A stretch of DNA of 64,000 bases, taken from NCBI GenBank assembly GCA_018713325.1, contig DVFJ01000008.1, positions 1 through 64,000 on the forward strand, in the 5' to 3' direction. Origin of the DNA: Candidatus Onthenecus intestinigallinarum. GTDB lineage: Bacteria > Bacillota > Clostridia > Christensenellales > Aristaeellaceae. A program made the position numbers and the translations under genes. Shown here piece after piece: positions 1-64,000 of the stretch (position 1 is its first letter; each line of letters starts with the position of its first letter). A model generated the notes under the pieces. It made no database searches. It was not told the DNA's origin and worked only from the letters and a program-made list of their open reading frames with translations.

Positions 1-111
1 TACCATCGTTCAAGTGGATCTCAGAAATTCAAGGCAACAATGCCGTCGCTGCGGGGGAGGGCAGGGGAGGCCACGGCGCCTGCGCTGCGGCCTGCAATCG
101 GGCGGAGAGGC

Positions 112-1323
112 TCAGAAGGTGGCGCTGAAACGCTTCCAGCCATCAGCAAACCAGTCCGCCGCGGCGTGTGCGAGGCCAGTCCACTGCAGTCTCTGACGGT
201 ACGCCTCCTCCATGTGGCCGCAGGCCATGGCCATCCAGCCGGCTTCTCCGGTGTAAAGGGGATACGCGCGTCCTGCCTGCGTCACTCCGTCCCGGTACTG
301 ATCCATGTATACGGTCAGACGTGTCTCATCCTGCATGATGGCCGCCGCATAGCCGATTGCGCACCAGTAGAACGAGTTGATATCCCGGCGCTGGTGCTCC
401 AGACGCTCCCAACTCCATGTCCGGCAGAACTGATCGTACAGCTGCGCGGCGCGCTCGGAATCGGGCGACAATACGCCAAAACAAAGGGGGAACAGCTGGC
501 ACACGCCGTCCGGATAGAAGCTCGTCCAGCCATCGAAATCGAGCAGATCGCCCTCAAACAGGCCGACCTCATAGTGCCCCCCGGTATGATTCCACAGCAG
601 CAGATCCATTGCCTCCCGCAGCTGCAGCGCCATCGTACGGACCTGCTCCAGCTGACCCGACGGATCCATGCGCTCAAGGATGCGCGCGGCGGCGCACAGG
701 CCGGCGTACACTTCCGAGTTGTCCATCAGGTACTGCACGGGATATTCGGATTTGGCATAGGATAGACCGTTGGGGCCGATGGTGTTCAGCAGGGCCTCCA
801 GGACGAGCAGTATATCCTCCGTGCGGCTGAACAGAAGCTCGTCACTCACCGCCTGGGCATAGCGATCCACCAGCAGCAGGAACATCGCTGCATATGAATC
901 CACAGAGTCGTAGGTTTGCAGGCTCTCCTCGCGCAAAGACGCGCCTTCGCGAATCACGCGGCAGTCATAGACGGTGCCCCGGCCGTTCTGAAGGTCCTGT
1001 GCCGAAGTGTTCAGGTGGTTCAGATACCACTGCTGGTATCGGAGCGCACCCTCGGCATGCTCCTCTGTCACGGTGCCGGACAGCAGGCCCAGCGCAGCGA
1101 TGGTGGAGAAATAGGGGAAGACCGTCTGCTCTTCCCGGTATTCCTCCGGATCCCACTGGCGATAGAGGATCAGGCCGTCATCCGTTTGACAGCTGAGAAT
1201 CCAGTCCTTTTCCGTCCCGGCAAACGTGCGATATGCCTCCGCCGTGCGCTCCCATTGGACCATCTTCCCATGTACATACAGCCATCCCGCCGCCAGGGCG
1301 CACAACACAAGCAGGCCTATCAC
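112..1323 (-). CDS. Membrane-anchored six-hairpin glycosidase-like protein (hypothetical)
   Basis: 403-aa ORF with one N-terminal hydrophobic segment (MIGLLVLCALAAGWLYV) and alpha-helical barrel-like sequence rich in W/Y/D; directly downstream of wecB on the same strand. Confidence 0.55.
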   Translation of the reverse strand: MIGLLVLCALAAGWLYVHGKMVQWERTAEAYRTFAGTEKDWILSCQTDDGLILYRQWDPEEYREEQTVFPYFSTIAALGLLSGTVTEEHAEGALRYQQWYLNHLNTSAQDLQNGRGTVYDCRVIREGASLREESLQTYDSVDSYAAMFLLLVDRYAQAVSDELLFSRTEDILLVLEALLNTIGPNGLSYAKSEYPVQYLMDNSEVYAGLCAAARILERMDPSGQLEQVRTMALQLREAMDLLLWNHTGGHYEVGLFEGDLLDFDGWTSFYPDGVCQLFPLCFGVLSPDSERAAQLYDQFCRTWSWERLEHQRRDINSFYWCAIGYAAAIMQDETRLTVYMDQYRDGVTQAGRAYPLYTGEAGWMAMACGHMEEAYRQRLQWTGLAHAAADWFADGWKRFSATF

Positions 1324-1360
1324 CTACTTGACCGGCGAGCGGCGCCTGCGACGAACCCGC

Positions 1361-2476
1361 TTACGCCTGCGCATGCAGTTCCCTCTCCAGAATATCGACA
1401 ATCTGCCGGCTGGCGGTGCCGTCGCCGTAGGGATTCTTGGCCTGGGCCATCAGGCGGTAGGCCTCAGGGTCCTCCAGCAACGTCCGGCACGCGCTGTAGA
1501 TGGCCGCTTCGCCGGTACCCGTCAGCTTCAACGTGCCAGCAGCTACCCCTTCGGGCCGCTCGGTGGTGTTGCGCATGACCAGCACGGGTTTGCCAAGCGC
1601 CGGCGCCTCTTCCTGGATGCCGCCGCTGTCCGTCAGGATCAGATAGCTGCGTTTGAGAAAGTTGTGAAAATCCTCGGCCGGCAGCGGCTCAATCAGATGG
1701 ATGCTGTCGCATCCCTGCAGCTCTTCGGCAGCAATCTGCCGCACCAGCGGATTCAGATGAATCGGATAGACTGCCTTCACATTCGGGAAGTCCTCGGCGA
1801 TGCGGCGGATGGCGCGGAACATCTCGCGCATAGGCTGGCCGAGGTTTTCACGCCGGTGTGCAGTGATGACCAGCAGCCGGCTGTCCCTGGCCCAGTCCAG
1901 CTCGGGATGGCTGTAATCCGGACGCACCGTGGTTTGCAGCGCGTCAATGCCCGTATTGCCCGTTACGTAAATTCGAGCGGGATCCTTTCCCTCGCGCAGC
2001 AGGTGCTCGCGGGCGGCCTGCGTGGGCGCAAAGTGCCACCGCGCGGAAATGCCGATGGCCTGACGGTTGTATTCCTCGGGATAAGGGGACTCCAGGTCGT
2101 ATGTGCGCAGGCCCGCCTCCACATGGCCGACCGGAACATGCGCGTAAAATGCGGCCAGACAGGCGGCAAAAGCGGTGCTTGTATCGCCATGCACAAGCAC
2201 AACGTCCGGCTTCTCTTGGACCAGAATGTCGCGCATGCCCAACAGCACGCGGCTTGTCACATCGTACAGATCCTGCCCCTCTTTCATGACGTGCAGGTCA
2301 TAGTCGGGCACAACCCCGAACGTGTGCAGAACCTGCTGGAGCATCTCCCTGTGCTGTCCCGTCACACACACCTTTACGTTCATGTGTCCACGCCTTTTCA
2401 GCTCCAGCACCAGCGGACACATCTTGATCGCTTCCGGCCGCGTGCCAAACACCAGCAATACCTCTTTTTCAGCCAA
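1361..2476 (-). CDS. wecB: UDP-N-acetylglucosamine 2-epimerase (non-hydrolysing)
   Basis: VFGTRPEAIKMCPLVLELK, VHGDTSTAFAACLAAFY, HVEAGLRTYD..PYPEEYNRQ, TAHRRENLG, DSGGIQEEAPALGKPVLVMRNTTERPEG; likely TTG start at 2476 (the ORF-track start at 2668 is probably too long). Confidence 0.9.
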   Translation of the reverse strand: MAEKEVLLVFGTRPEAIKMCPLVLELKRRGHMNVKVCVTGQHREMLQQVLHTFGVVPDYDLHVMKEGQDLYDVTSRVLLGMRDILVQEKPDVVLVHGDTSTAFAACLAAFYAHVPVGHVEAGLRTYDLESPYPEEYNRQAIGISARWHFAPTQAAREHLLREGKDPARIYVTGNTGIDALQTTVRPDYSHPELDWARDSRLLVITAHRRENLGQPMREMFRAIRRIAEDFPNVKAVYPIHLNPLVRQIAAEELQGCDSIHLIEPLPAEDFHNFLKRSYLILTDSGGIQEEAPALGKPVLVMRNTTERPEGVAAGTLKLTGTGEAAIYSACRTLLEDPEAYRLMAQAKNPYGDGTASRQIVDILERELHAQA

Positions 2477-2713
2477 GGCGAAAAACCCTCTTTTCACGTT
2501 TCCCTGCGGTACGATTCTGCCCCAGATCCTATGCCGCCGTCTGCAAAGGCATTCCGCACACCACGATACGGTCCGCCAGTTGGACGTCCTGTGTGGGTAC
2601 ATGTTGCCCTGCACGACGACATCGGCGCACCCTGCGGGCATTCCATGCGGTAGATCCGATCTGGCCATGGGGACGGCATCATCTGCCGGGCATAGGGCTG
2701 ATGTGGATCTGGA

Positions 2714-3262
2714 TCACGGGCGCATACAGGCGGTGGTACAGATGTCCGGATAGCCCTCTTCATAGGTGCCGGATTGCAGCAAAACGCCATAAAACGCTTC
2801 CTGCGGGCAGGTCAAGGGGTTGACTGCCGAATGCGTATCCAGGTAGTGCCGGTACATCTTTTCCACGCATGAATCGTAGGCGGCCGTGCCGGCGCAGGCC
2901 GTGGCGAGGCATTGTGGCCGTTCCGGCAGGGGAACGGCCAGATCTGACGCCGTTACGTCCATCTCATAGCATCTGCGCTTCAGTTCGAAGCCCGACTGCC
3001 TGAGAAGTGCGACCAGCCGCGACCTGTCGGATGAGACGCCGACCTGCAGGGGCTTTCCCTCCTGCGCCATGAGCGTCTCAAATACAGAGGGGAGGAGCGT
3101 GTCGACTTCGCAGTCGTCTATGTCAAGGTACAGATGCCCACTGTGAAACATCTTGCGATGGATGTTCATGCCGTAATCACTCCGCAACCGTGATACCGCC
3201 CCCAAACGGGACACAGCTATGCCGGCGCTGCGCGGGGAGAAAAAGGCATACGCCCCGCCCAT
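2714..3262 (-). pseudogene. GNAT-like acetyltransferase fragment, probably truncated or frameshifted
   Basis: 182-aa ORF resembling the N-terminal part of a GNAT protein; ends abruptly at ...ICTTACMRP, and no single frame continues the fold through 2480-2714. Confidence 0.35.
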
Positions 3263-3392
3263 GCTTGTGCTTAGAGGAAACCATAGCGTATTGATCCAGG
3301 ACTCTCAAGAGGTCCAGGCAAGTTTAGGCAACAATTTTTTCAACAGTGGAACCCGCGTCCCCCAGACGGACGCCGACGGCGCTTGCACCCCA

Positions 3393-3428
3393 AAAAAGAG
3401 AGCGAACGGATGCGTTCGCTCTCTTTTG
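3393..3428 (-). terminator. Intrinsic terminator downstream of MATE gene
   Basis: Hairpin AAAAGAGAGCGAACG-GATG-CGTTCGCTCTCTTTT flanked by A/T runs. Confidence 0.8.
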
Positions 3429-3444
3429 CCTGGAGAATGGATGC

Positions 3445-4809
3445 TCAGGCCGGCCTGCGCCTGAAAAGACGCCGGAGCCCCGATGCGGTCCGGCCGTATC
3501 CGCCGTGATAAAACGCCACCGATAGCGCCGCCGCAATGCACCAGCCGACGGGCCAGGCGCACCAGATGCCCGTTGCGCCCAGCGGCGTGCGGGACAGGGC
3601 GAAGGCGAGCACGACGCGAAGGGCCAGGTCGGTCAGCGTCGCGGTCATGAAGGCGCCCATCTTGCCCGCGCCACGCAGGATGCCGTCCGCCACCAGCTTG
3701 GCCGAGACGACGAAGTAGAACGGCGAGAGAATGCGCAGGAACATGACGCCCGTCTGTGTGGCGGCGGCCGTCGGCTGCTCCATGAACAGCCGAAGCAGCA
3801 TTTCGGGCGCTGCAAAGTAGAGCAGCGCCAGCGGAACGCATAGCGCCCAGACCAGCCGAAGGCCGGCGGAAAATCCCTGACGCACGCGTTCGGGCTTGCC
3901 CGCGCCCAGATTCTGCGCCGTGTAGTTGGAAATGCCGTTGCCCAGCGTGGTGAAGGAGGTGATCACCAGGTTGTTGAGCTTGACCGACGCCGAATAGCCG
4001 GCGATGACACCCGCGCCGAATCCGTTGATGACGCTCTGGATCAGGATGTTGCCCACGGAGATGAAGCTCTGCTGGAGCGTGCTGGGCACCGCGATGCGCA
4101 CGATCTTGCGCAGGATGACCCCGGAAAACAGCGGCGCGGGCCTGTCCGTCACGATCTTTCGAAGCCGCCTGAACACCGCCACGAGCGCCAGCACGCCGCT
4201 CATGCCCTGGCACAGGAACGTCGCCCATGCCACGCCGTCCACGCCCATGTGCAGCAGCGTGACAAACAGGATGTCCACGACGATGTTGGACAGGGAAGAG
4301 ATCGCCAGGAACACAAACGGCGTCTTGGAATCGCCCAGCGCGGAGAAAATGCCCGTCGCAATGTTGTAGAAGAACAGAAAGGGCAGTCCCCAGATATAGA
4401 TGGACAGATACAGCGCCGAATCGGCCATGAGTTCCGCGGGCGTGCGGATCAGGCGGAGCAGCGCCGTGCAGCCGATCAGGCCTGCCGCCATCAGCGCCGC
4501 GCACAGTACCCCGGAGGAGATCAGCGCCGTCGTGACGGCGGTCTTCATCCGCTCGTAGTGCCTGGCGCCGAAGAATTCGGCCACGACCACCGAGCAGCCG
4601 ATGTTGCAGCCAAAGGAAAAGGCGATGAAGATCAGCGTGATCTCGTAGCTGTTGCCCACCGCGGCCAGCGCATTCTCGCCCACAAAGCGCCCCGCCACCA
4701 GGCTGTCGGCGATGTTGTACAGCTGCTGAAAGATGATGCTGCCAAACAGCGGCAGACAGAACCGAAACAGCACGGAGGACGGCTTGCCCACCGTCAGGTC
4801 TTTGTTCAT
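3445..4809 (-). CDS. MATE family efflux transporter
   Basis: 454 aa, multiple TM segments, MATE-type N-terminus (GKPSSVLFRFCLPLFGSIIFQQLYNIADSLVAGRFVGENALAAVGNS). Confidence 0.92.
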   Translation of the reverse strand: MNKDLTVGKPSSVLFRFCLPLFGSIIFQQLYNIADSLVAGRFVGENALAAVGNSYEITLIFIAFSFGCNIGCSVVVAEFFGARHYERMKTAVTTALISSGVLCAALMAAGLIGCTALLRLIRTPAELMADSALYLSIYIWGLPFLFFYNIATGIFSALGDSKTPFVFLAISSLSNIVVDILFVTLLHMGVDGVAWATFLCQGMSGVLALVAVFRRLRKIVTDRPAPLFSGVILRKIVRIAVPSTLQQSFISVGNILIQSVINGFGAGVIAGYSASVKLNNLVITSFTTLGNGISNYTAQNLGAGKPERVRQGFSAGLRLVWALCVPLALLYFAAPEMLLRLFMEQPTAAATQTGVMFLRILSPFYFVVSAKLVADGILRGAGKMGAFMTATLTDLALRVVLAFALSRTPLGATGIWCAWPVGWCIAAALSVAFYHGGYGRTASGLRRLFRRRPA

Positions 4810-4900
4810 GGCTCTCGACTTCCTCTCTCATGCGGCCCGCGCGTCCGGCCGCTTTTCCGGGAATTCCTGCCCGTTGCACTTGCAATCCGCAGACCCTGTC

Positions 4901-4929
4901 AGTATAATCAGAATGAGTCCATTTGTAAA
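4901..4929 (-). promoter_or_regulatory. Sigma-70-type promoter of the MATE gene
   Basis: Minus strand TTTACA (4929-4924), 17-bp spacer, TATACT (4906-4901). Confidence 0.65.
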
Positions 4930-4942
4930 ATATATATTTTAC
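4925..4942. promoter_or_regulatory. 18-bp perfect palindrome, candidate LysR-type operator
   Basis: GTAAAATATATATTTTAC is its own reverse complement; lies between divergent MATE and LysR genes. Confidence 0.6.
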
Positions 4943-4977
4943 ATGGATTCCATATCGATTCTGCATGGAGCTGTATC

Positions 4978-5925
4978 ATGAAGGCCAACCTTGAATACCT
5001 GCGCGTCTTCTTCTGCGCGGCCCAGTGCGGCAGCCTGACGGGCGCGGCGCGCAAGCTGATGACCTCCCAGCCCAACGTCACCCGCACCCTCAACCGGCTG
5101 GAGGATCAGCTGCAATGCCGCCTGCTGGTGCGCGATCATCACGGCGTGACGCTGACGCCGGAGGGGGAGACGCTGCTCGCGCACGTGCGCATCGCGTTTG
5201 AGCACATCGAAAGCGCCGAGCGGAAGCTGGAGCTGAGCCGGAGCCTGCAGGGCGGCGTGGTCTGTGTCGGCGCGACGGAGGTCGCCCTCCGCTGCTTTCT
5301 GCTGCCCATCCTCAAGCGGTTCAAGGAGCGCTATCCCGGCGTGCAGATCCGGGTGAACAACGGGTCCACGCCGCAGGCGGTCGAGTCGCTGAGCAACGGC
5401 CTGTCCGACCTGGCCGTCGTCACGACGCCCGTCGAGCTGCCGGCGGACTGTCTGGCCGTCCCGCTGATGGAGATCCAGGAGGTCGCCGTGTGCGGCAGAA
5501 ATTACGCGCACCTGACCGGGCGGGAGGTCGCGCTGGCCGAGCTGAGCCGGTATCCCATCGTCTGCCTGGGCCGGCAGACGATGACCTACGACCTGTACGA
5601 CGCCTGGTTTCACCGGCATGGCCTGACGCTCTCGCCCAGCATTGAGGCGGCCACCGCCGATCAGGTGCTGCCGCTGGTGCGCAGCGATCTGGGCGTCGGC
5701 TTTGTGCCGGAGGCCTTCCTGCAGGGCGAATCCGAGCATACGGGCATCCTGAGACTGCGCCTGCGGGAGCGAATCCCGGCCCGCTCCATCCTGTTTTTGC
5801 GTCAGAAGAGCCGCGCGCCGGGCATCGCGGCCACGGCCCTGGAGCAGACCATCCTCTGCGCGCGGCGGGAGGACGGCGATTCCGCCGAACCGGCATGCGA
5901 GTCCACAGCTGGACATAGGCTGTAG
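4978..5925 (+). CDS. LysR family transcriptional regulator
   Basis: MKANLEYLRVFFCAAQCGSLTGAARKLMTSQPNVTRTLNRLEDQLQCRLLVRDHHGVTLTPEGE, classic LTTR wHTH plus substrate-binding domain; start assigned to internal ATG 4978. Confidence 0.93.
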   Translation: MKANLEYLRVFFCAAQCGSLTGAARKLMTSQPNVTRTLNRLEDQLQCRLLVRDHHGVTLTPEGETLLAHVRIAFEHIESAERKLELSRSLQGGVVCVGATEVALRCFLLPILKRFKERYPGVQIRVNNGSTPQAVESLSNGLSDLAVVTTPVELPADCLAVPLMEIQEVAVCGRNYAHLTGREVALAELSRYPIVCLGRQTMTYDLYDAWFHRHGLTLSPSIEAATADQVLPLVRSDLGVGFVPEAFLQGESEHTGILRLRLRERIPARSILFLRQKSRAPGIAATALEQTILCARREDGDSAEPACESTAGHRL

Positions 5926-5929
5926 CGGG

Positions 5930-6760
5930 ATGAGGCTGGAAGGGAGGCGCGTCCGAACGGAAAGGCTGCTGATCGGCTGCCCGGTCTGCCAGGAGCCGGA
6001 GATCCTGGAGCTGTTTTTGCGGTCGCTGCGTCGTCTGGAGCTGCCCGGCGTACAGACGGCCTATTGCTTTGTGGACGACAACCACGATCCGCGCTCCAAG
6101 GCGCTGCTGGCGGCGTTTCAGGCCGCCGTGCCGGCGGTTACGGTGGAGACGCCGCCGCGGCAGGAGGCGGGGCGGCAGTACCGGGGACACAACTGGGACG
6201 AACACGCCATCTGGAAGGTGGCGCGGTACAAGGACCGCATGATCGACCGCGCGCTGCGGGAGGGATTTACCCATCTGTTCCTGGTGGACTCCGACGTGCT
6301 GGTGCATCCCAAGGCAGTCCGGCACCTGATGGACACGGGAAAAGCGATCGTCTCGCAGGTGTTCTGGACGCGCTGGCAGGCGGACGCCGTGGAACAGCCG
6401 CAGGTATGGCTGCGGGACTTTTACACGCAGTTTGACCAGGAACCGGGGGAGCGGCTCACCCCGGCGGAGGAACGGGCGCGGACCTATGCGTTCTTTGACA
6501 TGCTGCGCGCGCCGGGGCTTTACGAGGTGGGCGGCCTGGGCGCATGCACCATGGTCCGGCGCGACGCGCTGGAGCAGGGCGTGAACTTCCGACCGGTGCG
6601 CAATCTGAGCTTCTGGGGCGAGGACCGGCACTTCTGCGTGCGCGCCGCGGCGCGGGACATTCCGCTGTTTGCCGACACGGTCTATCCGGCCTTTCACGTC
6701 TTTCGCCCCGAACAGCTGGAGGGCGGGCGCGACTTTTTGCGCAGGACGGAGCAGGGATGA
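5930..6760 (+). CDS. Glycosyltransferase (GT-A/GT2-like)
   Basis: CFVDDNHDPRS, THLFLVDSDVLVHPKAVRHLMDTGKAIVSQVFWTRW, GGLGACTMVRRDAL, WGEDRHFCVRA. Confidence 0.75.
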   Translation: MRLEGRRVRTERLLIGCPVCQEPEILELFLRSLRRLELPGVQTAYCFVDDNHDPRSKALLAAFQAAVPAVTVETPPRQEAGRQYRGHNWDEHAIWKVARYKDRMIDRALREGFTHLFLVDSDVLVHPKAVRHLMDTGKAIVSQVFWTRWQADAVEQPQVWLRDFYTQFDQEPGERLTPAEERARTYAFFDMLRAPGLYEVGGLGACTMVRRDALEQGVNFRPVRNLSFWGEDRHFCVRAAARDIPLFADTVYPAFHVFRPEQLEGGRDFLRRTEQG

Positions 6761-6819
6761 GGACGGCAGAAGCAGGGCGCAAGAACTCCATGCGGGGACA
6801 AAGACACGCGCAGACAGAG

Positions 6820-6850
6820 GCGGGGCGGACGTATGGCACGTCCGCCCCGC
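6820..6850. terminator. Bidirectional intrinsic terminator between convergent genes
   Basis: GCGGGGCGGACGT-atggc-ACGTCCGCCCCGC inverted repeat. Confidence 0.7.
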
Positions 6851-6859
6851 TCTATTCAT

Positions 6860-7840
6860 TCAATTCGGAATGCAGTTGCCCTCGATGAAGCCGAACACCG
6901 TATCAAAGTACAGCGCGGGATCCATCGCATAGGATTCGCCGTGCCCCGCGCCCTCGACCACCAGCAGGTCCTTGGGTGTGCGGCAGGCGTCGTACAGGTC
7001 GTAGACCATGTCTGTGTAGACGAAGTTGTCCTCTGAACCGTGGATGAACAGCACCGGCACGGCCGCCTTGGCGACCTGCTCCAGCGCGGAGGCCTCGGTG
7101 AAGCCGTAGCCCGCCCGAACGCGCGCCACGAGATCGGCCGCCGTCAGCACCGGAAAGGCCGGCAGATGGAACAGGTAGTCCAGCTCGTCTGCGAAGATGT
7201 CCCACACGGAGGTGTAGCCGCAGTCCTCGACGACGCCCTTCACGTTGCCCGGCAGCGCTTCGCCCGCCGTCATCATGACGGTCGCGCCGCCCATGGACAC
7301 GCCGTGCAGGATGATCTGCGCCTGGGGATCCAGCTCGACGATGCGGTCGATCCACAGCAGCACGTCCTTGCGGTCCAGCCAGCCCATGCCGATGTACGTG
7401 CCCTCGCTCTCGCCATGCGCGCGCATGTCGGGCAGCAGCACATTATAGCCGCGGGCCGCATAGAAGCTGGCGATGTTCTGAAAGTCCTCCTTGCGGCCGG
7501 TATAGCCATGGATGCCCAGCAGCCACAGATGGCTCTGCGGGTCGGTCCAATACAGGTCGCCGACCAGCGTCAGCCCGTCGGCGGAGACGATCTGCTCCCG
7601 CTCGACGGTGGCGGAGGCGAGCCAGTCCTCCTTCTGCGCGCGAATGGCGGCCAGGTTGGCGTCGATGACCGACGCGTCCTGCGCCGTTACGATGGAGTCG
7701 GGCGAGACATCTGGCGGCGTGTCGGTGCGCACGAGCGCAAAGTCGACCAGATACCAACCGATCCCGCCGAGCCCCACGAGCAGGAGCACGACGAGGGCGG
7801 CCAGCGCGATCAACAGTCTTTTCTTCATTATTATGTTCAT
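6860..7840 (-). CDS. Alpha/beta hydrolase with N-terminal TM anchor
   Basis: LGIHGYTGRKEDFQNIASFYAARGYNVLLPDMRAHGES, LHGVSMGGATVMM, SEDNFVYTDMVYDLY, GAGHGES. Confidence 0.88.
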   Translation of the reverse strand: MNIIMKKRLLIALAALVVLLLVGLGGIGWYLVDFALVRTDTPPDVSPDSIVTAQDASVIDANLAAIRAQKEDWLASATVEREQIVSADGLTLVGDLYWTDPQSHLWLLGIHGYTGRKEDFQNIASFYAARGYNVLLPDMRAHGESEGTYIGMGWLDRKDVLLWIDRIVELDPQAQIILHGVSMGGATVMMTAGEALPGNVKGVVEDCGYTSVWDIFADELDYLFHLPAFPVLTAADLVARVRAGYGFTEASALEQVAKAAVPVLFIHGSEDNFVYTDMVYDLYDACRTPKDLLVVEGAGHGESYAMDPALYFDTVFGFIEGNCIPN

Positions 7841-7905
7841 CTCCGAATGTTCAATGCCTCGCCATTATATCACGGTTTGAAGATCAAAGAAATCGGCGAT
7901 TCGCA

Positions 7906-8472
7906 TCAATTTTGCGGGCCGCTTTCGTTGCGCGGCTTCTTGTTCAGCTTGAGGCGGACGCCGCAGCCATCGGCCGCGTCCTGCAGGAGCTGCGCGGCAC
8001 GCGCGCCCCGCTGCGCGGCAGGCGCTTCCGAAAGTGTCGGATCGGCGCGCAGACGCTCCAGCACGCCGCGAAGTGCCGGCAGTTCCAGCAGATAGGCAGC
8101 CGCGCAGAACAGGCTCTTGCGCCGGCCGTCGTTGTAGCCTTCGAGCAGCTCATCGAGCATGCGCATCCTCTCCTGCAGCTCAAGGGTATATGCATCCACG
8201 CCGATGCGCTGCGCCTGCTCCACGTCCGCCCGGCGGCGGCTGTGGGGGATGAAGGAGTCGGCGTCGTCAAAGCCCTCGTAGCGCGGGCAGGGATAGTGCG
8301 CGCACTCGAAGCAGTAGGATGGCTGCCCGTGCTCCAGGCTGCACCGCGCGATCGCGCACGACTGGTTGCCGTTGCCGCAGCCGCCGCAGTATCCGCCCAG
8401 GTGCATGGGGCACAGCCCGCAGTTCAGGCCGCACAGAGAGAACAGCGGATTGCTGCGCGTGAAGCCCTTCAT
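7906..8472 (-). CDS. DUF3795-like cysteine-rich protein
   Basis: CGLNCGLCPMHLGGYCGGCGNGNQSCAIARCSLEHGQPSYCFECAHYPCPRYEGFD. Confidence 0.75.
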   Translation of the reverse strand: MKGFTRSNPLFSLCGLNCGLCPMHLGGYCGGCGNGNQSCAIARCSLEHGQPSYCFECAHYPCPRYEGFDDADSFIPHSRRRADVEQAQRIGVDAYTLELQERMRMLDELLEGYNDGRRKSLFCAAAYLLELPALRGVLERLRADPTLSEAPAAQRGARAAQLLQDAADGCGVRLKLNKKPRNESGPQN

Positions 8473-8498
8473 GTCATCGCCTCCCGGATGTCGTTGTC

Positions 8499-9521
8499 TC
8501 AGCGCCTTGCCCTGTAGATCAGATGGACCATGTCCCGGCCGCGGTAGCGCTTGACATATTCGCCCTCGAGCGCCATGCCCAGGCGCTGCGCGACGCGGCG
8601 CGAGGCCGTATTCTCCGGCCGGATGGTGGCGACGACCTCCTCCGCGCCCAGCGCCTCAAACGCGTATTGCAGCATGGTCCGCGCGCCTTCGGTGGCATAG
8701 CCCCGGCCCCAGGCGTCCCTGCACAGGATGTAGCCCAGGCCCACGAAGTGCCGTCCGTCGATCTCCTCGTCGAGCAGGCCGATCTGGCCGACCGCCTCGC
8801 CCGTGGACGGGTCGACGGCCAGAAAGTAGTCGTATCCGCGCGACGCATACCCGCCCTGACGTCTGTCGAGCCAGGCCCGCACTTCGTCGTCAGAGAACGC
8901 GTGCTCCCAGGCGTACATGACCTGCGGGTCCTGCAGCATCCGACAGAGCGCCGGAAAGTCCCGCTCCGACATGCGCCGGTAGGCGAGCCGCTCGCTGGTG
9001 AGGAACGCGTCCGGGTCCGCCTCCACACGGTAGGCGCCGTCGATCAGGATGCGGTTGCACGGATACCGGCGGCTCAGCTCCAGCTCGCGCCGGTTGTCCG
9101 CGAGCAGAAAGTCCCGGCTGCACAGCGGATCGCCCGCCCGCCACTCCACGGCGTTGGCGTGGCGCAGGATGTCGTCAAAGTGGCGCTCGATGTACGCCTG
9201 CGTCATGATCAGGCGGTAATGCCGGATCTGGGCAAGCGCCTGCGCGTCGAAGTCCTTGTACCAATCAAAGGGAATGTAGCAGCCCTCCACAATGAGGTTT
9301 TGCCGGTTCTCCAGCGCGGTGCGGAGGATCTCCCGCACGATGGGCCACAGATAGGCGGTCAGCTGTACGTCGTCCTCGGGCGTCAGCGCCGTCTGCCCGC
9401 TGCGGATGAGGCCCATCTTCAGCAGGTCGATGGACAGATACGGATAGCGCAGCGTCTCCAGCAGCCTCTGCGCCAGCGCGGTCTTCCCCGTATGGGAGGG
9501 ACCGGCAATCAAAACGATCAT
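8499..9521 (-). CDS. P-loop kinase-like domain fused to GNAT N-acetyltransferase
   Basis: N-term MIVLIAGPSHTGKTALAQRLLETLRYPYLSIDLLKMGLIRSG (Walker A); C-term LGYILCRDAWGRGYATEGARTMLQYAFEALGAEEVVATIRPENTASRRVAQRLGM (RimJ/RimL-like GNAT). Confidence 0.85.
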   Translation of the reverse strand: MIVLIAGPSHTGKTALAQRLLETLRYPYLSIDLLKMGLIRSGQTALTPEDDVQLTAYLWPIVREILRTALENRQNLIVEGCYIPFDWYKDFDAQALAQIRHYRLIMTQAYIERHFDDILRHANAVEWRAGDPLCSRDFLLADNRRELELSRRYPCNRILIDGAYRVEADPDAFLTSERLAYRRMSERDFPALCRMLQDPQVMYAWEHAFSDDEVRAWLDRRQGGYASRGYDYFLAVDPSTGEAVGQIGLLDEEIDGRHFVGLGYILCRDAWGRGYATEGARTMLQYAFEALGAEEVVATIRPENTASRRVAQRLGMALEGEYVKRYRGRDMVHLIYRARR

Positions 9522-9552
9522 ATCTTCGCCCCCCTTGCATGCATCCTGCGAA

Positions 9553-9580
9553 AGAGCGCCAACCGGCCGGTTGGCGCTCT
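9553..9580 (-). terminator. Intrinsic terminator downstream of the pot operon
   Basis: AGAGCGCCAACC-GGCC-GGTTGGCGCTCT. Confidence 0.7.
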
Positions 9581-9596
9581 GCGCTTGAAAACGACA

Positions 9597-10631
9597 TCAG
9601 AACTCGGAGATGATCTCCGTCCAGATCTGGTCATAGATGCGGGTGTCGTCGCCCAGGTACTTGAAGACCTCGCACTTGTCCAGCACTTCCTGCGGCGGGT
9701 TGTTGACCGGGGAGGCGTTGTATTCCTCCGCGCCCAGCAGCTCGATCGCGGCCGTGTTGGGGATCGCATAGCCGACGTACTCGTAGTTCATCGCGGCGAT
9801 GTCCGCGCGGCACAGGAAGTCGATGAACTTCTCCGCGCCGGACACGTTGCGCGCATTGTACGGGATGCAGATCGAGTCGTAGAAGATGTTGCTGCCCTCG
9901 ACCGGCACGACGTAGTTCAGCTCGTCGTTTTCGCCCATGCAGTACGTCGCGTCGCCGCTCCAGACGAGCGCTACCGACGCTTCGCCGGCGATCATCTTGT
10001 CCTTGACCTCGTCCACGACGTAGGCCAGCACCATGGGCTTTTGCTCCACGAGCAGGTTCTTGGCGTCCTCCAGGTCGGCGGGGTCGGTGGAGTTCAGGTC
10101 ATGGCCGCACATCACCAGCGCGATGCCCAGCGTGTCGCGCGGGGAGTTGAGCATCAGCATGTCCATGGTGTAGGCGGGGTCCATCAGCGTCTGCCAGCTG
10201 GTGGGCGTCTCCACCACGGTCGACTCGTTGTACAGGATGCCCATCGTGCCCCAGGTGTAGGGCACGGAGTAGGCGCTCTGCGGGTCGTAGGCGGCGTTCA
10301 TGAAGCGCGGGTCGATGTTCTTCACGTTGGGCACGTTGTCCCAGTTGATCTCCTGGAGCAGGCCCTCCTGGATCATCCGCTCGATCATGTAGTCGCTGGG
10401 GATGATCACGTCGTAGCTCGCGCCGCCCATGGCGATCTTGGCGTACATGTCTTCGTTCGTCTCGAACGTCTCGTAGATGACCTCGATGCCGGTCTCCTGC
10501 TCGAACAGCTCCAGCACCTGCGGCTCGATGTAGTCGCCCCAATTGTAGACGGAAATCGTCTCCTGCGCGCCGGCGGGCAGGGCCGCGCACAGCAGCGCGA
10601 GGATCAGGGCGAAGAGGGCAAGCTTTTTCAT
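9597..10631 (-). CDS. potD: Spermidine/putrescine ABC transporter substrate-binding protein
   Basis: Signal peptide, ISVYNWGDYIEPQVLELFEQETGIEVIYETFETNEDMYAKI, YSVPYTWGTMGILYN; adjacent potABC. Confidence 0.93.
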   Translation of the reverse strand: MKKLALFALILALLCAALPAGAQETISVYNWGDYIEPQVLELFEQETGIEVIYETFETNEDMYAKIAMGGASYDVIIPSDYMIERMIQEGLLQEINWDNVPNVKNIDPRFMNAAYDPQSAYSVPYTWGTMGILYNESTVVETPTSWQTLMDPAYTMDMLMLNSPRDTLGIALVMCGHDLNSTDPADLEDAKNLLVEQKPMVLAYVVDEVKDKMIAGEASVALVWSGDATYCMGENDELNYVVPVEGSNIFYDSICIPYNARNVSGAEKFIDFLCRADIAAMNYEYVGYAIPNTAAIELLGAEEYNASPVNNPPQEVLDKCEVFKYLGDDTRIYDQIWTEIISEF

Positions 10632-10686
10632 GGGGAACCTCTCCTTTCATGATGCGAAGTTGGCGTATGACAAGCGCAGCCGCGCG

Positions 10687-11490
10687 TCAATAGGGGATGC
10701 GCACCTCGTCGGGCTTCTTGCGGCCGCCGCGCTTGAAGTCGCGCAGGTTCAGGCCGATGAGCAGCGCGAACACGCACAGGAAGATCAGCGTCGAGAGCGC
10801 GTTGATCTTGGGCGAGATGCCGCGCTTGGCCATGGTGTAGATCGTGATGGACAGATTGCTCACGCCGCTGCCGGTCGTGAAGAAGCTAATGACGAAGTCG
10901 TCGATGGACATCGTCAGCGCCATCAGAAAGCCCGAGAACACGCCGGGCATGATGTCGGGCAGAATGACGCGCAGGAAGCCCTGCAGCGGCGTGGCGCCCA
11001 GATCCTGCGCGGCTTCGGCCAGGTGCGGGTCGAGCTGGCGCAGCTTGGGGAGCACGCTGAGCACCACGTACGGCACGCCGAAGCCCACGTGCGCCAGCAG
11101 CAGCGTCACATAGCCCAGCTGCACGTGCGCCATCGCAAACAGCAGCATCAGCGAGACGCCGGTGACGACCTCGGAGTTGAGCATCGGCAGGTTGATCACG
11201 CTCAGCAGCGCATGGCGCGGCCTGCGCCGCAGCTGAAACAGCGCAATGGCGCCCGCCGTGCCCAGCACGGTCGAGATGACGGCGGAGAGCAGGCCGACGG
11301 TCAGCGTCGTGCCCAGCGCGGAGAGGATGGCCGTGTCGGAAAACAGCTCCTGATACCAGCGCAGCGTGAACCCGCCCCACACCGCGCGGGACTTGCTGTC
11401 GTTGAACGAGTAGAGGATGAGCAGGACGATCGGCGCGTACAGGAACGCCATGATCAGCGCGATGTACGCCCGGCGCAGCGCCTTTTTCAT
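10687..11490 (-). CDS. potC: Spermidine/putrescine ABC transporter permease
   Basis: BPD-type permease: EAAQDLGATPLQGFLRVILPDIMPGVFSGFLMALTMSIDDFVISFF. Confidence 0.93.
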   Translation of the reverse strand: MKKALRRAYIALIMAFLYAPIVLLILYSFNDSKSRAVWGGFTLRWYQELFSDTAILSALGTTLTVGLLSAVISTVLGTAGAIALFQLRRRPRHALLSVINLPMLNSEVVTGVSLMLLFAMAHVQLGYVTLLLAHVGFGVPYVVLSVLPKLRQLDPHLAEAAQDLGATPLQGFLRVILPDIMPGVFSGFLMALTMSIDDFVISFFTTGSGVSNLSITIYTMAKRGISPKINALSTLIFLCVFALLIGLNLRDFKRGGRKKPDEVRIPY

Positions 11491-12476
11491 CAGAGGATGC
11501 GCACCTCCTTCTGGGCCGCCTCTTCCTTGTCGATGCGGTTGAGCGCGCCCATGAACGCGAGCACGACCACCATGACCAGCAGCGACAGCGTGGAGCCGAA
11601 GTGCCAGTCGCTGGACTTGCCGAACTGGTTCTGGATGATGTCGCCGATGAGCGGCACCTTGCCGCCGCCCATCAGCTGGCTGATGACGAACGTCGTCACC
11701 GCGGGCACGAACACCATCGTCACGCCCTCCAGCACGCCCGGCAGCGAATAGGGCAGCGTCACGCGCAGGAAGCTCTGGGTCGGGCTGGCGCCCAGGTCTG
11801 CCGCGGCCTCGAGCAGGCTGCGGTCGATCTTGACGATGACGGTGTAGATGGGCATGATCATGAAGGACAGGTAGTTGTAGACCATGCCGAGGATGACCGC
11901 GTTTTCATTGTAGAGGAAGATGATCTTGCGGCCCACGCCGCGGTCGGTGAGCCACGCGTCCAGCGCGGGCACGGCCTCGCGCAGCGCGGTGATCCAGCTG
12001 TTGAGGATGCCGCTGTTTTCCAGGATGCTCATCCAGGCGTAGGTGCGCAGCAGGAAGTTCATCCACATGGGCAGGATGATCAGCATCAGCCACAGCGCGG
12101 GGCGCTTGAAGTCGCGCCCGCTGAGGATCATGGCCACGGGATAGCCCAGCAGCAGGCAGATGCCCGTGGTGATCGCGGCGATCTTGAGCGAACGGCCCAG
12201 CAGCTTGAGGTAGGTGGGCTCGAGCATACGCCGGAAGTTGGACAGCGAGAAGACCGTCTCCTTCTGCGGGCGCTCGGCGGTGACGGCGCCATCCTCGAGC
12301 GCGAACGCAACGCTGCCATCCGCCTGCACGATCTCCTCATAGGGCGGCGTGACCTCGACGGTAACGCCGTAATAGACGATCATCAGCAGCGGCAGCACGA
12401 TGAAGATCGCCGCCCACAGCACAAAGGGCACGAGCAGCGCCCGGTTTTTCTTCTTCAATGCGCTGGCCCCCTTCAC
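11490..12476 (-). CDS. potB: Spermidine/putrescine ABC transporter permease
   Basis: EAAADLGASPTQSFLRVTLPYSLPGVLEGVTMVFVPAVTTFVISQLMGGG; overlaps neighbours. Confidence 0.92.
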   Translation of the reverse strand: MKGASALKKKNRALLVPFVLWAAIFIVLPLLMIVYYGVTVEVTPPYEEIVQADGSVAFALEDGAVTAERPQKETVFSLSNFRRMLEPTYLKLLGRSLKIAAITTGICLLLGYPVAMILSGRDFKRPALWLMLIILPMWMNFLLRTYAWMSILENSGILNSWITALREAVPALDAWLTDRGVGRKIIFLYNENAVILGMVYNYLSFMIMPIYTVIVKIDRSLLEAAADLGASPTQSFLRVTLPYSLPGVLEGVTMVFVPAVTTFVISQLMGGGKVPLIGDIIQNQFGKSSDWHFGSTLSLLVMVVVLAFMGALNRIDKEEAAQKEVRIL

Positions 12477-13567
12477 TGCGCGCGCTGCGCGTGGCGCTTG
12501 AGCACGTCAGGCGAGCTGTCGCTCTTGTGCATGACCTGGATGTCCTCCGGCGCGACGAACAGGCGCACCCGCGTGCCTACGGGGCGCGCGTGCGTGGAGT
12601 GCACCAGCAGCGTGTCGACGCCCACGCGCACCTTCATCTCATAGTGCACGCCCTTGAACAGCAGCGACGTCACCTCGCCCGCGGGCATGGCGGCGCAGGC
12701 CGGGTCGTCCTCGGGGCGCAGCTTGACGTCCTCGGGGCGCAGCACGATGTCCACCGCCGCATCCTGGCCAAAGCCTACGTCCACGCACGGGAAGTCGCAG
12801 CCCAGAAAACGCACCAGCCGGTCGCGCACCATCGTGCCGGGCAGGATGTCGCTCTCGCCGATGAAGTCGGCCACGAACGCGCTCTGCGGCTCGTTGTAGA
12901 TGTCCTCAGGCGTGCCCAACTGCAGGATCTTGCCGGCGTTCATCACGGCGACGCGGTCGCTCATGGTCAGCGCCTCCTCCTGGTCGTGCGTCACGAAGAT
13001 GAACGTGATGCCGCTCTCGCGCTGGATGCGCTTGAGCTCGCCCTGCATCTCCCGGCGCAGCTTCAGGTCCAGCGCGCCCAGCGGCTCGTCCAGCAGCAGC
13101 ACGTCGGGCTTGTTGATCAGCGCGCGCGCGATGGCCACGCGCTGCTGCTGTCCGCCCGACAGGCTGGCGATGCGCCGCTTCTCAAACCCGGCCAGGCCGA
13201 CCAGGCCGAGCATGCGGGAGACCTCCGCGGCCGTCTCGCGCTTGTCCGCGCCGCGCAGCCCCGGGCCGAACGCGACGTTCTGCGCGACGTTCAGGTGGGG
13301 GAAGAGCGCATAGCGCTGAAAGACCGTGTTGATGTTGCGCCTGTAGGGCGGCAGGGGGATGATGTTCTGCCCCTTGTAGAGGATCTCGCCGCCGGTGGGC
13401 GTCTCAAACCCGCCGATGCAGCGCAGCAGCGTCGTCTTGCCGCAGCCGGACGGCCCCAGCAGCGTGACGAATTCGTTTTGCCCGATGTCCAGGCTGACGC
13501 CGCCCAGAGCGGTGAATCCGTCCTCAAAGACGACGCGAAGGTCGCGGATGGAAAGAATGGTCTGCAT
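12473..13567 (-). CDS. potA: Spermidine/putrescine ABC transporter ATP-binding protein
   Basis: GPSGCGKTTLLRCIGGFETPTGG, LSGGQQQRVAIARALINKPDVLLLDEPLGALD; start at internal ATG (MQTILSIRDLRVVFEDG). Confidence 0.93.
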   Translation of the reverse strand: MQTILSIRDLRVVFEDGFTALGGVSLDIGQNEFVTLLGPSGCGKTTLLRCIGGFETPTGGEILYKGQNIIPLPPYRRNINTVFQRYALFPHLNVAQNVAFGPGLRGADKRETAAEVSRMLGLVGLAGFEKRRIASLSGGQQQRVAIARALINKPDVLLLDEPLGALDLKLRREMQGELKRIQRESGITFIFVTHDQEEALTMSDRVAVMNAGKILQLGTPEDIYNEPQSAFVADFIGESDILPGTMVRDRLVRFLGCDFPCVDVGFGQDAAVDIVLRPEDVKLRPEDDPACAAMPAGEVTSLLFKGVHYEMKVRVGVDTLLVHSTHARPVGTRVRLFVAPEDIQVMHKSDSSPDVLKRHAQRAQ

Positions 13568-13660
13568 GGAAGCCTCCTGGAGGGCGCGATGCGCCGAAAA
13601 ATCGAAAAAATAGATAAAGAGTTTAGAAATACGATACTTCAAGGTTATGTTGCGACAGAG

Positions 13661-13689
13661 ATTAAACCATATTCCGCGCATTTTGTCAA
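13661..13689 (-). promoter_or_regulatory. Sigma-70-type promoter of the potABCD operon
   Basis: Minus strand TTGACA (13689-13684), 17-bp spacer, TTTAAT (13666-13661). Confidence 0.7.
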
Positions 13690-13966
13690 GCGATTTTCGC
13701 AAAGTTTACAAGGACATTTTTCGTCCGTTCGTCTTTTGAGGGGCGCATGAAAAAACGTGCGGATTCTGGATGCCGTCTCTCTTACGGTATGGAGACGTGA
13801 AATTTACAATCTCTAAACTTTTTGAGCGGGTTCGGCAGCGGCAAACAGCGGGATAAGAAGGAAGAAGCCGGGTTGCGCAAAAAAAACGCGCAGGCCGGCA
13901 AATGTGTTGTGGCCGTGCGCAGAATGTGCTATAAATACGGTAGATCAAGCGAAAGGGGGACGCCCC

Positions 13967-15598
13967 ATGTATGTCATCGGCATCGATTTCGGCTCTCTGA
14001 GCGGGCGCGGCGTGCTGGCCGACGCGGCGACCGGTCGGGAGATCGCCAGCGTTTCCATGGACTATCCGCATGCGGTGCTCGACCGCGCGCTGCCGTGCGG
14101 CGTGCCGCTGCCCGCCGACTGGGCGCTGCAGGACCCGCAGGACTATCTGGACGTGCTGTTTTACATCCTCTCCACGCTCGCGCAGGCCGCCGACCCGGCG
14201 CAGATCGTGGGCATCGGGCTGGACTGCACGTCCAGCACCGTGCTGCCGGTGGATGCGCAGGGCGTGCCGCTGTGCTTTGATGCGCGGTTCCGGCGCGTGC
14301 CGCACGCCTACATGATGATGTGGAAGCACCACGCGGCGCAAGGACAGGCGCGGCGCATGACCGAACTGGCGCGCCGGCGCGGCGAGCCGTGGCTGCCGCT
14401 GTACGGCGGCCTGGTCAATGCGGAGTGGTTCTTCCCCAAGCTGCTGCAGGTGCTGGAGGAGGCGCCGGAGGTCTACGGCGCGATGGCGCACTACGCGGAG
14501 GCGGTGGACTTTCTCGTCTGGCAGTTGACCGGCCGGCAGACGCGCAGCGCCGCCTGTCTGGGCTACAAGGCGTTCTACACGGGCCGTTTTCCGGATGAGG
14601 CGTTCTTTGCCGGGCTGAACCCGGCCTTCGCGCGCGCGCCGCAGGAGAAGGCGGGCGGGCCGGTCGTCGCGCTGGGCAGCTGCGCGGGCCGCCTGACGCA
14701 GGCGGCAGCGGCGCGCTGCGGGCTGACGCCGGGCATTCCCGTGGCGGCGGGCAACATTGACGCGCACGTATGCGTGCCCGCGGCCGGCATCGACGGGCCG
14801 GGCAAGCTGCTGGCGATCATCGGCACGTCGACCTGTCACGTCGTCATGGGCGAGGCGCTCCGGCCCGTGCCGGGCATGAGCGGCGCGGTCTGGGACGGCG
14901 TGCTGCCCGGCTATGCGGGCTATGAGGCGGGCCAGAGCAGCGTGGGCGACCAGTTCCACTGGTTTGAGCGCGCCTGCGCGCCCGAATGCGTGGCGCAGGA
15001 GGCGCGTGCGCGCGGCCTGTCCGTGCAGGCGCTGCTGACCGAGCGGGCGGCGCGGCTGCGCCCCGGTCAGAGCGGCCTGCTCGCGCTGGACTGGTGGAAC
15101 GGCAACCGCAGCGTCCTGGCCGACGCGGACCTGAGCGGCCTGCTGATGGGCCTGACGCTGCGCACGACGCCCGAGGAGATCTACCGCGCGCTGCTGGAGT
15201 CCACTGCCTACGGCGCGCGCGTCATCCTGGAAAACTACCGCGCCCACGGCGTGCCGGTGGATGCGTTCTACGCCAGCGGCGGCGTCGCGCTGAAGAACCC
15301 GCTGGCCATGCAGATCTATGCGGACGTGCTGAACCTGCCGGTGCACGTGTGCGAGACTGCGAACGGGCCGGCGCTGGGCAGCGCGATCTTTGCCTCCGTC
15401 GCGGCGGGCGTTCACCCCACGGCGGCGCAGGCCGCGCGGGCGATGGGCAGCGGCGTGGCGCGTACATACCGGCCCGACGGACGGGCGGCGGCGGTCTATG
15501 ACCGGCTCTACGGCGAGTACGTGCGCCTGCACGACCGGTTCGGGCGCGGCGGGGATGAGACGATGAAGCGGCTGAAGGCCATTGCGCTGGAAGCATGA
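13967..15598 (+). CDS. araB: Ribulokinase (FGGY family)
   Basis: MYVIGIDFGSLSGRGVLADAATGREIASVSMDYPHAV, HAYMMMWKHHAAQ, YEAGQSSVGDQFHWF, ALDWWNGNRSVLADADLSG. Confidence 0.92.
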   Translation: MYVIGIDFGSLSGRGVLADAATGREIASVSMDYPHAVLDRALPCGVPLPADWALQDPQDYLDVLFYILSTLAQAADPAQIVGIGLDCTSSTVLPVDAQGVPLCFDARFRRVPHAYMMMWKHHAAQGQARRMTELARRRGEPWLPLYGGLVNAEWFFPKLLQVLEEAPEVYGAMAHYAEAVDFLVWQLTGRQTRSAACLGYKAFYTGRFPDEAFFAGLNPAFARAPQEKAGGPVVALGSCAGRLTQAAAARCGLTPGIPVAAGNIDAHVCVPAAGIDGPGKLLAIIGTSTCHVVMGEALRPVPGMSGAVWDGVLPGYAGYEAGQSSVGDQFHWFERACAPECVAQEARARGLSVQALLTERAARLRPGQSGLLALDWWNGNRSVLADADLSGLLMGLTLRTTPEEIYRALLESTAYGARVILENYRAHGVPVDAFYASGGVALKNPLAMQIYADVLNLPVHVCETANGPALGSAIFASVAAGVHPTAAQAARAMGSGVARTYRPDGRAAAVYDRLYGEYVRLHDRFGRGGDETMKRLKAIALEA

Positions 15599-15602
15599 AA
15601 AA

Positions 15603-15628
15603 GCGCGCCGGGCATGTGCCCGGCGCGC
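15603..15628. terminator. Intrinsic terminator between convergent genes
   Basis: GCGCGCCGGGCA-TG-TGCCCGGCGCGC. Confidence 0.75.
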
Positions 15629-15638
15629 GGCGTATCTG

Positions 15639-16691
15639 TCAGTTGAGATAGACCGTGGCGTTCATGCCCGGCAGCAGGCTGTGGCCCTCGGGCAGGGAGA
15701 TGCGTACGTCGAAGTAGGCGGCGTTTTGGCGGGTTTCGCCCAGCGGACGGATGTCGGTGACGACGCCGGTCAGCGTCTCCTCCGGGTAGGCGTCCATCAC
15801 AAAGGAGACCGCGTCGCCCACCCTCAGGCGGCTCAGGTACACCTCGTCGACCTCGGCGCTGAGCTCTAGCGCCGTCAGGTCTGCGATGCGGCACAGCAGC
15901 TGGCCTTGATAGACCTGCGCGCCGGGCGTCACGTCCACGGAGAGCACGGCGCCGTCGGCCGGCGCCGCCACGGTGCAATCGTCGGTCGGGGGCGCGCTGG
16001 CGGCATCCACCAGCTCGAAGAGCAGATCGCCCGCGCGCACGGCGTCGCCCGCCTGCGCATGCACGCGCAGCACGCGGCCGCTGCCCGTGACGGCGCTGTC
16101 GGCATAGCGCTGCACCTTGCCCGAACCGGTCATGCTGTCCGAGTCGTGCCCGCTGTCGCGGTAGCAGCGCACGGTGTCGCCCGGCACGAAGTCGCCGGTG
16201 AGGATTTCAACGGTGTAGTCGTTGCCGGAGACGGACGTGACGCGGCCCGTGCCCTTTTCGCTGCCGCACTTGAGGTAGAGCGTCTCGCCCGCGTGCAGGT
16301 ACTTGTCCTCGTCGTCCTTGTCTGCGGTGGACGTGGAGGCTGCCACGTACAGCGGCAGCTCCGGCTCGACGACGGCCAGCGCGCCGTAGCGCGCAATGAT
16401 GTCGGCGGCTACATCGCCGGGCGCGGCGAACACGGCGCTCAGCGTGCCGGACTGCGGCGCGTAGACCTTGACCGTGTCCAGCTCAAAGAGCGCGTCGCCG
16501 GCCGTCACGCGTTCGCCGGCCTCCAGGGTGAAGGGCAGCAGCGTGCCCGCAAACGGTGCGGTGACGAAGTGCGTCGTGGAGGAGACGATCGAGGCGTTGA
16601 TGCTTGCGGCCGTGGAATCGGCCTGCGCAAGGCCCGGGCAGGACGCGCAGATCAGCGCCGCGCATAGCAACAGGACAGACAGCTTTTTCAT
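15639..16691 (-). CDS. HlyD-type periplasmic adaptor subunit of ABC exporter
   Basis: Signal peptide MKKLSVLLLCAALICASCPGLAQA, biotinyl-lipoyl-like motifs (APFAGTLLPFTLEAGERVTAGDALFELD), C-term barrel. Confidence 0.85.
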   Translation of the reverse strand: MKKLSVLLLCAALICASCPGLAQADSTAASINASIVSSTTHFVTAPFAGTLLPFTLEAGERVTAGDALFELDTVKVYAPQSGTLSAVFAAPGDVAADIIARYGALAVVEPELPLYVAASTSTADKDDEDKYLHAGETLYLKCGSEKGTGRVTSVSGNDYTVEILTGDFVPGDTVRCYRDSGHDSDSMTGSGKVQRYADSAVTGSGRVLRVHAQAGDAVRAGDLLFELVDAASAPPTDDCTVAAPADGAVLSVDVTPGAQVYQGQLLCRIADLTALELSAEVDEVYLSRLRVGDAVSFVMDAYPEETLTGVVTDIRPLGETRQNAAYFDVRISLPEGHSLLPGMNATVYLN

Positions 16692-16726
16692 GAGGACATT
16701 CCTTCCTTTCCAAATGAATGGCAGGT

Positions 16727-19033
16727 TTACTCGACGGACTTGAGCGCCTCGACCATGACGATGGAGCGCACCTTGTGCACGAGCAGCCGCTGGATGAACA
16801 TGGAAAACGCGTAGGTGGCGACGCAGCTGATCGCCACGGCCGAGGCCGGCACCTGGCCGACATAGCGCACGGAGTCGGTCTCGCACACGATGAGGATGAT
16901 ATCCGTGAGCGCAATGCCCGGCCAGATGGACAGCGCGATCGCGACCAGCGAGATGATGATGTTCTCGCGCAGGATGAGCCGGCGGATCTCGCGCTGATGA
17001 TAGCCCAGCACCTTCAGCGTCGCATATTCGCGCGTGCGCTCCGCAAAGTTGATCAGGCCCATGTTGTAGCAGATGACGAACGCCAGCGCCAGCGCGATGA
17101 ACGTCAGCACCAGGAACACGGACGAGACCGTGTGCAGCGAGACGAGCGCGTCCTCGACCTGGACGGCGGTGTAGTCAAGGCTTTCGACCTCGTCCATCTC
17201 CTCCAGCTGCGCGATGCAGGCGTCCGTCGGGGCGAGCAGCTGCAATGCCGTGGGCACGAAGGCGCCCTTGCGCAGCGACTCCCACGTCGTGCGGTTCATG
17301 TACACGCCCTGCACGAAGTTGTTGTGCACGATCTGACCCACGGGCAGCGTGAACGGCTCGTCGTCGCCTGGCAGGCGTAGGGTGAGCGCGTCGCCCGCCC
17401 CCACGCCCAGCTGCTCGGCCAGCTTGTCCGTGAGCGCGACGCCGCCCGGCTCGATGACCGCGAGCGTCTCATGGGGGCCCAGGTGCAGCATCTGCTGGCC
17501 GTCCTCCACGACGGTGAGCAGCGTGGTTCGGCTCTGGCCACCGAAGGAGGCGCTGACCGAGGTCTCCATGATGCACTCGACCGCCGCGGCGTCCAGGCGC
17601 GCCCGGTAGGCGTCCGCCTCGTCCGCGTCGGCGGTGAGGTTGGCGCGCACGTCATAGCCCAGCGCGTGCAGGTAGTGGTTTTCGGCGGTCAGGACGACCG
17701 AATCCTGCAGGCCGATGGAGGCAATGATCAGCGCGTTGCAGCTGAGCAGGCCCATGCAGGAGACGAGCGTGCGCATCTTGTTGCGCAGCAGGTTGCGCGC
17801 GACCATCTTCTGGTTGAAGCCGAAGCGCCGCCACAGCGGCCGGATGCGCTCGAGCAGGATGCGCTGTCCTGAACGCGGCGGCTTGGGCCGCAGCAGCGAA
17901 GCGGCCGTCTCCCGCGCCGTCCGCCGGTAGGTCCAAAGGCAGATCAGCGCGCTCATGGCCACCGTGAGGACGACAATGGTCCACGTGGACGGCGAGATCG
18001 GCGGAATGATGCGATAGGGGTATTCATTCTGACCGATGAGCAGCGCCCAGATCAGCCGGGGCAGCGTCTCATGGCCCAAAAACGCGCCCAGCACCGAGCC
18101 GATCAGCGCGGGCCAGACCGCATAGGCCAGATAGTGGCGCTGGATCTGCCCCGCCGGGAAGCCCAGCGCCCGCAGCGTGCCGATCTCCATGCGCTGTTTG
18201 TCGATCATGCGCGTGAGCGTCGTCATGACAATCAGCGCCGCCACGACGTAGGCGGCCAGCGGGAAGACGATGGACAGCGCGCTGAACATGTAGACGTTGT
18301 CCTGCGCCGCGGCCGTGCTGCGGTGCGCGCTGCGGCCGACGACGAACGCGCCCGGCAGCGCCGCCTCCAGCGCGGCGCGTGCGGCGTCCTCGTCGGCGCC
18401 GTCTTCCAGGCGCACGACGATCTGCGTGAGCGGAACCTGCGCAAACGCGCGCGCGTTGACCAGGATGAAGCCGTAGGTCTCGGGATCGGCGGAGACACCG
18501 TCGGACACGCTGATGAACTCCGGACTGTAGACGATGCCGCGCACGAAGAACGTGTAGTCCGCATCCCCATAGCGCACCGTCACCGGATCGCCCGGGGCCA
18601 GATCGTGCGCCTGCGCAAAGCCCGCTTGCACCAGACAGCCGCGCAGGTCGCTCTCGGAGAGCGCCTCGCCCTCCTCGACGATCGGCACGTTGATGTCCAT
18701 CGGGCCGTCATAGCCGGTGACGCACAGCGTCGGCTCGCCGGGCAGCGTCGTCTCCATGTCCAGGGAGAAGCGCGCGCGCGCGGTCTGGACGCCCGGCACA
18801 GCCCGGACGTCCGCAAGCGCCTGGCGGTCGGCGCTCTGCAGCGTGATCCAGAAGTGCGCAAGACGGTTTTCCTCAAAATACCGCGCGTTGGTCGCCTCGG
18901 CCATGCGCGCAATGCCGTCCAAGCCCGCGTACAGAAAGGTGCCCAGCACGCACAGCAGGATCAGCGCGATGAACTGCATGCCGGAGCGCTGCATGTCTCG
19001 CGCGAGCTTGCGGCGCAGCATGTTCTTTACCAT
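16727..19033 (-). CDS. ABC transporter permease, FtsX/MacB-like
   Basis: MVKNMLRRKLARDMQRSGMQFIALILLCVLGTFLYAGLDGI... two FtsX-type domains; trimmed from the 965-aa ORF to the internal ATG. Confidence 0.9.
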   Translation of the reverse strand: MVKNMLRRKLARDMQRSGMQFIALILLCVLGTFLYAGLDGIARMAEATNARYFEENRLAHFWITLQSADRQALADVRAVPGVQTARARFSLDMETTLPGEPTLCVTGYDGPMDINVPIVEEGEALSESDLRGCLVQAGFAQAHDLAPGDPVTVRYGDADYTFFVRGIVYSPEFISVSDGVSADPETYGFILVNARAFAQVPLTQIVVRLEDGADEDAARAALEAALPGAFVVGRSAHRSTAAAQDNVYMFSALSIVFPLAAYVVAALIVMTTLTRMIDKQRMEIGTLRALGFPAGQIQRHYLAYAVWPALIGSVLGAFLGHETLPRLIWALLIGQNEYPYRIIPPISPSTWTIVVLTVAMSALICLWTYRRTARETAASLLRPKPPRSGQRILLERIRPLWRRFGFNQKMVARNLLRNKMRTLVSCMGLLSCNALIIASIGLQDSVVLTAENHYLHALGYDVRANLTADADEADAYRARLDAAAVECIMETSVSASFGGQSRTTLLTVVEDGQQMLHLGPHETLAVIEPGGVALTDKLAEQLGVGAGDALTLRLPGDDEPFTLPVGQIVHNNFVQGVYMNRTTWESLRKGAFVPTALQLLAPTDACIAQLEEMDEVESLDYTAVQVEDALVSLHTVSSVFLVLTFIALALAFVICYNMGLINFAERTREYATLKVLGYHQREIRRLILRENIIISLVAIALSIWPGIALTDIILIVCETDSVRYVGQVPASAVAISCVATYAFSMFIQRLLVHKVRSIVMVEALKSVE

Positions 19034-19728
19034 GCGATCTCCTCCACGCTTGCGGGATGGTCGCACAGGTCGACCGACTCGATCCCGCCGTTCTTGACGC
19101 GGATGACGCGCTGGCCCAGCGGCGCGATGGACGCGTTGTGCGTGATGATCACGACCGTCGCGCCGTGCTCGCGGCTGATGTCCGTCAGCAGCCGCAGCAC
19201 CTGCACGCCCGTCTTCGAGTCCAGCGCGCCCGTCGGCTCGTCGCACAGCAGCAGCGCCGGGTTCTTGCACAGCGCCCGCGCGATCGACACGCGCTGCTGC
19301 TCGCCGCCCGACAGCTGCGCGGGAAAGTTGTTCATCCGGTCGCCCAGGCCCACCTGTTCCATCACCTTGCGCGGATCGAGCGCATCCCTGCACACCTGCT
19401 GGGCCAGCTCCACGTTTTCCAGCGCCGTGAGGTTGGGCATCAGGTTGTAGAACTGAAAGACAAACCCCACGTCCGTGCGCCGGTATTCGGTCAGCTCTGC
19501 GCCGTGCAGCGCCGTGACGTCCTTGCCGCCCACGATGATCGTGCCGCCCGTCGCATGGTCCATTCCGCCCAGCAGGTTGAGAATCGTCGTCTTGCCCGCG
19601 CCGCTGGGCCCGAGCACCACGCATAGTTCGCCCTTCTCGATCTCAAAGCTCACGTCATCCACCGCTTTGACGACGTTTTCCCCCATGTGGTAGTGCTTGC
19701 TGACATGTTCAAAGGTAATATAGCTCAT
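19027..19728 (-). CDS. ABC transporter ATP-binding protein, MacB/LolD-like
   Basis: GPSGAGKTTILNLLGGMDHATGG, LSGGEQQRVSIARALCKNPALLLCDEPTGALDSKTG. Confidence 0.95.
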   Translation of the reverse strand: MSYITFEHVSKHYHMGENVVKAVDDVSFEIEKGELCVVLGPSGAGKTTILNLLGGMDHATGGTIIVGGKDVTALHGAELTEYRRTDVGFVFQFYNLMPNLTALENVELAQQVCRDALDPRKVMEQVGLGDRMNNFPAQLSGGEQQRVSIARALCKNPALLLCDEPTGALDSKTGVQVLRLLTDISREHGATVVIITHNASIAPLGQRVIRVKNGGIESVDLCDHPASVEEIAW

Positions 19729-19779
19729 GACATCCTCCGCATGCGATCTTTCAAAAAATGGATTTTCGACTTTCGGCGG

Positions 19780-19808
19780 TTGACAAATCCGTCCACTGGT
19801 ATTATACT
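19780..19808 (+). promoter_or_regulatory. Promoter of TetR-family gene
   Basis: TTGACA (19780-19785), 17-bp spacer, TATACT (19803-19808). Confidence 0.8.
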
Positions 19809-19829
19809 AAACACATGTTGATCTTACAA
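19801..19829 (-). promoter_or_regulatory. Promoter of the ABC exporter operon, sharing its -10 with the tetR promoter
   Basis: Minus strand TTGTAA (19829-19824), 17-bp spacer, TATAAT (19806-19801). Confidence 0.65.
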
Positions 19830-19834
19830 TCAAC
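19817..19834. promoter_or_regulatory. Candidate TetR-type operator
   Basis: Inverted repeat GTTGAT-CTTACA-ATCAAC overlapping the -35 of the ABC promoter. Confidence 0.55.
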
Positions 19835-19876
19835 TGATTCTTTTTAGGTGACGCAAAAACGACACATGGAGCAAGA

Positions 19877-20461
19877 GTGTTGAGAAAAACGACTGACCGG
19901 GCAAAAGAAGGTGTGCAGATGGAGGAAAAGGTGAACCAAAGGGTGATGCTGTCCAAGCGCCTGCTCAAGGAGAGCCTGATCCGGCGGCTGAAGGAGGAGA
20001 GCATCTACAAGATCTCGGTGCGCGAGCTGTGCGAGCAGGCGGGCATCAACCGCACGACGTTCTACAAGTATTACGGCAGTCCGTTCGATCTGCTCAAGGA
20101 CATCGAGGACGACCTGCTGCGCGCGGTACAGGAGACGCTGATGGAGGACGGCACAGATCGGGCGGAGTCGCTCACGCGCGTGTGCACGTACCTGGAGGAG
20201 AACATCGAGCTGAGCCGCATGCTCATCAACAACAACATCGATCCCCAGTTTCCGGAGCGGCTGTTTCACATGCCGTACATCCGCGGCGAGATCGCCAAGG
20301 TGCTCGCCTCGCGCTACAGCGCGGAGGAGCTGGGCTATGCGTCGTGCTTTCTGACGTACGGCTGCTATCACATGGTGAAGCAGTGGATCAACCGGGACGG
20401 GCACGAGCCGCCGGAGCGGATTGCTTCGCTGCTGCTGGAGCTGATCGAGGGCCTGGCGTAA
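19877..20461 (+). CDS. TetR/AcrR family transcriptional regulator
   Basis: KESLIRRLKEESIYKISVRELCEQAGINRTTFYKYYGSPFDLLKDIEDDLL; start could also be 19919. Confidence 0.92.
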   Translation: MLRKTTDRAKEGVQMEEKVNQRVMLSKRLLKESLIRRLKEESIYKISVRELCEQAGINRTTFYKYYGSPFDLLKDIEDDLLRAVQETLMEDGTDRAESLTRVCTYLEENIELSRMLINNNIDPQFPERLFHMPYIRGEIAKVLASRYSAEELGYASCFLTYGCYHMVKQWINRDGHEPPERIASLLLELIEGLA

Positions 20462-20462
20462 A

Positions 20463-20497
20463 AAAAGGCGCATCATTCGCAGAATGATGCGCCTTTT
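20463..20497. terminator. Intrinsic terminator
   Basis: AAAAAGGCGCATCATTC-GCA-GAATGATGCGCCTTTT. Confidence 0.85.
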
Positions 20498-20524
20498 GCA
20501 TTCGGAGGGGGGAATCAAGGACCT

Positions 20525-21004
20525 TTACGGCGTTTCCCCGACCGGCAACTCCCGTCCGTCGAGCACGGCCCGGCAGAGCGTGTCGCCCGTGTAGACGAGC
20601 TTGAGCAGAAAGAACGGCGCGCCCTCGGCGAGCAGGCGCAGGAAGATCCGGTCGCCCGCCCACAGCGGCAGCGCGTCCACCTGCTCGATGGGCACCCAGG
20701 CCAGGTCGCCCTCGTTGCAGGCATGCAGCTCTCCCGTGAAGCCGTCGGCAGTAAACAGGTACATGTACTCCGTGCCCCATTCATCTGACACGAATGTGAC
20801 GATGCCGCGCGGCGTATAGCGTGTGAGCGTGAGGCCCGTCTCCTCGTACACCTCGCGCAGCAGGCACTCGTCCGGGCTCTCGCCCGCCTCAAAGTGACCG
20901 CCCACGCCGATCCACTTGCCGGCGTTGAGGTCGACGCGCTTCTTGACGCGGTGCAGCATCAGGTAGCAGCCGTCCCGTTCGATATAGCACAGGGTGGTGT
21001 TCAT
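20525..21004 (-). CDS. NUDIX hydrolase (8-oxo-dGTP diphosphatase-like)
   Basis: Nudix box GGHFEAGESPDECLLREVYEETGLTL. Confidence 0.93.
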   Translation of the reverse strand: MNTTLCYIERDGCYLMLHRVKKRVDLNAGKWIGVGGHFEAGESPDECLLREVYEETGLTLTRYTPRGIVTFVSDEWGTEYMYLFTADGFTGELHACNEGDLAWVPIEQVDALPLWAGDRIFLRLLAEGAPFFLLKLVYTGDTLCRAVLDGRELPVGETP

Positions 21005-21663
21005 CTTTCGTCTCCTTTCAGGGCGCAGAGCGTCCATTCGATCGCCGCGGCCATGCGCGCCTCGCCGTCCTGGAAGTGGCCGCCCGGGTGAAGGCGCAGC
21101 GCCGCAGGGAAGCTGCGGGCCAAAAGCAGCGCGTACAGCCGCTCGGTACACGCCTGCACCTGCGAAAGGCGCGCGTTGCGCGTGTGCGCCTCGCGCTCGC
21201 CCAGCGACAGATAGACCGGCCGTGGCGGCAGGGAGGGCAGCGCCGCCTCCATGTAGGGCAGGAATCCGTCGAACCACAGCGAGCCCGACACGCTGGCATA
21301 GGCGTCAAAGGGCGCCGCGAGCGTCATGGCGTACAGGCTGAACAGCCCGGCCAGCGAACAGCCGGCGAGCGCGCGTTGCGCGGGTGCAAAGCCCAGCGCG
21401 TCGAATGCGCGGGGCAGTGCGTCCGTACACAGCGCCTCAAGAAAGGCGCCGGCGCGCCCCGTGAACGCGTCGCCACGGGCAAACGCGGGCGGCGCGGGCC
21501 AGGGGGAGAGGTCGGCGTTCCAGTCGGGGACGGCAAGGCGCACGAGCGAGAGGGCGCGCTCCGACAGGCGCGCGCGCAGGCCCGCCTCGCGCGCGGGATC
21601 CCCGGACAGTAGAAAGACGGCGGGCGCATCCGCCGCTCCCCGAACGAGCACCTCGATGGTCAC
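21001..21663 (-). CDS. Alpha/beta hydrolase-like esterase
   Basis: GTG start; ALAGCSLAGLFSLYAM, SGSLWFDGFLPYM, GGHFQDGE; 4-nt overlap with NUDIX gene. Confidence 0.75.
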   Translation of the reverse strand: MTIEVLVRGAADAPAVFLLSGDPAREAGLRARLSERALSLVRLAVPDWNADLSPWPAPPAFARGDAFTGRAGAFLEALCTDALPRAFDALGFAPAQRALAGCSLAGLFSLYAMTLAAPFDAYASVSGSLWFDGFLPYMEAALPSLPPRPVYLSLGEREAHTRNARLSQVQACTERLYALLLARSFPAALRLHPGGHFQDGEARMAAAIEWTLCALKGDER

Positions 21664-21755
21664 TGAAAGGGCCTCCTCCGGTCCGAAATGGCTTCGAGCT
21701 TCTTCTTTGGGGTTCGCGGCCCGGGCGCAATTTCCTGCCGGACGGCGCAAAAACA

Positions 21756-21787
21756 GAGCGCGGACGGGCTCATGCCCGTCCGCGCTC
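21756..21787 (-). terminator. Intrinsic terminator downstream of D-2-hydroxyacid dehydrogenase gene
   Basis: GAGCGCGGACGGGC-TCAT-GCCCGTCCGCGCTC. Confidence 0.7.
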
Positions 21788-21797
21788 GTTACAGGGT

Positions 21798-22736
21798 TCA
21801 GCCGACGATGTTCTGCGGCGCGCCGCGCAGGAAGCAGCGCAGGTTCTCCACCGCGATGTCCATCAGGCGCTGGCGGCTCTCCCGCGGCGCCCAGGCGATG
21901 TGCGGCGTGATCAGGCAGTTCTCCAGGCCGAGCAGCGGGTTGTCCGGCTGGACCGGCTCGGTGGAGACCACGTCCACCGCCGCGCCGTACAGCTTGCCCG
22001 ACGTCAGCGCCTCGCGCAGCGCCGCCTCGTCCACCAGCGGGCCGCGGGAGGTGTTGATCAGGATCGCGCCGTCCTTCATCCTGGCGATGGTCTCGCCGCG
22101 GATGATGTGCTTCGTCTCGGGGAAGAGCGGGCAGTGCAGCGAGACGACGTCGCTGCGCTCCAGCAGCTCGTCCAGCGGCACGCACTCCTCGGCCTGGACG
22201 AAGGCGTCATACGCCAGCACCTGCATGCCGAACGCGCGCGCGATCTGCGCGGTGCGCTGGCCGATGCGCCCATAGCCGACGATGCCCATCGTCTTGCCGC
22301 TGAGCTCGATGAGCGGATAGTCCCAGAAGCAGAAGTCCGGGCAGGCAGTCCAGCGCCCCTCTTGCACGGCCTGCGCGTGGTGCGCCACGCGATGGCACAG
22401 CTCCAGCAGCAGCGCGAACACGTACTGCGCTACGGCGTCGGTGCCGTAGGTGGGGATGTTGCACACGACGATCCCCCGCTCGCGCGCGGCCTGCACGTCC
22501 ACCACGTTGTAGCCCGTGGCCAGCACACCGATGAAGCGCACGCTCGGCATCGCCTGGATCAGCTCGCGCGACAGCACGGTCTTGTTGGTGTAGATCGCCT
22601 CCGCGTCGCCGATGCGCTCCAGCACTGCCTCCGGCGGCGTGCGGTCGTATACGGTCAGCTCGCCCAGCTCCTGCAGCGGGCCCCAGCTCAGATCGCCGGG
22701 ATTCTCGGTATATCCATCCAGCACGACGATTTTCAT
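21798..22736 (-). CDS. D-2-hydroxyacid dehydrogenase (NAD-binding)
   Basis: TMGIVGYGRIGQRTAQIARAFGMQVLAYD, INTSRGPLVDEAALREAL, ITPHIAWAPRESRQRLMDIAVEN. Confidence 0.93.
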   Translation of the reverse strand: MKIVVLDGYTENPGDLSWGPLQELGELTVYDRTPPEAVLERIGDAEAIYTNKTVLSRELIQAMPSVRFIGVLATGYNVVDVQAARERGIVVCNIPTYGTDAVAQYVFALLLELCHRVAHHAQAVQEGRWTACPDFCFWDYPLIELSGKTMGIVGYGRIGQRTAQIARAFGMQVLAYDAFVQAEECVPLDELLERSDVVSLHCPLFPETKHIIRGETIARMKDGAILINTSRGPLVDEAALREALTSGKLYGAAVDVVSTEPVQPDNPLLGLENCLITPHIAWAPRESRQRLMDIAVENLRCFLRGAPQNIVG

Positions 22737-22742
22737 ATTTTA

Positions 22743-23657
22743 TCACACCTCCAGCATCGACCAGGCCAGGTCGAGCGTCCGCTTCGCGCCCGACAGCACC
22801 ATCTCGGGATCCTCGTCCGCCCAGGGCTTGACCTCAAAGGAGACCACCGGCCGCTTGCCCTCGCCCAGGTAGCCGATCTCAAACAGCTTGCGCAGGAAGT
22901 CCGCAAGCGTGCGCGCGTCCACCTCGCTGTGGGGGAAGCCGAAGCGCGGGTGCTGATCGCCATAGGCGGGCGCGCCGGGCGTCAGCACGGCGTTGGCGAT
23001 GTGCGCGTGGCGCAGGTACGGCGCGATCGGCCGCAGGTTGCGCTCGAACGTCTCGCGCAGCTGGACGATGTGGCTCAGGTCCGCCATCAGCCCGAAGAAC
23101 GGATAGGCCGCGCACATCTCGCGCGCGTAGCGCTCGGCCAGCTCCACCGGTCCGATCAGCGAGCGCTTCTCCACATCCCGGTCGAACACCTCCAGGTTGA
23201 CCGCCAGGTTCCCCTTTGAGGCGGCGTAGTCGCACAGCTCGCGCGTCGTGCGGCACAGCGCCTGGTAGTGCGCCTCGACCTGCTCTGGATCAAACGGCCC
23301 CGCCAGGAAGGCGATGCCCTCCGCGCCCAGCTCGCAGGCCTCGTCGATGCAGGCCTTCATGCGGTTCACGCCGCGCTGGCGGAGCGACTCATCCAGGCTG
23401 CACAGGTTCTCGCCGTTGCGCATCAGCTGCGGTTGCGCGCCGTAGGCGATGCCCACGTCCGCCTCGCGCGCGAGCTTGGCCACGCGCTGACGCACGCCCG
23501 CGTCCGCGATGCGCGTCAGCTCGATGAAGTCGAAGTAGTCGTCCTCCAGCACGCGCCGCACGCTGCGCTCGATCTCGCCCTCGCCCGTCATGGCAAACGG
23601 ATAGGCCATGAAGTGCACGAGGCCGGTCCGAAAGTACTTTTTCATGGGTTCCCGCAT
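22743..23657 (-). CDS. Sugar phosphate isomerase/epimerase (TIM barrel, AP endonuclease 2-like)
   Basis: FIELTRIADAGVRQRVAKLAREADVGIAYG, VNLEVFDRDVEKRSLIGP, FGLMADLSHIVQL, PVVSFEVKPW. Confidence 0.85.
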   Translation of the reverse strand: MREPMKKYFRTGLVHFMAYPFAMTGEGEIERSVRRVLEDDYFDFIELTRIADAGVRQRVAKLAREADVGIAYGAQPQLMRNGENLCSLDESLRQRGVNRMKACIDEACELGAEGIAFLAGPFDPEQVEAHYQALCRTTRELCDYAASKGNLAVNLEVFDRDVEKRSLIGPVELAERYAREMCAAYPFFGLMADLSHIVQLRETFERNLRPIAPYLRHAHIANAVLTPGAPAYGDQHPRFGFPHSEVDARTLADFLRKLFEIGYLGEGKRPVVSFEVKPWADEDPEMVLSGAKRTLDLAWSMLEV

Positions 23658-23713
23658 GGTGTGCCTCCTTGTCTGCAATGTGATGTCCGGGTGCCGGTCC
23701 GCCTGGACTGGCG

Positions 23714-23744
23714 TTTCGTTTATTGAAAAAAGATTTCGTTTATT
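23714..23744. promoter_or_regulatory. Two direct copies of TTTCGTTTATT, candidate regulator binding sites
   Basis: TTTCGTTTATT at 23714-23724 and 23734-23744, 20-bp periodicity, in the divergent intergenic region next to an IclR gene. Confidence 0.5.
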
Positions 23745-23883
23745 TAATTTTAGCACGAAAAACGGCGCTTTGCAATGCCTGCACACGGGTTTTGCGCCAC
23801 CGCCGCCCTGTTTTTTCACGCGGGCATATGGTATAATGAGACATCACAACCGCATGGCGGGAGACGGACATGGGGAGCGAGCG

Positions 23884-24669
23884 ATGAGCAAGCAACTGAA
23901 CGCCAATCAATCCATTGAAAAGGGCATCCGCATCATTGAGGTGCTGGCGCACAGCGCCGGGCCGCTGCGGCTGTCGCAGGTGGCGGCCGCCGTGGACATG
24001 CCTGCCAGCACGGTGCTGCGCATGCTCACGGCGCTCATCGGGTGCGGCTATGCCTATCAGGAGGAGGGCGAGCTCAAGCGCTATGGGCTGACGATGCGCT
24101 TTGCCTACATCGGCCAGATGGTCGCGGAGCACTTCAGCCTGCGCGATATTGCGCATGAGCATCTGGCGCGCCTGGCGCAGGAGACGGGCGAGTCGTGCTG
24201 CCTGGCCGTTCAGGATGGAGAGCGCGTCCGCTATATGGATGTCGTGGAGGCCGGACAGGGCCTGATCGCCATCCGCCAGCGCGTGGGCGGCACGGCGATG
24301 ATGCACTGCACCGGCAGCGGCAAGCTGTTCCTCTCCCAGTACGACGAGGCGGCGCTGGAGGCGTTTGTGCGGGCGGGCAACCTGCGCCCGCTGACGCCGC
24401 GTACCATCACGCAGGCGGACGCGCTGCGGGGCGAGCTGGAGCGTGTGCGTGCGCAGGGCTATGCGACGGATGACGAGGAGTGCGAGACGGGCATGCGCTG
24501 CCTGGCCGCGCCCATCCGGGACGCGGGCGGGCGGATCGTCGCGGTGCTCAGCCTGTCCGGGCCGGTCAGCCGCATGGATGGCGAGCGGATGGAGAGCGCA
24601 CTGCTGCCCGCAGTGCAGCGTGCGGCGGAGGCGATTTCGGAGCGGGTCGGCGGCGTACAGGCCGGCTGA
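23884..24669 (+). CDS. IclR family transcriptional regulator
   Basis: NQSIEKGIRIIEVLAHSAGPLRLSQVAAAVDMPASTVLRMLTALIGCGYAYQ plus IclR ligand domain. Confidence 0.94.
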   Translation: MSKQLNANQSIEKGIRIIEVLAHSAGPLRLSQVAAAVDMPASTVLRMLTALIGCGYAYQEEGELKRYGLTMRFAYIGQMVAEHFSLRDIAHEHLARLAQETGESCCLAVQDGERVRYMDVVEAGQGLIAIRQRVGGTAMMHCTGSGKLFLSQYDEAALEAFVRAGNLRPLTPRTITQADALRGELERVRAQGYATDDEECETGMRCLAAPIRDAGGRIVAVLSLSGPVSRMDGERMESALLPAVQRAAEAISERVGGVQAG

Positions 24670-24734
24670 GGATGTGAACAACGAAAGCCGCCAGGCCTGT
24701 GTCCGGCGGCGCGATGAAAGGAGCGCAAAGGGGC

Positions 24735-26360
24735 ATGAAGCTCAACAGGGAGTCGATCGGGGCCGCGCAGGCGTGGCGTGCGGCGGGCATGCGACTGCCG
24801 GACTATGACGTGGAGGCGGTCACACGGCGCACGCTGGAGGCGCCGGCGTGGGTGCACTTTGGCGCGGGCAACATCTTCCGCGGCTACGTCGCGCACATCG
24901 CCCAGCGGCTGCTGAACGCGGGCCTGGCCGACACGGGCGTGATTGCGGCAGAGACGTTTGACGGCGAGATCCTGCGGCGCATCTACGCGCCGCACGACAG
25001 CCTGGCGCTGCTGGTGCGCATGCTGCCGGACGGGCGGTTGGAGAAGGAGGTCGTGGCGAGCATCGCCGCGGGCCTTGACGCGCAGGAGACGGCGGGGCGC
25101 GCGCAGCTGGAGCGGATCTTCGCGTCGCCTTCGCTGCAGATGGTCAGCTTTACGATCACGGAGAAGGGCTATGCGCTGACGGGGCTGGATGGCCGGCCGA
25201 CGCCGCAGGCGCTGGCGGACATGGAGGCCGGGCCGGCGGCGTCGGCCGGCGCGATGGGCGTGGCGGCGGCGCTGCTGCATGCGCGCTACCGCGCGGGCGC
25301 ATATCCCGTGGCGATGGTCAGCATGGACAACTGCAGCCGCAACGGCGACAGGCTGCGCGACGCCGTGCGGGCGATGGCGCAGGCGTGGTGCGAGCGCGGC
25401 CTGGCGGACGCGGGTTTTGCGGCCTATCTGCGGGACGGGCGCGTGACCTTCCCGCTGACGATGATCGACAAGATCACGCCGCGGCCGGATGAGGCCGTGC
25501 GCCGCGCGCTGGAGGCGGACGGCCTGGAGGACATGGCGCCCGTCACGACGGCGCGCGGCACGTACATCGCGCCGTTTGTGAACGCCGAAGCGGCGGAATA
25601 CCTGGTCGTGGAGGACGACTTTCCCGCGGGACGGCCGCCGCTGGAGCGCGCGGGCATCTACATGGCCGACCGCGAGACGGTCAACCGCAGCGAACGCATG
25701 AAGGTCATGACCTGCCTGAACCCGCTGCACACGGCGCTGGCGGTGTTCGGCTGCCTGCTGGGCTATACCCGCATCAATGAGGAGATGCGGGACGCGGACC
25801 TGCGGGCGCTGGTCGAGCGCATCGGCGCGGTCGAGGGGCTGCCCGTCGTGGAGGACCCGGGCATCATCCGGCCCGAGGCGTTTTTGCGCGAGGTGATCGA
25901 CGAGCGGCTGCCCAACCCGTACCTGCCCGACGCGCCGCAGCGCATCGCCACGGACACGAGCCTGAAGATCCCCATCCGCTTCGGCGGCACGATCCGCCGC
26001 TATGTGGAGCGGCCGGACCTGGACGTGGGGGCGCTCGTGGGCATCCCGCTGGCGATTGCGGCCTGGCTGCGCTATGTGCTGGGCGTGGACGACGGGCTGC
26101 GCGCGATGCAGGTCAGTCCGGACCCGCAGCTGCCACAGCTGCGCGCGGCGCTGGCGGGCGTGGAGCCGGGCCGGCCGCAGTCCTATGCGGGCCAGCTGCG
26201 CCCGCTGCTGGCGCAGGAGGCGCTGATGGGCGTGGATCTGTGCGCATGCGGTCTGGCCGGCCGCGTGGAGGACTACTTCAAGCGCATGCTTGCAGGGCCC
26301 GGCGCGGTGCGCCGCACGCTGCGGGAGGCGCTGGACAGACAGAGCGATCGGGAGGAATGA
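24735..26360 (+). CDS. Mannitol dehydrogenase family oxidoreductase (fructuronate reductase-like)
   Basis: VHFGAGNIFRGYVAHIAQRLL, SMDNCSRNGDRL, FPLTMIDKITPRP, EDDFPAGRPPLERAGIYMADRETVNRSERMKVMTCLNPLHTALAVFGCLLGY. Confidence 0.92.
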   Translation: MKLNRESIGAAQAWRAAGMRLPDYDVEAVTRRTLEAPAWVHFGAGNIFRGYVAHIAQRLLNAGLADTGVIAAETFDGEILRRIYAPHDSLALLVRMLPDGRLEKEVVASIAAGLDAQETAGRAQLERIFASPSLQMVSFTITEKGYALTGLDGRPTPQALADMEAGPAASAGAMGVAAALLHARYRAGAYPVAMVSMDNCSRNGDRLRDAVRAMAQAWCERGLADAGFAAYLRDGRVTFPLTMIDKITPRPDEAVRRALEADGLEDMAPVTTARGTYIAPFVNAEAAEYLVVEDDFPAGRPPLERAGIYMADRETVNRSERMKVMTCLNPLHTALAVFGCLLGYTRINEEMRDADLRALVERIGAVEGLPVVEDPGIIRPEAFLREVIDERLPNPYLPDAPQRIATDTSLKIPIRFGGTIRRYVERPDLDVGALVGIPLAIAAWLRYVLGVDDGLRAMQVSPDPQLPQLRAALAGVEPGRPQSYAGQLRPLLAQEALMGVDLCACGLAGRVEDYFKRMLAGPGAVRRTLREALDRQSDREE

Positions 26361-26363
26361 CAC

Positions 26364-28334
26364 ATGACGCCCTTTGAACGATGTGAGAACCGGCTGATCT
26401 GGCGCGGGCGCGGCGAGACGCTGGCGCTGGAGCCCTGGGGACCGGACAGCCTGTACGTGCGCGCGGCGCTCATGCGCGAGCTGGAGGACACCCGCTGGGC
26501 GCTGCTGGATCCTGCGCCCGCCCCGGATGTGGACATCCGGATCGAGGAGGGGCGCGCCAGCATCCGCTGCGGCCGGCTGACGGCGGTCGTGGAGGAGGAC
26601 GGCTGGCAGCGGCATGCGCGCATCGCCTATTTCAACCAGCGCGGCGAGCTGCTGCTGCGCGAGACGGCCTCGGCCAACGCGCTGCTGCTCAAGAGCCGCA
26701 AGTTTGAGCCGCACTTGGGCGGCGACTACGCGATCACCCAGACGTTCGAAGGCCAGCCCGGCGAGCGCCTGTGGGGCATGGGACAGTATCAGGAGGCGCG
26801 CGTGGACTGGAAGGGCTGCACGCTGGAGCTGGCGCACCGCAACTCCCAGGCCAGCGTGCCGTTCGTGGTCTCCAGCCGCGGCTACGGCTTCCTGTGGCAC
26901 AACCCGGCCATCGGCGAGGTGACGTTCGGCGAGAACCGGACGACCTGGCGCGCGGATTCGGCCAGGCAGCTGGAGTACTTCATCACCTGCGGCGACACGC
27001 CCGCCGAGATCAGCCTGCACTATGCGCGCGCCACGGGCTTTGCGCCGGTGATGCCCGAGTACGGCCTGGGCTTTTGGCAGTGCAAGCTGCGCTACTGGAA
27101 CCAGGAGCAGCTGCTGCGCGTGGCGCGGGAGTACAAGCGCCGCGGGCTGCCCATCGACGTGATCGTGTGCGACTTCTTCCACTGGCCGCGCATGGGCGAC
27201 TACCGGTTCGACCCGGAGTTCTTCCCCGACCCCGCGGCGATGGTGCGCGAGCTCAAGGCCATGGGCATCGAGCTGATGGTCAGCGTCTGGCCGCAGGTGG
27301 CGCTCACCAGCGAGAACTACCAGGAGATGCTCCAGCAGGGCCTGCTCGTGCGCGCCGAATATGGAGAGCAGATCGGCATGCGCTTTGTCGAGGACAGTAT
27401 GTTCTACGACGCGACCAACCCGCGCGCGCGCCGGTATGTGTGGGAGAAGTGCAAAAAGAACTACTATGACAACGGCATCCGGCTGTTCTGGCTGGATGAG
27501 GCCGAGCCCGAATACGGTACCTATGACTACAAGGCCTACCGCTATCTGCTGGGCAGCAACCAGCAGGTGGGCAACCTCTACCCCCAGCAATACGTGCGCG
27601 GCTTTTACGAGGGCCTGCGGGAGGCGGGCGAGGAGCGGCCCGTCAGCCTGGCGCGCTGCGCATGGGCGGGCAGCCAGCGCTACGGCGCGCTGGTGTGGTC
27701 GGGCGACGTCATGTCCACGTGGGAGGACTTCCGCAAGCAGGTCTGCGCCGGGCTGAGCATGGGCTTTGCGGGCATCCCGTGGTGGACGACGGACATCGGC
27801 GGCTTCCATCACGGCAACCCCGAAGACCCGGGCTTTCGCGAGCTGCTCGTGCGCTGGTTCCAGTGGGCGTGCTATTGCCCCGTCATGCGCCTGCATGGCG
27901 ACCGCCAGCCCGCGCAGCCCGTGCGCCGCGCGGACGGCACGCCCTGCCTGAACTCCGGCAGCGACAACGAGGTCTGGAGCTTTGGCGAGGAGGCGTATCC
28001 CATCCTGGTCAAGTACATGCGCCGCCGCGAGCAGCTGCGCCCGTATGTGCGCGCGCTGATGCAGGAGGCGCACGAGACGGGGCGGCCGCTGCTGCGCGCG
28101 ATGTTCTACGAATACCCACAGGAGCCTGCCTGCGACGGCCTGAAGGACCAATACATGTTCGGCGCGGATTACCTCGTCGCGCCCGTGCTTGAGCCGGGCG
28201 TCCGCAGCCGTCAGGTCGTGCTGCCCGCGGGCAGCCGCTGGGAGAACGCCGACACCGGCGAGGTGTACGAGGGCGGACAGACCGTCTGCGCGCCCGCGCC
28301 GCTGGATGTCATCCCCGTCTTTTGCAGGCGGTAA
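26364..28334 (+). CDS. Glycoside hydrolase family 31 (alpha-glucosidase/alpha-xylosidase-like)
   Basis: GLPIDVIVCDFFHWPRMGDYRFDPEFFPDP, IRLFWLDEAEPEYGTYDYK, GFAGIPWWTTDIGGFHHG, FGADYLVAPVLEPG. Confidence 0.95.
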   Translation: MTPFERCENRLIWRGRGETLALEPWGPDSLYVRAALMRELEDTRWALLDPAPAPDVDIRIEEGRASIRCGRLTAVVEEDGWQRHARIAYFNQRGELLLRETASANALLLKSRKFEPHLGGDYAITQTFEGQPGERLWGMGQYQEARVDWKGCTLELAHRNSQASVPFVVSSRGYGFLWHNPAIGEVTFGENRTTWRADSARQLEYFITCGDTPAEISLHYARATGFAPVMPEYGLGFWQCKLRYWNQEQLLRVAREYKRRGLPIDVIVCDFFHWPRMGDYRFDPEFFPDPAAMVRELKAMGIELMVSVWPQVALTSENYQEMLQQGLLVRAEYGEQIGMRFVEDSMFYDATNPRARRYVWEKCKKNYYDNGIRLFWLDEAEPEYGTYDYKAYRYLLGSNQQVGNLYPQQYVRGFYEGLREAGEERPVSLARCAWAGSQRYGALVWSGDVMSTWEDFRKQVCAGLSMGFAGIPWWTTDIGGFHHGNPEDPGFRELLVRWFQWACYCPVMRLHGDRQPAQPVRRADGTPCLNSGSDNEVWSFGEEAYPILVKYMRRREQLRPYVRALMQEAHETGRPLLRAMFYEYPQEPACDGLKDQYMFGADYLVAPVLEPGVRSRQVVLPAGSRWENADTGEVYEGGQTVCAPAPLDVIPVFCRR

Positions 28335-28358
28335 GCGACAGACAAAAGGAGAGATTGC

Positions 28359-29831
28359 ATGGCGACGATCACCCTCAACCCCGCCAGGAGCCGGGGCACC
28401 ATCCACCGCAACATCTACGGCCACTTCGCCGAGCATCTGGGCCGGTGCATCTATCAGGGCCTGTTCGTGGGCGAGGACAGCCCCATCCCCAACGTCAAGG
28501 GCATGCGCACGGACGTGGTGGAGGCGCTCCGGCGTATCGGCGTGCCCGTGCTGCGCTGGCCGGGCGGATGCTTTGCCGACGAGTACCACTGGGAGGACGG
28601 CATCGGCCCCCAGGAGAGCCGCAAGCGCATGGTCAACACCAATTGGGGCGGCGTGGTGGAGGACAACTCCTTCGGCACGCACGAGTTTCTGGAGCTGTGC
28701 GCGCAGCTGGGCTGCGAGCCGTACATCAATGCCAACGTCGGCAGCGGCACCGTGCGCGAGATGTCCGAGTGGGTTGAGTACCTCAACAGCGACGGCGACT
28801 CCACCGTCGTGCGCCGCCGCTGGGCGAATGGGCGCAAGGACGCATGGGGCGTCAAATACTGGGGCGTGGGCAACGAGAGCTGGGGCTGCGGCGGCAACAT
28901 GCGCCCGGAGTACTACGCCGACGAATTCCGCCGCTACGCCACCTTCTGCCGCCGCTACGGCGACCACGCGCTGTACAAGATCGCCTGTGGCCCCAATGCG
29001 GACGACTATGCCTGGACGGAGACGCTCATGCAGCGCGCCGGGCGGTTCATGGACGCGCTGACGATGCATTACTATACGCTGTGCGTGGACTCCTGGGACG
29101 TGCCCAAGGGCAGCGCGACGCAGTTCGGGCGGTCGGAATTCTACAAGGCGCTGTCTCGAGCCGCGCGCATGGACGAGCTGATTACGCGTCACGACGCGAT
29201 CATGACGCGCTATGATCCGCAGCGCCGCGTCGGCCTGATCGTCGACGAGTGGGGCGCCTGGTACGACGTCGAGCCGGGTACGAACCCGGGCTTCCTCTAC
29301 CAGCAGAACACGATGCGCGATGCGCTGATCGCCGCCATCACGCTCAACATCTTCAACCGACACTGCGACCGCGTGGTCATGGCCAACCTCGCGCAGACGG
29401 TCAACGTCCTGCAGGCGGTGATCCTGACCGAGGGCGAGCGCATGGTGCTCACGCCGACCTATCACGTCTTTGACCTGTACCGCCCGCACCAGGACGCACG
29501 CGAGGTCGACTGCTTTGTCGAGTCGGACGAGGTGGGCGAGGGTGCGTGGCGCATGGGGCAGGTGACGGCCTCGGCCTCCGAGCGGGACGGCGTGCTCACC
29601 GTGACGCTGGCGAACCTGAGCGCGGACGCGCCGGCAGACGTGCGCATCGACGGCGCGGGCGCGCACGCGGCGCAGGGGCGCGTCCTCCACGGCGCGATGG
29701 ACGCCTACAATGACTTTGGCGACGAGCGCCTGACCCCGGCCCCGCTGGCGGGCCTGCGCGTGCAGGACGGCGTCGTGACCGCGCAGCTGCCGCCCTGCAG
29801 CGTGGCGGCGGTGCGCATCGAGCGGGCATGA
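28359..29831 (+). CDS. Alpha-L-arabinofuranosidase, GH51
   Basis: [79 protein letters not shown]. Confidence 0.94.
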
Positions 29832-30097
29832 ACCGCATGTGCAGGCGCTGCCTGCTGCAGGACATGCCCGACGAGGCGGCGCTGCTGCGGAGCGTGCGCG
29901 AGCTGATCGACCTGCTGGAGCCCCGGGCGCGCGCGCCGCAGGAGGCCGTGCGCCGGCGGCTGGAGGCGTGCGCCGCCTGCGCGCACCTCAACGCCGGCAC
30001 GTGCGCGCTGTGCGGTTGTTACGTCGAGCTGCGCGCGGCCAAGGCGCGGATGAGCTGCCCGGACGTGCCGCCCCGATGGACGCCCACAGACGCATAA
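29828..30097 (+). CDS. Small Cys-rich protein, DUF6171-like
   Basis: [19 protein letters not shown]...[38 protein letters not shown] overlap with GH51. Confidence 0.75.
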
Positions 30098-30102
30098 CCC
30101 GG

Positions 30103-30125
30103 CCCCCGGAGCGAACCTCCGGGGG
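30103..30125 (+). terminator. Putative intrinsic terminator
   Basis: CCCCCGGAG-CGAAC-CTCCGGGGG. Confidence 0.6.
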
Positions 30126-30158
30126 TCCTGCTTTCCATCGATTGCCGTTTCTGCCTGC

Positions 30159-30187
30159 GCATAAGCAGGGCGGCAGATTCCATACTA
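30159..30187 (+). promoter_or_regulatory. Candidate sigma-G promoter of spoVT
   Basis: GCATA (30159-30163), 17-bp spacer, CATACTA (30181-30187). Confidence 0.65.
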
Positions 30188-30224
30188 GGCTTGTCGAGGA
30201 AAACAACGATAGGAGGCAGACGGG

Positions 30225-30779
30225 GTGCGAGCAACAGGCATTGTGCGCAGAATCGACGAATTGGGACGCGTGGTCATCCCCAAGGAGATCCGCCGGACGC
30301 TGCGGATCCGCGAGGGCGACCCGCTGGAAATCTACACGGACAAGGACGGCGAGGTGATCCTCAAGAAGTATTCCCCGATCGGGGAGATCTCTTCCTTTGC
30401 CAAGGACTACACCGAGTCGCTCTTTCGCGCGCTGGGGCACATCGCGTGCATCTGCGACCGGGATATGGTCGTCTCGGCCAGCGGCGTGCCGCGCAAGGAG
30501 CTGTGCGACAGGCCCATCAGCCGCGACCTGGAGGCGGCCATTCAGGGACGCCAGGTCGTCAATGTCAACCGCCAGTCCGGCGGCCGGATGCTGGCCGTCA
30601 CCAACGAGGAGGATGCCGCGGCGTACACCGCGCAGGTCATCTGTCCGATCATCGCCGACGGCGAGTCCATCGGCGCGGTGCTCCTGCTCTCGCGCGAGCA
30701 GAACGCCAGGATGGGCGACACAGAGCTCAAGGTCGCCGAAACCACCGCGTCCATCGTTGGCAGACAAATGGAGCAGTAA
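30225..30779 (+). CDS. spoVT: Stage V sporulation protein T, AbrB-family regulator
   Basis: MRATGIVRRIDELGRVVIPKEIRRTLRIREGDPLEIYTDKDGEVILKKYSPIGE plus GAF-like C-terminal domain; GTG start. Confidence 0.96.
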   Translation: MRATGIVRRIDELGRVVIPKEIRRTLRIREGDPLEIYTDKDGEVILKKYSPIGEISSFAKDYTESLFRALGHIACICDRDMVVSASGVPRKELCDRPISRDLEAAIQGRQVVNVNRQSGGRMLAVTNEEDAAAYTAQVICPIIADGESIGAVLLLSREQNARMGDTELKVAETTASIVGRQMEQ

Positions 30780-32456
<1,677 letters not shown>

Positions 32457-32469
32457 GGCGTCATCAAAG

Positions 32470-32498
32470 AAGCGGATATACCGACGGTATATCCGCTT
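32470..32498 (+). terminator. Intrinsic terminator
   Basis: AAGCGGATATACC-GAC-GGTATATCCGCTT followed by TTT. Confidence 0.85.
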
Positions 32499-32557
32499 TT
32501 TACTGCACAAAAAAAGCGGCCCGGAATCTCCGGACCGCCGCTGTTTTGTTCAAGGGC

Positions 32558-33583
32558 TCAAGGCATGCGCGCGATCGCGTCCGCCAGCGCCCTTGCGTTC
32601 TGCTCGGGCGTCGCCCAGCTGGTCACAAAGCGCACGGCCGTGCGTCCGTCCGGCAGGGGCGACCAGACCTGGAAGCCGAAGTCGCGCGAGAGAAAGTCCA
32701 TCTGCGCCTGCGTCAGAATGGGGAACAGCTGGTTTGTCGCCGTCTGCACGAAGAACGGCACGCCGCGCGCCGTCAGCGCCGCGCGCACGATCTGCGCCAT
32801 GGCGTTGGCGTGGCGCGCCAGATCCATGCACAGGCCGTCCGCGAGCAGCACGTCAAACTGCCGCCCCACGACGAAGCCCTTGGCCAGCATGCCGCCGCGG
32901 TTCTTGATCAGATAGCGGAAGTCGGGCTTGAGCGAGGGATGGACGACGACCATCGCCTCGCCCAGCAGCGCGCCGTTCTTTGTGCCGCCGATGTAGAACG
33001 CGTCGCACAGGCGCGGCAGGTCGGCAAACGTCACGTCGCAGCCCTCGCTGGCCAGCGCGCTGCACAGCCGCGCGCCGTCCATGTACAGGTACATCCCCAG
33101 CTCGTCGCAGGCCGCGCGCAGCGCCCGCAGCTCGTCCAGGCTGTACACCGTGCCCAGCTCGGACGCATTGGAGATGAACGCCACCCGCGGGCGCACCATG
33201 TGCTCGTCCGTATGCGTGGCCACGACGGCGCGAAGCGCTCCGGCGGTCAGTTTGCCGTTCTCGGCCGGCACGGAGAGGATCTTGTGCCCCGCGCCTTCGA
33301 CCGCGCCGGTCTCATGCGTGTTGATGTGCCCGCAGTCCGCACACACGACCGCCTCGTGCGGCCGCAGGAACGCCGTCAGCGCGATGAGGTTGGCGCTGGT
33401 GCCGCCAACGAGCAGGTGCACGTCCGCCTCCGGGCAGCCAATCAGCGCGCGGACTCGCTCGTGCGCGCGCAGCGACACCTCGTCCAGCCCATAGCCGCAG
33501 CACTGGGACAGGTTCCCGGCCTGCATCCCCTCCAGAACGCGCGGATGCGCGCCTTCGCTGTAGTCGTTCAGAAACAGAATCAT
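32558..33583 (-). CDS. ltaE: Low-specificity L-threonine aldolase (beta-eliminating lyase family)
   Basis: LNDYSEGAHPRVLEGM, GGTSANLIALTAFLRPHEAVVCADCGHINTHETGA, MDGARLCSALASEGCDVTFADLPRLCDAFYIGGTKNGALLGEAMV. Confidence 0.9.
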   Translation of the reverse strand: MILFLNDYSEGAHPRVLEGMQAGNLSQCCGYGLDEVSLRAHERVRALIGCPEADVHLLVGGTSANLIALTAFLRPHEAVVCADCGHINTHETGAVEGAGHKILSVPAENGKLTAGALRAVVATHTDEHMVRPRVAFISNASELGTVYSLDELRALRAACDELGMYLYMDGARLCSALASEGCDVTFADLPRLCDAFYIGGTKNGALLGEAMVVVHPSLKPDFRYLIKNRGGMLAKGFVVGRQFDVLLADGLCMDLARHANAMAQIVRAALTARGVPFFVQTATNQLFPILTQAQMDFLSRDFGFQVWSPLPDGRTAVRFVTSWATPEQNARALADAIARMP

Positions 33584-33772
33584 CTCAAGCCCCTCTTTTC
33601 TGGCGTGAATCTACCCAGCAGTGTAGCACAAGGCGGCGAAAAACACAAGCAGGCCCTGTTGGCAGGCGGACATTGGACGCAATGACTGGACGAAATAGAC
33701 AAAATCTGATATACTGACATCAGCAAACCGATGAAGCGGCGCCAGGCCGCAGGAAAAGAGGAGAATCGGAGC

Positions 33773-34678
33773 ATGAATACGACGCTTGTCATCATGGCGG
33801 CGGGCATGGGCTCGCGCTACGGCGGCAACAAACAGGTGGCCCAGATCGGGCCCGGCGGCGAGATGCTGATGGAGTACTCCATATACGATGCGTTGCGCGC
33901 AGGGTTTACCAAGGTGGTGCTCATCATCAAGCGCGACATGCTGGAGACGGTCAAGGGCCTTGTCGGCGATCGCGTCGCCCAGCGGGCGCAGGTGGAATAC
34001 GTCTTTCAGGACTTCTCGTCCATCCCCGCGTTCTATTCGGTGCCCGCGGAGCGCAAAAAGCCGTTTGGCACGGTGCACGCCATCCTGTGCGCACGTGACG
34101 TCGTGCACGAGCCCTTTGCCGTGCTCAATGCCGACGACTACTACGGCGTGCCCGCGTTCGAGTCGATGCACGCCTGTCTGCAGCAGCTCGCGCCCAGCGG
34201 GGACGCCGCCATGGTCGGCTATCGCCTGCGCAACACGGTCTCCGAGCACGGCACGGTCACGCGCGGCGTGTGCACAGTGCGGGATGGCCGCCTGGCAGGC
34301 GTGACGGAGACGTACGGCATCCGTCCGTTCCCGGATGGCAGCATCCGCGATACGCACGAGGACGGCGCGGGCGTGCCGCTGGACCCGGACGCGCTGGTCT
34401 CCATGAACTTCTGGGGCTTTACGCCGTGGATCTTCGAGGCAGGCGCGGCGTACTTTGACGCGTTTCTGCGCGGCCTGCCGGCCGACAGCCTCAAGGGCGA
34501 GTGCCTGCTGCCCGTCATGGTCGACGAGCTGATGCGTGCGGGCCGGCTGTCCGTGCGCATGCTGTCCACGGACGCGGCATGGTTTGGCATGACCTATCAG
34601 GAGGACCGGCCGCGCGTGGCCGAGGCGCTGCGCGCGCTGCACGCGTCGGGCGTCTACCCGCCCACACTCAAGGCGTGA
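33773..34678 (+). CDS. Nucleotidyltransferase / NDP-sugar pyrophosphorylase-like
   Basis: TLVIMAAGMGSRYGGNKQVAQIGPGGEMLMEYSIYDAL, VLNADDYYG. Confidence 0.88.
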   Translation: MNTTLVIMAAGMGSRYGGNKQVAQIGPGGEMLMEYSIYDALRAGFTKVVLIIKRDMLETVKGLVGDRVAQRAQVEYVFQDFSSIPAFYSVPAERKKPFGTVHAILCARDVVHEPFAVLNADDYYGVPAFESMHACLQQLAPSGDAAMVGYRLRNTVSEHGTVTRGVCTVRDGRLAGVTETYGIRPFPDGSIRDTHEDGAGVPLDPDALVSMNFWGFTPWIFEAGAAYFDAFLRGLPADSLKGECLLPVMVDELMRAGRLSVRMLSTDAAWFGMTYQEDRPRVAEALRALHASGVYPPTLKA

Positions 34679-34694
34679 CGGACGCGACAACCGG

Positions 34695-34720
34695 GCGCCG
34701 GAAGCTGCGGCTTCCGGCGC
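34695..34720 (+). terminator. Intrinsic terminator
   Basis: GCGCCGGAAGC-TGC-GGCTTCCGGCGC followed by ATTTTG. Confidence 0.7.
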
Positions 34721-34762
34721 ATTTTGTCAGACGGATGGAGGGAAGGCGCGCATGCGCCGCAT

Positions 34763-36757
34763 ATGAACAGGACGATCGGCATTCTGGCCCACGCGGACGC
34801 GGGCAAGACGACGCTCAGCGAGCAGATTCTCTGCCTGGCGGGCGTGCTGCGCGCGCCGGGACGCGTGGACCATCAGGACGCGTTCATGGATTCGGACGCG
34901 ATGGAGCGCCGCCGGGGCATCACGATCTTTTCCGGCCAGGCGGTCTTTGCGCTTGGCGAAAACCGCTATACGTTGCTGGACACGCCGGGCCATGCGGATT
35001 TTTCCGCCGAGATGGAGCGCGCGCTGCAGGCGCTGGATGCGGCGATCCTCGTCGTCAGCTGCGTGGAGGGCGTGCAGAGCCACACGGAGACGATCTGGCG
35101 GCTGGCGCGCCGGGCCGGGCTGCCGGCCTTCTTCTTCCTGAACAAGACGGACCGCGTGGGCGCGGATGTGGACCGCACGCTCGCCGCCATCCGCAAGCGC
35201 CTGACGCCGGACTGCGCGCTGTTTGGCGAAGGGGCGGCGCAGGGCCGCTTTTCCGACGCGGAGCGGGAGGAGATCGCCGCGCGCGACGAGGCGCTGCTGG
35301 AGCGCTACCTGGAGGATGGCGCGACGGACGCGGCATTCATGGAGGCTGCGCGGCGCGAGGTGGCGCAGGGACGGCTGTTCCCGGCGTTCAGCGGCGCGGC
35401 CCTGCGCGGCGAGGGCGTCGAGGCGCTGCTGTATGGCCTGGACGCGCTGTTGACGACCGACTACGCGTCGCGCCTGGACGAGCCGTTTGCCGCGCACGTG
35501 TTCCGCGTGCGCCGGGACGGCCAGGGGGCGCGGGAGACGCACATGAAGGTGCTCGCGGGCAGGCTGCGCGTCAAGGACGAGGTGCAGGCGCTGACGGCGG
35601 ACGGCGGGACGGCGCGTGAGAAGGCGCACGAGCTGCGCGTCTATCACGGCGAGCGCTACCGTTCCGTTGCACAGGCCGGCGCGGGCGAGGTCGTCGCAGT
35701 GACGGGGCTGGCCCTGCCGCTGCCCGGCGACCGCATCGGCGACCGGCCCGCCCGCGCGCGGTTTGAGACGCGGCCGATGCTGCGCGCCCGTGCGCTGTTC
35801 GGCCCGCCGCTGCAAAAGGACGCCGTGCTGGCCGCGATGCGCCAGCTGGAGCAGGAGGATCCCGCGCTCTCGGTCGGCGTCGACCCGGACACGGGCGAGC
35901 CGGAGGTCAGCGTCATGGGCCCCATCCAGCTGGAGGTGCTTCAGGAGCTGCTGCGCACGCGCTTTGCGATGGATGTGCGCTTTGGCGACAGCCGCATCCT
36001 GTACCTGGAGACGATCGCAGCGCCGGCGATGGGCGTGGGGCACTACGAGCCGCTGCGCCACTATGCGGAGGTGCATCTGCGCCTGACGCCCGGCCCGCGC
36101 GGCAGCGGCGTGACATTCCAAAGCGTATGCCCGGTGGATGTGCTGGCGCTCAACTGGCAGCGGCTGATCGGGACGCATGTGCTGGAGCGTGCGCATCGCG
36201 GCGTGCTGACCGGCGCGCCGCTGACGGACGTGTGCGTGACGCTTGTGACGGGGCGCGCGCACCTGAAGCACACGGAGGGAGGCGACTTCCGCGAGGCGAC
36301 GTATCGCGCGATCCGGCAGGGGCTGATGGGCGCGCAGAGCGTGCTGCTCGAGCCGGTGTGCCGTTTTGCGCTGAGCGTGCCCCAGGGCGCGCTGGGCCGC
36401 GTGCTCGCAGACCTGACGCGCCTGCGCGCGGACTTTGAGGCGCCGCAGCAGACGGATGAAATGGCGTCGATCGAGGGCCTGTGTCCTGCCTCGACGTTCA
36501 TGCGCTATCCCGCGGCGTTCACGGCGGCGACGCACGGGCGCGGCACGGTCTCCTACGCGCTGTCGCACTATGCGCCCTGCCACGACGCGGAACAGGTCGT
36601 TGCGGCGGCGGCATACAATCCGCTGGCCAGCCTCGCGGATACGCCGGATTCGGTGTTTTGCAGCCATGGTGCGGGCTTCAACGTCAGCTGGCGCGAGGCG
36701 CCCGCCTGGGCGCACTGTCCGCCGCCGGAGCGGGAGACAAGACCGTTTGTGCCGTAA
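34763..36757 (+). CDS. TetM/EF-G-like translational GTPase
   Basis: GILAHADAGKTTLSEQIL, RRRGITIFSGQAVF, LLDTPGHADFSAEMERAL, FFLNKTDRVGAD, EGGDFREATYRAIRQGL. Confidence 0.88.
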   Translation: MNRTIGILAHADAGKTTLSEQILCLAGVLRAPGRVDHQDAFMDSDAMERRRGITIFSGQAVFALGENRYTLLDTPGHADFSAEMERALQALDAAILVVSCVEGVQSHTETIWRLARRAGLPAFFFLNKTDRVGADVDRTLAAIRKRLTPDCALFGEGAAQGRFSDAEREEIAARDEALLERYLEDGATDAAFMEAARREVAQGRLFPAFSGAALRGEGVEALLYGLDALLTTDYASRLDEPFAAHVFRVRRDGQGARETHMKVLAGRLRVKDEVQALTADGGTAREKAHELRVYHGERYRSVAQAGAGEVVAVTGLALPLPGDRIGDRPARARFETRPMLRARALFGPPLQKDAVLAAMRQLEQEDPALSVGVDPDTGEPEVSVMGPIQLEVLQELLRTRFAMDVRFGDSRILYLETIAAPAMGVGHYEPLRHYAEVHLRLTPGPRGSGVTFQSVCPVDVLALNWQRLIGTHVLERAHRGVLTGAPLTDVCVTLVTGRAHLKHTEGGDFREATYRAIRQGLMGAQSVLLEPVCRFALSVPQGALGRVLADLTRLRADFEAPQQTDEMASIEGLCPASTFMRYPAAFTAATHGRGTVSYALSHYAPCHDAEQVVAAAAYNPLASLADTPDSVFCSHGAGFNVSWREAPAWAHCPPPERETRPFVP

Positions 36758-36955
36758 GGGGGAACGCGTCCGGGATTCCTGGAGGACTGAGAAGGAAATG
36801 TGCCGCTGTTCGTCCGGAATAGGTGAAGGACAATTCGCAAGGCCGGGCGCGCTGAAAAAACGGATTTTGTAAAACCGGCGTTGAACGTGAAACCCGACAG
36901 TATGCGATCGTCGTGCCGGAGAAGAAGCGCTGACCGGTTCGGCGCGTGCAAGCCA

Positions 36956-36990
36956 ACAGCCCTGCGCCACAGAGAAAGGCGCAGGGCTGT
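36956..36990 (-). terminator. Hairpin downstream of the lar cluster (possible terminator)
   Basis: ACAGCCCTGCGCC/GGCGCAGGGCTGT, weak U tract. Confidence 0.45.
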
Positions 36991-37017
36991 CGAATGTAGA
37001 CAGGCGTCGGGGGACGA

Positions 37018-38355
37018 TTACCGTTCGCCCTCCTGCTCGACGGCGTGGGCGGCGTCGGGGAAGGAGAGGTTCGCCTCGCGCGCGATGCGGGCGACGTCGT
37101 CGGACTCGGGCTTCTCGCGGCGCACGCCGTATCCCTCCGAGCGCTTGAAGCGCACGGGCCCAAAGCGCGTGGGGCGCGTCTCCTGCGTGCGCGTGGAGAG
37201 AACATAGCGTTCCTGTACGCAGCAGCGCACGCCCAGCGTCGTGGTCTGCTCCAGCATCAGGCGCGCAAAGCGCGGCGCTTCGTCCTCCGGGCAGATGCAG
37301 CCCAGCAGCACGCCGGGGCGGTTCTTCTTCATGAACAGCGGGGCGGTGTATACATCCAGCGCGCCGGCGGAGAGCAGGGCCTCCGACGCGAAGGCGACGG
37401 CCTCCGGCGTCATGTCGTCCAGATTGCAGCGCAGCTCGGCGACGCGCGGCTGCAGGTCGTCATGCTCGCCCAGGAACGCGCGCAGGCAGTTGGCGACGGG
37501 AAAATCCTTCTTGCCCATGCCGTAGCCGATCCGCTCCGTCGCCATGGCCTCCATCGGGCCAAAGGCGTCGACGAAGTATTTGAGCAGCGCCGCGCCCGTC
37601 GGCGTGCACAGCTCGCCCTCGACGCGGCCCGCGTTGCAGGGCACGCCGCGCAGAATGGAGGCCGTCGCGGGCGCCGGTACCGGCAGGATGCCGTGCGCAC
37701 AGCGCACGTGACCATAACCTGTGCTGACGGGCGAGGCGATCACGCGATCCGGCGCGATGCGCTCCATCAGCATCGACACGCCGACGATGTCGGCCACGGC
37801 GTCCAAGGAGCCGACCTCGTGAAAGTGGATCTCCTCCACCGGCCGGCCGTGCGCCTCAGCTTCCGCCTGCGCGATCAGCGCATAGACCGCCAGCGCGTCG
37901 CGGCGGACGGTGTCGGAGACGGGAAGCCCTGCAATGATCGATTCGATCTCGCGCATGCCGGCGTGGTGATGATGCGCATGGGCATGTTCATGCGCATGCT
38001 CGTGCTCATGTTCATGTTCATGCGCATGCTCGTGCTCATGGGCATGGACATGCTCGTGCATATGCTCATGCGCATGCTCGTGCGCATGGGGATGGACGAA
38101 CGCATGCGGGGATACGTGCGCGCCGTCGCCATGGACGTCGAGGCTTTCCTCTGCCTCGCCGTGCACGGTGACGGACATGTGGATGCCGCTGATGCCGCAC
38201 TTGGCGGAGGGCTCCATCTCCACGCGCACGCCGGGCAGGCCCAGGGCGTTCATCTCCCGCACGAAGGCGTGCGGATCGTCCAACAGGCCGGCGAGCGCGC
38301 CCAGAAGCATGTCGCCCGACGCGCCCATCGCACATTCCAGGTAGAGCAGTTTCAT
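37018..38355 (-). CDS. larC: Nickel-pincer cofactor biosynthesis protein LarC with His-rich insertion
   Basis: MKLLYLECAMGASGDMLLGALAGL, HFHEVGSLDAVADIVG, CTPTGAALLKYFVD, LRCNLDDMTPEA; (A/E)H-repeat about residues 84-131. Confidence 0.95.
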   Translation of the reverse strand: MKLLYLECAMGASGDMLLGALAGLLDDPHAFVREMNALGLPGVRVEMEPSAKCGISGIHMSVTVHGEAEESLDVHGDGAHVSPHAFVHPHAHEHAHEHMHEHVHAHEHEHAHEHEHEHEHAHEHAHAHHHHAGMREIESIIAGLPVSDTVRRDALAVYALIAQAEAEAHGRPVEEIHFHEVGSLDAVADIVGVSMLMERIAPDRVIASPVSTGYGHVRCAHGILPVPAPATASILRGVPCNAGRVEGELCTPTGAALLKYFVDAFGPMEAMATERIGYGMGKKDFPVANCLRAFLGEHDDLQPRVAELRCNLDDMTPEAVAFASEALLSAGALDVYTAPLFMKKNRPGVLLGCICPEDEAPRFARLMLEQTTTLGVRCCVQERYVLSTRTQETRPTRFGPVRFKRSEGYGVRREKPESDDVARIAREANLSFPDAAHAVEQEGER

Positions 38356-39107
38356 TCCTCGATTCCCCCCATCGTATTGATCCGGTGCGCAAGGAAACCT
38401 GCGCCGAAGCCGTTGTCGATATTGACGACGCTCACGCCGCTGGCGCAGGCGTTGAGCATGGACAGCAGCGCCGCCACGCCGTGAAAGCTCGCGCCATAGC
38501 CGACGCTGGTCGGGACGGCGACGACGGGACAGTCGACCAGGCCGCCGATGACGCTGGCCAGCGCGCCCTCCATGCCCGCCACCGCGACGACGACGCGCGC
38601 GCGCATCAGGTCGTCCACGTGTGAGAGCAGGCGATGTAGTCCGGCGACGCCCACGTCGTACAGGCGCGTCACATGGCTGCCGAGCGTCTCGGCGGTCAGG
38701 GCGGCCTCTTCGGCGACGGGCATGTCGCTGGTGCCGCCCGTGGCGACGACGACGTTGCCGCGCAGCGCAAGCGGGCGCGGCGCCGCGACGGCGATGCGCG
38801 ATACGGGGTCATAGCGGGCCTCGACGCCCGCGCACACGGCCGCGCCCTGCTCAGGCGACAGGCGCGTGATCAGGATGTTCGTCGAGCCCGCGGCGATCAG
38901 GCGCTGCGCGATGCCGACGATCTGCTCGGGCGTCTTGCTCTGTCCGTAGATGACCTCGCCCACCCCCTGGCGCAGCGCCCGGTGGTGGTCGATCTTGGCA
39001 TATCCCAGGTCCTCAAAGGGCTGCGCGCGCAGGCGCAGCGCGGCCTCCTCGGGCGAGAGCGCGCCTGAGCGCACCTGTTGCAGAATCGAAAGGGTGTCCA
39101 AACTCAA
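38352..39107 (-). CDS. larB: Nickel-pincer cofactor biosynthesis protein LarB
   Basis: VVVATGGTSDMPVAEEAALTAETLG, VGVAGLHRLL, AVAGMEGALASVIGGLVDCPVVAVPTSVGYGASFHGVAALLSMLNACASGVSVVNIDNGFGAG. Confidence 0.95.
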   Translation of the reverse strand: MSLDTLSILQQVRSGALSPEEAALRLRAQPFEDLGYAKIDHHRALRQGVGEVIYGQSKTPEQIVGIAQRLIAAGSTNILITRLSPEQGAAVCAGVEARYDPVSRIAVAAPRPLALRGNVVVATGGTSDMPVAEEAALTAETLGSHVTRLYDVGVAGLHRLLSHVDDLMRARVVVAVAGMEGALASVIGGLVDCPVVAVPTSVGYGASFHGVAALLSMLNACASGVSVVNIDNGFGAGFLAHRINTMGGIEE

Positions 39108-39889
39108 TCCCTCGCTTTCAGGTCGAGCAGCACGGCGTCAAAGACGCCGTCCAGTGCGCTCAGGATCTGTGTGCGCTGTGCGACGGCGCGTTCCAGCTGG
39201 GCGGCAGGCAGCTGAATGCGCGCCGCGCTGCCGTACAGCCGCACGCGCAGGTCGGAAAAGCCCATCGCGCGCAGCGCATCCTCCGCGCGCTCCACACGCG
39301 CGAGCGCCTCCGCCTCAATGGCCACGCCCGCAGGCACGCGCGTGGCCAGGCACGCATAGGCGGGCTTGTCCCACGTGAACAGTCCGGCCTCGTGCGAGAG
39401 CGCGCGCACCTGCGCCTTGGTCAGGCCGGCTTCGCGCAGCGGGGAGCGCACGCACAGCTCGCGCAGCGCGCGCATGCCGGGCCGGTCCGAGGCGTCGTCG
39501 GAGGCGTTGGTGCCGTCGATCATCAGGTCGTAACCGTCGGCTTTGGCCGCGCGGAGCATCTGCCCGAACATCGCGCGCTTGCAATGATAGCAGCGGTCGG
39601 CCGGGTTGGCGCGCACCGTATCCAGCGCCAGGATGTCCAGCGGCACGACGGTCATCTGCGCGCCGAGCTCCCGCGCAAGGCGCTGCGCGTCCGCAAGCTC
39701 GAAGGCGGGCTGAAACGCGGTGTGCACGCAATAGGCGCGCACGTCACAGCCGAAGCGCCGGGCGGCATGGAGCAGGTATGCGGAGTCCGCGCCGCCGGAG
39801 AACGCCAGCGCCGCGCGCGGATGCTCGTGGAAAAAGGCCGAAAGGCGCGATTCGGCTGCGCGCGTGGCCGCGTCGATGGGATGGAGCAT
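39104..39889 (-). CDS. larE: LarE-type ATP-dependent sulfur transferase
   Basis: ALAFSGGADSAYLLHAA (PP-loop), NPADRCYHCKRAMF, DGTNASDDASDRPG, CLATRVPAG. Confidence 0.94.
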   Translation of the reverse strand: MLHPIDAATRAAESRLSAFFHEHPRAALAFSGGADSAYLLHAARRFGCDVRAYCVHTAFQPAFELADAQRLARELGAQMTVVPLDILALDTVRANPADRCYHCKRAMFGQMLRAAKADGYDLMIDGTNASDDASDRPGMRALRELCVRSPLREAGLTKAQVRALSHEAGLFTWDKPAYACLATRVPAGVAIEAEALARVERAEDALRAMGFSDLRVRLYGSAARIQLPAAQLERAVAQRTQILSALDGVFDAVLLDLKARD

Positions 39890-39973
39890 CGGATCCCCCT
39901 CCGTTCGGTATGGATACTCCCCAGTATAGCACGCCCTGCGCGGCGTGTATAGCGCCGTTTTCAGCGGATGCGC

Positions 39974-40348
39974 TCACTTGGCTGCGGAAAACCAAAACGC
40001 CTCGTCCAGCCAGGACATCAGCGTATCGTCGATTTCATCCTCTGCCACGACCAGGACGTGGTGCGTCCAGCGATTGGGGTACGCCTCGACGGCCTGCGCG
40101 ATGCGCGGCGACTCCTTGCGGCAGGGCAGGCCAAAGGAGACCAGCAGATATGCCTCCGGCCAGCCCTTGACCCTGCGCCAGGGCAGCGAGGCCATCGCAA
40201 AGACGTGGCGGTTGCGAAAGGAAATCTGGGTTTTGGCGACCCGGACGTCCATGTCCGGGTATGCGCGCTCCAGCTTCTCTCGGAGCGCGGCGTACAGCGG
40301 CAGCATCTGCGGCATGCGGTTGAAGAACGCGATCTCGTCAAAGGACAT
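39974..40348 (-). CDS. Conserved small protein, DUF5655-like
   Basis: MSFDEIAFFNRMPQMLPLYAALREKL...VAKTQISFRNRHVFAMASLP. Confidence 0.65.
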   Translation of the reverse strand: MSFDEIAFFNRMPQMLPLYAALREKLERAYPDMDVRVAKTQISFRNRHVFAMASLPWRRVKGWPEAYLLVSFGLPCRKESPRIAQAVEAYPNRWTHHVLVVAEDEIDDTLMSWLDEAFWFSAAK

Positions 40349-40430
40349 CTCCCGGCCTCCTCTGGAACGCGAATACAGCAACATTTTGCGGCAACGCCTG
40401 GATTTTGTCAAGTGGAGGGGCGCAAAGAAA

Positions 40431-40459
40431 ACCCGCCGTTTCCGAGGGAAACGGCGGGT
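40431..40459 (-). terminator. Intrinsic terminator downstream of polysaccharide deacetylase gene
   Basis: ACCCGCCGTTTCC-GAG-GGAAACGGCGGGT. Confidence 0.75.
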
Positions 40460-40482
40460 GGGCCGGACACGGGCGCAGGGTT

Positions 40483-41814
40483 TTACTTTTCGACCGCCGG
40501 ACCGACGCCGTAGTATACCTGATTCTCCATGAGCGGAACGCCTGCGTCGGCGAAGAGCTCCTGCACGGTGACGCACAGAAATCCGCGCCGGTTCAGCGCC
40601 TCGACGATGGACTGCGTGTAGCGGTAGGCGCCCTTGTTGATGTCGTGCATGAGCACGATGTCGCCGTCCTCGACACTGTAAATCACGCGGTCGGCGATGT
40701 GGGCGTAGGCGTCGTTGCCGGAGTCCGCGCTGCTCAGCGACCAGTGGATCAGCGGATAGCCGATGCCGTTCTCCACATAGAAGTCGTCGCTGCCGCCGGG
40801 CGTGCGCATCAGGGTGGGCGGGACGCCCGTGACGGCGCTCAGCTCGTCGGCAAAGCGCTGCTTCCAGTCAAAGGCATCCTGCACGTTCATATCGTATGAA
40901 TAGATGTGATAGTAGCCATGACTCTGCACGGAAAAGCCCGCATCCTGCTGGCGGCAGAGGGTGTCGTGGTTCTGGGCGATGTTTTTCCCCACGACGAAGA
41001 ACGTCGCGCTCGCCGCGCCCAGGCGCAGGCGGCTGAGCACGTTCATCGTGTAGGAGCGCGCGCCGCCGTCGTCATACGTCAGCGCGACCATGCGAAAGCG
41101 GCTGTTGTCGGTCTGGGCCTGCGCACGCGGCGTCATGTGGGGGCGAATCTGCGGATAGTAGAGGACGACGTGCAACAGGGTGTTTTTGCCCGGATACAGC
41201 GCGTCCGCGCGGTAGGTGAGCGTCAGGCGCGCGGCGCCCAGCGTGAAGGGCGCGTCCTGCAGGCTCTCCGGCCGGCACAGCGCGTCCAGCGCGGCGGCGT
41301 CCGGCTCCTCCTGCGGAAAGGCGGCGGTCAGCTGTTCGCGCACGGCCTGCGAGAGCAGCGCCCAGGCCGGGCTGTCCGGCGCGAACACGTCGGTGAGCAG
41401 GATGCGCTCGCCCGTCTCGATGTCGTATACCCGGGCGTCGTAGTCGACCCACAGCTGCTCGCGGTCCGCCGCCACGCGCGCGACGGTCAGAAAGCTCATC
41501 CAGCTCGTGCCCGTGCGCGAGATGTACGGCCCCACGTCCAGGCAGGCGTCGGCCAGCTTGGCGCGCGCCGGCAGCCGATCCCGGTTGGCCTCCGCCATTT
41601 CATCCACCAGCGCGCGCATATCCGCATCGACCTGGTCGTTTTGCGTGTCCGGATAGACGCGCAGGATGGAGCTGTCGCGCGATACCGTCTCCTGACGCTC
41701 CTCCTGCGTCACCTGTAAAAAGTAGGGCATGGCGTCATAAAAGCTGCCTTCGCTGTGGGCGAAGCAGGGCGTCAGGGCAAAGGTCAGCGCAATCAGGCAG
41801 ACGAGGGATCGCAT
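40483..41814 (-). CDS. Secreted polysaccharide deacetylase with N-terminal DUF3298/RsiV-like domain
   Basis: Signal peptide; ALTYDDGGARSYTMNVLSRLRLGAASATFFVVG, QDAGFSVQSHGYYH, RTPGGSDDFY, GDIVLMHDINKG. Confidence 0.9.
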   Translation of the reverse strand: MRSLVCLIALTFALTPCFAHSEGSFYDAMPYFLQVTQEERQETVSRDSSILRVYPDTQNDQVDADMRALVDEMAEANRDRLPARAKLADACLDVGPYISRTGTSWMSFLTVARVAADREQLWVDYDARVYDIETGERILLTDVFAPDSPAWALLSQAVREQLTAAFPQEEPDAAALDALCRPESLQDAPFTLGAARLTLTYRADALYPGKNTLLHVVLYYPQIRPHMTPRAQAQTDNSRFRMVALTYDDGGARSYTMNVLSRLRLGAASATFFVVGKNIAQNHDTLCRQQDAGFSVQSHGYYHIYSYDMNVQDAFDWKQRFADELSAVTGVPPTLMRTPGGSDDFYVENGIGYPLIHWSLSSADSGNDAYAHIADRVIYSVEDGDIVLMHDINKGAYRYTQSIVEALNRRGFLCVTVQELFADAGVPLMENQVYYGVGPAVEK

Positions 41815-41928
41815 CGGTGAGCTCCTCCATTGACAGAGATGGGCTGCATTTGGCGCTTTTCATCCGGCAGCCCCATATGATACAATGCACGGTAAGCTGC
41901 AAAAGGCATCGGAAGGGGAGGGAACGGG

Positions 41929-42852
41929 ATGGTCTATGACAACATTCTGGAGGCGGTCGGGCACACGCCGATGATCCGACTGCGGCGCATGGCGCCCGAG
42001 GGCGCGCAGGTGCTGGTCAAGTTCGAGGGCCTGAACGTCGGCGGCTCGATCAAGACGCGCACGGCGCTGGCGATGATCGAGGACGCGGAGCGGCGCGGGC
42101 TGATCGGGCCGGACACGGTCATCGTCGAGCCGACGAGCGGCAACCAGGGCGTCGGCCTGGCGCTGTGCGGCGCGGTCAAGGGCTACCGGGTGCGCGTGAT
42201 CATGCCCGACTCGGTGTCGCAGGAGCGCCGCAAGCTCGTGCGGCAGTACGGCGCGCAGGTCGTGCTGGTGCGCGACGAGGGCGACATTGGCGCATGCATC
42301 GCGGCATGCCGGCGCATGGCGGACGAGATGGCGCGGGAGGATCCGCGCGTCTTTGTGCCCGGCCAGTTTGACAATCCGGCCAATCCGGAGGCCCACCGCC
42401 GCAGCACCGCCCGGGAGATCCTGGAGCAGGCCGGCGACGTGGACGGCTTTTGCGCGGGCTTTGGCACGGGCGGCACGCTCACCGGCATCGGCGAAGTGCT
42501 GCGCGCGCACAATCCGCGCGTGGCGATCTGGGCGGCCGAGCCGGAAAACGCGGCCGTCCTCTCGGGCGGCCGGGTCGGGTCGCATGTGCAGATGGGGATC
42601 GGCGACGGCCTCGTGCCGGGCAATTTGAATACGGCGCTGGTAGATCGCGTCTGCATCGTCTCCGACGCGCAGGCGCTGCAGACCGCCCGGGATCTGGCGC
42701 GCCTGGAGGGCCTGATGTGCGGCATCTCCAGCGGCACGAACGTCGCCGCGGCGCTCGAAATGGCCCGGGCGCTGGGGCCGGGCAGGCGGGTCGTCACCGT
42801 GCTGCCCGATACGGCGGAGCGCTACTTCTCCACGCCGCTGTTCGACGCGTAG
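41929..42852 (+). CDS. cysK: Cysteine synthase
   Basis: HTPMIRLRRM, FEGLNVGGSIKTRTALAMIEDAE, VEPTSGNQGVGLAL, GFGTGGTLTGIGEVL, GISSGTNVAAAL. Confidence 0.95.
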   Translation: MVYDNILEAVGHTPMIRLRRMAPEGAQVLVKFEGLNVGGSIKTRTALAMIEDAERRGLIGPDTVIVEPTSGNQGVGLALCGAVKGYRVRVIMPDSVSQERRKLVRQYGAQVVLVRDEGDIGACIAACRRMADEMAREDPRVFVPGQFDNPANPEAHRRSTAREILEQAGDVDGFCAGFGTGGTLTGIGEVLRAHNPRVAIWAAEPENAAVLSGGRVGSHVQMGIGDGLVPGNLNTALVDRVCIVSDAQALQTARDLARLEGLMCGISSGTNVAAALEMARALGPGRRVVTVLPDTAERYFSTPLFDA

Positions 42853-42855
42853 GCG

Positions 42856-43596
42856 TCAGACCATCTGCTCCAGGAAGTAGGGCAGCTGCCTGCGCCACCA
42901 CGGCCAGTCGTGCGCGACGTCGTAGCCCCAGAAGTCCACCCAGCCGTGGATGCCCTTCTCCCGGAAGATCTCCGCGAGCCGGCGGTTGGAGGGCAGCATC
43001 TCGTGCTCCCACGCGCCCTGGCCCACGCACAGGACGATCTGCCGCGCGTTGTACAGCGCGATGTAGGGGTGATCCGCCGGCATGTTGGCAAGCGAGTCCA
43101 CCGGCGAGTTCAGATACGCCAGCTCGTCGAAGGCGTCGCCGAAGAAGTAGTGCGCGTCGTACAGGCCCGACAGCGCGATCACCCCGCCGAACAGCTCCGG
43201 CCGGCGGAAGAAAAAGTTCGCCGCGTGGAACGCGCCCATCGAGCAGCCCGTCGTCACGATGCCGCCGTGGTCCGCGCCGTTGATCTCCCAAACGCGCGGG
43301 ATGAGCTCGTCCACCACATAGGAAAACCACCGCTCGTGCTGCTCCAGCCGCTCGCGCGGCGCGCGCCACGCCGCCGACCACGTCTCCCGGTCGATCGAGT
43401 CGCAGCAGAAGATCTGCACGCGCCCCGCGTCGATCAGATGGCCCACGCAGTCGACCATGCCGTTGTCCTTGAAGTCGAAAAACCGTCCGTCCTGGGACGG
43501 AAAGGCCAGCACCGGCCTCCCCGCGTGGCCGTATACCTTGAACTCCATGTCCCGCCCGAGCGCGCGGGCGTACTCGCGAAAATACTGCTCCTGCAT
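42856..43596 (-). CDS. Esterase family alpha/beta hydrolase
   Basis: PVLAFPSQDGRFFDFKDNGMV, TTGCSMGAFHAANFFFRRPELFGGVIALSGLYD, WGYDVAHDWPWWRRQLPYFLEQMV. Confidence 0.85.
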   Translation of the reverse strand: MQEQYFREYARALGRDMEFKVYGHAGRPVLAFPSQDGRFFDFKDNGMVDCVGHLIDAGRVQIFCCDSIDRETWSAAWRAPRERLEQHERWFSYVVDELIPRVWEINGADHGGIVTTGCSMGAFHAANFFFRRPELFGGVIALSGLYDAHYFFGDAFDELAYLNSPVDSLANMPADHPYIALYNARQIVLCVGQGAWEHEMLPSNRRLAEIFREKGIHGWVDFWGYDVAHDWPWWRRQLPYFLEQMV

Positions 43597-43644
43597 CGGT
43601 CGTCCCCCCTGTTGCCGGTCTGTTGAAAAATGGATGTCTTTAGT

Positions 43645-43673
43645 AGTATACGGATCGTACGGCGGCCTGTCAA
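43645..43673 (-). promoter_or_regulatory. Promoter of esterase gene
   Basis: Minus strand TTGACA (43673-43668), 17-bp spacer, TATACT (43650-43645). Confidence 0.8.
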
Positions 43674-43685
43674 GCGCAAATGGGC

Positions 43686-43715
43686 TTGACAAACCGGGGA
43701 TGGATCGGGTACTAT
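43686..43715 (+). promoter_or_regulatory. Promoter of blaI-like operon
   Basis: TTGACA (43686-43691), 18-bp spacer, TACTAT (43710-43715). Confidence 0.7.
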
Positions 43716-43723
43716 GATTATAT

Positions 43724-43738
43724 AAGACACCATGTCTT
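43724..43738. promoter_or_regulatory. Candidate BlaI-type operator
   Basis: Inverted repeat AAGACA-CCA-TGTCTT just downstream of the -10. Confidence 0.6.
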
Positions 43739-43760
43739 GTTTTGGAGAGGAGGGCGCCGC

Positions 43761-44144
43761 ATGAAATCCAAGCGATTGCCGGAGGCGGAGTTTCAGGTGA
43801 TGCAGGTGATTTGGGACGCGCAGCCGCCGGTGACGACCTCCGCGGTGATGGAAAAGCTCGGGCGCGAGCGGGGCTGGAAGATCCAGACGGTGGTCTCGCT
43901 CTTTGGACGGCTGACGGAGCGCGGCTTTTTGCGCGTGGAGCCGGGGGCCGGGCGCGGACGCGCCTTTTATCCGCTGATCACGCGCGAGGACTATCTGCGC
44001 ATGGAGACGGAATCGTTTGTAAGCCGCTATCACAACAACAGCGTTGCCAGTCTGATCGGCGCGCTGCGGCGGGACGAGCTGACGGAAGCGGACCTGGACG
44101 AGCTGACGCGGTTTGTGAAGGAAGCCAGGGAAAAGGGGCGGTGA
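43761..44144 (+). CDS. BlaI/MecI/CopY family transcriptional repressor
   Basis: LPEAEFQVMQVIWDAQPPVTTSAVMEKLGRERGWKIQTVVSLFGRLTERGFLRVEPGAGRGRAFYPLI. Confidence 0.93.
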   Translation: MKSKRLPEAEFQVMQVIWDAQPPVTTSAVMEKLGRERGWKIQTVVSLFGRLTERGFLRVEPGAGRGRAFYPLITREDYLRMETESFVSRYHNNSVASLIGALRRDELTEADLDELTRFVKEAREKGR

Positions 44145-44147
44145 CGT

Positions 44148-46127
44148 ATGGGGGGATTCCTGCTGAACCTCCTGGAGTGCACGCTGACGATGACGGCCCT
44201 TTCCTGCCTGCTGCTGGCGCTCACGCCGCTGCTCGAGCGGCGCTACAGCCCGCGCTGCCTGTACGCGCTGTGGCTGGTCGTGCTGGTGGGCTTTGCCGTG
44301 CCGGTGCGGCCCGGAGACGCGCCCCAGGCGATGACGGTGACGCTGCACGCGCCGGAGGCCATGTCGGCAGCGTCGCTTCAGACCGCTTCGCCCGAGGCGC
44401 GCGACGGCACGCCCGAAGGCGAGCAAGCGCCCACCCGCGCGCAGGCCGGGGAGGCGCGGGCCCCTTCGGCGGCTCCGCGCATGACGCTTTCGCCCGTGCA
44501 GACGGCGTTTGCCATATGGCTGCTGGGCGCGGCCGTATGGCTGGCCGCAGCGGCCGTCGCGCATGCGCGCTTCCTGCGCACGGTGCGGCGCTGGGGCCGG
44601 TCGGTCGGGGAGAAGGAGCCGCTGGACGCGCTGGCCCGCGCGAAGGCCCGCGCCGGCGTGCGGCGGCACGTGTGGCTGCGCCGGTGCCCGGCTGTGGCCA
44701 GCCCCATGCTCGTGGGCGTGCTGCGCCCCGTCATCCTGCTGCCGGATACGGCGCTGGCCGGCCCCGCGCTGGAGCTGGTGCTCCTGCACGAGCTGCATCA
44801 CCTGCGCCGGGGAGACATCCCCGTCAAGCTGCTGCTGGTACTGGTGCGCGGGATGCACTGGTTCAACCCGATCATGCACTGGGTGGACCGGGCGCTGGCC
44901 TATCACTGCGAGGCCTCGTGCGACGCGTGGGTCATGCGCGGCGCGGACCTGGATGCGCGCCAGTACTACAGCGAGACGCTCATCGGCGTCATTCGCCGTG
45001 AGTCGGGGACGCGCTCCGCGCTGTGCACGAGCTACTATGGCGGCGTGAACGGCATGAAGCGCCGCATCCTGTCGATCATGGACACGAGCAAGAAGCGCGT
45101 GGGCGTGCTGGCCGCATGTCTGACGGTGGCGCTGACGCTCGGCACGGGCCTGGCGCTGGAGCTGGAGCCGGAGGAGGAGACGGCGGCTGTGGCGGCCCCA
45201 GTATCGACGGCGGCTCCAGAAGCGACACAGACGCCGGACAGGCAGGCCCTTCGCGGCGTCACGGTGACGGTCTCCGGCACGCGCGGCGTGGGCACGCGGC
45301 TGTGCGCAGAGCCGGATGCGACGCTGTGGGAGACGCCGCTGGCGGTCTACTATGACGGCGCGACGTTTTATGCGGAGCGCATCTATGCGGGCGAGGACTG
45401 GGCCTACGGCTCCTTTGGGGAAGGGGCGGTCTACGGATACGTGCCGCTGAGCGATCTGGTGGGCGCGACCGTTCCGCGCAATGTGCAAGCTGCGTCCATG
45501 CCGTGTGGCGTCGTCACAGCCCAGACCTTGCTGCTGTCGGGGGCGCAGAGCGACGCGCAGGCGACCGGCCTGCTCGGCGCGGGTACGGAGGTGACGGTGT
45601 GGGGACGTGTCGGGGACTGGTACCACGTGCAGGCGGGAGAACAGGCGGGCTTTGTCCCAATTTGGAGCGTGAGGGTGAACGACGCGTTCGCGGCCACCGT
45701 GCAAAAATCGCTGCCCCGGGCGTTTGAGCTGCAGCGCTCGCCGGAGGCGATCCGCAGCGAGGAGACGTGGATCTTTGAGCGGCGGGCCGAGGCGTGGGGC
45801 GGCGACCATGGCGTGCCGCGGGAGGGCGACATCTCCGCCCAGGAGGCGACCGCCATCGCGCGCCGGACCGTCGCGGAGCGATGGGGCCTGGACGAGGGCG
45901 GACTGGAGCCGGCCGAGCCGGACGGCGTCTACTTCATCACGGTCGGCGAGGACGGCAGCTACCAGTCCCGCGTGCGTAACGGCGATGAAATCGTCACCTT
46001 CAACCGGCCGTACTATCAGGTCAACCTGCGATACGGCGACGACCCCACCCAGGGATACAGCGTCTACATCCAGCCCGTCACGGGCGAGGTACTCGCCGCG
46101 TGCGGCCCCGAGGATGCCAACGGATGA
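44148..46127 (+). CDS. BlaR1-like M56 membrane metallopeptidase with extracellular SH3-like and PepSY-like domains
   Basis: VLLHELHHLRRGDIPVKLLLVLVRGMHWFNPIMHWVDRALAYHCEASCDAWVM; C-term SH3-like repeats and PVTGEVLAACGPEDANG. Confidence 0.88.
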   Translation: MGGFLLNLLECTLTMTALSCLLLALTPLLERRYSPRCLYALWLVVLVGFAVPVRPGDAPQAMTVTLHAPEAMSAASLQTASPEARDGTPEGEQAPTRAQAGEARAPSAAPRMTLSPVQTAFAIWLLGAAVWLAAAAVAHARFLRTVRRWGRSVGEKEPLDALARAKARAGVRRHVWLRRCPAVASPMLVGVLRPVILLPDTALAGPALELVLLHELHHLRRGDIPVKLLLVLVRGMHWFNPIMHWVDRALAYHCEASCDAWVMRGADLDARQYYSETLIGVIRRESGTRSALCTSYYGGVNGMKRRILSIMDTSKKRVGVLAACLTVALTLGTGLALELEPEEETAAVAAPVSTAAPEATQTPDRQALRGVTVTVSGTRGVGTRLCAEPDATLWETPLAVYYDGATFYAERIYAGEDWAYGSFGEGAVYGYVPLSDLVGATVPRNVQAASMPCGVVTAQTLLLSGAQSDAQATGLLGAGTEVTVWGRVGDWYHVQAGEQAGFVPIWSVRVNDAFAATVQKSLPRAFELQRSPEAIRSEETWIFERRAEAWGGDHGVPREGDISAQEATAIARRTVAERWGLDEGGLEPAEPDGVYFITVGEDGSYQSRVRNGDEIVTFNRPYYQVNLRYGDDPTQGYSVYIQPVTGEVLAACGPEDANG

Positions 46128-46137
46128 GGAGGAGACC

Positions 46138-46806
46138 ATGCGAAACAGACTGTGCGCGCTCCTGGCGATGCTGGCGCTGGCGCTGCCCGTGCGAGCGTGC
46201 GCGCAGATCGACGGCGCGCAGGCCATGTCGCTGGCGCAGACCCATTTCCAGGGCGCCTGCGGCGAGACGGAGGAGTCGATTATGGCCTACGGCGTGTCCG
46301 CCCGTCTCCTGAGCGAAGCGAGCGCCCCCTACCGTCGGATATGGCGCGTTGTGTTTTCACGCAGCGGGCTCTCCTACGCCGTCGAGCTGGACGAACAGAC
46401 GGGAGAGGTCGTCCGCGCCGACGACGCGCAGGCGTTTTACCTGCAGCGCGGCGTCGTCGACTACGCGGCGGCAAACGGCGGCTGTTTCGGCATCCCGCGC
46501 GCGCAGGACCTGAGCGCGCTGGCGGTGCGCGAGATCGCGCGCGAGGCGCTTGCGCAGCGCTACGGCGTGAAGCCGGAGGATTTGTACGACGCGCCCTCCG
46601 GATGCGTGCGCTATGTGGAGAGCGGCGGCGGAGAGGACGGCCCCTGGCGCATCGTGCGCGCGGACGGCGCCTTTGCCGATCCGCCGCTGTATACGGTCGA
46701 CTTCGTGCTGCGGGGCGACCTGTCGCTGGGCTATTACGGCGGCTACTTCGACCCCGTGACCGGCGAGGCGCTGCATACCTACTGCCCGGAAGATGGAAAC
46801 GGATAA
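46138..46806 (+). CDS. Secreted PepSY-like protein
   Basis: Signal peptide; C-terminal GGYFDPVTGEALHTYCPEDGNG resembles the C-terminus of the preceding M56 protein. Confidence 0.6.
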   Translation: MRNRLCALLAMLALALPVRACAQIDGAQAMSLAQTHFQGACGETEESIMAYGVSARLLSEASAPYRRIWRVVFSRSGLSYAVELDEQTGEVVRADDAQAFYLQRGVVDYAAANGGCFGIPRAQDLSALAVREIAREALAQRYGVKPEDLYDAPSGCVRYVESGGGEDGPWRIVRADGAFADPPLYTVDFVLRGDLSLGYYGGYFDPVTGEALHTYCPEDGNG

Positions 46807-46811
46807 CCCCC

Positions 46812-46832
46812 AGGCCGCGTTGATCGCGGCCT
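46812..46832 (+). terminator. Intrinsic terminator of the blaI-M56 operon
   Basis: AGGCCGCG-TTGAT-CGCGGCCT followed by TTTTT. Confidence 0.85.
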
Positions 46833-46860
46833 TTTTTGTACCGTGCGGCGGTCCGCACCC

Positions 46861-46889
46861 TTGACAATTCCAGGCGGCGGGGGTATGAT
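46861..46889 (+). promoter_or_regulatory. Promoter of marR-like gene
   Basis: TTGACA (46861-46866), 17-bp spacer, TATGAT (46884-46889). Confidence 0.8.
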
Positions 46890-46903
46890 GTCTTTCTGAG
46901 AAA

Positions 46904-46921
46904 TGGTCTACAAGTAAACCA
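46904..46921. promoter_or_regulatory. Candidate MarR operator
   Basis: Imperfect inverted repeat TGGTCTAC-AA-GTAAACCA (7/8) between promoter and start codon. Confidence 0.55.
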
Positions 46922-46938
46922 AGATGGAGGAATCATCC

Positions 46939-47397
46939 ATGCGGCCATTTGAGGAGGGCTTTTTCGCGGGCCTGTCCAAGCTGGAGCGCGTCTACAAGCG
47001 GTATGTGCAGGAGGCGGTGGCGGAGTACCAGTTCACGCCCAACGAAATCGCGGTGCTGATGTTCCTGTATAACAACGCCCCGTCGCTGGATACCGCCAGC
47101 GACATCGCGCGCTACAAGCGCATTTCGAAGGGACTGGTCGCGCGCTCGGTCGACTCGCTGCTGCGCCGCGGGCTGATCTGCGCACAGCGGGACGAGGGCG
47201 ACCGGCGCATCGTGCATCTTTCGCTGAATGCGGGTTGCCAGGATGTGCTGGCGCGCCTGCGGGCCAGTGAGGAGCGGCTGGTGGCGTGCGCGGCGGAGGG
47301 CATCGAGCCGGCGCGCCTGGCTGTCGCGCTGGACGTGCTGCATCGGATCGACGCGAACATGAACCGGCTGCTGCAGGACAAGGGAGAAGAGCTATGA
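46939..47397 (+). CDS. MarR family transcriptional regulator
   Basis: EYQFTPNEIAVLMFLYNNAPSLDTASDIARYKRISKGLVARSVDSLLRRGLICAQRDEGDRRIVHLSL; GGAGG at 46926 favours ATG 46939. Confidence 0.92.
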   Translation: MRPFEEGFFAGLSKLERVYKRYVQEAVAEYQFTPNEIAVLMFLYNNAPSLDTASDIARYKRISKGLVARSVDSLLRRGLICAQRDEGDRRIVHLSLNAGCQDVLARLRASEERLVACAAEGIEPARLAVALDVLHRIDANMNRLLQDKGEEL

Positions 47398-47454
47398 GCG
47401 AGGCGCAGGCGGCGCCGGTGGGCATGGGCGGCGCGCCGGGGCGTAGGCGCAAAA

Positions 47455-47484
47455 CGGGGCGGACGGCTTTGGCCGTCCGCCCCG
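47455..47484. terminator. Intrinsic terminator between convergent genes
   Basis: CGGGGCGGACGGC-TTTG-GCCGTCCGCCCCG. Confidence 0.75.
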
Positions 47485-47490
47485 CTCTGT

Positions 47491-49455
47491 TCAGATGGCG
47501 TAGGAGGTCTTTTCGCGCAGCAGCTTGAGCAGCGCGTCGTAGCGCGGCTCGAACCACTGCAGCAGGCGCTCCTTGAGCATCGGATCGCCTACGCGCAGCA
47601 CGCACTCGTCGTACAGGCGCTCGTCCTGTTCGCATGCGACGCGCACGCGATAGGTTCCCCGCTCCAGCGCGCCGACGGTGAGGGCATCCGCCGTCAGACC
47701 CGCCGTGGAGAATGCCTGCCCGCGCGCCTCGTCCGTCACCGTCAGGGAGAACGTCGCGCCCTCGGGCAGCGCCGGCCAGGCGTAGAGGCTCAGCGCGATC
47801 GACTCGCCCGCGGCGGCGGACGATTCATAGAGGAATTCGCCCTGCGCATCCGTCAACTTGACGAACGCCGTGTCCCGCGCCTCGCGCAGCGCCAGCTCCC
47901 ATTCGGTGAGGCCCGCCGCGTCGCCCTCGACCTGCCGCAGCGTCAGCTCCGCCCACTCGATGCCGTCGCGCTGCTCGAAGGAGATCGTGTTGGACGCGCC
48001 CAACGGATCGAGCGCCGGGATCTCCACGATGGTGCCGTCCGAGAGCGTCAGCGTCGCGGCGAGCACGTTTTGCGCGGGATCCGGGTTGTCCCAGAGGGTG
48101 AGGGTGTTGAGCGACTGCGGGCTGGAGAACGTGCAGCGCACGGTGCGCTGGCCCTCCGTGGGCGTCCACACGCCCGCGTCGAAGCGCGTCTCGCGCACGT
48201 CGGTCGTGTCGAAGAGCTTGAAGTCGGTCAGCACGGACGCGTCGCCCGACGCCGCTTCGATGCGCTCGCCGTAGAGCAGGCTGTCCGTCGCGCGCTCGAA
48301 GAAGACCTGGTCGCTGTTGGCCACGGACGCCGTGAAGAGCGTGGCCGACTGCGACGGATACAGGCTGTGCAGCGCGTAGACGCGGTTGGCGCGCAGCGTG
48401 TAGGAGGCGTAGCCCGCGGGCACGGGGAAGCGCACGCGCTCCGACCAGCGGTAGGCGGGCGTGCCCAGCGGCCAGGTGGGCTCGTCCGGCGAGACGGTCT
48501 GCGTCATGGGCCGGGTATAGAAGTCGCGCGGCCCGACCCAGCCGGTCAGGTACGTCAAGCCCTTGAAGATCTGCGGCCGGTAGGCCGGGTTCTCGTTGAG
48601 CAGTTGGCCCATCGCCTCCTCGAACAGCAGCGAGGTCATGCGGTGGTCGACGTGCGGGTCGTAGTCGATGCAGAAGATGACGTCCGGGAACAGCAGGTCC
48701 ACCAGCGTGCGGATGTCCGACAGGCAGTTGGCGCGCGTGTACAGGTGCGCCTCGCCCGTCTGCTCGGTGGCGAAGTCGCGCAGGCCCGCCGTGCCGTAGG
48801 TGCGGTCGCGCCCGATGAGCGAGAGCGCGGCCTCGTCCGGCGCGCGGTTGTACAGATGCGTGCCCTGCCAGTCGTCGCCGTAGCCGAGGAAGTAGACGTT
48901 CTCGCGCGGGACGCCCAGCTCGTCCATGCAGGCGACGGCCTCATACAGCCGCTCGCTGGACAGGCCGATGCTGTCGCCGTTGGTGACGAACGCGACATAG
49001 ACCTCGCTGCCCGCGTCGACAAAGTGCTGAATGGTCGCGCCGGCCATGTTGACGTCGTCGTCCTCGTGCGGCACGAGCACGAGCACGTACTTGTCCCGCA
49101 GGAACGCGCTGTGCGCAAAGCCCGAATCGACCGACGCATAGGCGGCCGAGGGCAGCGACGCGTAGGCAAACGCCAGGCACGCGGGCGTGGCGGCGATCAG
49201 CAGCACGAGGACGAACGCGGTCAGGATGCGCATGAAGCGCGGCCGCCACAGCACGCGGGCGGCGGGATTGCCCGGCACGAACAGCGCCGCGGCCAGCACG
49301 AGCGCTGCGACGCCGGACGCGGCCAGGCACACGGGCAGCCCGTAGCAGACGGTCGAAAACGCCGTCAGCAGCACAAAAAACGCCAGCACGAACAGGCGCC
49401 ACAGCGCGCGTCCCAGCAGCGACAGCAGGAAGGAGAAAAAGCTCTTTTTTCGCAT
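47491..49455 (-). CDS. Membrane-anchored PIG-L family deacetylase with C-terminal discoidin-like region
   Basis: VLVLVPHEDDDVNMAGATIQHFVDAGSEVYVAFVTNGDS; N-term TM helices; FDAGVWTPTEGQRTVRCTFSSPQSLNTLTLWDN. Confidence 0.85.
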   Translation of the reverse strand: MRKKSFFSFLLSLLGRALWRLFVLAFFVLLTAFSTVCYGLPVCLAASGVAALVLAAALFVPGNPAARVLWRPRFMRILTAFVLVLLIAATPACLAFAYASLPSAAYASVDSGFAHSAFLRDKYVLVLVPHEDDDVNMAGATIQHFVDAGSEVYVAFVTNGDSIGLSSERLYEAVACMDELGVPRENVYFLGYGDDWQGTHLYNRAPDEAALSLIGRDRTYGTAGLRDFATEQTGEAHLYTRANCLSDIRTLVDLLFPDVIFCIDYDPHVDHRMTSLLFEEAMGQLLNENPAYRPQIFKGLTYLTGWVGPRDFYTRPMTQTVSPDEPTWPLGTPAYRWSERVRFPVPAGYASYTLRANRVYALHSLYPSQSATLFTASVANSDQVFFERATDSLLYGERIEAASGDASVLTDFKLFDTTDVRETRFDAGVWTPTEGQRTVRCTFSSPQSLNTLTLWDNPDPAQNVLAATLTLSDGTIVEIPALDPLGASNTISFEQRDGIEWAELTLRQVEGDAAGLTEWELALREARDTAFVKLTDAQGEFLYESSAAAGESIALSLYAWPALPEGATFSLTVTDEARGQAFSTAGLTADALTVGALERGTYRVRVACEQDERLYDECVLRVGDPMLKERLLQWFEPRYDALLKLLREKTSYAI

Positions 49456-49550
49456 GGTCAGGCCTCCTTGGATCGAAACGCGTCGAATGGGGGCGTCGAG
49501 TCCATCCCATTATAGGGCTTTTTGTCCAAGGGCGCAAGGGGAATGCAAAA

Positions 49551-49577
49551 GCCCCGCCGCGCTTTGCGCGGCGGGGC
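49551..49577 (-). terminator. Intrinsic terminator of lipoprotein gene
   Basis: GCCCCGCCGCGC-TTT(AAA)-GCGCGGCGGGGC; minus-strand U tract. Confidence 0.75.
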
Positions 49578-49585
49578 GATGGGGC

Positions 49586-50233
49586 TCAGGGGGCCTCGAA
49601 GGCGACCGTCGCGAACTGGACGAAGTCCATGCCGTCGAAGGCCGCGGGGTCGGCAAAGTCGTCCAGCGCATAGCTGCGCATGGCCGTGCCCGCGTCGCGG
49701 ACCCAGAACGCGACGGGGATCTCATCGCCCGCCCGCGCAGGCACAAAGTCCTGCAAGAAGCCCTGGGTGGAGGAGGTGAACGCGTCCTCCGGGGCGGCCT
49801 GCGCCGAGTAGGACGCGGATGCGCCGTCCACGCGCAGGTGCAGCGCCAGGCCGCCGTCCTCGCGCACGCGCAGGGAGACCGTGCCCTCCGCCTGCGCGGC
49901 GTCGCCGTCCCACGTCAGACCGCCGCCGTCGCACAGGGTCCACGCCCCGTCCTCCAGGCGGTAGACGTTGAGCGAGAGGCCCGCGGCGCCCTCCGGCATG
50001 CGGAAGGAGAGGATCAGGGCGTCGCCTTCCAGGCCCAGCGCACGCAGGAGGGCTTCTCCTTCGTCCGAGAGCGCGACGGGACCGACGCCGCCCTCGTCGG
50101 AAGCGGCCTCGCGCACTTGCAGGATGTCCGACAGCGTCTGTTGCAGGCGGGACGAGGCCGAGGCGCAGCCGCTGAGCGAGACGAGCAGCAGCGCCAGCGC
50201 GGCGGCCAGCGACCGTTTCAGGCATGGGGTCAT
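49586..50233 (-). CDS. Hypothetical lipoprotein
   Basis: Lipobox signal peptide MTPCLKRSLAAALALLLVSLSGCASA. Confidence 0.7.
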   Translation of the reverse strand: MTPCLKRSLAAALALLLVSLSGCASASSRLQQTLSDILQVREAASDEGGVGPVALSDEGEALLRALGLEGDALILSFRMPEGAAGLSLNVYRLEDGAWTLCDGGGLTWDGDAAQAEGTVSLRVREDGGLALHLRVDGASASYSAQAAPEDAFTSSTQGFLQDFVPARAGDEIPVAFWVRDAGTAMRSYALDDFADPAAFDGMDFVQFATVAFEAP

Positions 50234-50315
50234 GGGAATCCCTCCTCGGGCAAAGTCCGGCGCGCCGGGCGCGTCCGTCTGCCTCTAGGATAGCATGGAT
50301 CCCCCGAAATGTCCA

Positions 50316-50996
50316 TCACAACTTCGGCAGCGCCCCGCACTCGGGTAGGCCGCCGAAGGGGAAGGGAATGCCCATCGCGTCGTACTTGGCCTGGCACAGC
50401 TTGCGGAAGGGCAGCAGCTCCACCTTGCGCACGCAGCGCGTGCGCTCGCCCAGCGCGTAGAGCGCGCGCAGGTCGTCCGGATCGTCCGTGACGGTCGGGA
50501 TGACGACACGGCGCAGCCACGTGTCGATGCCGCGCGCGTCCAGCTCCCGCAAAAAGCGCTCCGGGCCCGCGATGGGGCAGCCGACGTGGCGGCGGTAGAG
50601 CGCGTCGGTGGGCATCTTGTGGTCGAGCAGGCACAGGTCGGTCGCGTCCAGCACGGAGAGCGCCTCGTCCGTGACGATGCAGCCGGAGGTGTCCAGCGCG
50701 GTGTGGATGCCCTCCGCGCGGCAGCGCTGAAACAGCGCGCGCACGAAGGCGCTCTGCAGCAGCGGCTCGCCGCCGGAGACCGTGAGGCCGCCCTCCGCGC
50801 CGAAGTAGTCGCGGCAGCGCAGTACGCGCTCCAGCAGCGCGCCGTCGTCCGTCTCCGTGCCGCCGGCCGGGTCCCACGTGTCCGGGTTGTGGCAGCACGC
50901 GCAGCGCAGCGGGCAGCCCTGCAGGAAGATCACAAAGCGGATGCCCGGCCCGTCGAGCGTGCTGAAGGACTGGATGGAGTGGATGCGCCCGCGCAT
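50316..50996 (-). CDS. pflA: Pyruvate formate-lyase activating enzyme
   Basis: GRIHSIQSFSTLDGPGIRFVIFLQGCPLRCACCHNPDTWD (radical SAM CxxxCxxC). Confidence 0.96.
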   Translation of the reverse strand: MRGRIHSIQSFSTLDGPGIRFVIFLQGCPLRCACCHNPDTWDPAGGTETDDGALLERVLRCRDYFGAEGGLTVSGGEPLLQSAFVRALFQRCRAEGIHTALDTSGCIVTDEALSVLDATDLCLLDHKMPTDALYRRHVGCPIAGPERFLRELDARGIDTWLRRVVIPTVTDDPDDLRALYALGERTRCVRKVELLPFRKLCQAKYDAMGIPFPFGGLPECGALPKL

Positions 50997-51009
50997 GGAC
51001 CCGCCCCCT

Positions 51010-53244
51010 TTACATCGCCTCGTGGAACGTGCGGCGGATGACCTCGCGCTGCTGCTCGCGCGAGAGCTTGACGAAGTTGACCGCGTAGCCGGAGACGCGG
51101 ATGGTCAGGTTCGGATAGTTCTCCGGGTGCTCATAGGCGTCCTGCAGCAGCGCGCGGTTCATGACGTTGACGTTGATGTGGTGCGCGCCGCGGCCGAAGT
51201 AGGCGTCCAGCAGCGTGCACAGGTTGCGCTCGCGCGCCTCGGGCGTCGGGCCCAGCGCGTCCGGCACGATGGAGAACGTGTTGGAGATGCCGTCGCGGCA
51301 GTCCGCATAGGGCAGCTTGGCCACGGAGTTGAGCGAGGCGGCCGCGCCGCACAGCTCGCGCCCGTGCATGGGGTTTGCGCCCGGCGCGAAGGGCTCGCCC
51401 TGCTTTCTGCCGTCGGGCGTGGCGGCCGTCTTTTTGCCGTAGACGACGTTGGAGGTGATCGTCAGCACCGACAGCGTGTGCTCCGCGCCGCGGTAGGCCG
51501 GCGTCTTGCGCAGCTCCCGGATCATCTCCTGCACCAGGCGCACGGCGATGCCGTCCACGCGGTCGTCGTCGTTGCCGAATGTGGGGAAGTCGCCCTCGCG
51601 CGTGAAGTCCACGATGTAGCCGTCCGCGTCGCGCACGGGCCGCACGCGGGCGTAGCGGATGGCGCTCAGCGAGTCGGCCAGCACCGACAGCCCCGCCACG
51701 CCGAAGGCCATGTAGCGGTGCACATCCGTGTCGTGCAGCGCCATCTGCGTCTTTTCGTAGGCGTACTTGTCGTGCATGTAGTGGATGACGTTCATCGTGT
51801 TCACATACAGCTCGCACAGCCACGTGCGGTAGGCCGCAAAGCGCTCGTACACGCGCTCAAAGTCCAGCACGTCGCCGTCCATCACGTCCATGCGCGGGCC
51901 GATGTCCAGGCCCGAGAGCGTGTCGTGCCCGCCGTTGAGCGCCAGCAGCAGCAGCTTGGGCAGGTTGCACCGCGCGCCGAAGAACTGCATCTCCTTGCCC
52001 AGGCGCATCGCCGACACGCAGCAGGCGATGCCGTAGTCGTCGCCGTACAGCGGGCGCATGAGGTCGTCGTTTTCATACTGGATGGCGCTCGTCTGGCAGG
52101 AGACGCGCGCGCAGTAGCGCTTGAACGCCTCGGGCAGCGCGCGCGCGTAGAGCGCGGTCAGGTTCGGCTCGGGCGCGGGGCCGAGGTTGTGCAGCGTGTG
52201 GAGCATGCGGAAGGCGTTCTTCGTCACCAGCGTGCGCCCGTCCTCGCCCATGCCGCCGACGCTCTCGGTGATCCACATGGGATCGCCGCCGAACAGCTCG
52301 TTGTACTCGGGCGTGCGCAGGTGGCGGGCCATGCGCAGCTTCATGACGAAGTCGTCCATCAGCTCCTGCGCGCGCTCCTCGGTCAGCGTGCCGCGCGCCA
52401 GGTCGCGTTCGATGTAGATGTCCAGGAAGGTCGACACGCGCCCCAGCGACATGGCCGCGCCGTTCTGCTCCTTGATGGAGGCCAGGTAGCCGAAGTACGT
52501 CCACTGGATGGCCTCCTGCGCGGTGGCGGCCGGGCCGGCGATGTCGATGCCATAGAGCGCGGCCATCTCCTTCGTCTTTTGCAGGAAGGCGATCTGCTGG
52601 AACAGCTCCTCGCTCTGGCGGACGGTCTCGTAGTCCATCGTGCGCCGGCCCAGGGCGCGCTTGTCGCGCTGCTTCTCCTCGATCAGGCGGTCGATGCCGT
52701 AGAGCGCCACGCGCCGGTAGTCGCCGATGATGCGCCCGCGGCCGTAGGCGTCCGGCAGGCCCGTGATCACGCCAATCTTGCGCGCGCGGCGCATGTCGTC
52801 CGTGTAGACGCGGTAGACGCCGTCGTTGTGCGTGGTGCGGTAGAGAAACTCATCCTTGAGCTTGGGCGACATCTCGTAGCCGTAGGCGCGGCAGGCGCCC
52901 TCGGCCATGCGCATGCCGCCGAAGGGGTTGACGCCGCGGCGCAGCGGAGCCTCGGTCTGCAGGCCCACGATCAACTCCTCGTCCCGGTCCAGGTAGCCCG
53001 GCGCGTAGTTGAGCAGGCTCGTGGCCACGTCCGTATTGATCGACAGCACGCCGCCGCGCGCCTGTTCTTCCCTTTGCAGCGCGTGCAGCTTGTCCATCAG
53101 GCGCGTCGTGCGCGCGGTCGGCCCGCACAGGAAGCCCTCGCCGCCCGTGTAGGGCGTGTAATTCCGCTGAATGAAGTCGCGCACGTCGATGCGCTCCTGC
53201 CAGACGCCGGGGACAAAGCCCTCGTATGCCGGATGATTGGCCAT
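51010..53244 (-). CDS. pflB: Formate C-acetyltransferase (pyruvate formate-lyase)
   Basis: [50 protein letters not shown], adjacent CC (IACCVSAM), glycyl-radical motif [14 protein letters not shown]; trimmed to internal ATG 53244. Confidence 0.97.
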
Positions 53245-53278
53245 GACGGTCACCTCGTTACATTGCTGCCGGGAATGC

Positions 53279-53308
53279 AAAAAGGGCAATCCCAGCGCGG
53301 GATTGCCC
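53279..53308 (-). terminator. Riboswitch-controlled intrinsic terminator in pflB leader
   Basis: Minus strand GGGCAATCCC-GCGCT-GGGATTGCCC-TTTTT, upstream of the pflB start. Confidence 0.85.
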
Positions 53309-53374
53309 AGACGGTCGGCATTTACGCCCCATGCTCCCCCGCGGTTGCCCGCGTGAAATCCGTCAGTCACATGA
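53304..53374 (-). ncRNA. ZTP (pfl motif) riboswitch aptamer
   Basis: Minus strand CATGTGACTGACGG...CGCGG-GCAA-CCGCG-GGGGAGCATG...CCGTCTGGGCA, matching remembered conserved GUGACUGRCGG / GGGGAGC / CCGYCUGGGCA elements. Confidence 0.9.
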
Positions 53375-53383
53375 AGCTTCATC

Positions 53384-53412
53384 AGTATATCAGACGCACG
53401 GCGCGTTGTCAA
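53384..53412 (-). promoter_or_regulatory. Promoter of pflB
   Basis: Minus strand TTGACA (53412-53407), 17-bp spacer, TATACT (53389-53384). Confidence 0.85.
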
Positions 53413-53890
53413 TGGCGCAATTGCGCCCCTCGAGCGCGAGCAGGAAGCGCTTCTTGTCCAGCCCGCCCGCATAGCCGGTCAGGCCGCCGCCCGTGCCGAC
53501 GACGCGATGGCAGGGGATGAGCAGGCTGATGGGGTTGCGCGAGACCGCCGCGCCCACGGCGCGCGCGCCCGCGCCCATCGCCCGGGCGATGTCGCCATAG
53601 GTCGTGATCTGCCCATAGGGGATGGCGCACAGCCGCGCCCACACCGCGCGCTGAAACGGCGTGCCGCCGGGCGCGATGGGCAGGTCCATCGCCGGCGCTT
53701 CGCCGCGGAAGTAGCGCTCCAGCCAGCCTGCGGCCCGCGCAAAGACGGGCAGCGCGTCGTTCCAGGCGGGGTCGCGCAGCCCCGCGGCAAAGTATTTTTG
53801 TCCCTCGAACCACAGCCCCGTGATGCGTTCGCCGTCGCTGGCGAGCGTGACGGGCCCCAGCGGGGTGGAGAGCTGCGTCGCATAGCGCAT
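53390..53890 (-). CDS. ogt: Methylated-DNA--[protein]-cysteine S-methyltransferase
   Basis: [68 protein letters not shown]. Confidence 0.96.
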
Positions 53891-53907
53891 GGCGGTTCCC
53901 CCTCTCG

Positions 53908-54378
53908 TCACTCGTGGCGCTTGCAGGTCATCTCCCGGGCGCAAAGGCGCAGCACCGTCACAGAGCGGAGCATCGCCTCGTCAAACGTCCAGTCCGCGCG
54001 CCCGGTCATGTGGCGCATGATGACGCCCAGCGCCTCGCGCTTGGCCGTGGACTCCTCGACGAACTGCACCGTCCCTTCGCCCATGACGCTCTCAAACGCA
54101 AACGAACAGTCGCACCCGCGTTCCCCTGTGCGCAGCAGGTGGGCCGTATCCAGCTCAAATGCGGCCTCGGGATTCTGGCGCAGCACGTCCAGCTTGCGCC
54201 CCTCGCGCGCGCAGTGAAAGTAAAACACGCCCTGTCCCTCTTCCCGGCGGTAGCCGAAGTTCATCGGCACGACGTACGCGCGCCCCGCGTCCACCAGGCC
54301 CAGGCGGCAGCAGTCGCAGCGGGCGATCACCTCGTCGATGCGTGCGGGCTCGACGATCTCGCGGTCCTTGCGGCGCAT
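53908..54378 (-). CDS. Pyridoxamine 5'-phosphate oxidase family protein
   Basis: CDCCRLGLVDAGRAYVVPMNFGY, FYFHCAREGRKLDVLRQNPEAAFELD. Confidence 0.88.
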   Translation of the reverse strand: MRRKDREIVEPARIDEVIARCDCCRLGLVDAGRAYVVPMNFGYRREEGQGVFYFHCAREGRKLDVLRQNPEAAFELDTAHLLRTGERGCDCSFAFESVMGEGTVQFVEESTAKREALGVIMRHMTGRADWTFDEAMLRSVTVLRLCAREMTCKRHE

Positions 54379-54475
54379 GGCCGGTTCCCCCCTTTTCCCT
54401 CGTATGGGGATATTATACAACGCGCGGCGGCATACGGCAAGGGCGGGACGGACGCGCGTCCGCCCCGCCCCGGGG

Positions 54476-54646
54476 TCATGGCTTGGGGTAGTGCTTTTTC
54501 ACAAAGTCGCGAAACGCCTTGCCCGTGCGCAGCTCTCCCGCGCGCTGCTGTACCGCGCCCTGGATGTAGTCGGGCAGGGAGCGGAACAGGTCGCGCGCCT
54601 CCCTGTCGTCGGCCAGCAGGTCGTACAGGTCCGTATGTTCGTCCAT
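54476..54646 (-). CDS. Small conserved hypothetical protein (56 aa)
   Basis: Below the ORF-track cutoff; my translation: MDEHTDLYDLLADDREARDLFRSLPDYIQGAVQQRAGELRTGKAFRDFVKKHYPKP. Confidence 0.65.
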   Translation of the reverse strand: MDEHTDLYDLLADDREARDLFRSLPDYIQGAVQQRAGELRTGKAFRDFVKKHYPKP

Positions 54647-54783
54647 GCGATCACCTCGCGCTTAGTGTGAGCGCGTCGCCCGGACGTATGCTGGAAATCG
54701 CTTCTAGCACAGGAATACGGTGACTTTTGCAGACAAATATGCTAAAATAGGCGCAGAGAATATCGGCCAAAGGGGCGAAGCAC

Positions 54784-56307
54784 ATGCGATACTTGCTGGG
54801 CGTGGACTTGGGCACCTCGGGAACGAAGACGGTGCTCTTTGACGAGACGGGGCGCGCGGCCGCGAGCCATACGGCCGAATACCCGATGCTCCAGCCGCAA
54901 AACGGCTGGGCCGAGCAGCGCCCGGAGGACTGGTACGCGGCCGTGTGCGAGGGCGCGCGCGCCGTGCTATGCAAGGCGGGCGTGCGCGCGGCCGATGTGG
55001 TGTCCGTCGGCCTGTCGGGGCAGATGCATGGCCTGGTGATGCTGGATGAGCGCGGCCAGGCGCTGCGCCCGTGCATCCTGTGGTGCGACCAGCGCACGGG
55101 CGCGCAGGCCGAGCGCATGAAGGCGCTCGTGGGCGCGCAGCGGCTGATCGAGCTGACGGCCAATCCGGCGATGGCGGGCTTCACGGCCGCGAAGATCCTC
55201 TGGGTGCAGGAGCACGAGCCGGCGCTGTACGCGCGCTGCCGGCACATCCTGCTGCCCAAGGACTACATCCGCTACCGGCTCACGGGCGAGATCGCCACGG
55301 AGGTATCCGACGCGTCGGGCACGCAGTTGATGGATGTGGCGCACCGCTGCTGGTCGCGGGAGGTGCTGGAGCGCCTGTCGATCGACGCGGCGCTGCTGCC
55401 GCCGGTCTATGAGTCGCCCGAGGTCACGGGCCGCGTGCACGCGCAGGCGGCGCAGGATACGGGCCTGATGCAGGGCACGCCGGTCGTCGGCGGCGCGGCG
55501 GACAACTCTGCGGCCGCGGTCGGCACGGGCGTCGTGCGCGCGGGCACGGCGTTCACGACGCTGGGTACGTCGGGCGTGGTCTACGCCATCTCCGACGACG
55601 TGTCCATCGACCCGCAGGGGCGCATCCATACGCTGTGCGCGTCCGTGCCCGGCAAGTGGACGGCCATGAGCTGCACGCTGGCGGCGGGGTTGTCGCTGCG
55701 CTGGCTGCGCGACGCCTGCTGCGAGGGCGAGGTGCAGCGCGCGGCGCAGGCGGGCGTTGACCCCTATGTGCTGATGGGCGACATGGCCGCAGGCGTGCCG
55801 CTGGGCGCGGACCGGCTGCTCTACCTGCCCTATCTGATGGGCGAGCGCTGCCCGCACCCCGATCCGGACTGCCGCGGCGTGTTCTTCGGCCTGTCGGCGA
55901 TGCACACGCGCGCGCACCTGGTGCGCGCGGTCATGGAGGGCGTGGCCTACTCGCAGGCCGAGTGCGTGGAGGTCTTCCGCGAGATGGGCGTGCCGGTGGA
56001 GCGCATGACCGCCTGCGGCGGCGGCGCGCGCAGCCCGCTGTGGCGGCAGATGCTGGCCGATCTGTACGGCTGCCCGGTGGCGACGCTGGCGGTGGACGAG
56101 GGTCCGGCGCTGGGCGCGGCGATCCTGGCGGGCGTAGGCGCGGGCGTGTATGCCGACGTGGCCGAGGCGGCGGATGCGCTGGTGCGCCCGGCGGGCGCGC
56201 AGCAGCCGGACGCGGCGGCGCACGCGGCCTATCAGCCGTACTTTGCGCTCTATAAGCGCCTGTATCGGGATCTTCGCGAGGACTTCACGGCGCTGGCGCG
56301 CCTGTAA
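54784..56307 (+). CDS. xylB: Xylulokinase
   Basis: YLLGVDLGTSGTKTVLFDETGR, QNGWAEQRPEDWYAAV, GLSGQMHGLVMLDERGQALRPCILWCDQRT, TLGTSGVVYA, GGGARSPLWRQMLADLYG. Confidence 0.96.
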   Translation: MRYLLGVDLGTSGTKTVLFDETGRAAASHTAEYPMLQPQNGWAEQRPEDWYAAVCEGARAVLCKAGVRAADVVSVGLSGQMHGLVMLDERGQALRPCILWCDQRTGAQAERMKALVGAQRLIELTANPAMAGFTAAKILWVQEHEPALYARCRHILLPKDYIRYRLTGEIATEVSDASGTQLMDVAHRCWSREVLERLSIDAALLPPVYESPEVTGRVHAQAAQDTGLMQGTPVVGGAADNSAAAVGTGVVRAGTAFTTLGTSGVVYAISDDVSIDPQGRIHTLCASVPGKWTAMSCTLAAGLSLRWLRDACCEGEVQRAAQAGVDPYVLMGDMAAGVPLGADRLLYLPYLMGERCPHPDPDCRGVFFGLSAMHTRAHLVRAVMEGVAYSQAECVEVFREMGVPVERMTACGGGARSPLWRQMLADLYGCPVATLAVDEGPALGAAILAGVGAGVYADVAEAADALVRPAGAQQPDAAAHAAYQPYFALYKRLYRDLREDFTALARL

Positions 56308-56320
56308 GGGAGGTGCGGCG

Positions 56321-56734
56321 ATGAATTTTTTCGACGACCTGAAGGCGCGGCTGGAGCGTTTCATGCAGGGACGCTACGGACTGGACGCGCTCTCCCGCAC
56401 GCTGCTGTATGCGGCGCTTCCGGCGCTGCTGCTGGGCGCGCTGCCGTATCTGGGGCTGCTGTCGCTGCTGGCCTATGCCATGCTGGGCTGGGCGCTGTTT
56501 CGCATCCTGTCCACGAACTTCACCGGCCGGCGCATGGAAAACGAAAAGTTTCTGCTGCTTTCACAGCCGGCGCGCCGCAGGGCGACGGAGCTGTACAACC
56601 GCTTCAAAAACCGCGACAAGTACGCCTATTTCTCCTGCCCGAAGTGCCATGCGAAGCTGCGCGTGCCCAAGGGCGTAGGGGAGATCACCGTCACCTGCAA
56701 GATGTGCGGGCACAAGTTTGACAAGCGCGTGTGA
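56321..56734 (+). CDS. Membrane protein with C-terminal zinc-ribbon
   Basis: Hydrophobic hairpin plus CPKCHAKLRVPKGVGEITVTCKMCGHKF. Confidence 0.75.
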   Translation: MNFFDDLKARLERFMQGRYGLDALSRTLLYAALPALLLGALPYLGLLSLLAYAMLGWALFRILSTNFTGRRMENEKFLLLSQPARRRATELYNRFKNRDKYAYFSCPKCHAKLRVPKGVGEITVTCKMCGHKFDKRV

Positions 56735-56757
56735 GACGCCCAAAGGAAGTGAAGACC

Positions 56758-56958
56758 ATGCGCCGGCAGGGTATGTACCGGCTGAGCGGGGCCGTCCTGG
56801 TCCTGATCTGGACGGCCTACTATTACGCCAAGCGCTCGACGGGCGGACTGGTGGACGCTCGGGATCGCCTGGTGTGCGGGGCCGTCGCCCTGCTGTGTAT
56901 CGGGATCGTGATTCACTGGCTCGTGCAGTATGTGCAAACCCGCAGGTCGGGACGCTGA
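56758..56958 (+). CDS. Small membrane protein
   Basis: 66 aa with two hydrophobic segments; ATG 56758. Confidence 0.5.
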   Translation: MRRQGMYRLSGAVLVLIWTAYYYAKRSTGGLVDARDRLVCGAVALLCIGIVIHWLVQYVQTRRSGR

Positions 56959-56973
56959 CCCTTTGGAGGCACG

Positions 56974-57018
56974 AAAGGCCGCCGTCTCTCGCCATCGGTC
57001 GAGAAACGGCGGCCTTTT
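56974..57018. terminator. Bidirectional intrinsic terminator
   Basis: AAAGGCCGCCGT...ACGGCGGCCTTTT. Confidence 0.75.
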
Positions 57019-57031
57019 ATGGCATGCGGGC

Positions 57032-57721
57032 TCACTTGTCCGCGTGGCTGCCCGCACGGGTGATGCGGCGGTAGCACAGCAGGCCCAGCGCGCTCAGGAG
57101 CGCCGTGCCCACGAAGACGGCGGCGGCGAACAGGTAGTTCTGCTCGCCCAGCGCGCTGCCGCCGACCGTCGAGGTGATGATCGAGGGAATGCGCGCCACG
57201 CCCGTAATCAGCAGCACGCCGGGCATGCGCAGGCGCGTCAGGCCCAGGCCGTAGTTGAGCAGGTCCTTGGGCGAGCCGGGGATGAAGAACACGATGAAGA
57301 GGATCAGGCGCAGCCGTTCGCGGTTTTGCAGGAAGGAGAGCGAATCGATCTGCTCCTGTTTGAAGAACGCGCGCATCAGCCGTGGGCCGAAGCGGCGCGT
57401 GACCGCCATGACCAGCGCGCATCCGAGCACGGCGCCGGTCAGGCACAGCAGCATGCCCTGCCATGCGCCGAACGCATACCCCGCGGCGATTTCCAGCGGT
57501 TCCCCGGGCAGCACGGCCACGACGACCTGCAGCATCATCAGGCCCACACAGGCCAGGCCGCCCAGCACGCCCTGCTCCTGCACCCACATGCGAAAGGCGT
57601 GCGGATCCTCCGCGATCTGCATCAGCGGACCGAGCAGCCACAGCGCCAGCGGGATCAGGCAACAGAGGACGGCGAGAAGCAGCGCGAGGGCCTTGAGCTG
57701 TTTGGGAGAAATTCTGTTCAA
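57032..57721 (-). CDS. TVP38/TMEM64 (VTT/DedA-like) membrane protein
   Basis: LPGEPLEIAAGYAFGAWQGMLLCLTGAVLGCALVMAVTRRFG, FFIPGSPKDLLNYGLGLTRL; likely TTG start. Confidence 0.88.
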   Translation of the reverse strand: MNRISPKQLKALALLLAVLCCLIPLALWLLGPLMQIAEDPHAFRMWVQEQGVLGGLACVGLMMLQVVVAVLPGEPLEIAAGYAFGAWQGMLLCLTGAVLGCALVMAVTRRFGPRLMRAFFKQEQIDSLSFLQNRERLRLILFIVFFIPGSPKDLLNYGLGLTRLRMPGVLLITGVARIPSIITSTVGGSALGEQNYLFAAAVFVGTALLSALGLLCYRRITRAGSHADK

Positions 57722-57781
57722 CGGGGGACACGCTCCTTCTGTGGAAATTTTTCGGCCTGTGCAAAGCATAGCGCGGGAGAT

Positions 57782-59038
57782 TCAACTTTTCTTCTGATCG
57801 TCGGAGGAAAGACCGTCCGATACCGGGCACAGCAGCGCTGTCGCGCGCGCGCCGCCCTGCGCGGGGTTGTCGAGGGTCAGCTGACCGCCGTGGCGCTCGC
57901 ACAGCACGCGGCAGATGTACAGCCCAAGACCAAAGTGCGCGCCCTGCGCGCCGTTTCCAAAGGGACGCAGTTCGCCGTCCAGCAGTCGCGCAGGGAAACC
58001 GGGCCCGTCATCCCAGACGGTCAGGCGCAGCGCGCCGCTGCTTGCGCCGCACTGTATGCGCACGGTGGAGCGCGCAAAGCGCAGGGCATTGGACAGCAGG
58101 TTGTCCAGCGCGCGCGCGGCGATGTCGGCATCCACGCAAAGCGGCGCGTCCGCATCTTCTGTCTCGAACGCCAGCGCGATGCGGTCGCCACACAGCGCCT
58201 GCGCGCTGGCACGCAGGGCGGCGGCTATCGCGCCGCAGGAGATCGACCTCGGCTGAGGCGCGATGTCCTCCAGGCGCAGCAGCTGGTTCATGCCGTCCAC
58301 GTAGCGCTCCAGCCGGGCGGCATGCGCGTCCATGACCTCGAGCGCGGCAAGCGCCTTGTCCACCGGCATGCGCCCGCCGGGCAGGTGTGCGCGCAGCAGA
58401 TCCGTCTGCCCGCGCAGCACGGTCAACGGCGTGCGCAGGTCGTGCGCGAGCGCGGCGTCGAGGCGGCGCCGTTCTTCGGCAGCGCGCCAGGCGGCGCGCT
58501 CGTTCTGTTCCAACGCCGCGCGCATGCGCTCAAAGGCCGCGCACAGTCGGCCGAGCTCATCAGTCCGGTCATAGGCCACGTGAAAGTCCAGGTCGTTTTG
58601 CGCGATGCGCTGCGAGGCGTCGCGCAGCAGCACAAGCGGCGCGCGCAGCCGGCGCTTGTAAAACGACAGGCTGCATGCGGCGACGCTGCTCAGCAGGCAC
58701 GCGGGAATCGAGAGCGTCTGCAGCGCGCGCACGACGCCGACGCACACGCGATCGTGCGGGGAGAGTGGAACGATTTGCAGCATCGTACCTTCCAGCGTCA
58801 CCTGATAGGCCGCTACGTCTGAAAGGGAGAGATAGACGCGCCCGTCGACGGGCGGTTGCTCGAAATAGAGCGTCGCATAGGCGGCGTACAGGCCGTTCAT
58901 CGTGTTTCCCAGCGCCGCAAGCAGCGCGAAGCAGACGGCTGCGCCCGCGAGCAGATAGAGCAGGATGTACAGTGAAAAGGCCCGACGCAGCGGCAGGTTG
59001 CGAAGCCACGTGCGCAAGCCGCTCCTTATTTTGCCCAT
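57782..59038 (-). CDS. Sensor histidine kinase
   Basis: HAMP-like region, LDAALAHDLRTPLTVLRGQTDLLR (H box), DNLLSNALRFA (N box), DDGPGFP, GLGLYICRVLCERHGG. Confidence 0.95.
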   Translation of the reverse strand: MGKIRSGLRTWLRNLPLRRAFSLYILLYLLAGAAVCFALLAALGNTMNGLYAAYATLYFEQPPVDGRVYLSLSDVAAYQVTLEGTMLQIVPLSPHDRVCVGVVRALQTLSIPACLLSSVAACSLSFYKRRLRAPLVLLRDASQRIAQNDLDFHVAYDRTDELGRLCAAFERMRAALEQNERAAWRAAEERRRLDAALAHDLRTPLTVLRGQTDLLRAHLPGGRMPVDKALAALEVMDAHAARLERYVDGMNQLLRLEDIAPQPRSISCGAIAAALRASAQALCGDRIALAFETEDADAPLCVDADIAARALDNLLSNALRFARSTVRIQCGASSGALRLTVWDDGPGFPARLLDGELRPFGNGAQGAHFGLGLYICRVLCERHGGQLTLDNPAQGGARATALLCPVSDGLSSDDQKKS

Positions 59039-59700
59039 TTGTATCCCACGCCCCAGACCGTCTCGATGCGCGGGCTGCAGCCCGCCTGTAACAGCTGCCG
59101 GCGCAGCCTGCGGATGTGCTCGGGAACGACCGAACTGTCGCCCGGCGCGTCGTATCCCCAGACCGCCTCGTAGATGCGCTCCCGGTCGAAGACCTGCCCG
59201 GCGTGTTGCGTGAGCAGCGCCAGGATGTCGAATTCCTTTTTGGCCAGCGGGATGGGTGTATCGCCCGCGTAGGCGCAGCGCCCGGCATAGTCGATGGTCA
59301 GATCGCCGTCGAAGCGCACGCGTGCCGCCTGCGCCCGCCGCGTCTCCCGCCGCAGGTGCGCCTTTACGCGCGCGCCCAGCTCGGCCAGGCGGAACGGCTT
59401 GACCACATAGTCATCCCCGCCTGCGCCCAGGGCCATCAGCATGTCCGCCTCCTGCACGCGCGCTGTCACGAACACGATCGGACAGGCGACGTGCTCGCGG
59501 ACGCGCCGGCAGATCTCCAGTCCGTCCGTGTCCGGCAGGCCGATGTCCAGCAGGATCAGGTCGGGCTTTTGCGCGCACAGGCGCATCGCCTGCGCGCCGT
59601 CTGCAGCCGTCACGACGCGGTAGCCTTCCAGCTCGAAGTAGTCGCGCAGCATCGCGCGGATGTCGTCTTCATCCTCGACCACGAGCAGCGTATGCGGCAT
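59026..59700 (-). CDS. OmpR-family response regulator
   Basis: TLLVVEDEDDIRAMLRDYFELEGYRV, DLILLDIGLPDTDGLEICRRVR, winged helix C-terminus. Confidence 0.96.
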   Translation of the reverse strand: MPHTLLVVEDEDDIRAMLRDYFELEGYRVVTAADGAQAMRLCAQKPDLILLDIGLPDTDGLEICRRVREHVACPIVFVTARVQEADMLMALGAGGDDYVVKPFRLAELGARVKAHLRRETRRAQAARVRFDGDLTIDYAGRCAYAGDTPIPLAKKEFDILALLTQHAGQVFDRERIYEAVWGYDAPGDSSVVPEHIRRLRRQLLQAGCSPRIETVWGVGYKWAK

Positions 59701-59778
59701 GGACGCTCCCTCCCTTCGCATATAGCGTAGGGGAAGAATTTCAACAATCCGTCAACCCCTCGGATGGCCGGGCGCACG

Positions 59779-61185
59779 TCACTCAACCGCCGCCACGCCC
59801 GTGATGCCCTTACCACGCCACTTGCCGCGGCGATAGGCGGCCACCGTGATGACCGCGCCCAGCACCCAGGAGATGAGCAGCGAGGCGAAGATGCAGTCCG
59901 GCGAACCGACCGGGTTGGCGGGCGTGCGCGTGAGGAACGCCCACAGATAGGCGATCGGCACGCGAATGATGACGGTGGTGATGATGGAGATCCACATCGG
60001 CGTCATCGTATCGCCCGCGCCGCGCATGACGCCAGACAGGGACTGCGTCACCGCCATGGCGATGTATCCCACGGCCAGAATGCGCATCATGTGCATGCCC
60101 AGCAGAACCACTTCCTCGGTCTTGGTGAACAGGCGCATCAGGTATTCGCCGAAGAACAGGATGCCCAGCGTCAGCAGGAACGAGACGCCCAACGCCATTT
60201 GCATCCCCTCGCGCGTGCCCTCGTCCACGCGACGCAGTAGACCCGCGCCCACGTTCTGGCCGACGAACGTGGTCATCGCCATGCCGAAGGTGAAGTTGGG
60301 CATCATCGCAAAGCCGTCCACGCGCATGACGACGATGGAGCAGGCGATGACGGTCGTGCCAAACGAGTTGGTCAGCGCCTGCACGACGAGCGCGGCCATG
60401 GAGAAGATCGCCTGTGTGAGACCGGAGGGCAGGCCCAGGCGGACCGTGCGCAGCGTCATCTCACGGTTCAGGCGCAGGGTGTGCCGGTTCAGATCGACCT
60501 GACCCTTCATCAGCACCAGGCGCACAAGGCACAGCAGCGCCGAGACCGCCTGCGCGATGATCGTCGCCCACGCCACGCCGGCCACGCCCATGTTGAAGGA
60601 GACGACAAACTGGATGTCCAGCACGATGTTGAGCAGGCAGGCGACCAGCAGGAAGAGCAGCGGCGTGACCGAATCGCCCATGCCGCGCAGTACGCCCGCC
60701 AGGATGTTGTAAAAGCCGCCGCCAGTCATGCCCAGGAAGATGATCGTCAGATAGGTGACGGACATGTCGTAGATGTCCTGTGGCGTGCGCAGCAGGGACA
60801 TGAGTGGACCCGCGATGAGCGGCCCGACGATCATGATGATGATGCCCGAGATCAGCGTCAGCAGGATGCACGTGCCGACGGAGCGGGAGAGCATGTCGCG
60901 CTGGCGCGCACCGTAATACTGCGCGACCATGATGCCAGCGCCTGTCGCGATGCCCATGAAGAGCAGCAGCAGCAGGTTGAGCACCGGGCCACTGGCGCCA
61001 ACGGCGGCGAGTGCGCCGTCGCCGATGTACTGGCCGACGATGACTGCATCGACGGTGTTGTACAGCTGCTGGGCGAGGTTGCCGATCAGCAACGGGGCGG
61101 CAAAGAGAGCGATATTCTTTCGAGGGCTTCCTTGCGTCATGTCCTGCGCGCCGAAGAGCGCCTTGAGTTTGCCTGCCATGTTCAT
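59779..61185 (-). CDS. MATE family efflux transporter
   Basis: GSPRKNIALFAAPLLIGNLAQQLYNTVDAVIVGQYIGDGALAAVGASGPVLNLLLLLFMG. Confidence 0.95.
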   Translation of the reverse strand: MNMAGKLKALFGAQDMTQGSPRKNIALFAAPLLIGNLAQQLYNTVDAVIVGQYIGDGALAAVGASGPVLNLLLLLFMGIATGAGIMVAQYYGARQRDMLSRSVGTCILLTLISGIIIMIVGPLIAGPLMSLLRTPQDIYDMSVTYLTIIFLGMTGGGFYNILAGVLRGMGDSVTPLLFLLVACLLNIVLDIQFVVSFNMGVAGVAWATIIAQAVSALLCLVRLVLMKGQVDLNRHTLRLNREMTLRTVRLGLPSGLTQAIFSMAALVVQALTNSFGTTVIACSIVVMRVDGFAMMPNFTFGMAMTTFVGQNVGAGLLRRVDEGTREGMQMALGVSFLLTLGILFFGEYLMRLFTKTEEVVLLGMHMMRILAVGYIAMAVTQSLSGVMRGAGDTMTPMWISIITTVIIRVPIAYLWAFLTRTPANPVGSPDCIFASLLISWVLGAVITVAAYRRGKWRGKGITGVAAVE

Positions 61186-61335
61186 AACTCCTTATCACTC
61201 AAATAAACCCCATATGCGTTCATTGTAACACAGGCGAACGGCAGCGGTAAAGATGAACCGTGCCACGGACGAAAAAAAGATGCTTCCGCCGCATGCCTGT
61301 GGTATAATGCGGGCAGAGGAAAGGAGTGTGTCCGT

Positions 61336-62352
61336 ATGAAACTGCTCTTGACGGCCTTTGAACCCTTCGGTGGCGAGCAGCTCAATCCCACGATGGAGAT
61401 CCTCGCGGCGCTGCCCGATCGATCGGGCATGGTGAAGGCGGTGCTTCCAGTGACGTTTGACGGTGCGGCGCGCGTGCTGGAGGACCTCATTGTGCGTGAG
61501 CGTCCCGACGCCGTGCTGATGCTCGGTCAGGCGGGAGGGCGCGACCGGCTGACGGTCGAGCGGCTGGCCGTCAACCTGGACGACGCGTCCATCCCGGACA
61601 ATGAGGGCGCGATGCCGCAGGATGCGCCCATCCAACCCGGCGCGGCCAACGCGCTGTTTTCGACGCTGCCGGTCAAGGCGCTCGTGCAGCGCATGCGGGA
61701 GGCAGGCGTCGAGGCGGCGGTATCGGATTCGGCGGGCACATTCGTGTGTAACCACGTGTTGTACACGGCGCTGTGGTTGGCGCAGGAGCGCTTCCCGGGC
61801 CTGCGTGCCGGCTTTGTACACGTGCCGTTCCTGCCGCAACAGGCCGAGGGGCGGGGAAAGCCCTCCATGCCGCTGCCGGACATGGCGCGCGGCATCGAGG
61901 CTGCGGTGCGCGCGCTGCTGGAGGCGGAGGAGGGCGACCTGCCGCCGCGGGCGCTGGAGGTGCTGCGCGAGCGCTTCGGCGGCGATGCGCTGATCGCACT
62001 CTCGACGCTGGACGGCGGCGCGCCGGCCGTGCGCACGGTGAACGGCCACTATGAGAACGGCGCATTCTATGTAGTGACGCACGCGCGCTCCGGCAAGATG
62101 CGCCAGATCGCGAAAAACCCCACCGTCGCCCTGTGCGGCGAGTGGTTCACGGCGCGCGGGGTGGGGGAGAACCTGGGCCACCCGCGCGCGCCGGGCAACG
62201 AGGCGCTCGCCGGCCGGCTGCGCGAGGCGTTTGCCGCCTGGTACGGCAACGGGCATGTCGACGAGGACGACCCGGACACGTGCATCCTGCGCGTGCGCCT
62301 GACGCGGGGAACACTCCTGAGCCATGGCATGCGCTATGAGCTGCGGTTTTAG
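61336..62352 (+). CDS. Pyroglutamyl-peptidase I fused to C-terminal PNPOx-like domain
   Basis: LLTAFEPFGGEQLNPTMEIL, VERLAVNLDDASIPDNEG, SAGTFVCNHVLYTAL, GFVHVPFLPQQ; C-term ALSTLDGGAPAVRTVNGHYENGAFYVVTHARSGKMRQIAKNPTVALCGEWFTARGVGENLGHP. Confidence 0.88.
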   Translation: MKLLLTAFEPFGGEQLNPTMEILAALPDRSGMVKAVLPVTFDGAARVLEDLIVRERPDAVLMLGQAGGRDRLTVERLAVNLDDASIPDNEGAMPQDAPIQPGAANALFSTLPVKALVQRMREAGVEAAVSDSAGTFVCNHVLYTALWLAQERFPGLRAGFVHVPFLPQQAEGRGKPSMPLPDMARGIEAAVRALLEAEEGDLPPRALEVLRERFGGDALIALSTLDGGAPAVRTVNGHYENGAFYVVTHARSGKMRQIAKNPTVALCGEWFTARGVGENLGHPRAPGNEALAGRLREAFAAWYGNGHVDEDDPDTCILRVRLTRGTLLSHGMRYELRF

Positions 62353-62368
62353 GGAAACGACAAAAAAG

Positions 62369-62395
62369 GGGAGCGCCTCGATGTGAGGCGCTCCC
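62369..62395 (-). terminator. Intrinsic terminator of peptidoglycan-binding protein gene
   Basis: GGAGCGCCTC-GATGT-GAGGCGCTCC with minus-strand T6 tract. Confidence 0.8.
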
Positions 62396-62412
62396 GCACG
62401 GTTAAAGTGGAA

Positions 62413-63996
62413 TTACAGCTTGCCCGCCAGCTTTTGGGTCTCTTCCCATCCCTCCAGAATGGCTTCCTGCATGGAAGTGGCCCAGTCGCCGATCTCCTTG
62501 GCCTCGTCCATGTCGAGCGGGAAGTGGATGCAGACATGGCCGTCGAAGTTGTTCTGCGTGTTGTGCTGCGTGTCGTGCGCGACGCTGTACGTCGCGGCGA
62601 TGTAGGTGCTGCCGTCCGGGAACGAGACCCAAACCGGCTTGATCGCCCACTTGCTCAGGCCCAGGAACGCCTTGTACAGGTTGTTGGTGTCGTCGGCGGT
62701 CACGGGCTCGGCGTCGCAGTGCTTGTCCTTGGACATGACGGTCATGTTCCAGCTGTAGCCGGTCGAGAAGTCATACACCGTCATGACTGTGTTGTTGGGA
62801 TACTTGTTGCGCATCGAGTACCAGTTGACGTGCTGCACCTGCGCGGCGCGCGCAGCGGTCGGCGAGGTCGTCGAGCTGGACGAACTGCTGCCGGAGGAGG
62901 AACTGCCGGAAGAACTGCCACTGGAGGACGAACTGCCGGAGGAGCTGCCGCCAGAGGACGAGGTGCCGTTGAGCGCGGCGAGCGTCTTGTCGCCGACGAC
63001 GCCGTCAGAGCTCAGACCGTGGTCCTTCTGAAAGTCCATGACCGCCTGGGCGGTGAGCATGCCGAAGTGGCCGGACAGCGCGCCGCTGTAGTAGCCCAGG
63101 TCCTTGAGCTTTTGCTGCACCTGGAGCACCGCGTCGCCCTCGCTGCCCTCGCGCAGCAGGGAGGACGTCGCCGTCGTGCTACCGGAGGAGGAACTGCCGG
63201 AAGAAGAACTGCCGGAAGAGCTGCTGCCAGAGGACGAGGTGCCGTTGAGCGCGGCGAGCGTCTTGTCGCCGACGACGCCGTCAGAGCTCAGGCCGTGGTC
63301 CTTCTGAAAGTCCATGACCGCCTGGGCGGTGAGCATGCCGAAGTGGCCGGACAGCGTGCCGCCGTAATAGCCCAGATCCTTGAGCTTTTGCTGCAGCGCG
63401 AGCACCGCGTCGCCCTCGCTGCCCTCGCGCAGCAGGGAGGAGGCGCTCGTCGCGTCGGAGGAGCCGGACGAACTGCCGGAGGACGCTGTGCTGTTGAGCA
63501 GCGCCAGCGTGCGCTTGCCGACGACGCCGTCGGAGCTCAGGCCATTGTCGTCCTGAAAGTCCATGACCGCCTGCGCGGTGATGCTGCCGAAATTACCGGT
63601 GATGCTGCCGCCGTAGTAGCCCATCGCTTGCAGACGCTGCTGCAGCGCGAGCACGTCGGCCCCCTTGCTGCCCTCCTTGAGCACGCGGTTGAATGTGCCG
63701 GTAAACGCATCCGCGCCCGACAGCGTTCCCTCAAAGAGCAGCTCCTGCGTCACGGCGCCGGCGATGCCGTCGGCCTCCAGGCCGTTGTCCTCCTGAAACT
63801 CCAGCACGGCATCGCGCGTGAGCTCGCCGTAGTGGCCGGAGATCCGTCCGTTGTAGTATCCCAGCTCCGTCAGGCGCTCCTGCAGGTCGGCCACGTCGTT
63901 GTGCTCCGTGCCCAGCTTGAGTTCCCTGTATTCCGTGTCGGCGCAGACGCCGTTCGCCGCCGTGAGGCATACCGCGCAAAGACCGGCTGCGAACAA
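62413..63996 (-). CDS. Multi-domain peptidoglycan-binding (PG_binding_1) secreted protein, possibly truncated at window edge
   Basis: Four PG_binding_1 repeats (e.g. LQQKLKDLGYYGGTLSGHFGMLTAQAVMDFQKDHGLSSDGVVGDKTLAALN), Ser/Gly linkers, unclassified C-terminal domain. Confidence 0.9.
   Translation of the reverse strand: MFAAGLCAVCLTAANGVCADTEYRELKLGTEHNDVADLQERLTELGYYNGRISGHYGELTRDAVLEFQEDNGLEADGIAGAVTQELLFEGTLSGADAFTGTFNRVLKEGSKGADVLALQQRLQAMGYYGGSITGNFGSITAQAVMDFQDDNGLSSDGVVGKRTLALLNSTASSGSSSGSSDATSASSLLREGSEGDAVLALQQKLKDLGYYGGTLSGHFGMLTAQAVMDFQKDHGLSSDGVVGDKTLAALNGTSSSGSSSSGSSSSGSSSSGSTTATSSLLREGSEGDAVLQVQQKLKDLGYYSGALSGHFGMLTAQAVMDFQKDHGLSSDGVVGDKTLAALNGTSSSGGSSSGSSSSSGSSSGSSSSGSSSSSSTTSPTAARAAQVQHVNWYSMRNKYPNNTVMTVYDFSTGYSWNMTVMSKDKHCDAEPVTADDTNNLYKAFLGLSKWAIKPVWVSFPDGSTYIAATYSVAHDTQHNTQNNFDGHVCIHFPLDMDEAKEIGDWATSMQEAILEGWEETQKLAGKL
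62951..63080. repeat. Copy A of intragenic near-identical repeat
   Basis: Matches 63227-63356 (276-bp offset) with a single difference noted by eye. Confidence 0.8.
63227..63356. repeat. Copy B of intragenic near-identical repeat
   Basis: See 62951-63080. Confidence 0.8.
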
Positions 63997-64000
63997 ACGG

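Follow-up and report, generated by a model that had tools for sequence, protein, structure and literature searches.

The window, by which we mean the whole 64,000-nt stretch of DNA analysed, carries on its minus strand a pyruvate formate-lyase gene (pflB) preceded by a leader of approximately 134 nt, which begins at a predicted transcription start near 53378 and ends at the pflB ATG (53244). The features of this locus are listed in Table 1. The pflB product scored 1116.5 bits against TIGR01255 (cut-off 994.2) and the pflA product 241.1 bits against TIGR02493 (cut-off 231.75). An earlier note on this DNA had named pflB as the target, with pflA after it on the same strand, and both scores support this.

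Table 1. Positions of genes and leader elements at the pflB locus (window coordinates).
Feature	Position	Strand	Basis
Sigma-70-type promoter, TTGACA-N17-TATACT, extended -10 (TG)	53384..53412	-	Promoter scan; same-genus conservation
ZMP/ZTP riboswitch aptamer RF01750, full length	53298..53380	-	Covariance-model match
Helix P1 (53377-53369 with 53334-53326), encloses P2	53326..53377	-	Aptamer-alone fold; covariation in 33 and 72 sequences
Pseudoknot, GACGG (53364-53360) with CCGUC (53314-53310)	53310..53364	-	33-sequence alignment
Helix P2, CGCGG-GCAA-CCGCG	53340..53353	-	Fold and covariation
Helix P3, UGCC/GGCA; loop bears the pseudoknot strand	53304..53320	-	Fold and covariation alignment
Intrinsic terminator, 10-bp stem and UUUUU; 5' arm has GGGCA in common with P3	53279..53308	-	Hairpin scan and fold
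pflB, pyruvate formate-lyase (formate C-acetyltransferase), 744 aa	51010..53244	-	TIGR01255; Pfam PFL-like and Gly_radical
pflA, pyruvate formate-lyase activating enzyme, 226 aa	50316..50996	-	TIGR02493

The consensus promoter overlapping the end of ogt was found as the earlier note had described it. It showed 11 of 12 consensus matches with TG before the -10 element, and the scan yielded one such promoter against 0.1 in shuffled sequences. The -35 element falls within the last part of ogt, and the -10 element starts directly past the ogt stop codon. The same hexamers and spacing were observed in two loci of the same genus, L019 and L013; at L013, ogt is several hundred bases off and the promoter is still kept, indicating that it does not arise from the coding sequence of ogt. 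As the note had pointed out, the element is hidden in the ORF track: the mechanical ORF begins at 53472, upstream of the riboswitch, and reads straight through it. The start at 53244 agrees with the protein profile and with the relatives. The likely true start of pflB is accordingly fixed there and the leader is now correctly annotated, whereas a longest-ORF gene call would absorb it.

The sequence blocks previously quoted as hallmarks of the ZTP (pfl) class were all present, and the minus strand over 53412-53244 read exactly so. The proposed covariance-model search of the minus-strand leader gave a significant match to RF01750 (ZMP-ZTP, Rfam) of 59.9 bits (E=3.2e-7), against a curated gathering cut-off of 39 bits, and the match covered model positions 1-86 of 86. 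This was the sole Rfam match across the whole window; on the aptamer stretch itself, other families gave just two sub-threshold chance matches on the opposite strand. It was also the single RF01750 copy in the genome, the search having found no second ZTP element elsewhere in the assembly (approximately 87.5% complete).

Structure prediction on the isolated aptamer gave all three helices, P1, P2 and P3. The pseudoknot between J1/2 and the P3 loop was beyond the reach of the folding program used and was supported by comparison of 33 related sequences, in all of which (33/33) it was paired; three of its five pairs had changed on both sides. For the whole structure, the covariation score of these 33 sequences was 0.407, compared with 0.198 after shuffling and at most 0.181 when slid. 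P1 and P2 varied on both sides of the helix in the 33 sequences as well as in a set of 72, whereas covariation in P3 says little because this helix is nearly invariant. The 72 distinct sequences, gathered by a model built in the present analysis, agreed with the structure, although their alignment had been fitted to it. When the full leader to the start codon was folded, an alternative predicted fold disrupted P1; this is the equilibrium fold predicted for the longer RNA and has no bearing on co-transcriptional folding.

The element was present in 34 of 150 related genomes. Among the 40 copies examined, most preceded pflB, two preceded pflA-pflB, and the others had purE or an IMP cyclohydrolase-like gene downstream. 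When the 80 pflB loci nearest to that of the window were retrieved from the public genome collection, the aptamer was found upstream in 72, nearly always no more than about 200 bases from the gene; these loci were picked by similarity to the window's pflB and do not amount to a full survey of pfl genes. Weak matches (E values of 0.02 and 0.07) accounted for two of the 72, yet they lay at the same position. Could the element be a chance resemblance, namely a GC-rich hairpin region together with an unrelated terminator? The window is GC-rich and the energy of the aptamer fold by itself was unremarkable (z -0.94), but the covariance-model match, the covariation and the conservation before pflB leave this reading a negligible probability, and it was ruled out. 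The same evidence supports the assignment to the ZTP/pfl class.

The ZTP riboswitch before an IMP cyclohydrolase-like gene (PF07826) was seen at L116 of the same genus (G001:C3:3241253-3241332) and at L017 of the same order. The NCBIfam archaeal-type purO models scored far under their cut-offs on these two genes, and PF07826 had no match in the window's own genome.

Downstream of the aptamer, a terminator of the sequence GGGCAAUCCC-GCGCU-GGGAUUGCCC-UUUUU was observed. Its 10-bp stem is perfect and its energy was -18.9 kcal/mol, as against -7.9 for shuffled sequences. This energy was matched by 3 of 500 shuffles of the downstream stretch of this copy, so for the single copy the aptamer match and conservation carry most of the weight. 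When the terminator half was added to the folded sequence, P3 was lost and the hairpin formed in its place, so that terminator and aptamer are mutually exclusive in the predicted folds. It had been proposed that the terminator reuses the conserved CUGGGCA segment. Overlap with the aptamer does occur, at GGGCA (53308-53304), of which GGCA belongs to P3, but the preceding CU lies outside the stem.

Hairpins with the 5' arm on GGGC recurred in most of the relatives with differing stem sequences. As a looser terminator criterion had been passed by 42% of shuffles, hairpin energy against shuffles was used instead; 30 of 40 leaders reached -12 kcal/mol or lower, and most of these recurrent hairpins beat every one of their shuffles. 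L005, L014, L029, L116, L121 and L124 were among those that scored poorly because the test starts at the CYGGGC motif; terminators such as theirs reach deeper into the pseudoknot or further upstream.

Known members of the class show a comparable arrangement. Weinberg et al. (2010) reported that terminators overlap the pfl motif and that pfl is among its commonest targets, and set out the logic linking formate, formyl-THF and purines (PMC2864571). The name of the fold comes from its association with pyruvate formate-lyase genes, and it acts as a transcriptional ON switch; to make the terminator, nucleotides of P3 pair with residues further downstream (PMC7337938). The strength of the terminator with its perfect stem, and the predicted full-leader fold, which takes in the region ahead of the start codon, would also suit a real aptamer whose hairpin is mainly a constitutive attenuator, or an element acting on translation, with ZTP not switching transcription. 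This is very improbable, since in most relatives the terminator's 5' arm and P3 share the same stretch, and ligand gating of this arrangement has been shown for other members (PMC10085676, PMC7337938). The previously predicted ON switch with an overlapping terminator is supported by the hairpin scan, the folds, the recurrence in relatives and the published descriptions of the class.

Compared with the RF01750 class, the element is alike in its full-length match, P1/P2/P3, pseudoknot, conserved core, pfl target and overlapping terminator, and shows just ordinary sequence variation (GC-rich, with a short 5-nt P1-P3 linker). The ZMP riboswitch of Thermosinus carboxydivorans is likewise a transcriptional ON switch with P3 nucleotides pairing with downstream terminator residues (PMC7337938), and differs in organism and sequence. 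In the pfl ZTP riboswitch of Clostridium beijerinckii, P3 and the pseudoknot undergo strand displacement; there, as here, the terminator begins to form on the 3' strand of P3 and P3 gives way to it, but it runs on through the pseudoknot, whereas the stem in the window ends at GGGCA, the edge of P3 (PMC10085676). This end point is the only visible peculiarity of the element. It is conceivable, though rather doubtful, that the switching threshold or kinetics differ from those of C. beijerinckii, the terminator of this genus sparing the pseudoknot; if true, this would amount to fine-tuning inside the class and no new mechanism.

Taken together, these findings indicate with high confidence that the leader element belongs to the ZTP/ZMP (pfl) riboswitches and controls pflB-pflA as a transcriptional ON switch, the direction of its response being predicted; no evidence counting against this was found in the analysis. 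Sequence, structure, covariation, the in silico exclusion of folds and the gene identities are what the analysis shows, and we infer ZMP/ZTP binding, the response direction, the start site and the physiology. RNA polymerase would initiate at the 5' edge of P1, and transcription of the aptamer would follow. If ZMP/ZTP were absent, GGGCA would be drawn out of P3 by the later half of the terminator, which would then form and end the transcript before pflB. When 10-formyl-THF is low, ZMP and ZTP would accumulate, bind and stabilise the P3-pseudoknot fold, and with this fold held the polymerase would proceed into pflB-pflA. That pflB is switched on under low 10-formyl-THF is suggested by the literature on the riboswitch class.

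The window contains, at 37018-39107 on the minus strand, a gene for a nickel insertion protein (PF01969) adjoining one for an AIR-carboxylase-like protein; the pair is reminiscent of LarC and LarB in the synthesis of the nickel-pincer cofactor. Pfam gave no match at E 1e-5 for the open frames at 34727-36970 (747 aa) and 39104-39889 (261 aa), both minus. A long opposite-strand frame overlaps the former, so minus may not be its coding strand. A 673-aa protein encoded at G000:C26:34591-38463 (L032:595-2616, minus) is a second glycyl radical enzyme; it matched PFL2-3 and other glycyl radical families, fell below every NCBIfam cut-off and was without a ZTP element.

The riboswitch lies upstream of a one-carbon gene, and the genome carries one fhs and one purH, which complete the route from formate through 10-formyl-THF to purines; no ZTP element was detectable at either gene. 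More PFL would give more formate, which Fhs would load onto THF, and purine synthesis would be restored. The element is an ordinary copy of a known riboswitch class in its best-known setting and leaves knowledge of that class unchanged; for this uncultured Clostridia lineage, it would tie formate production to folate status.
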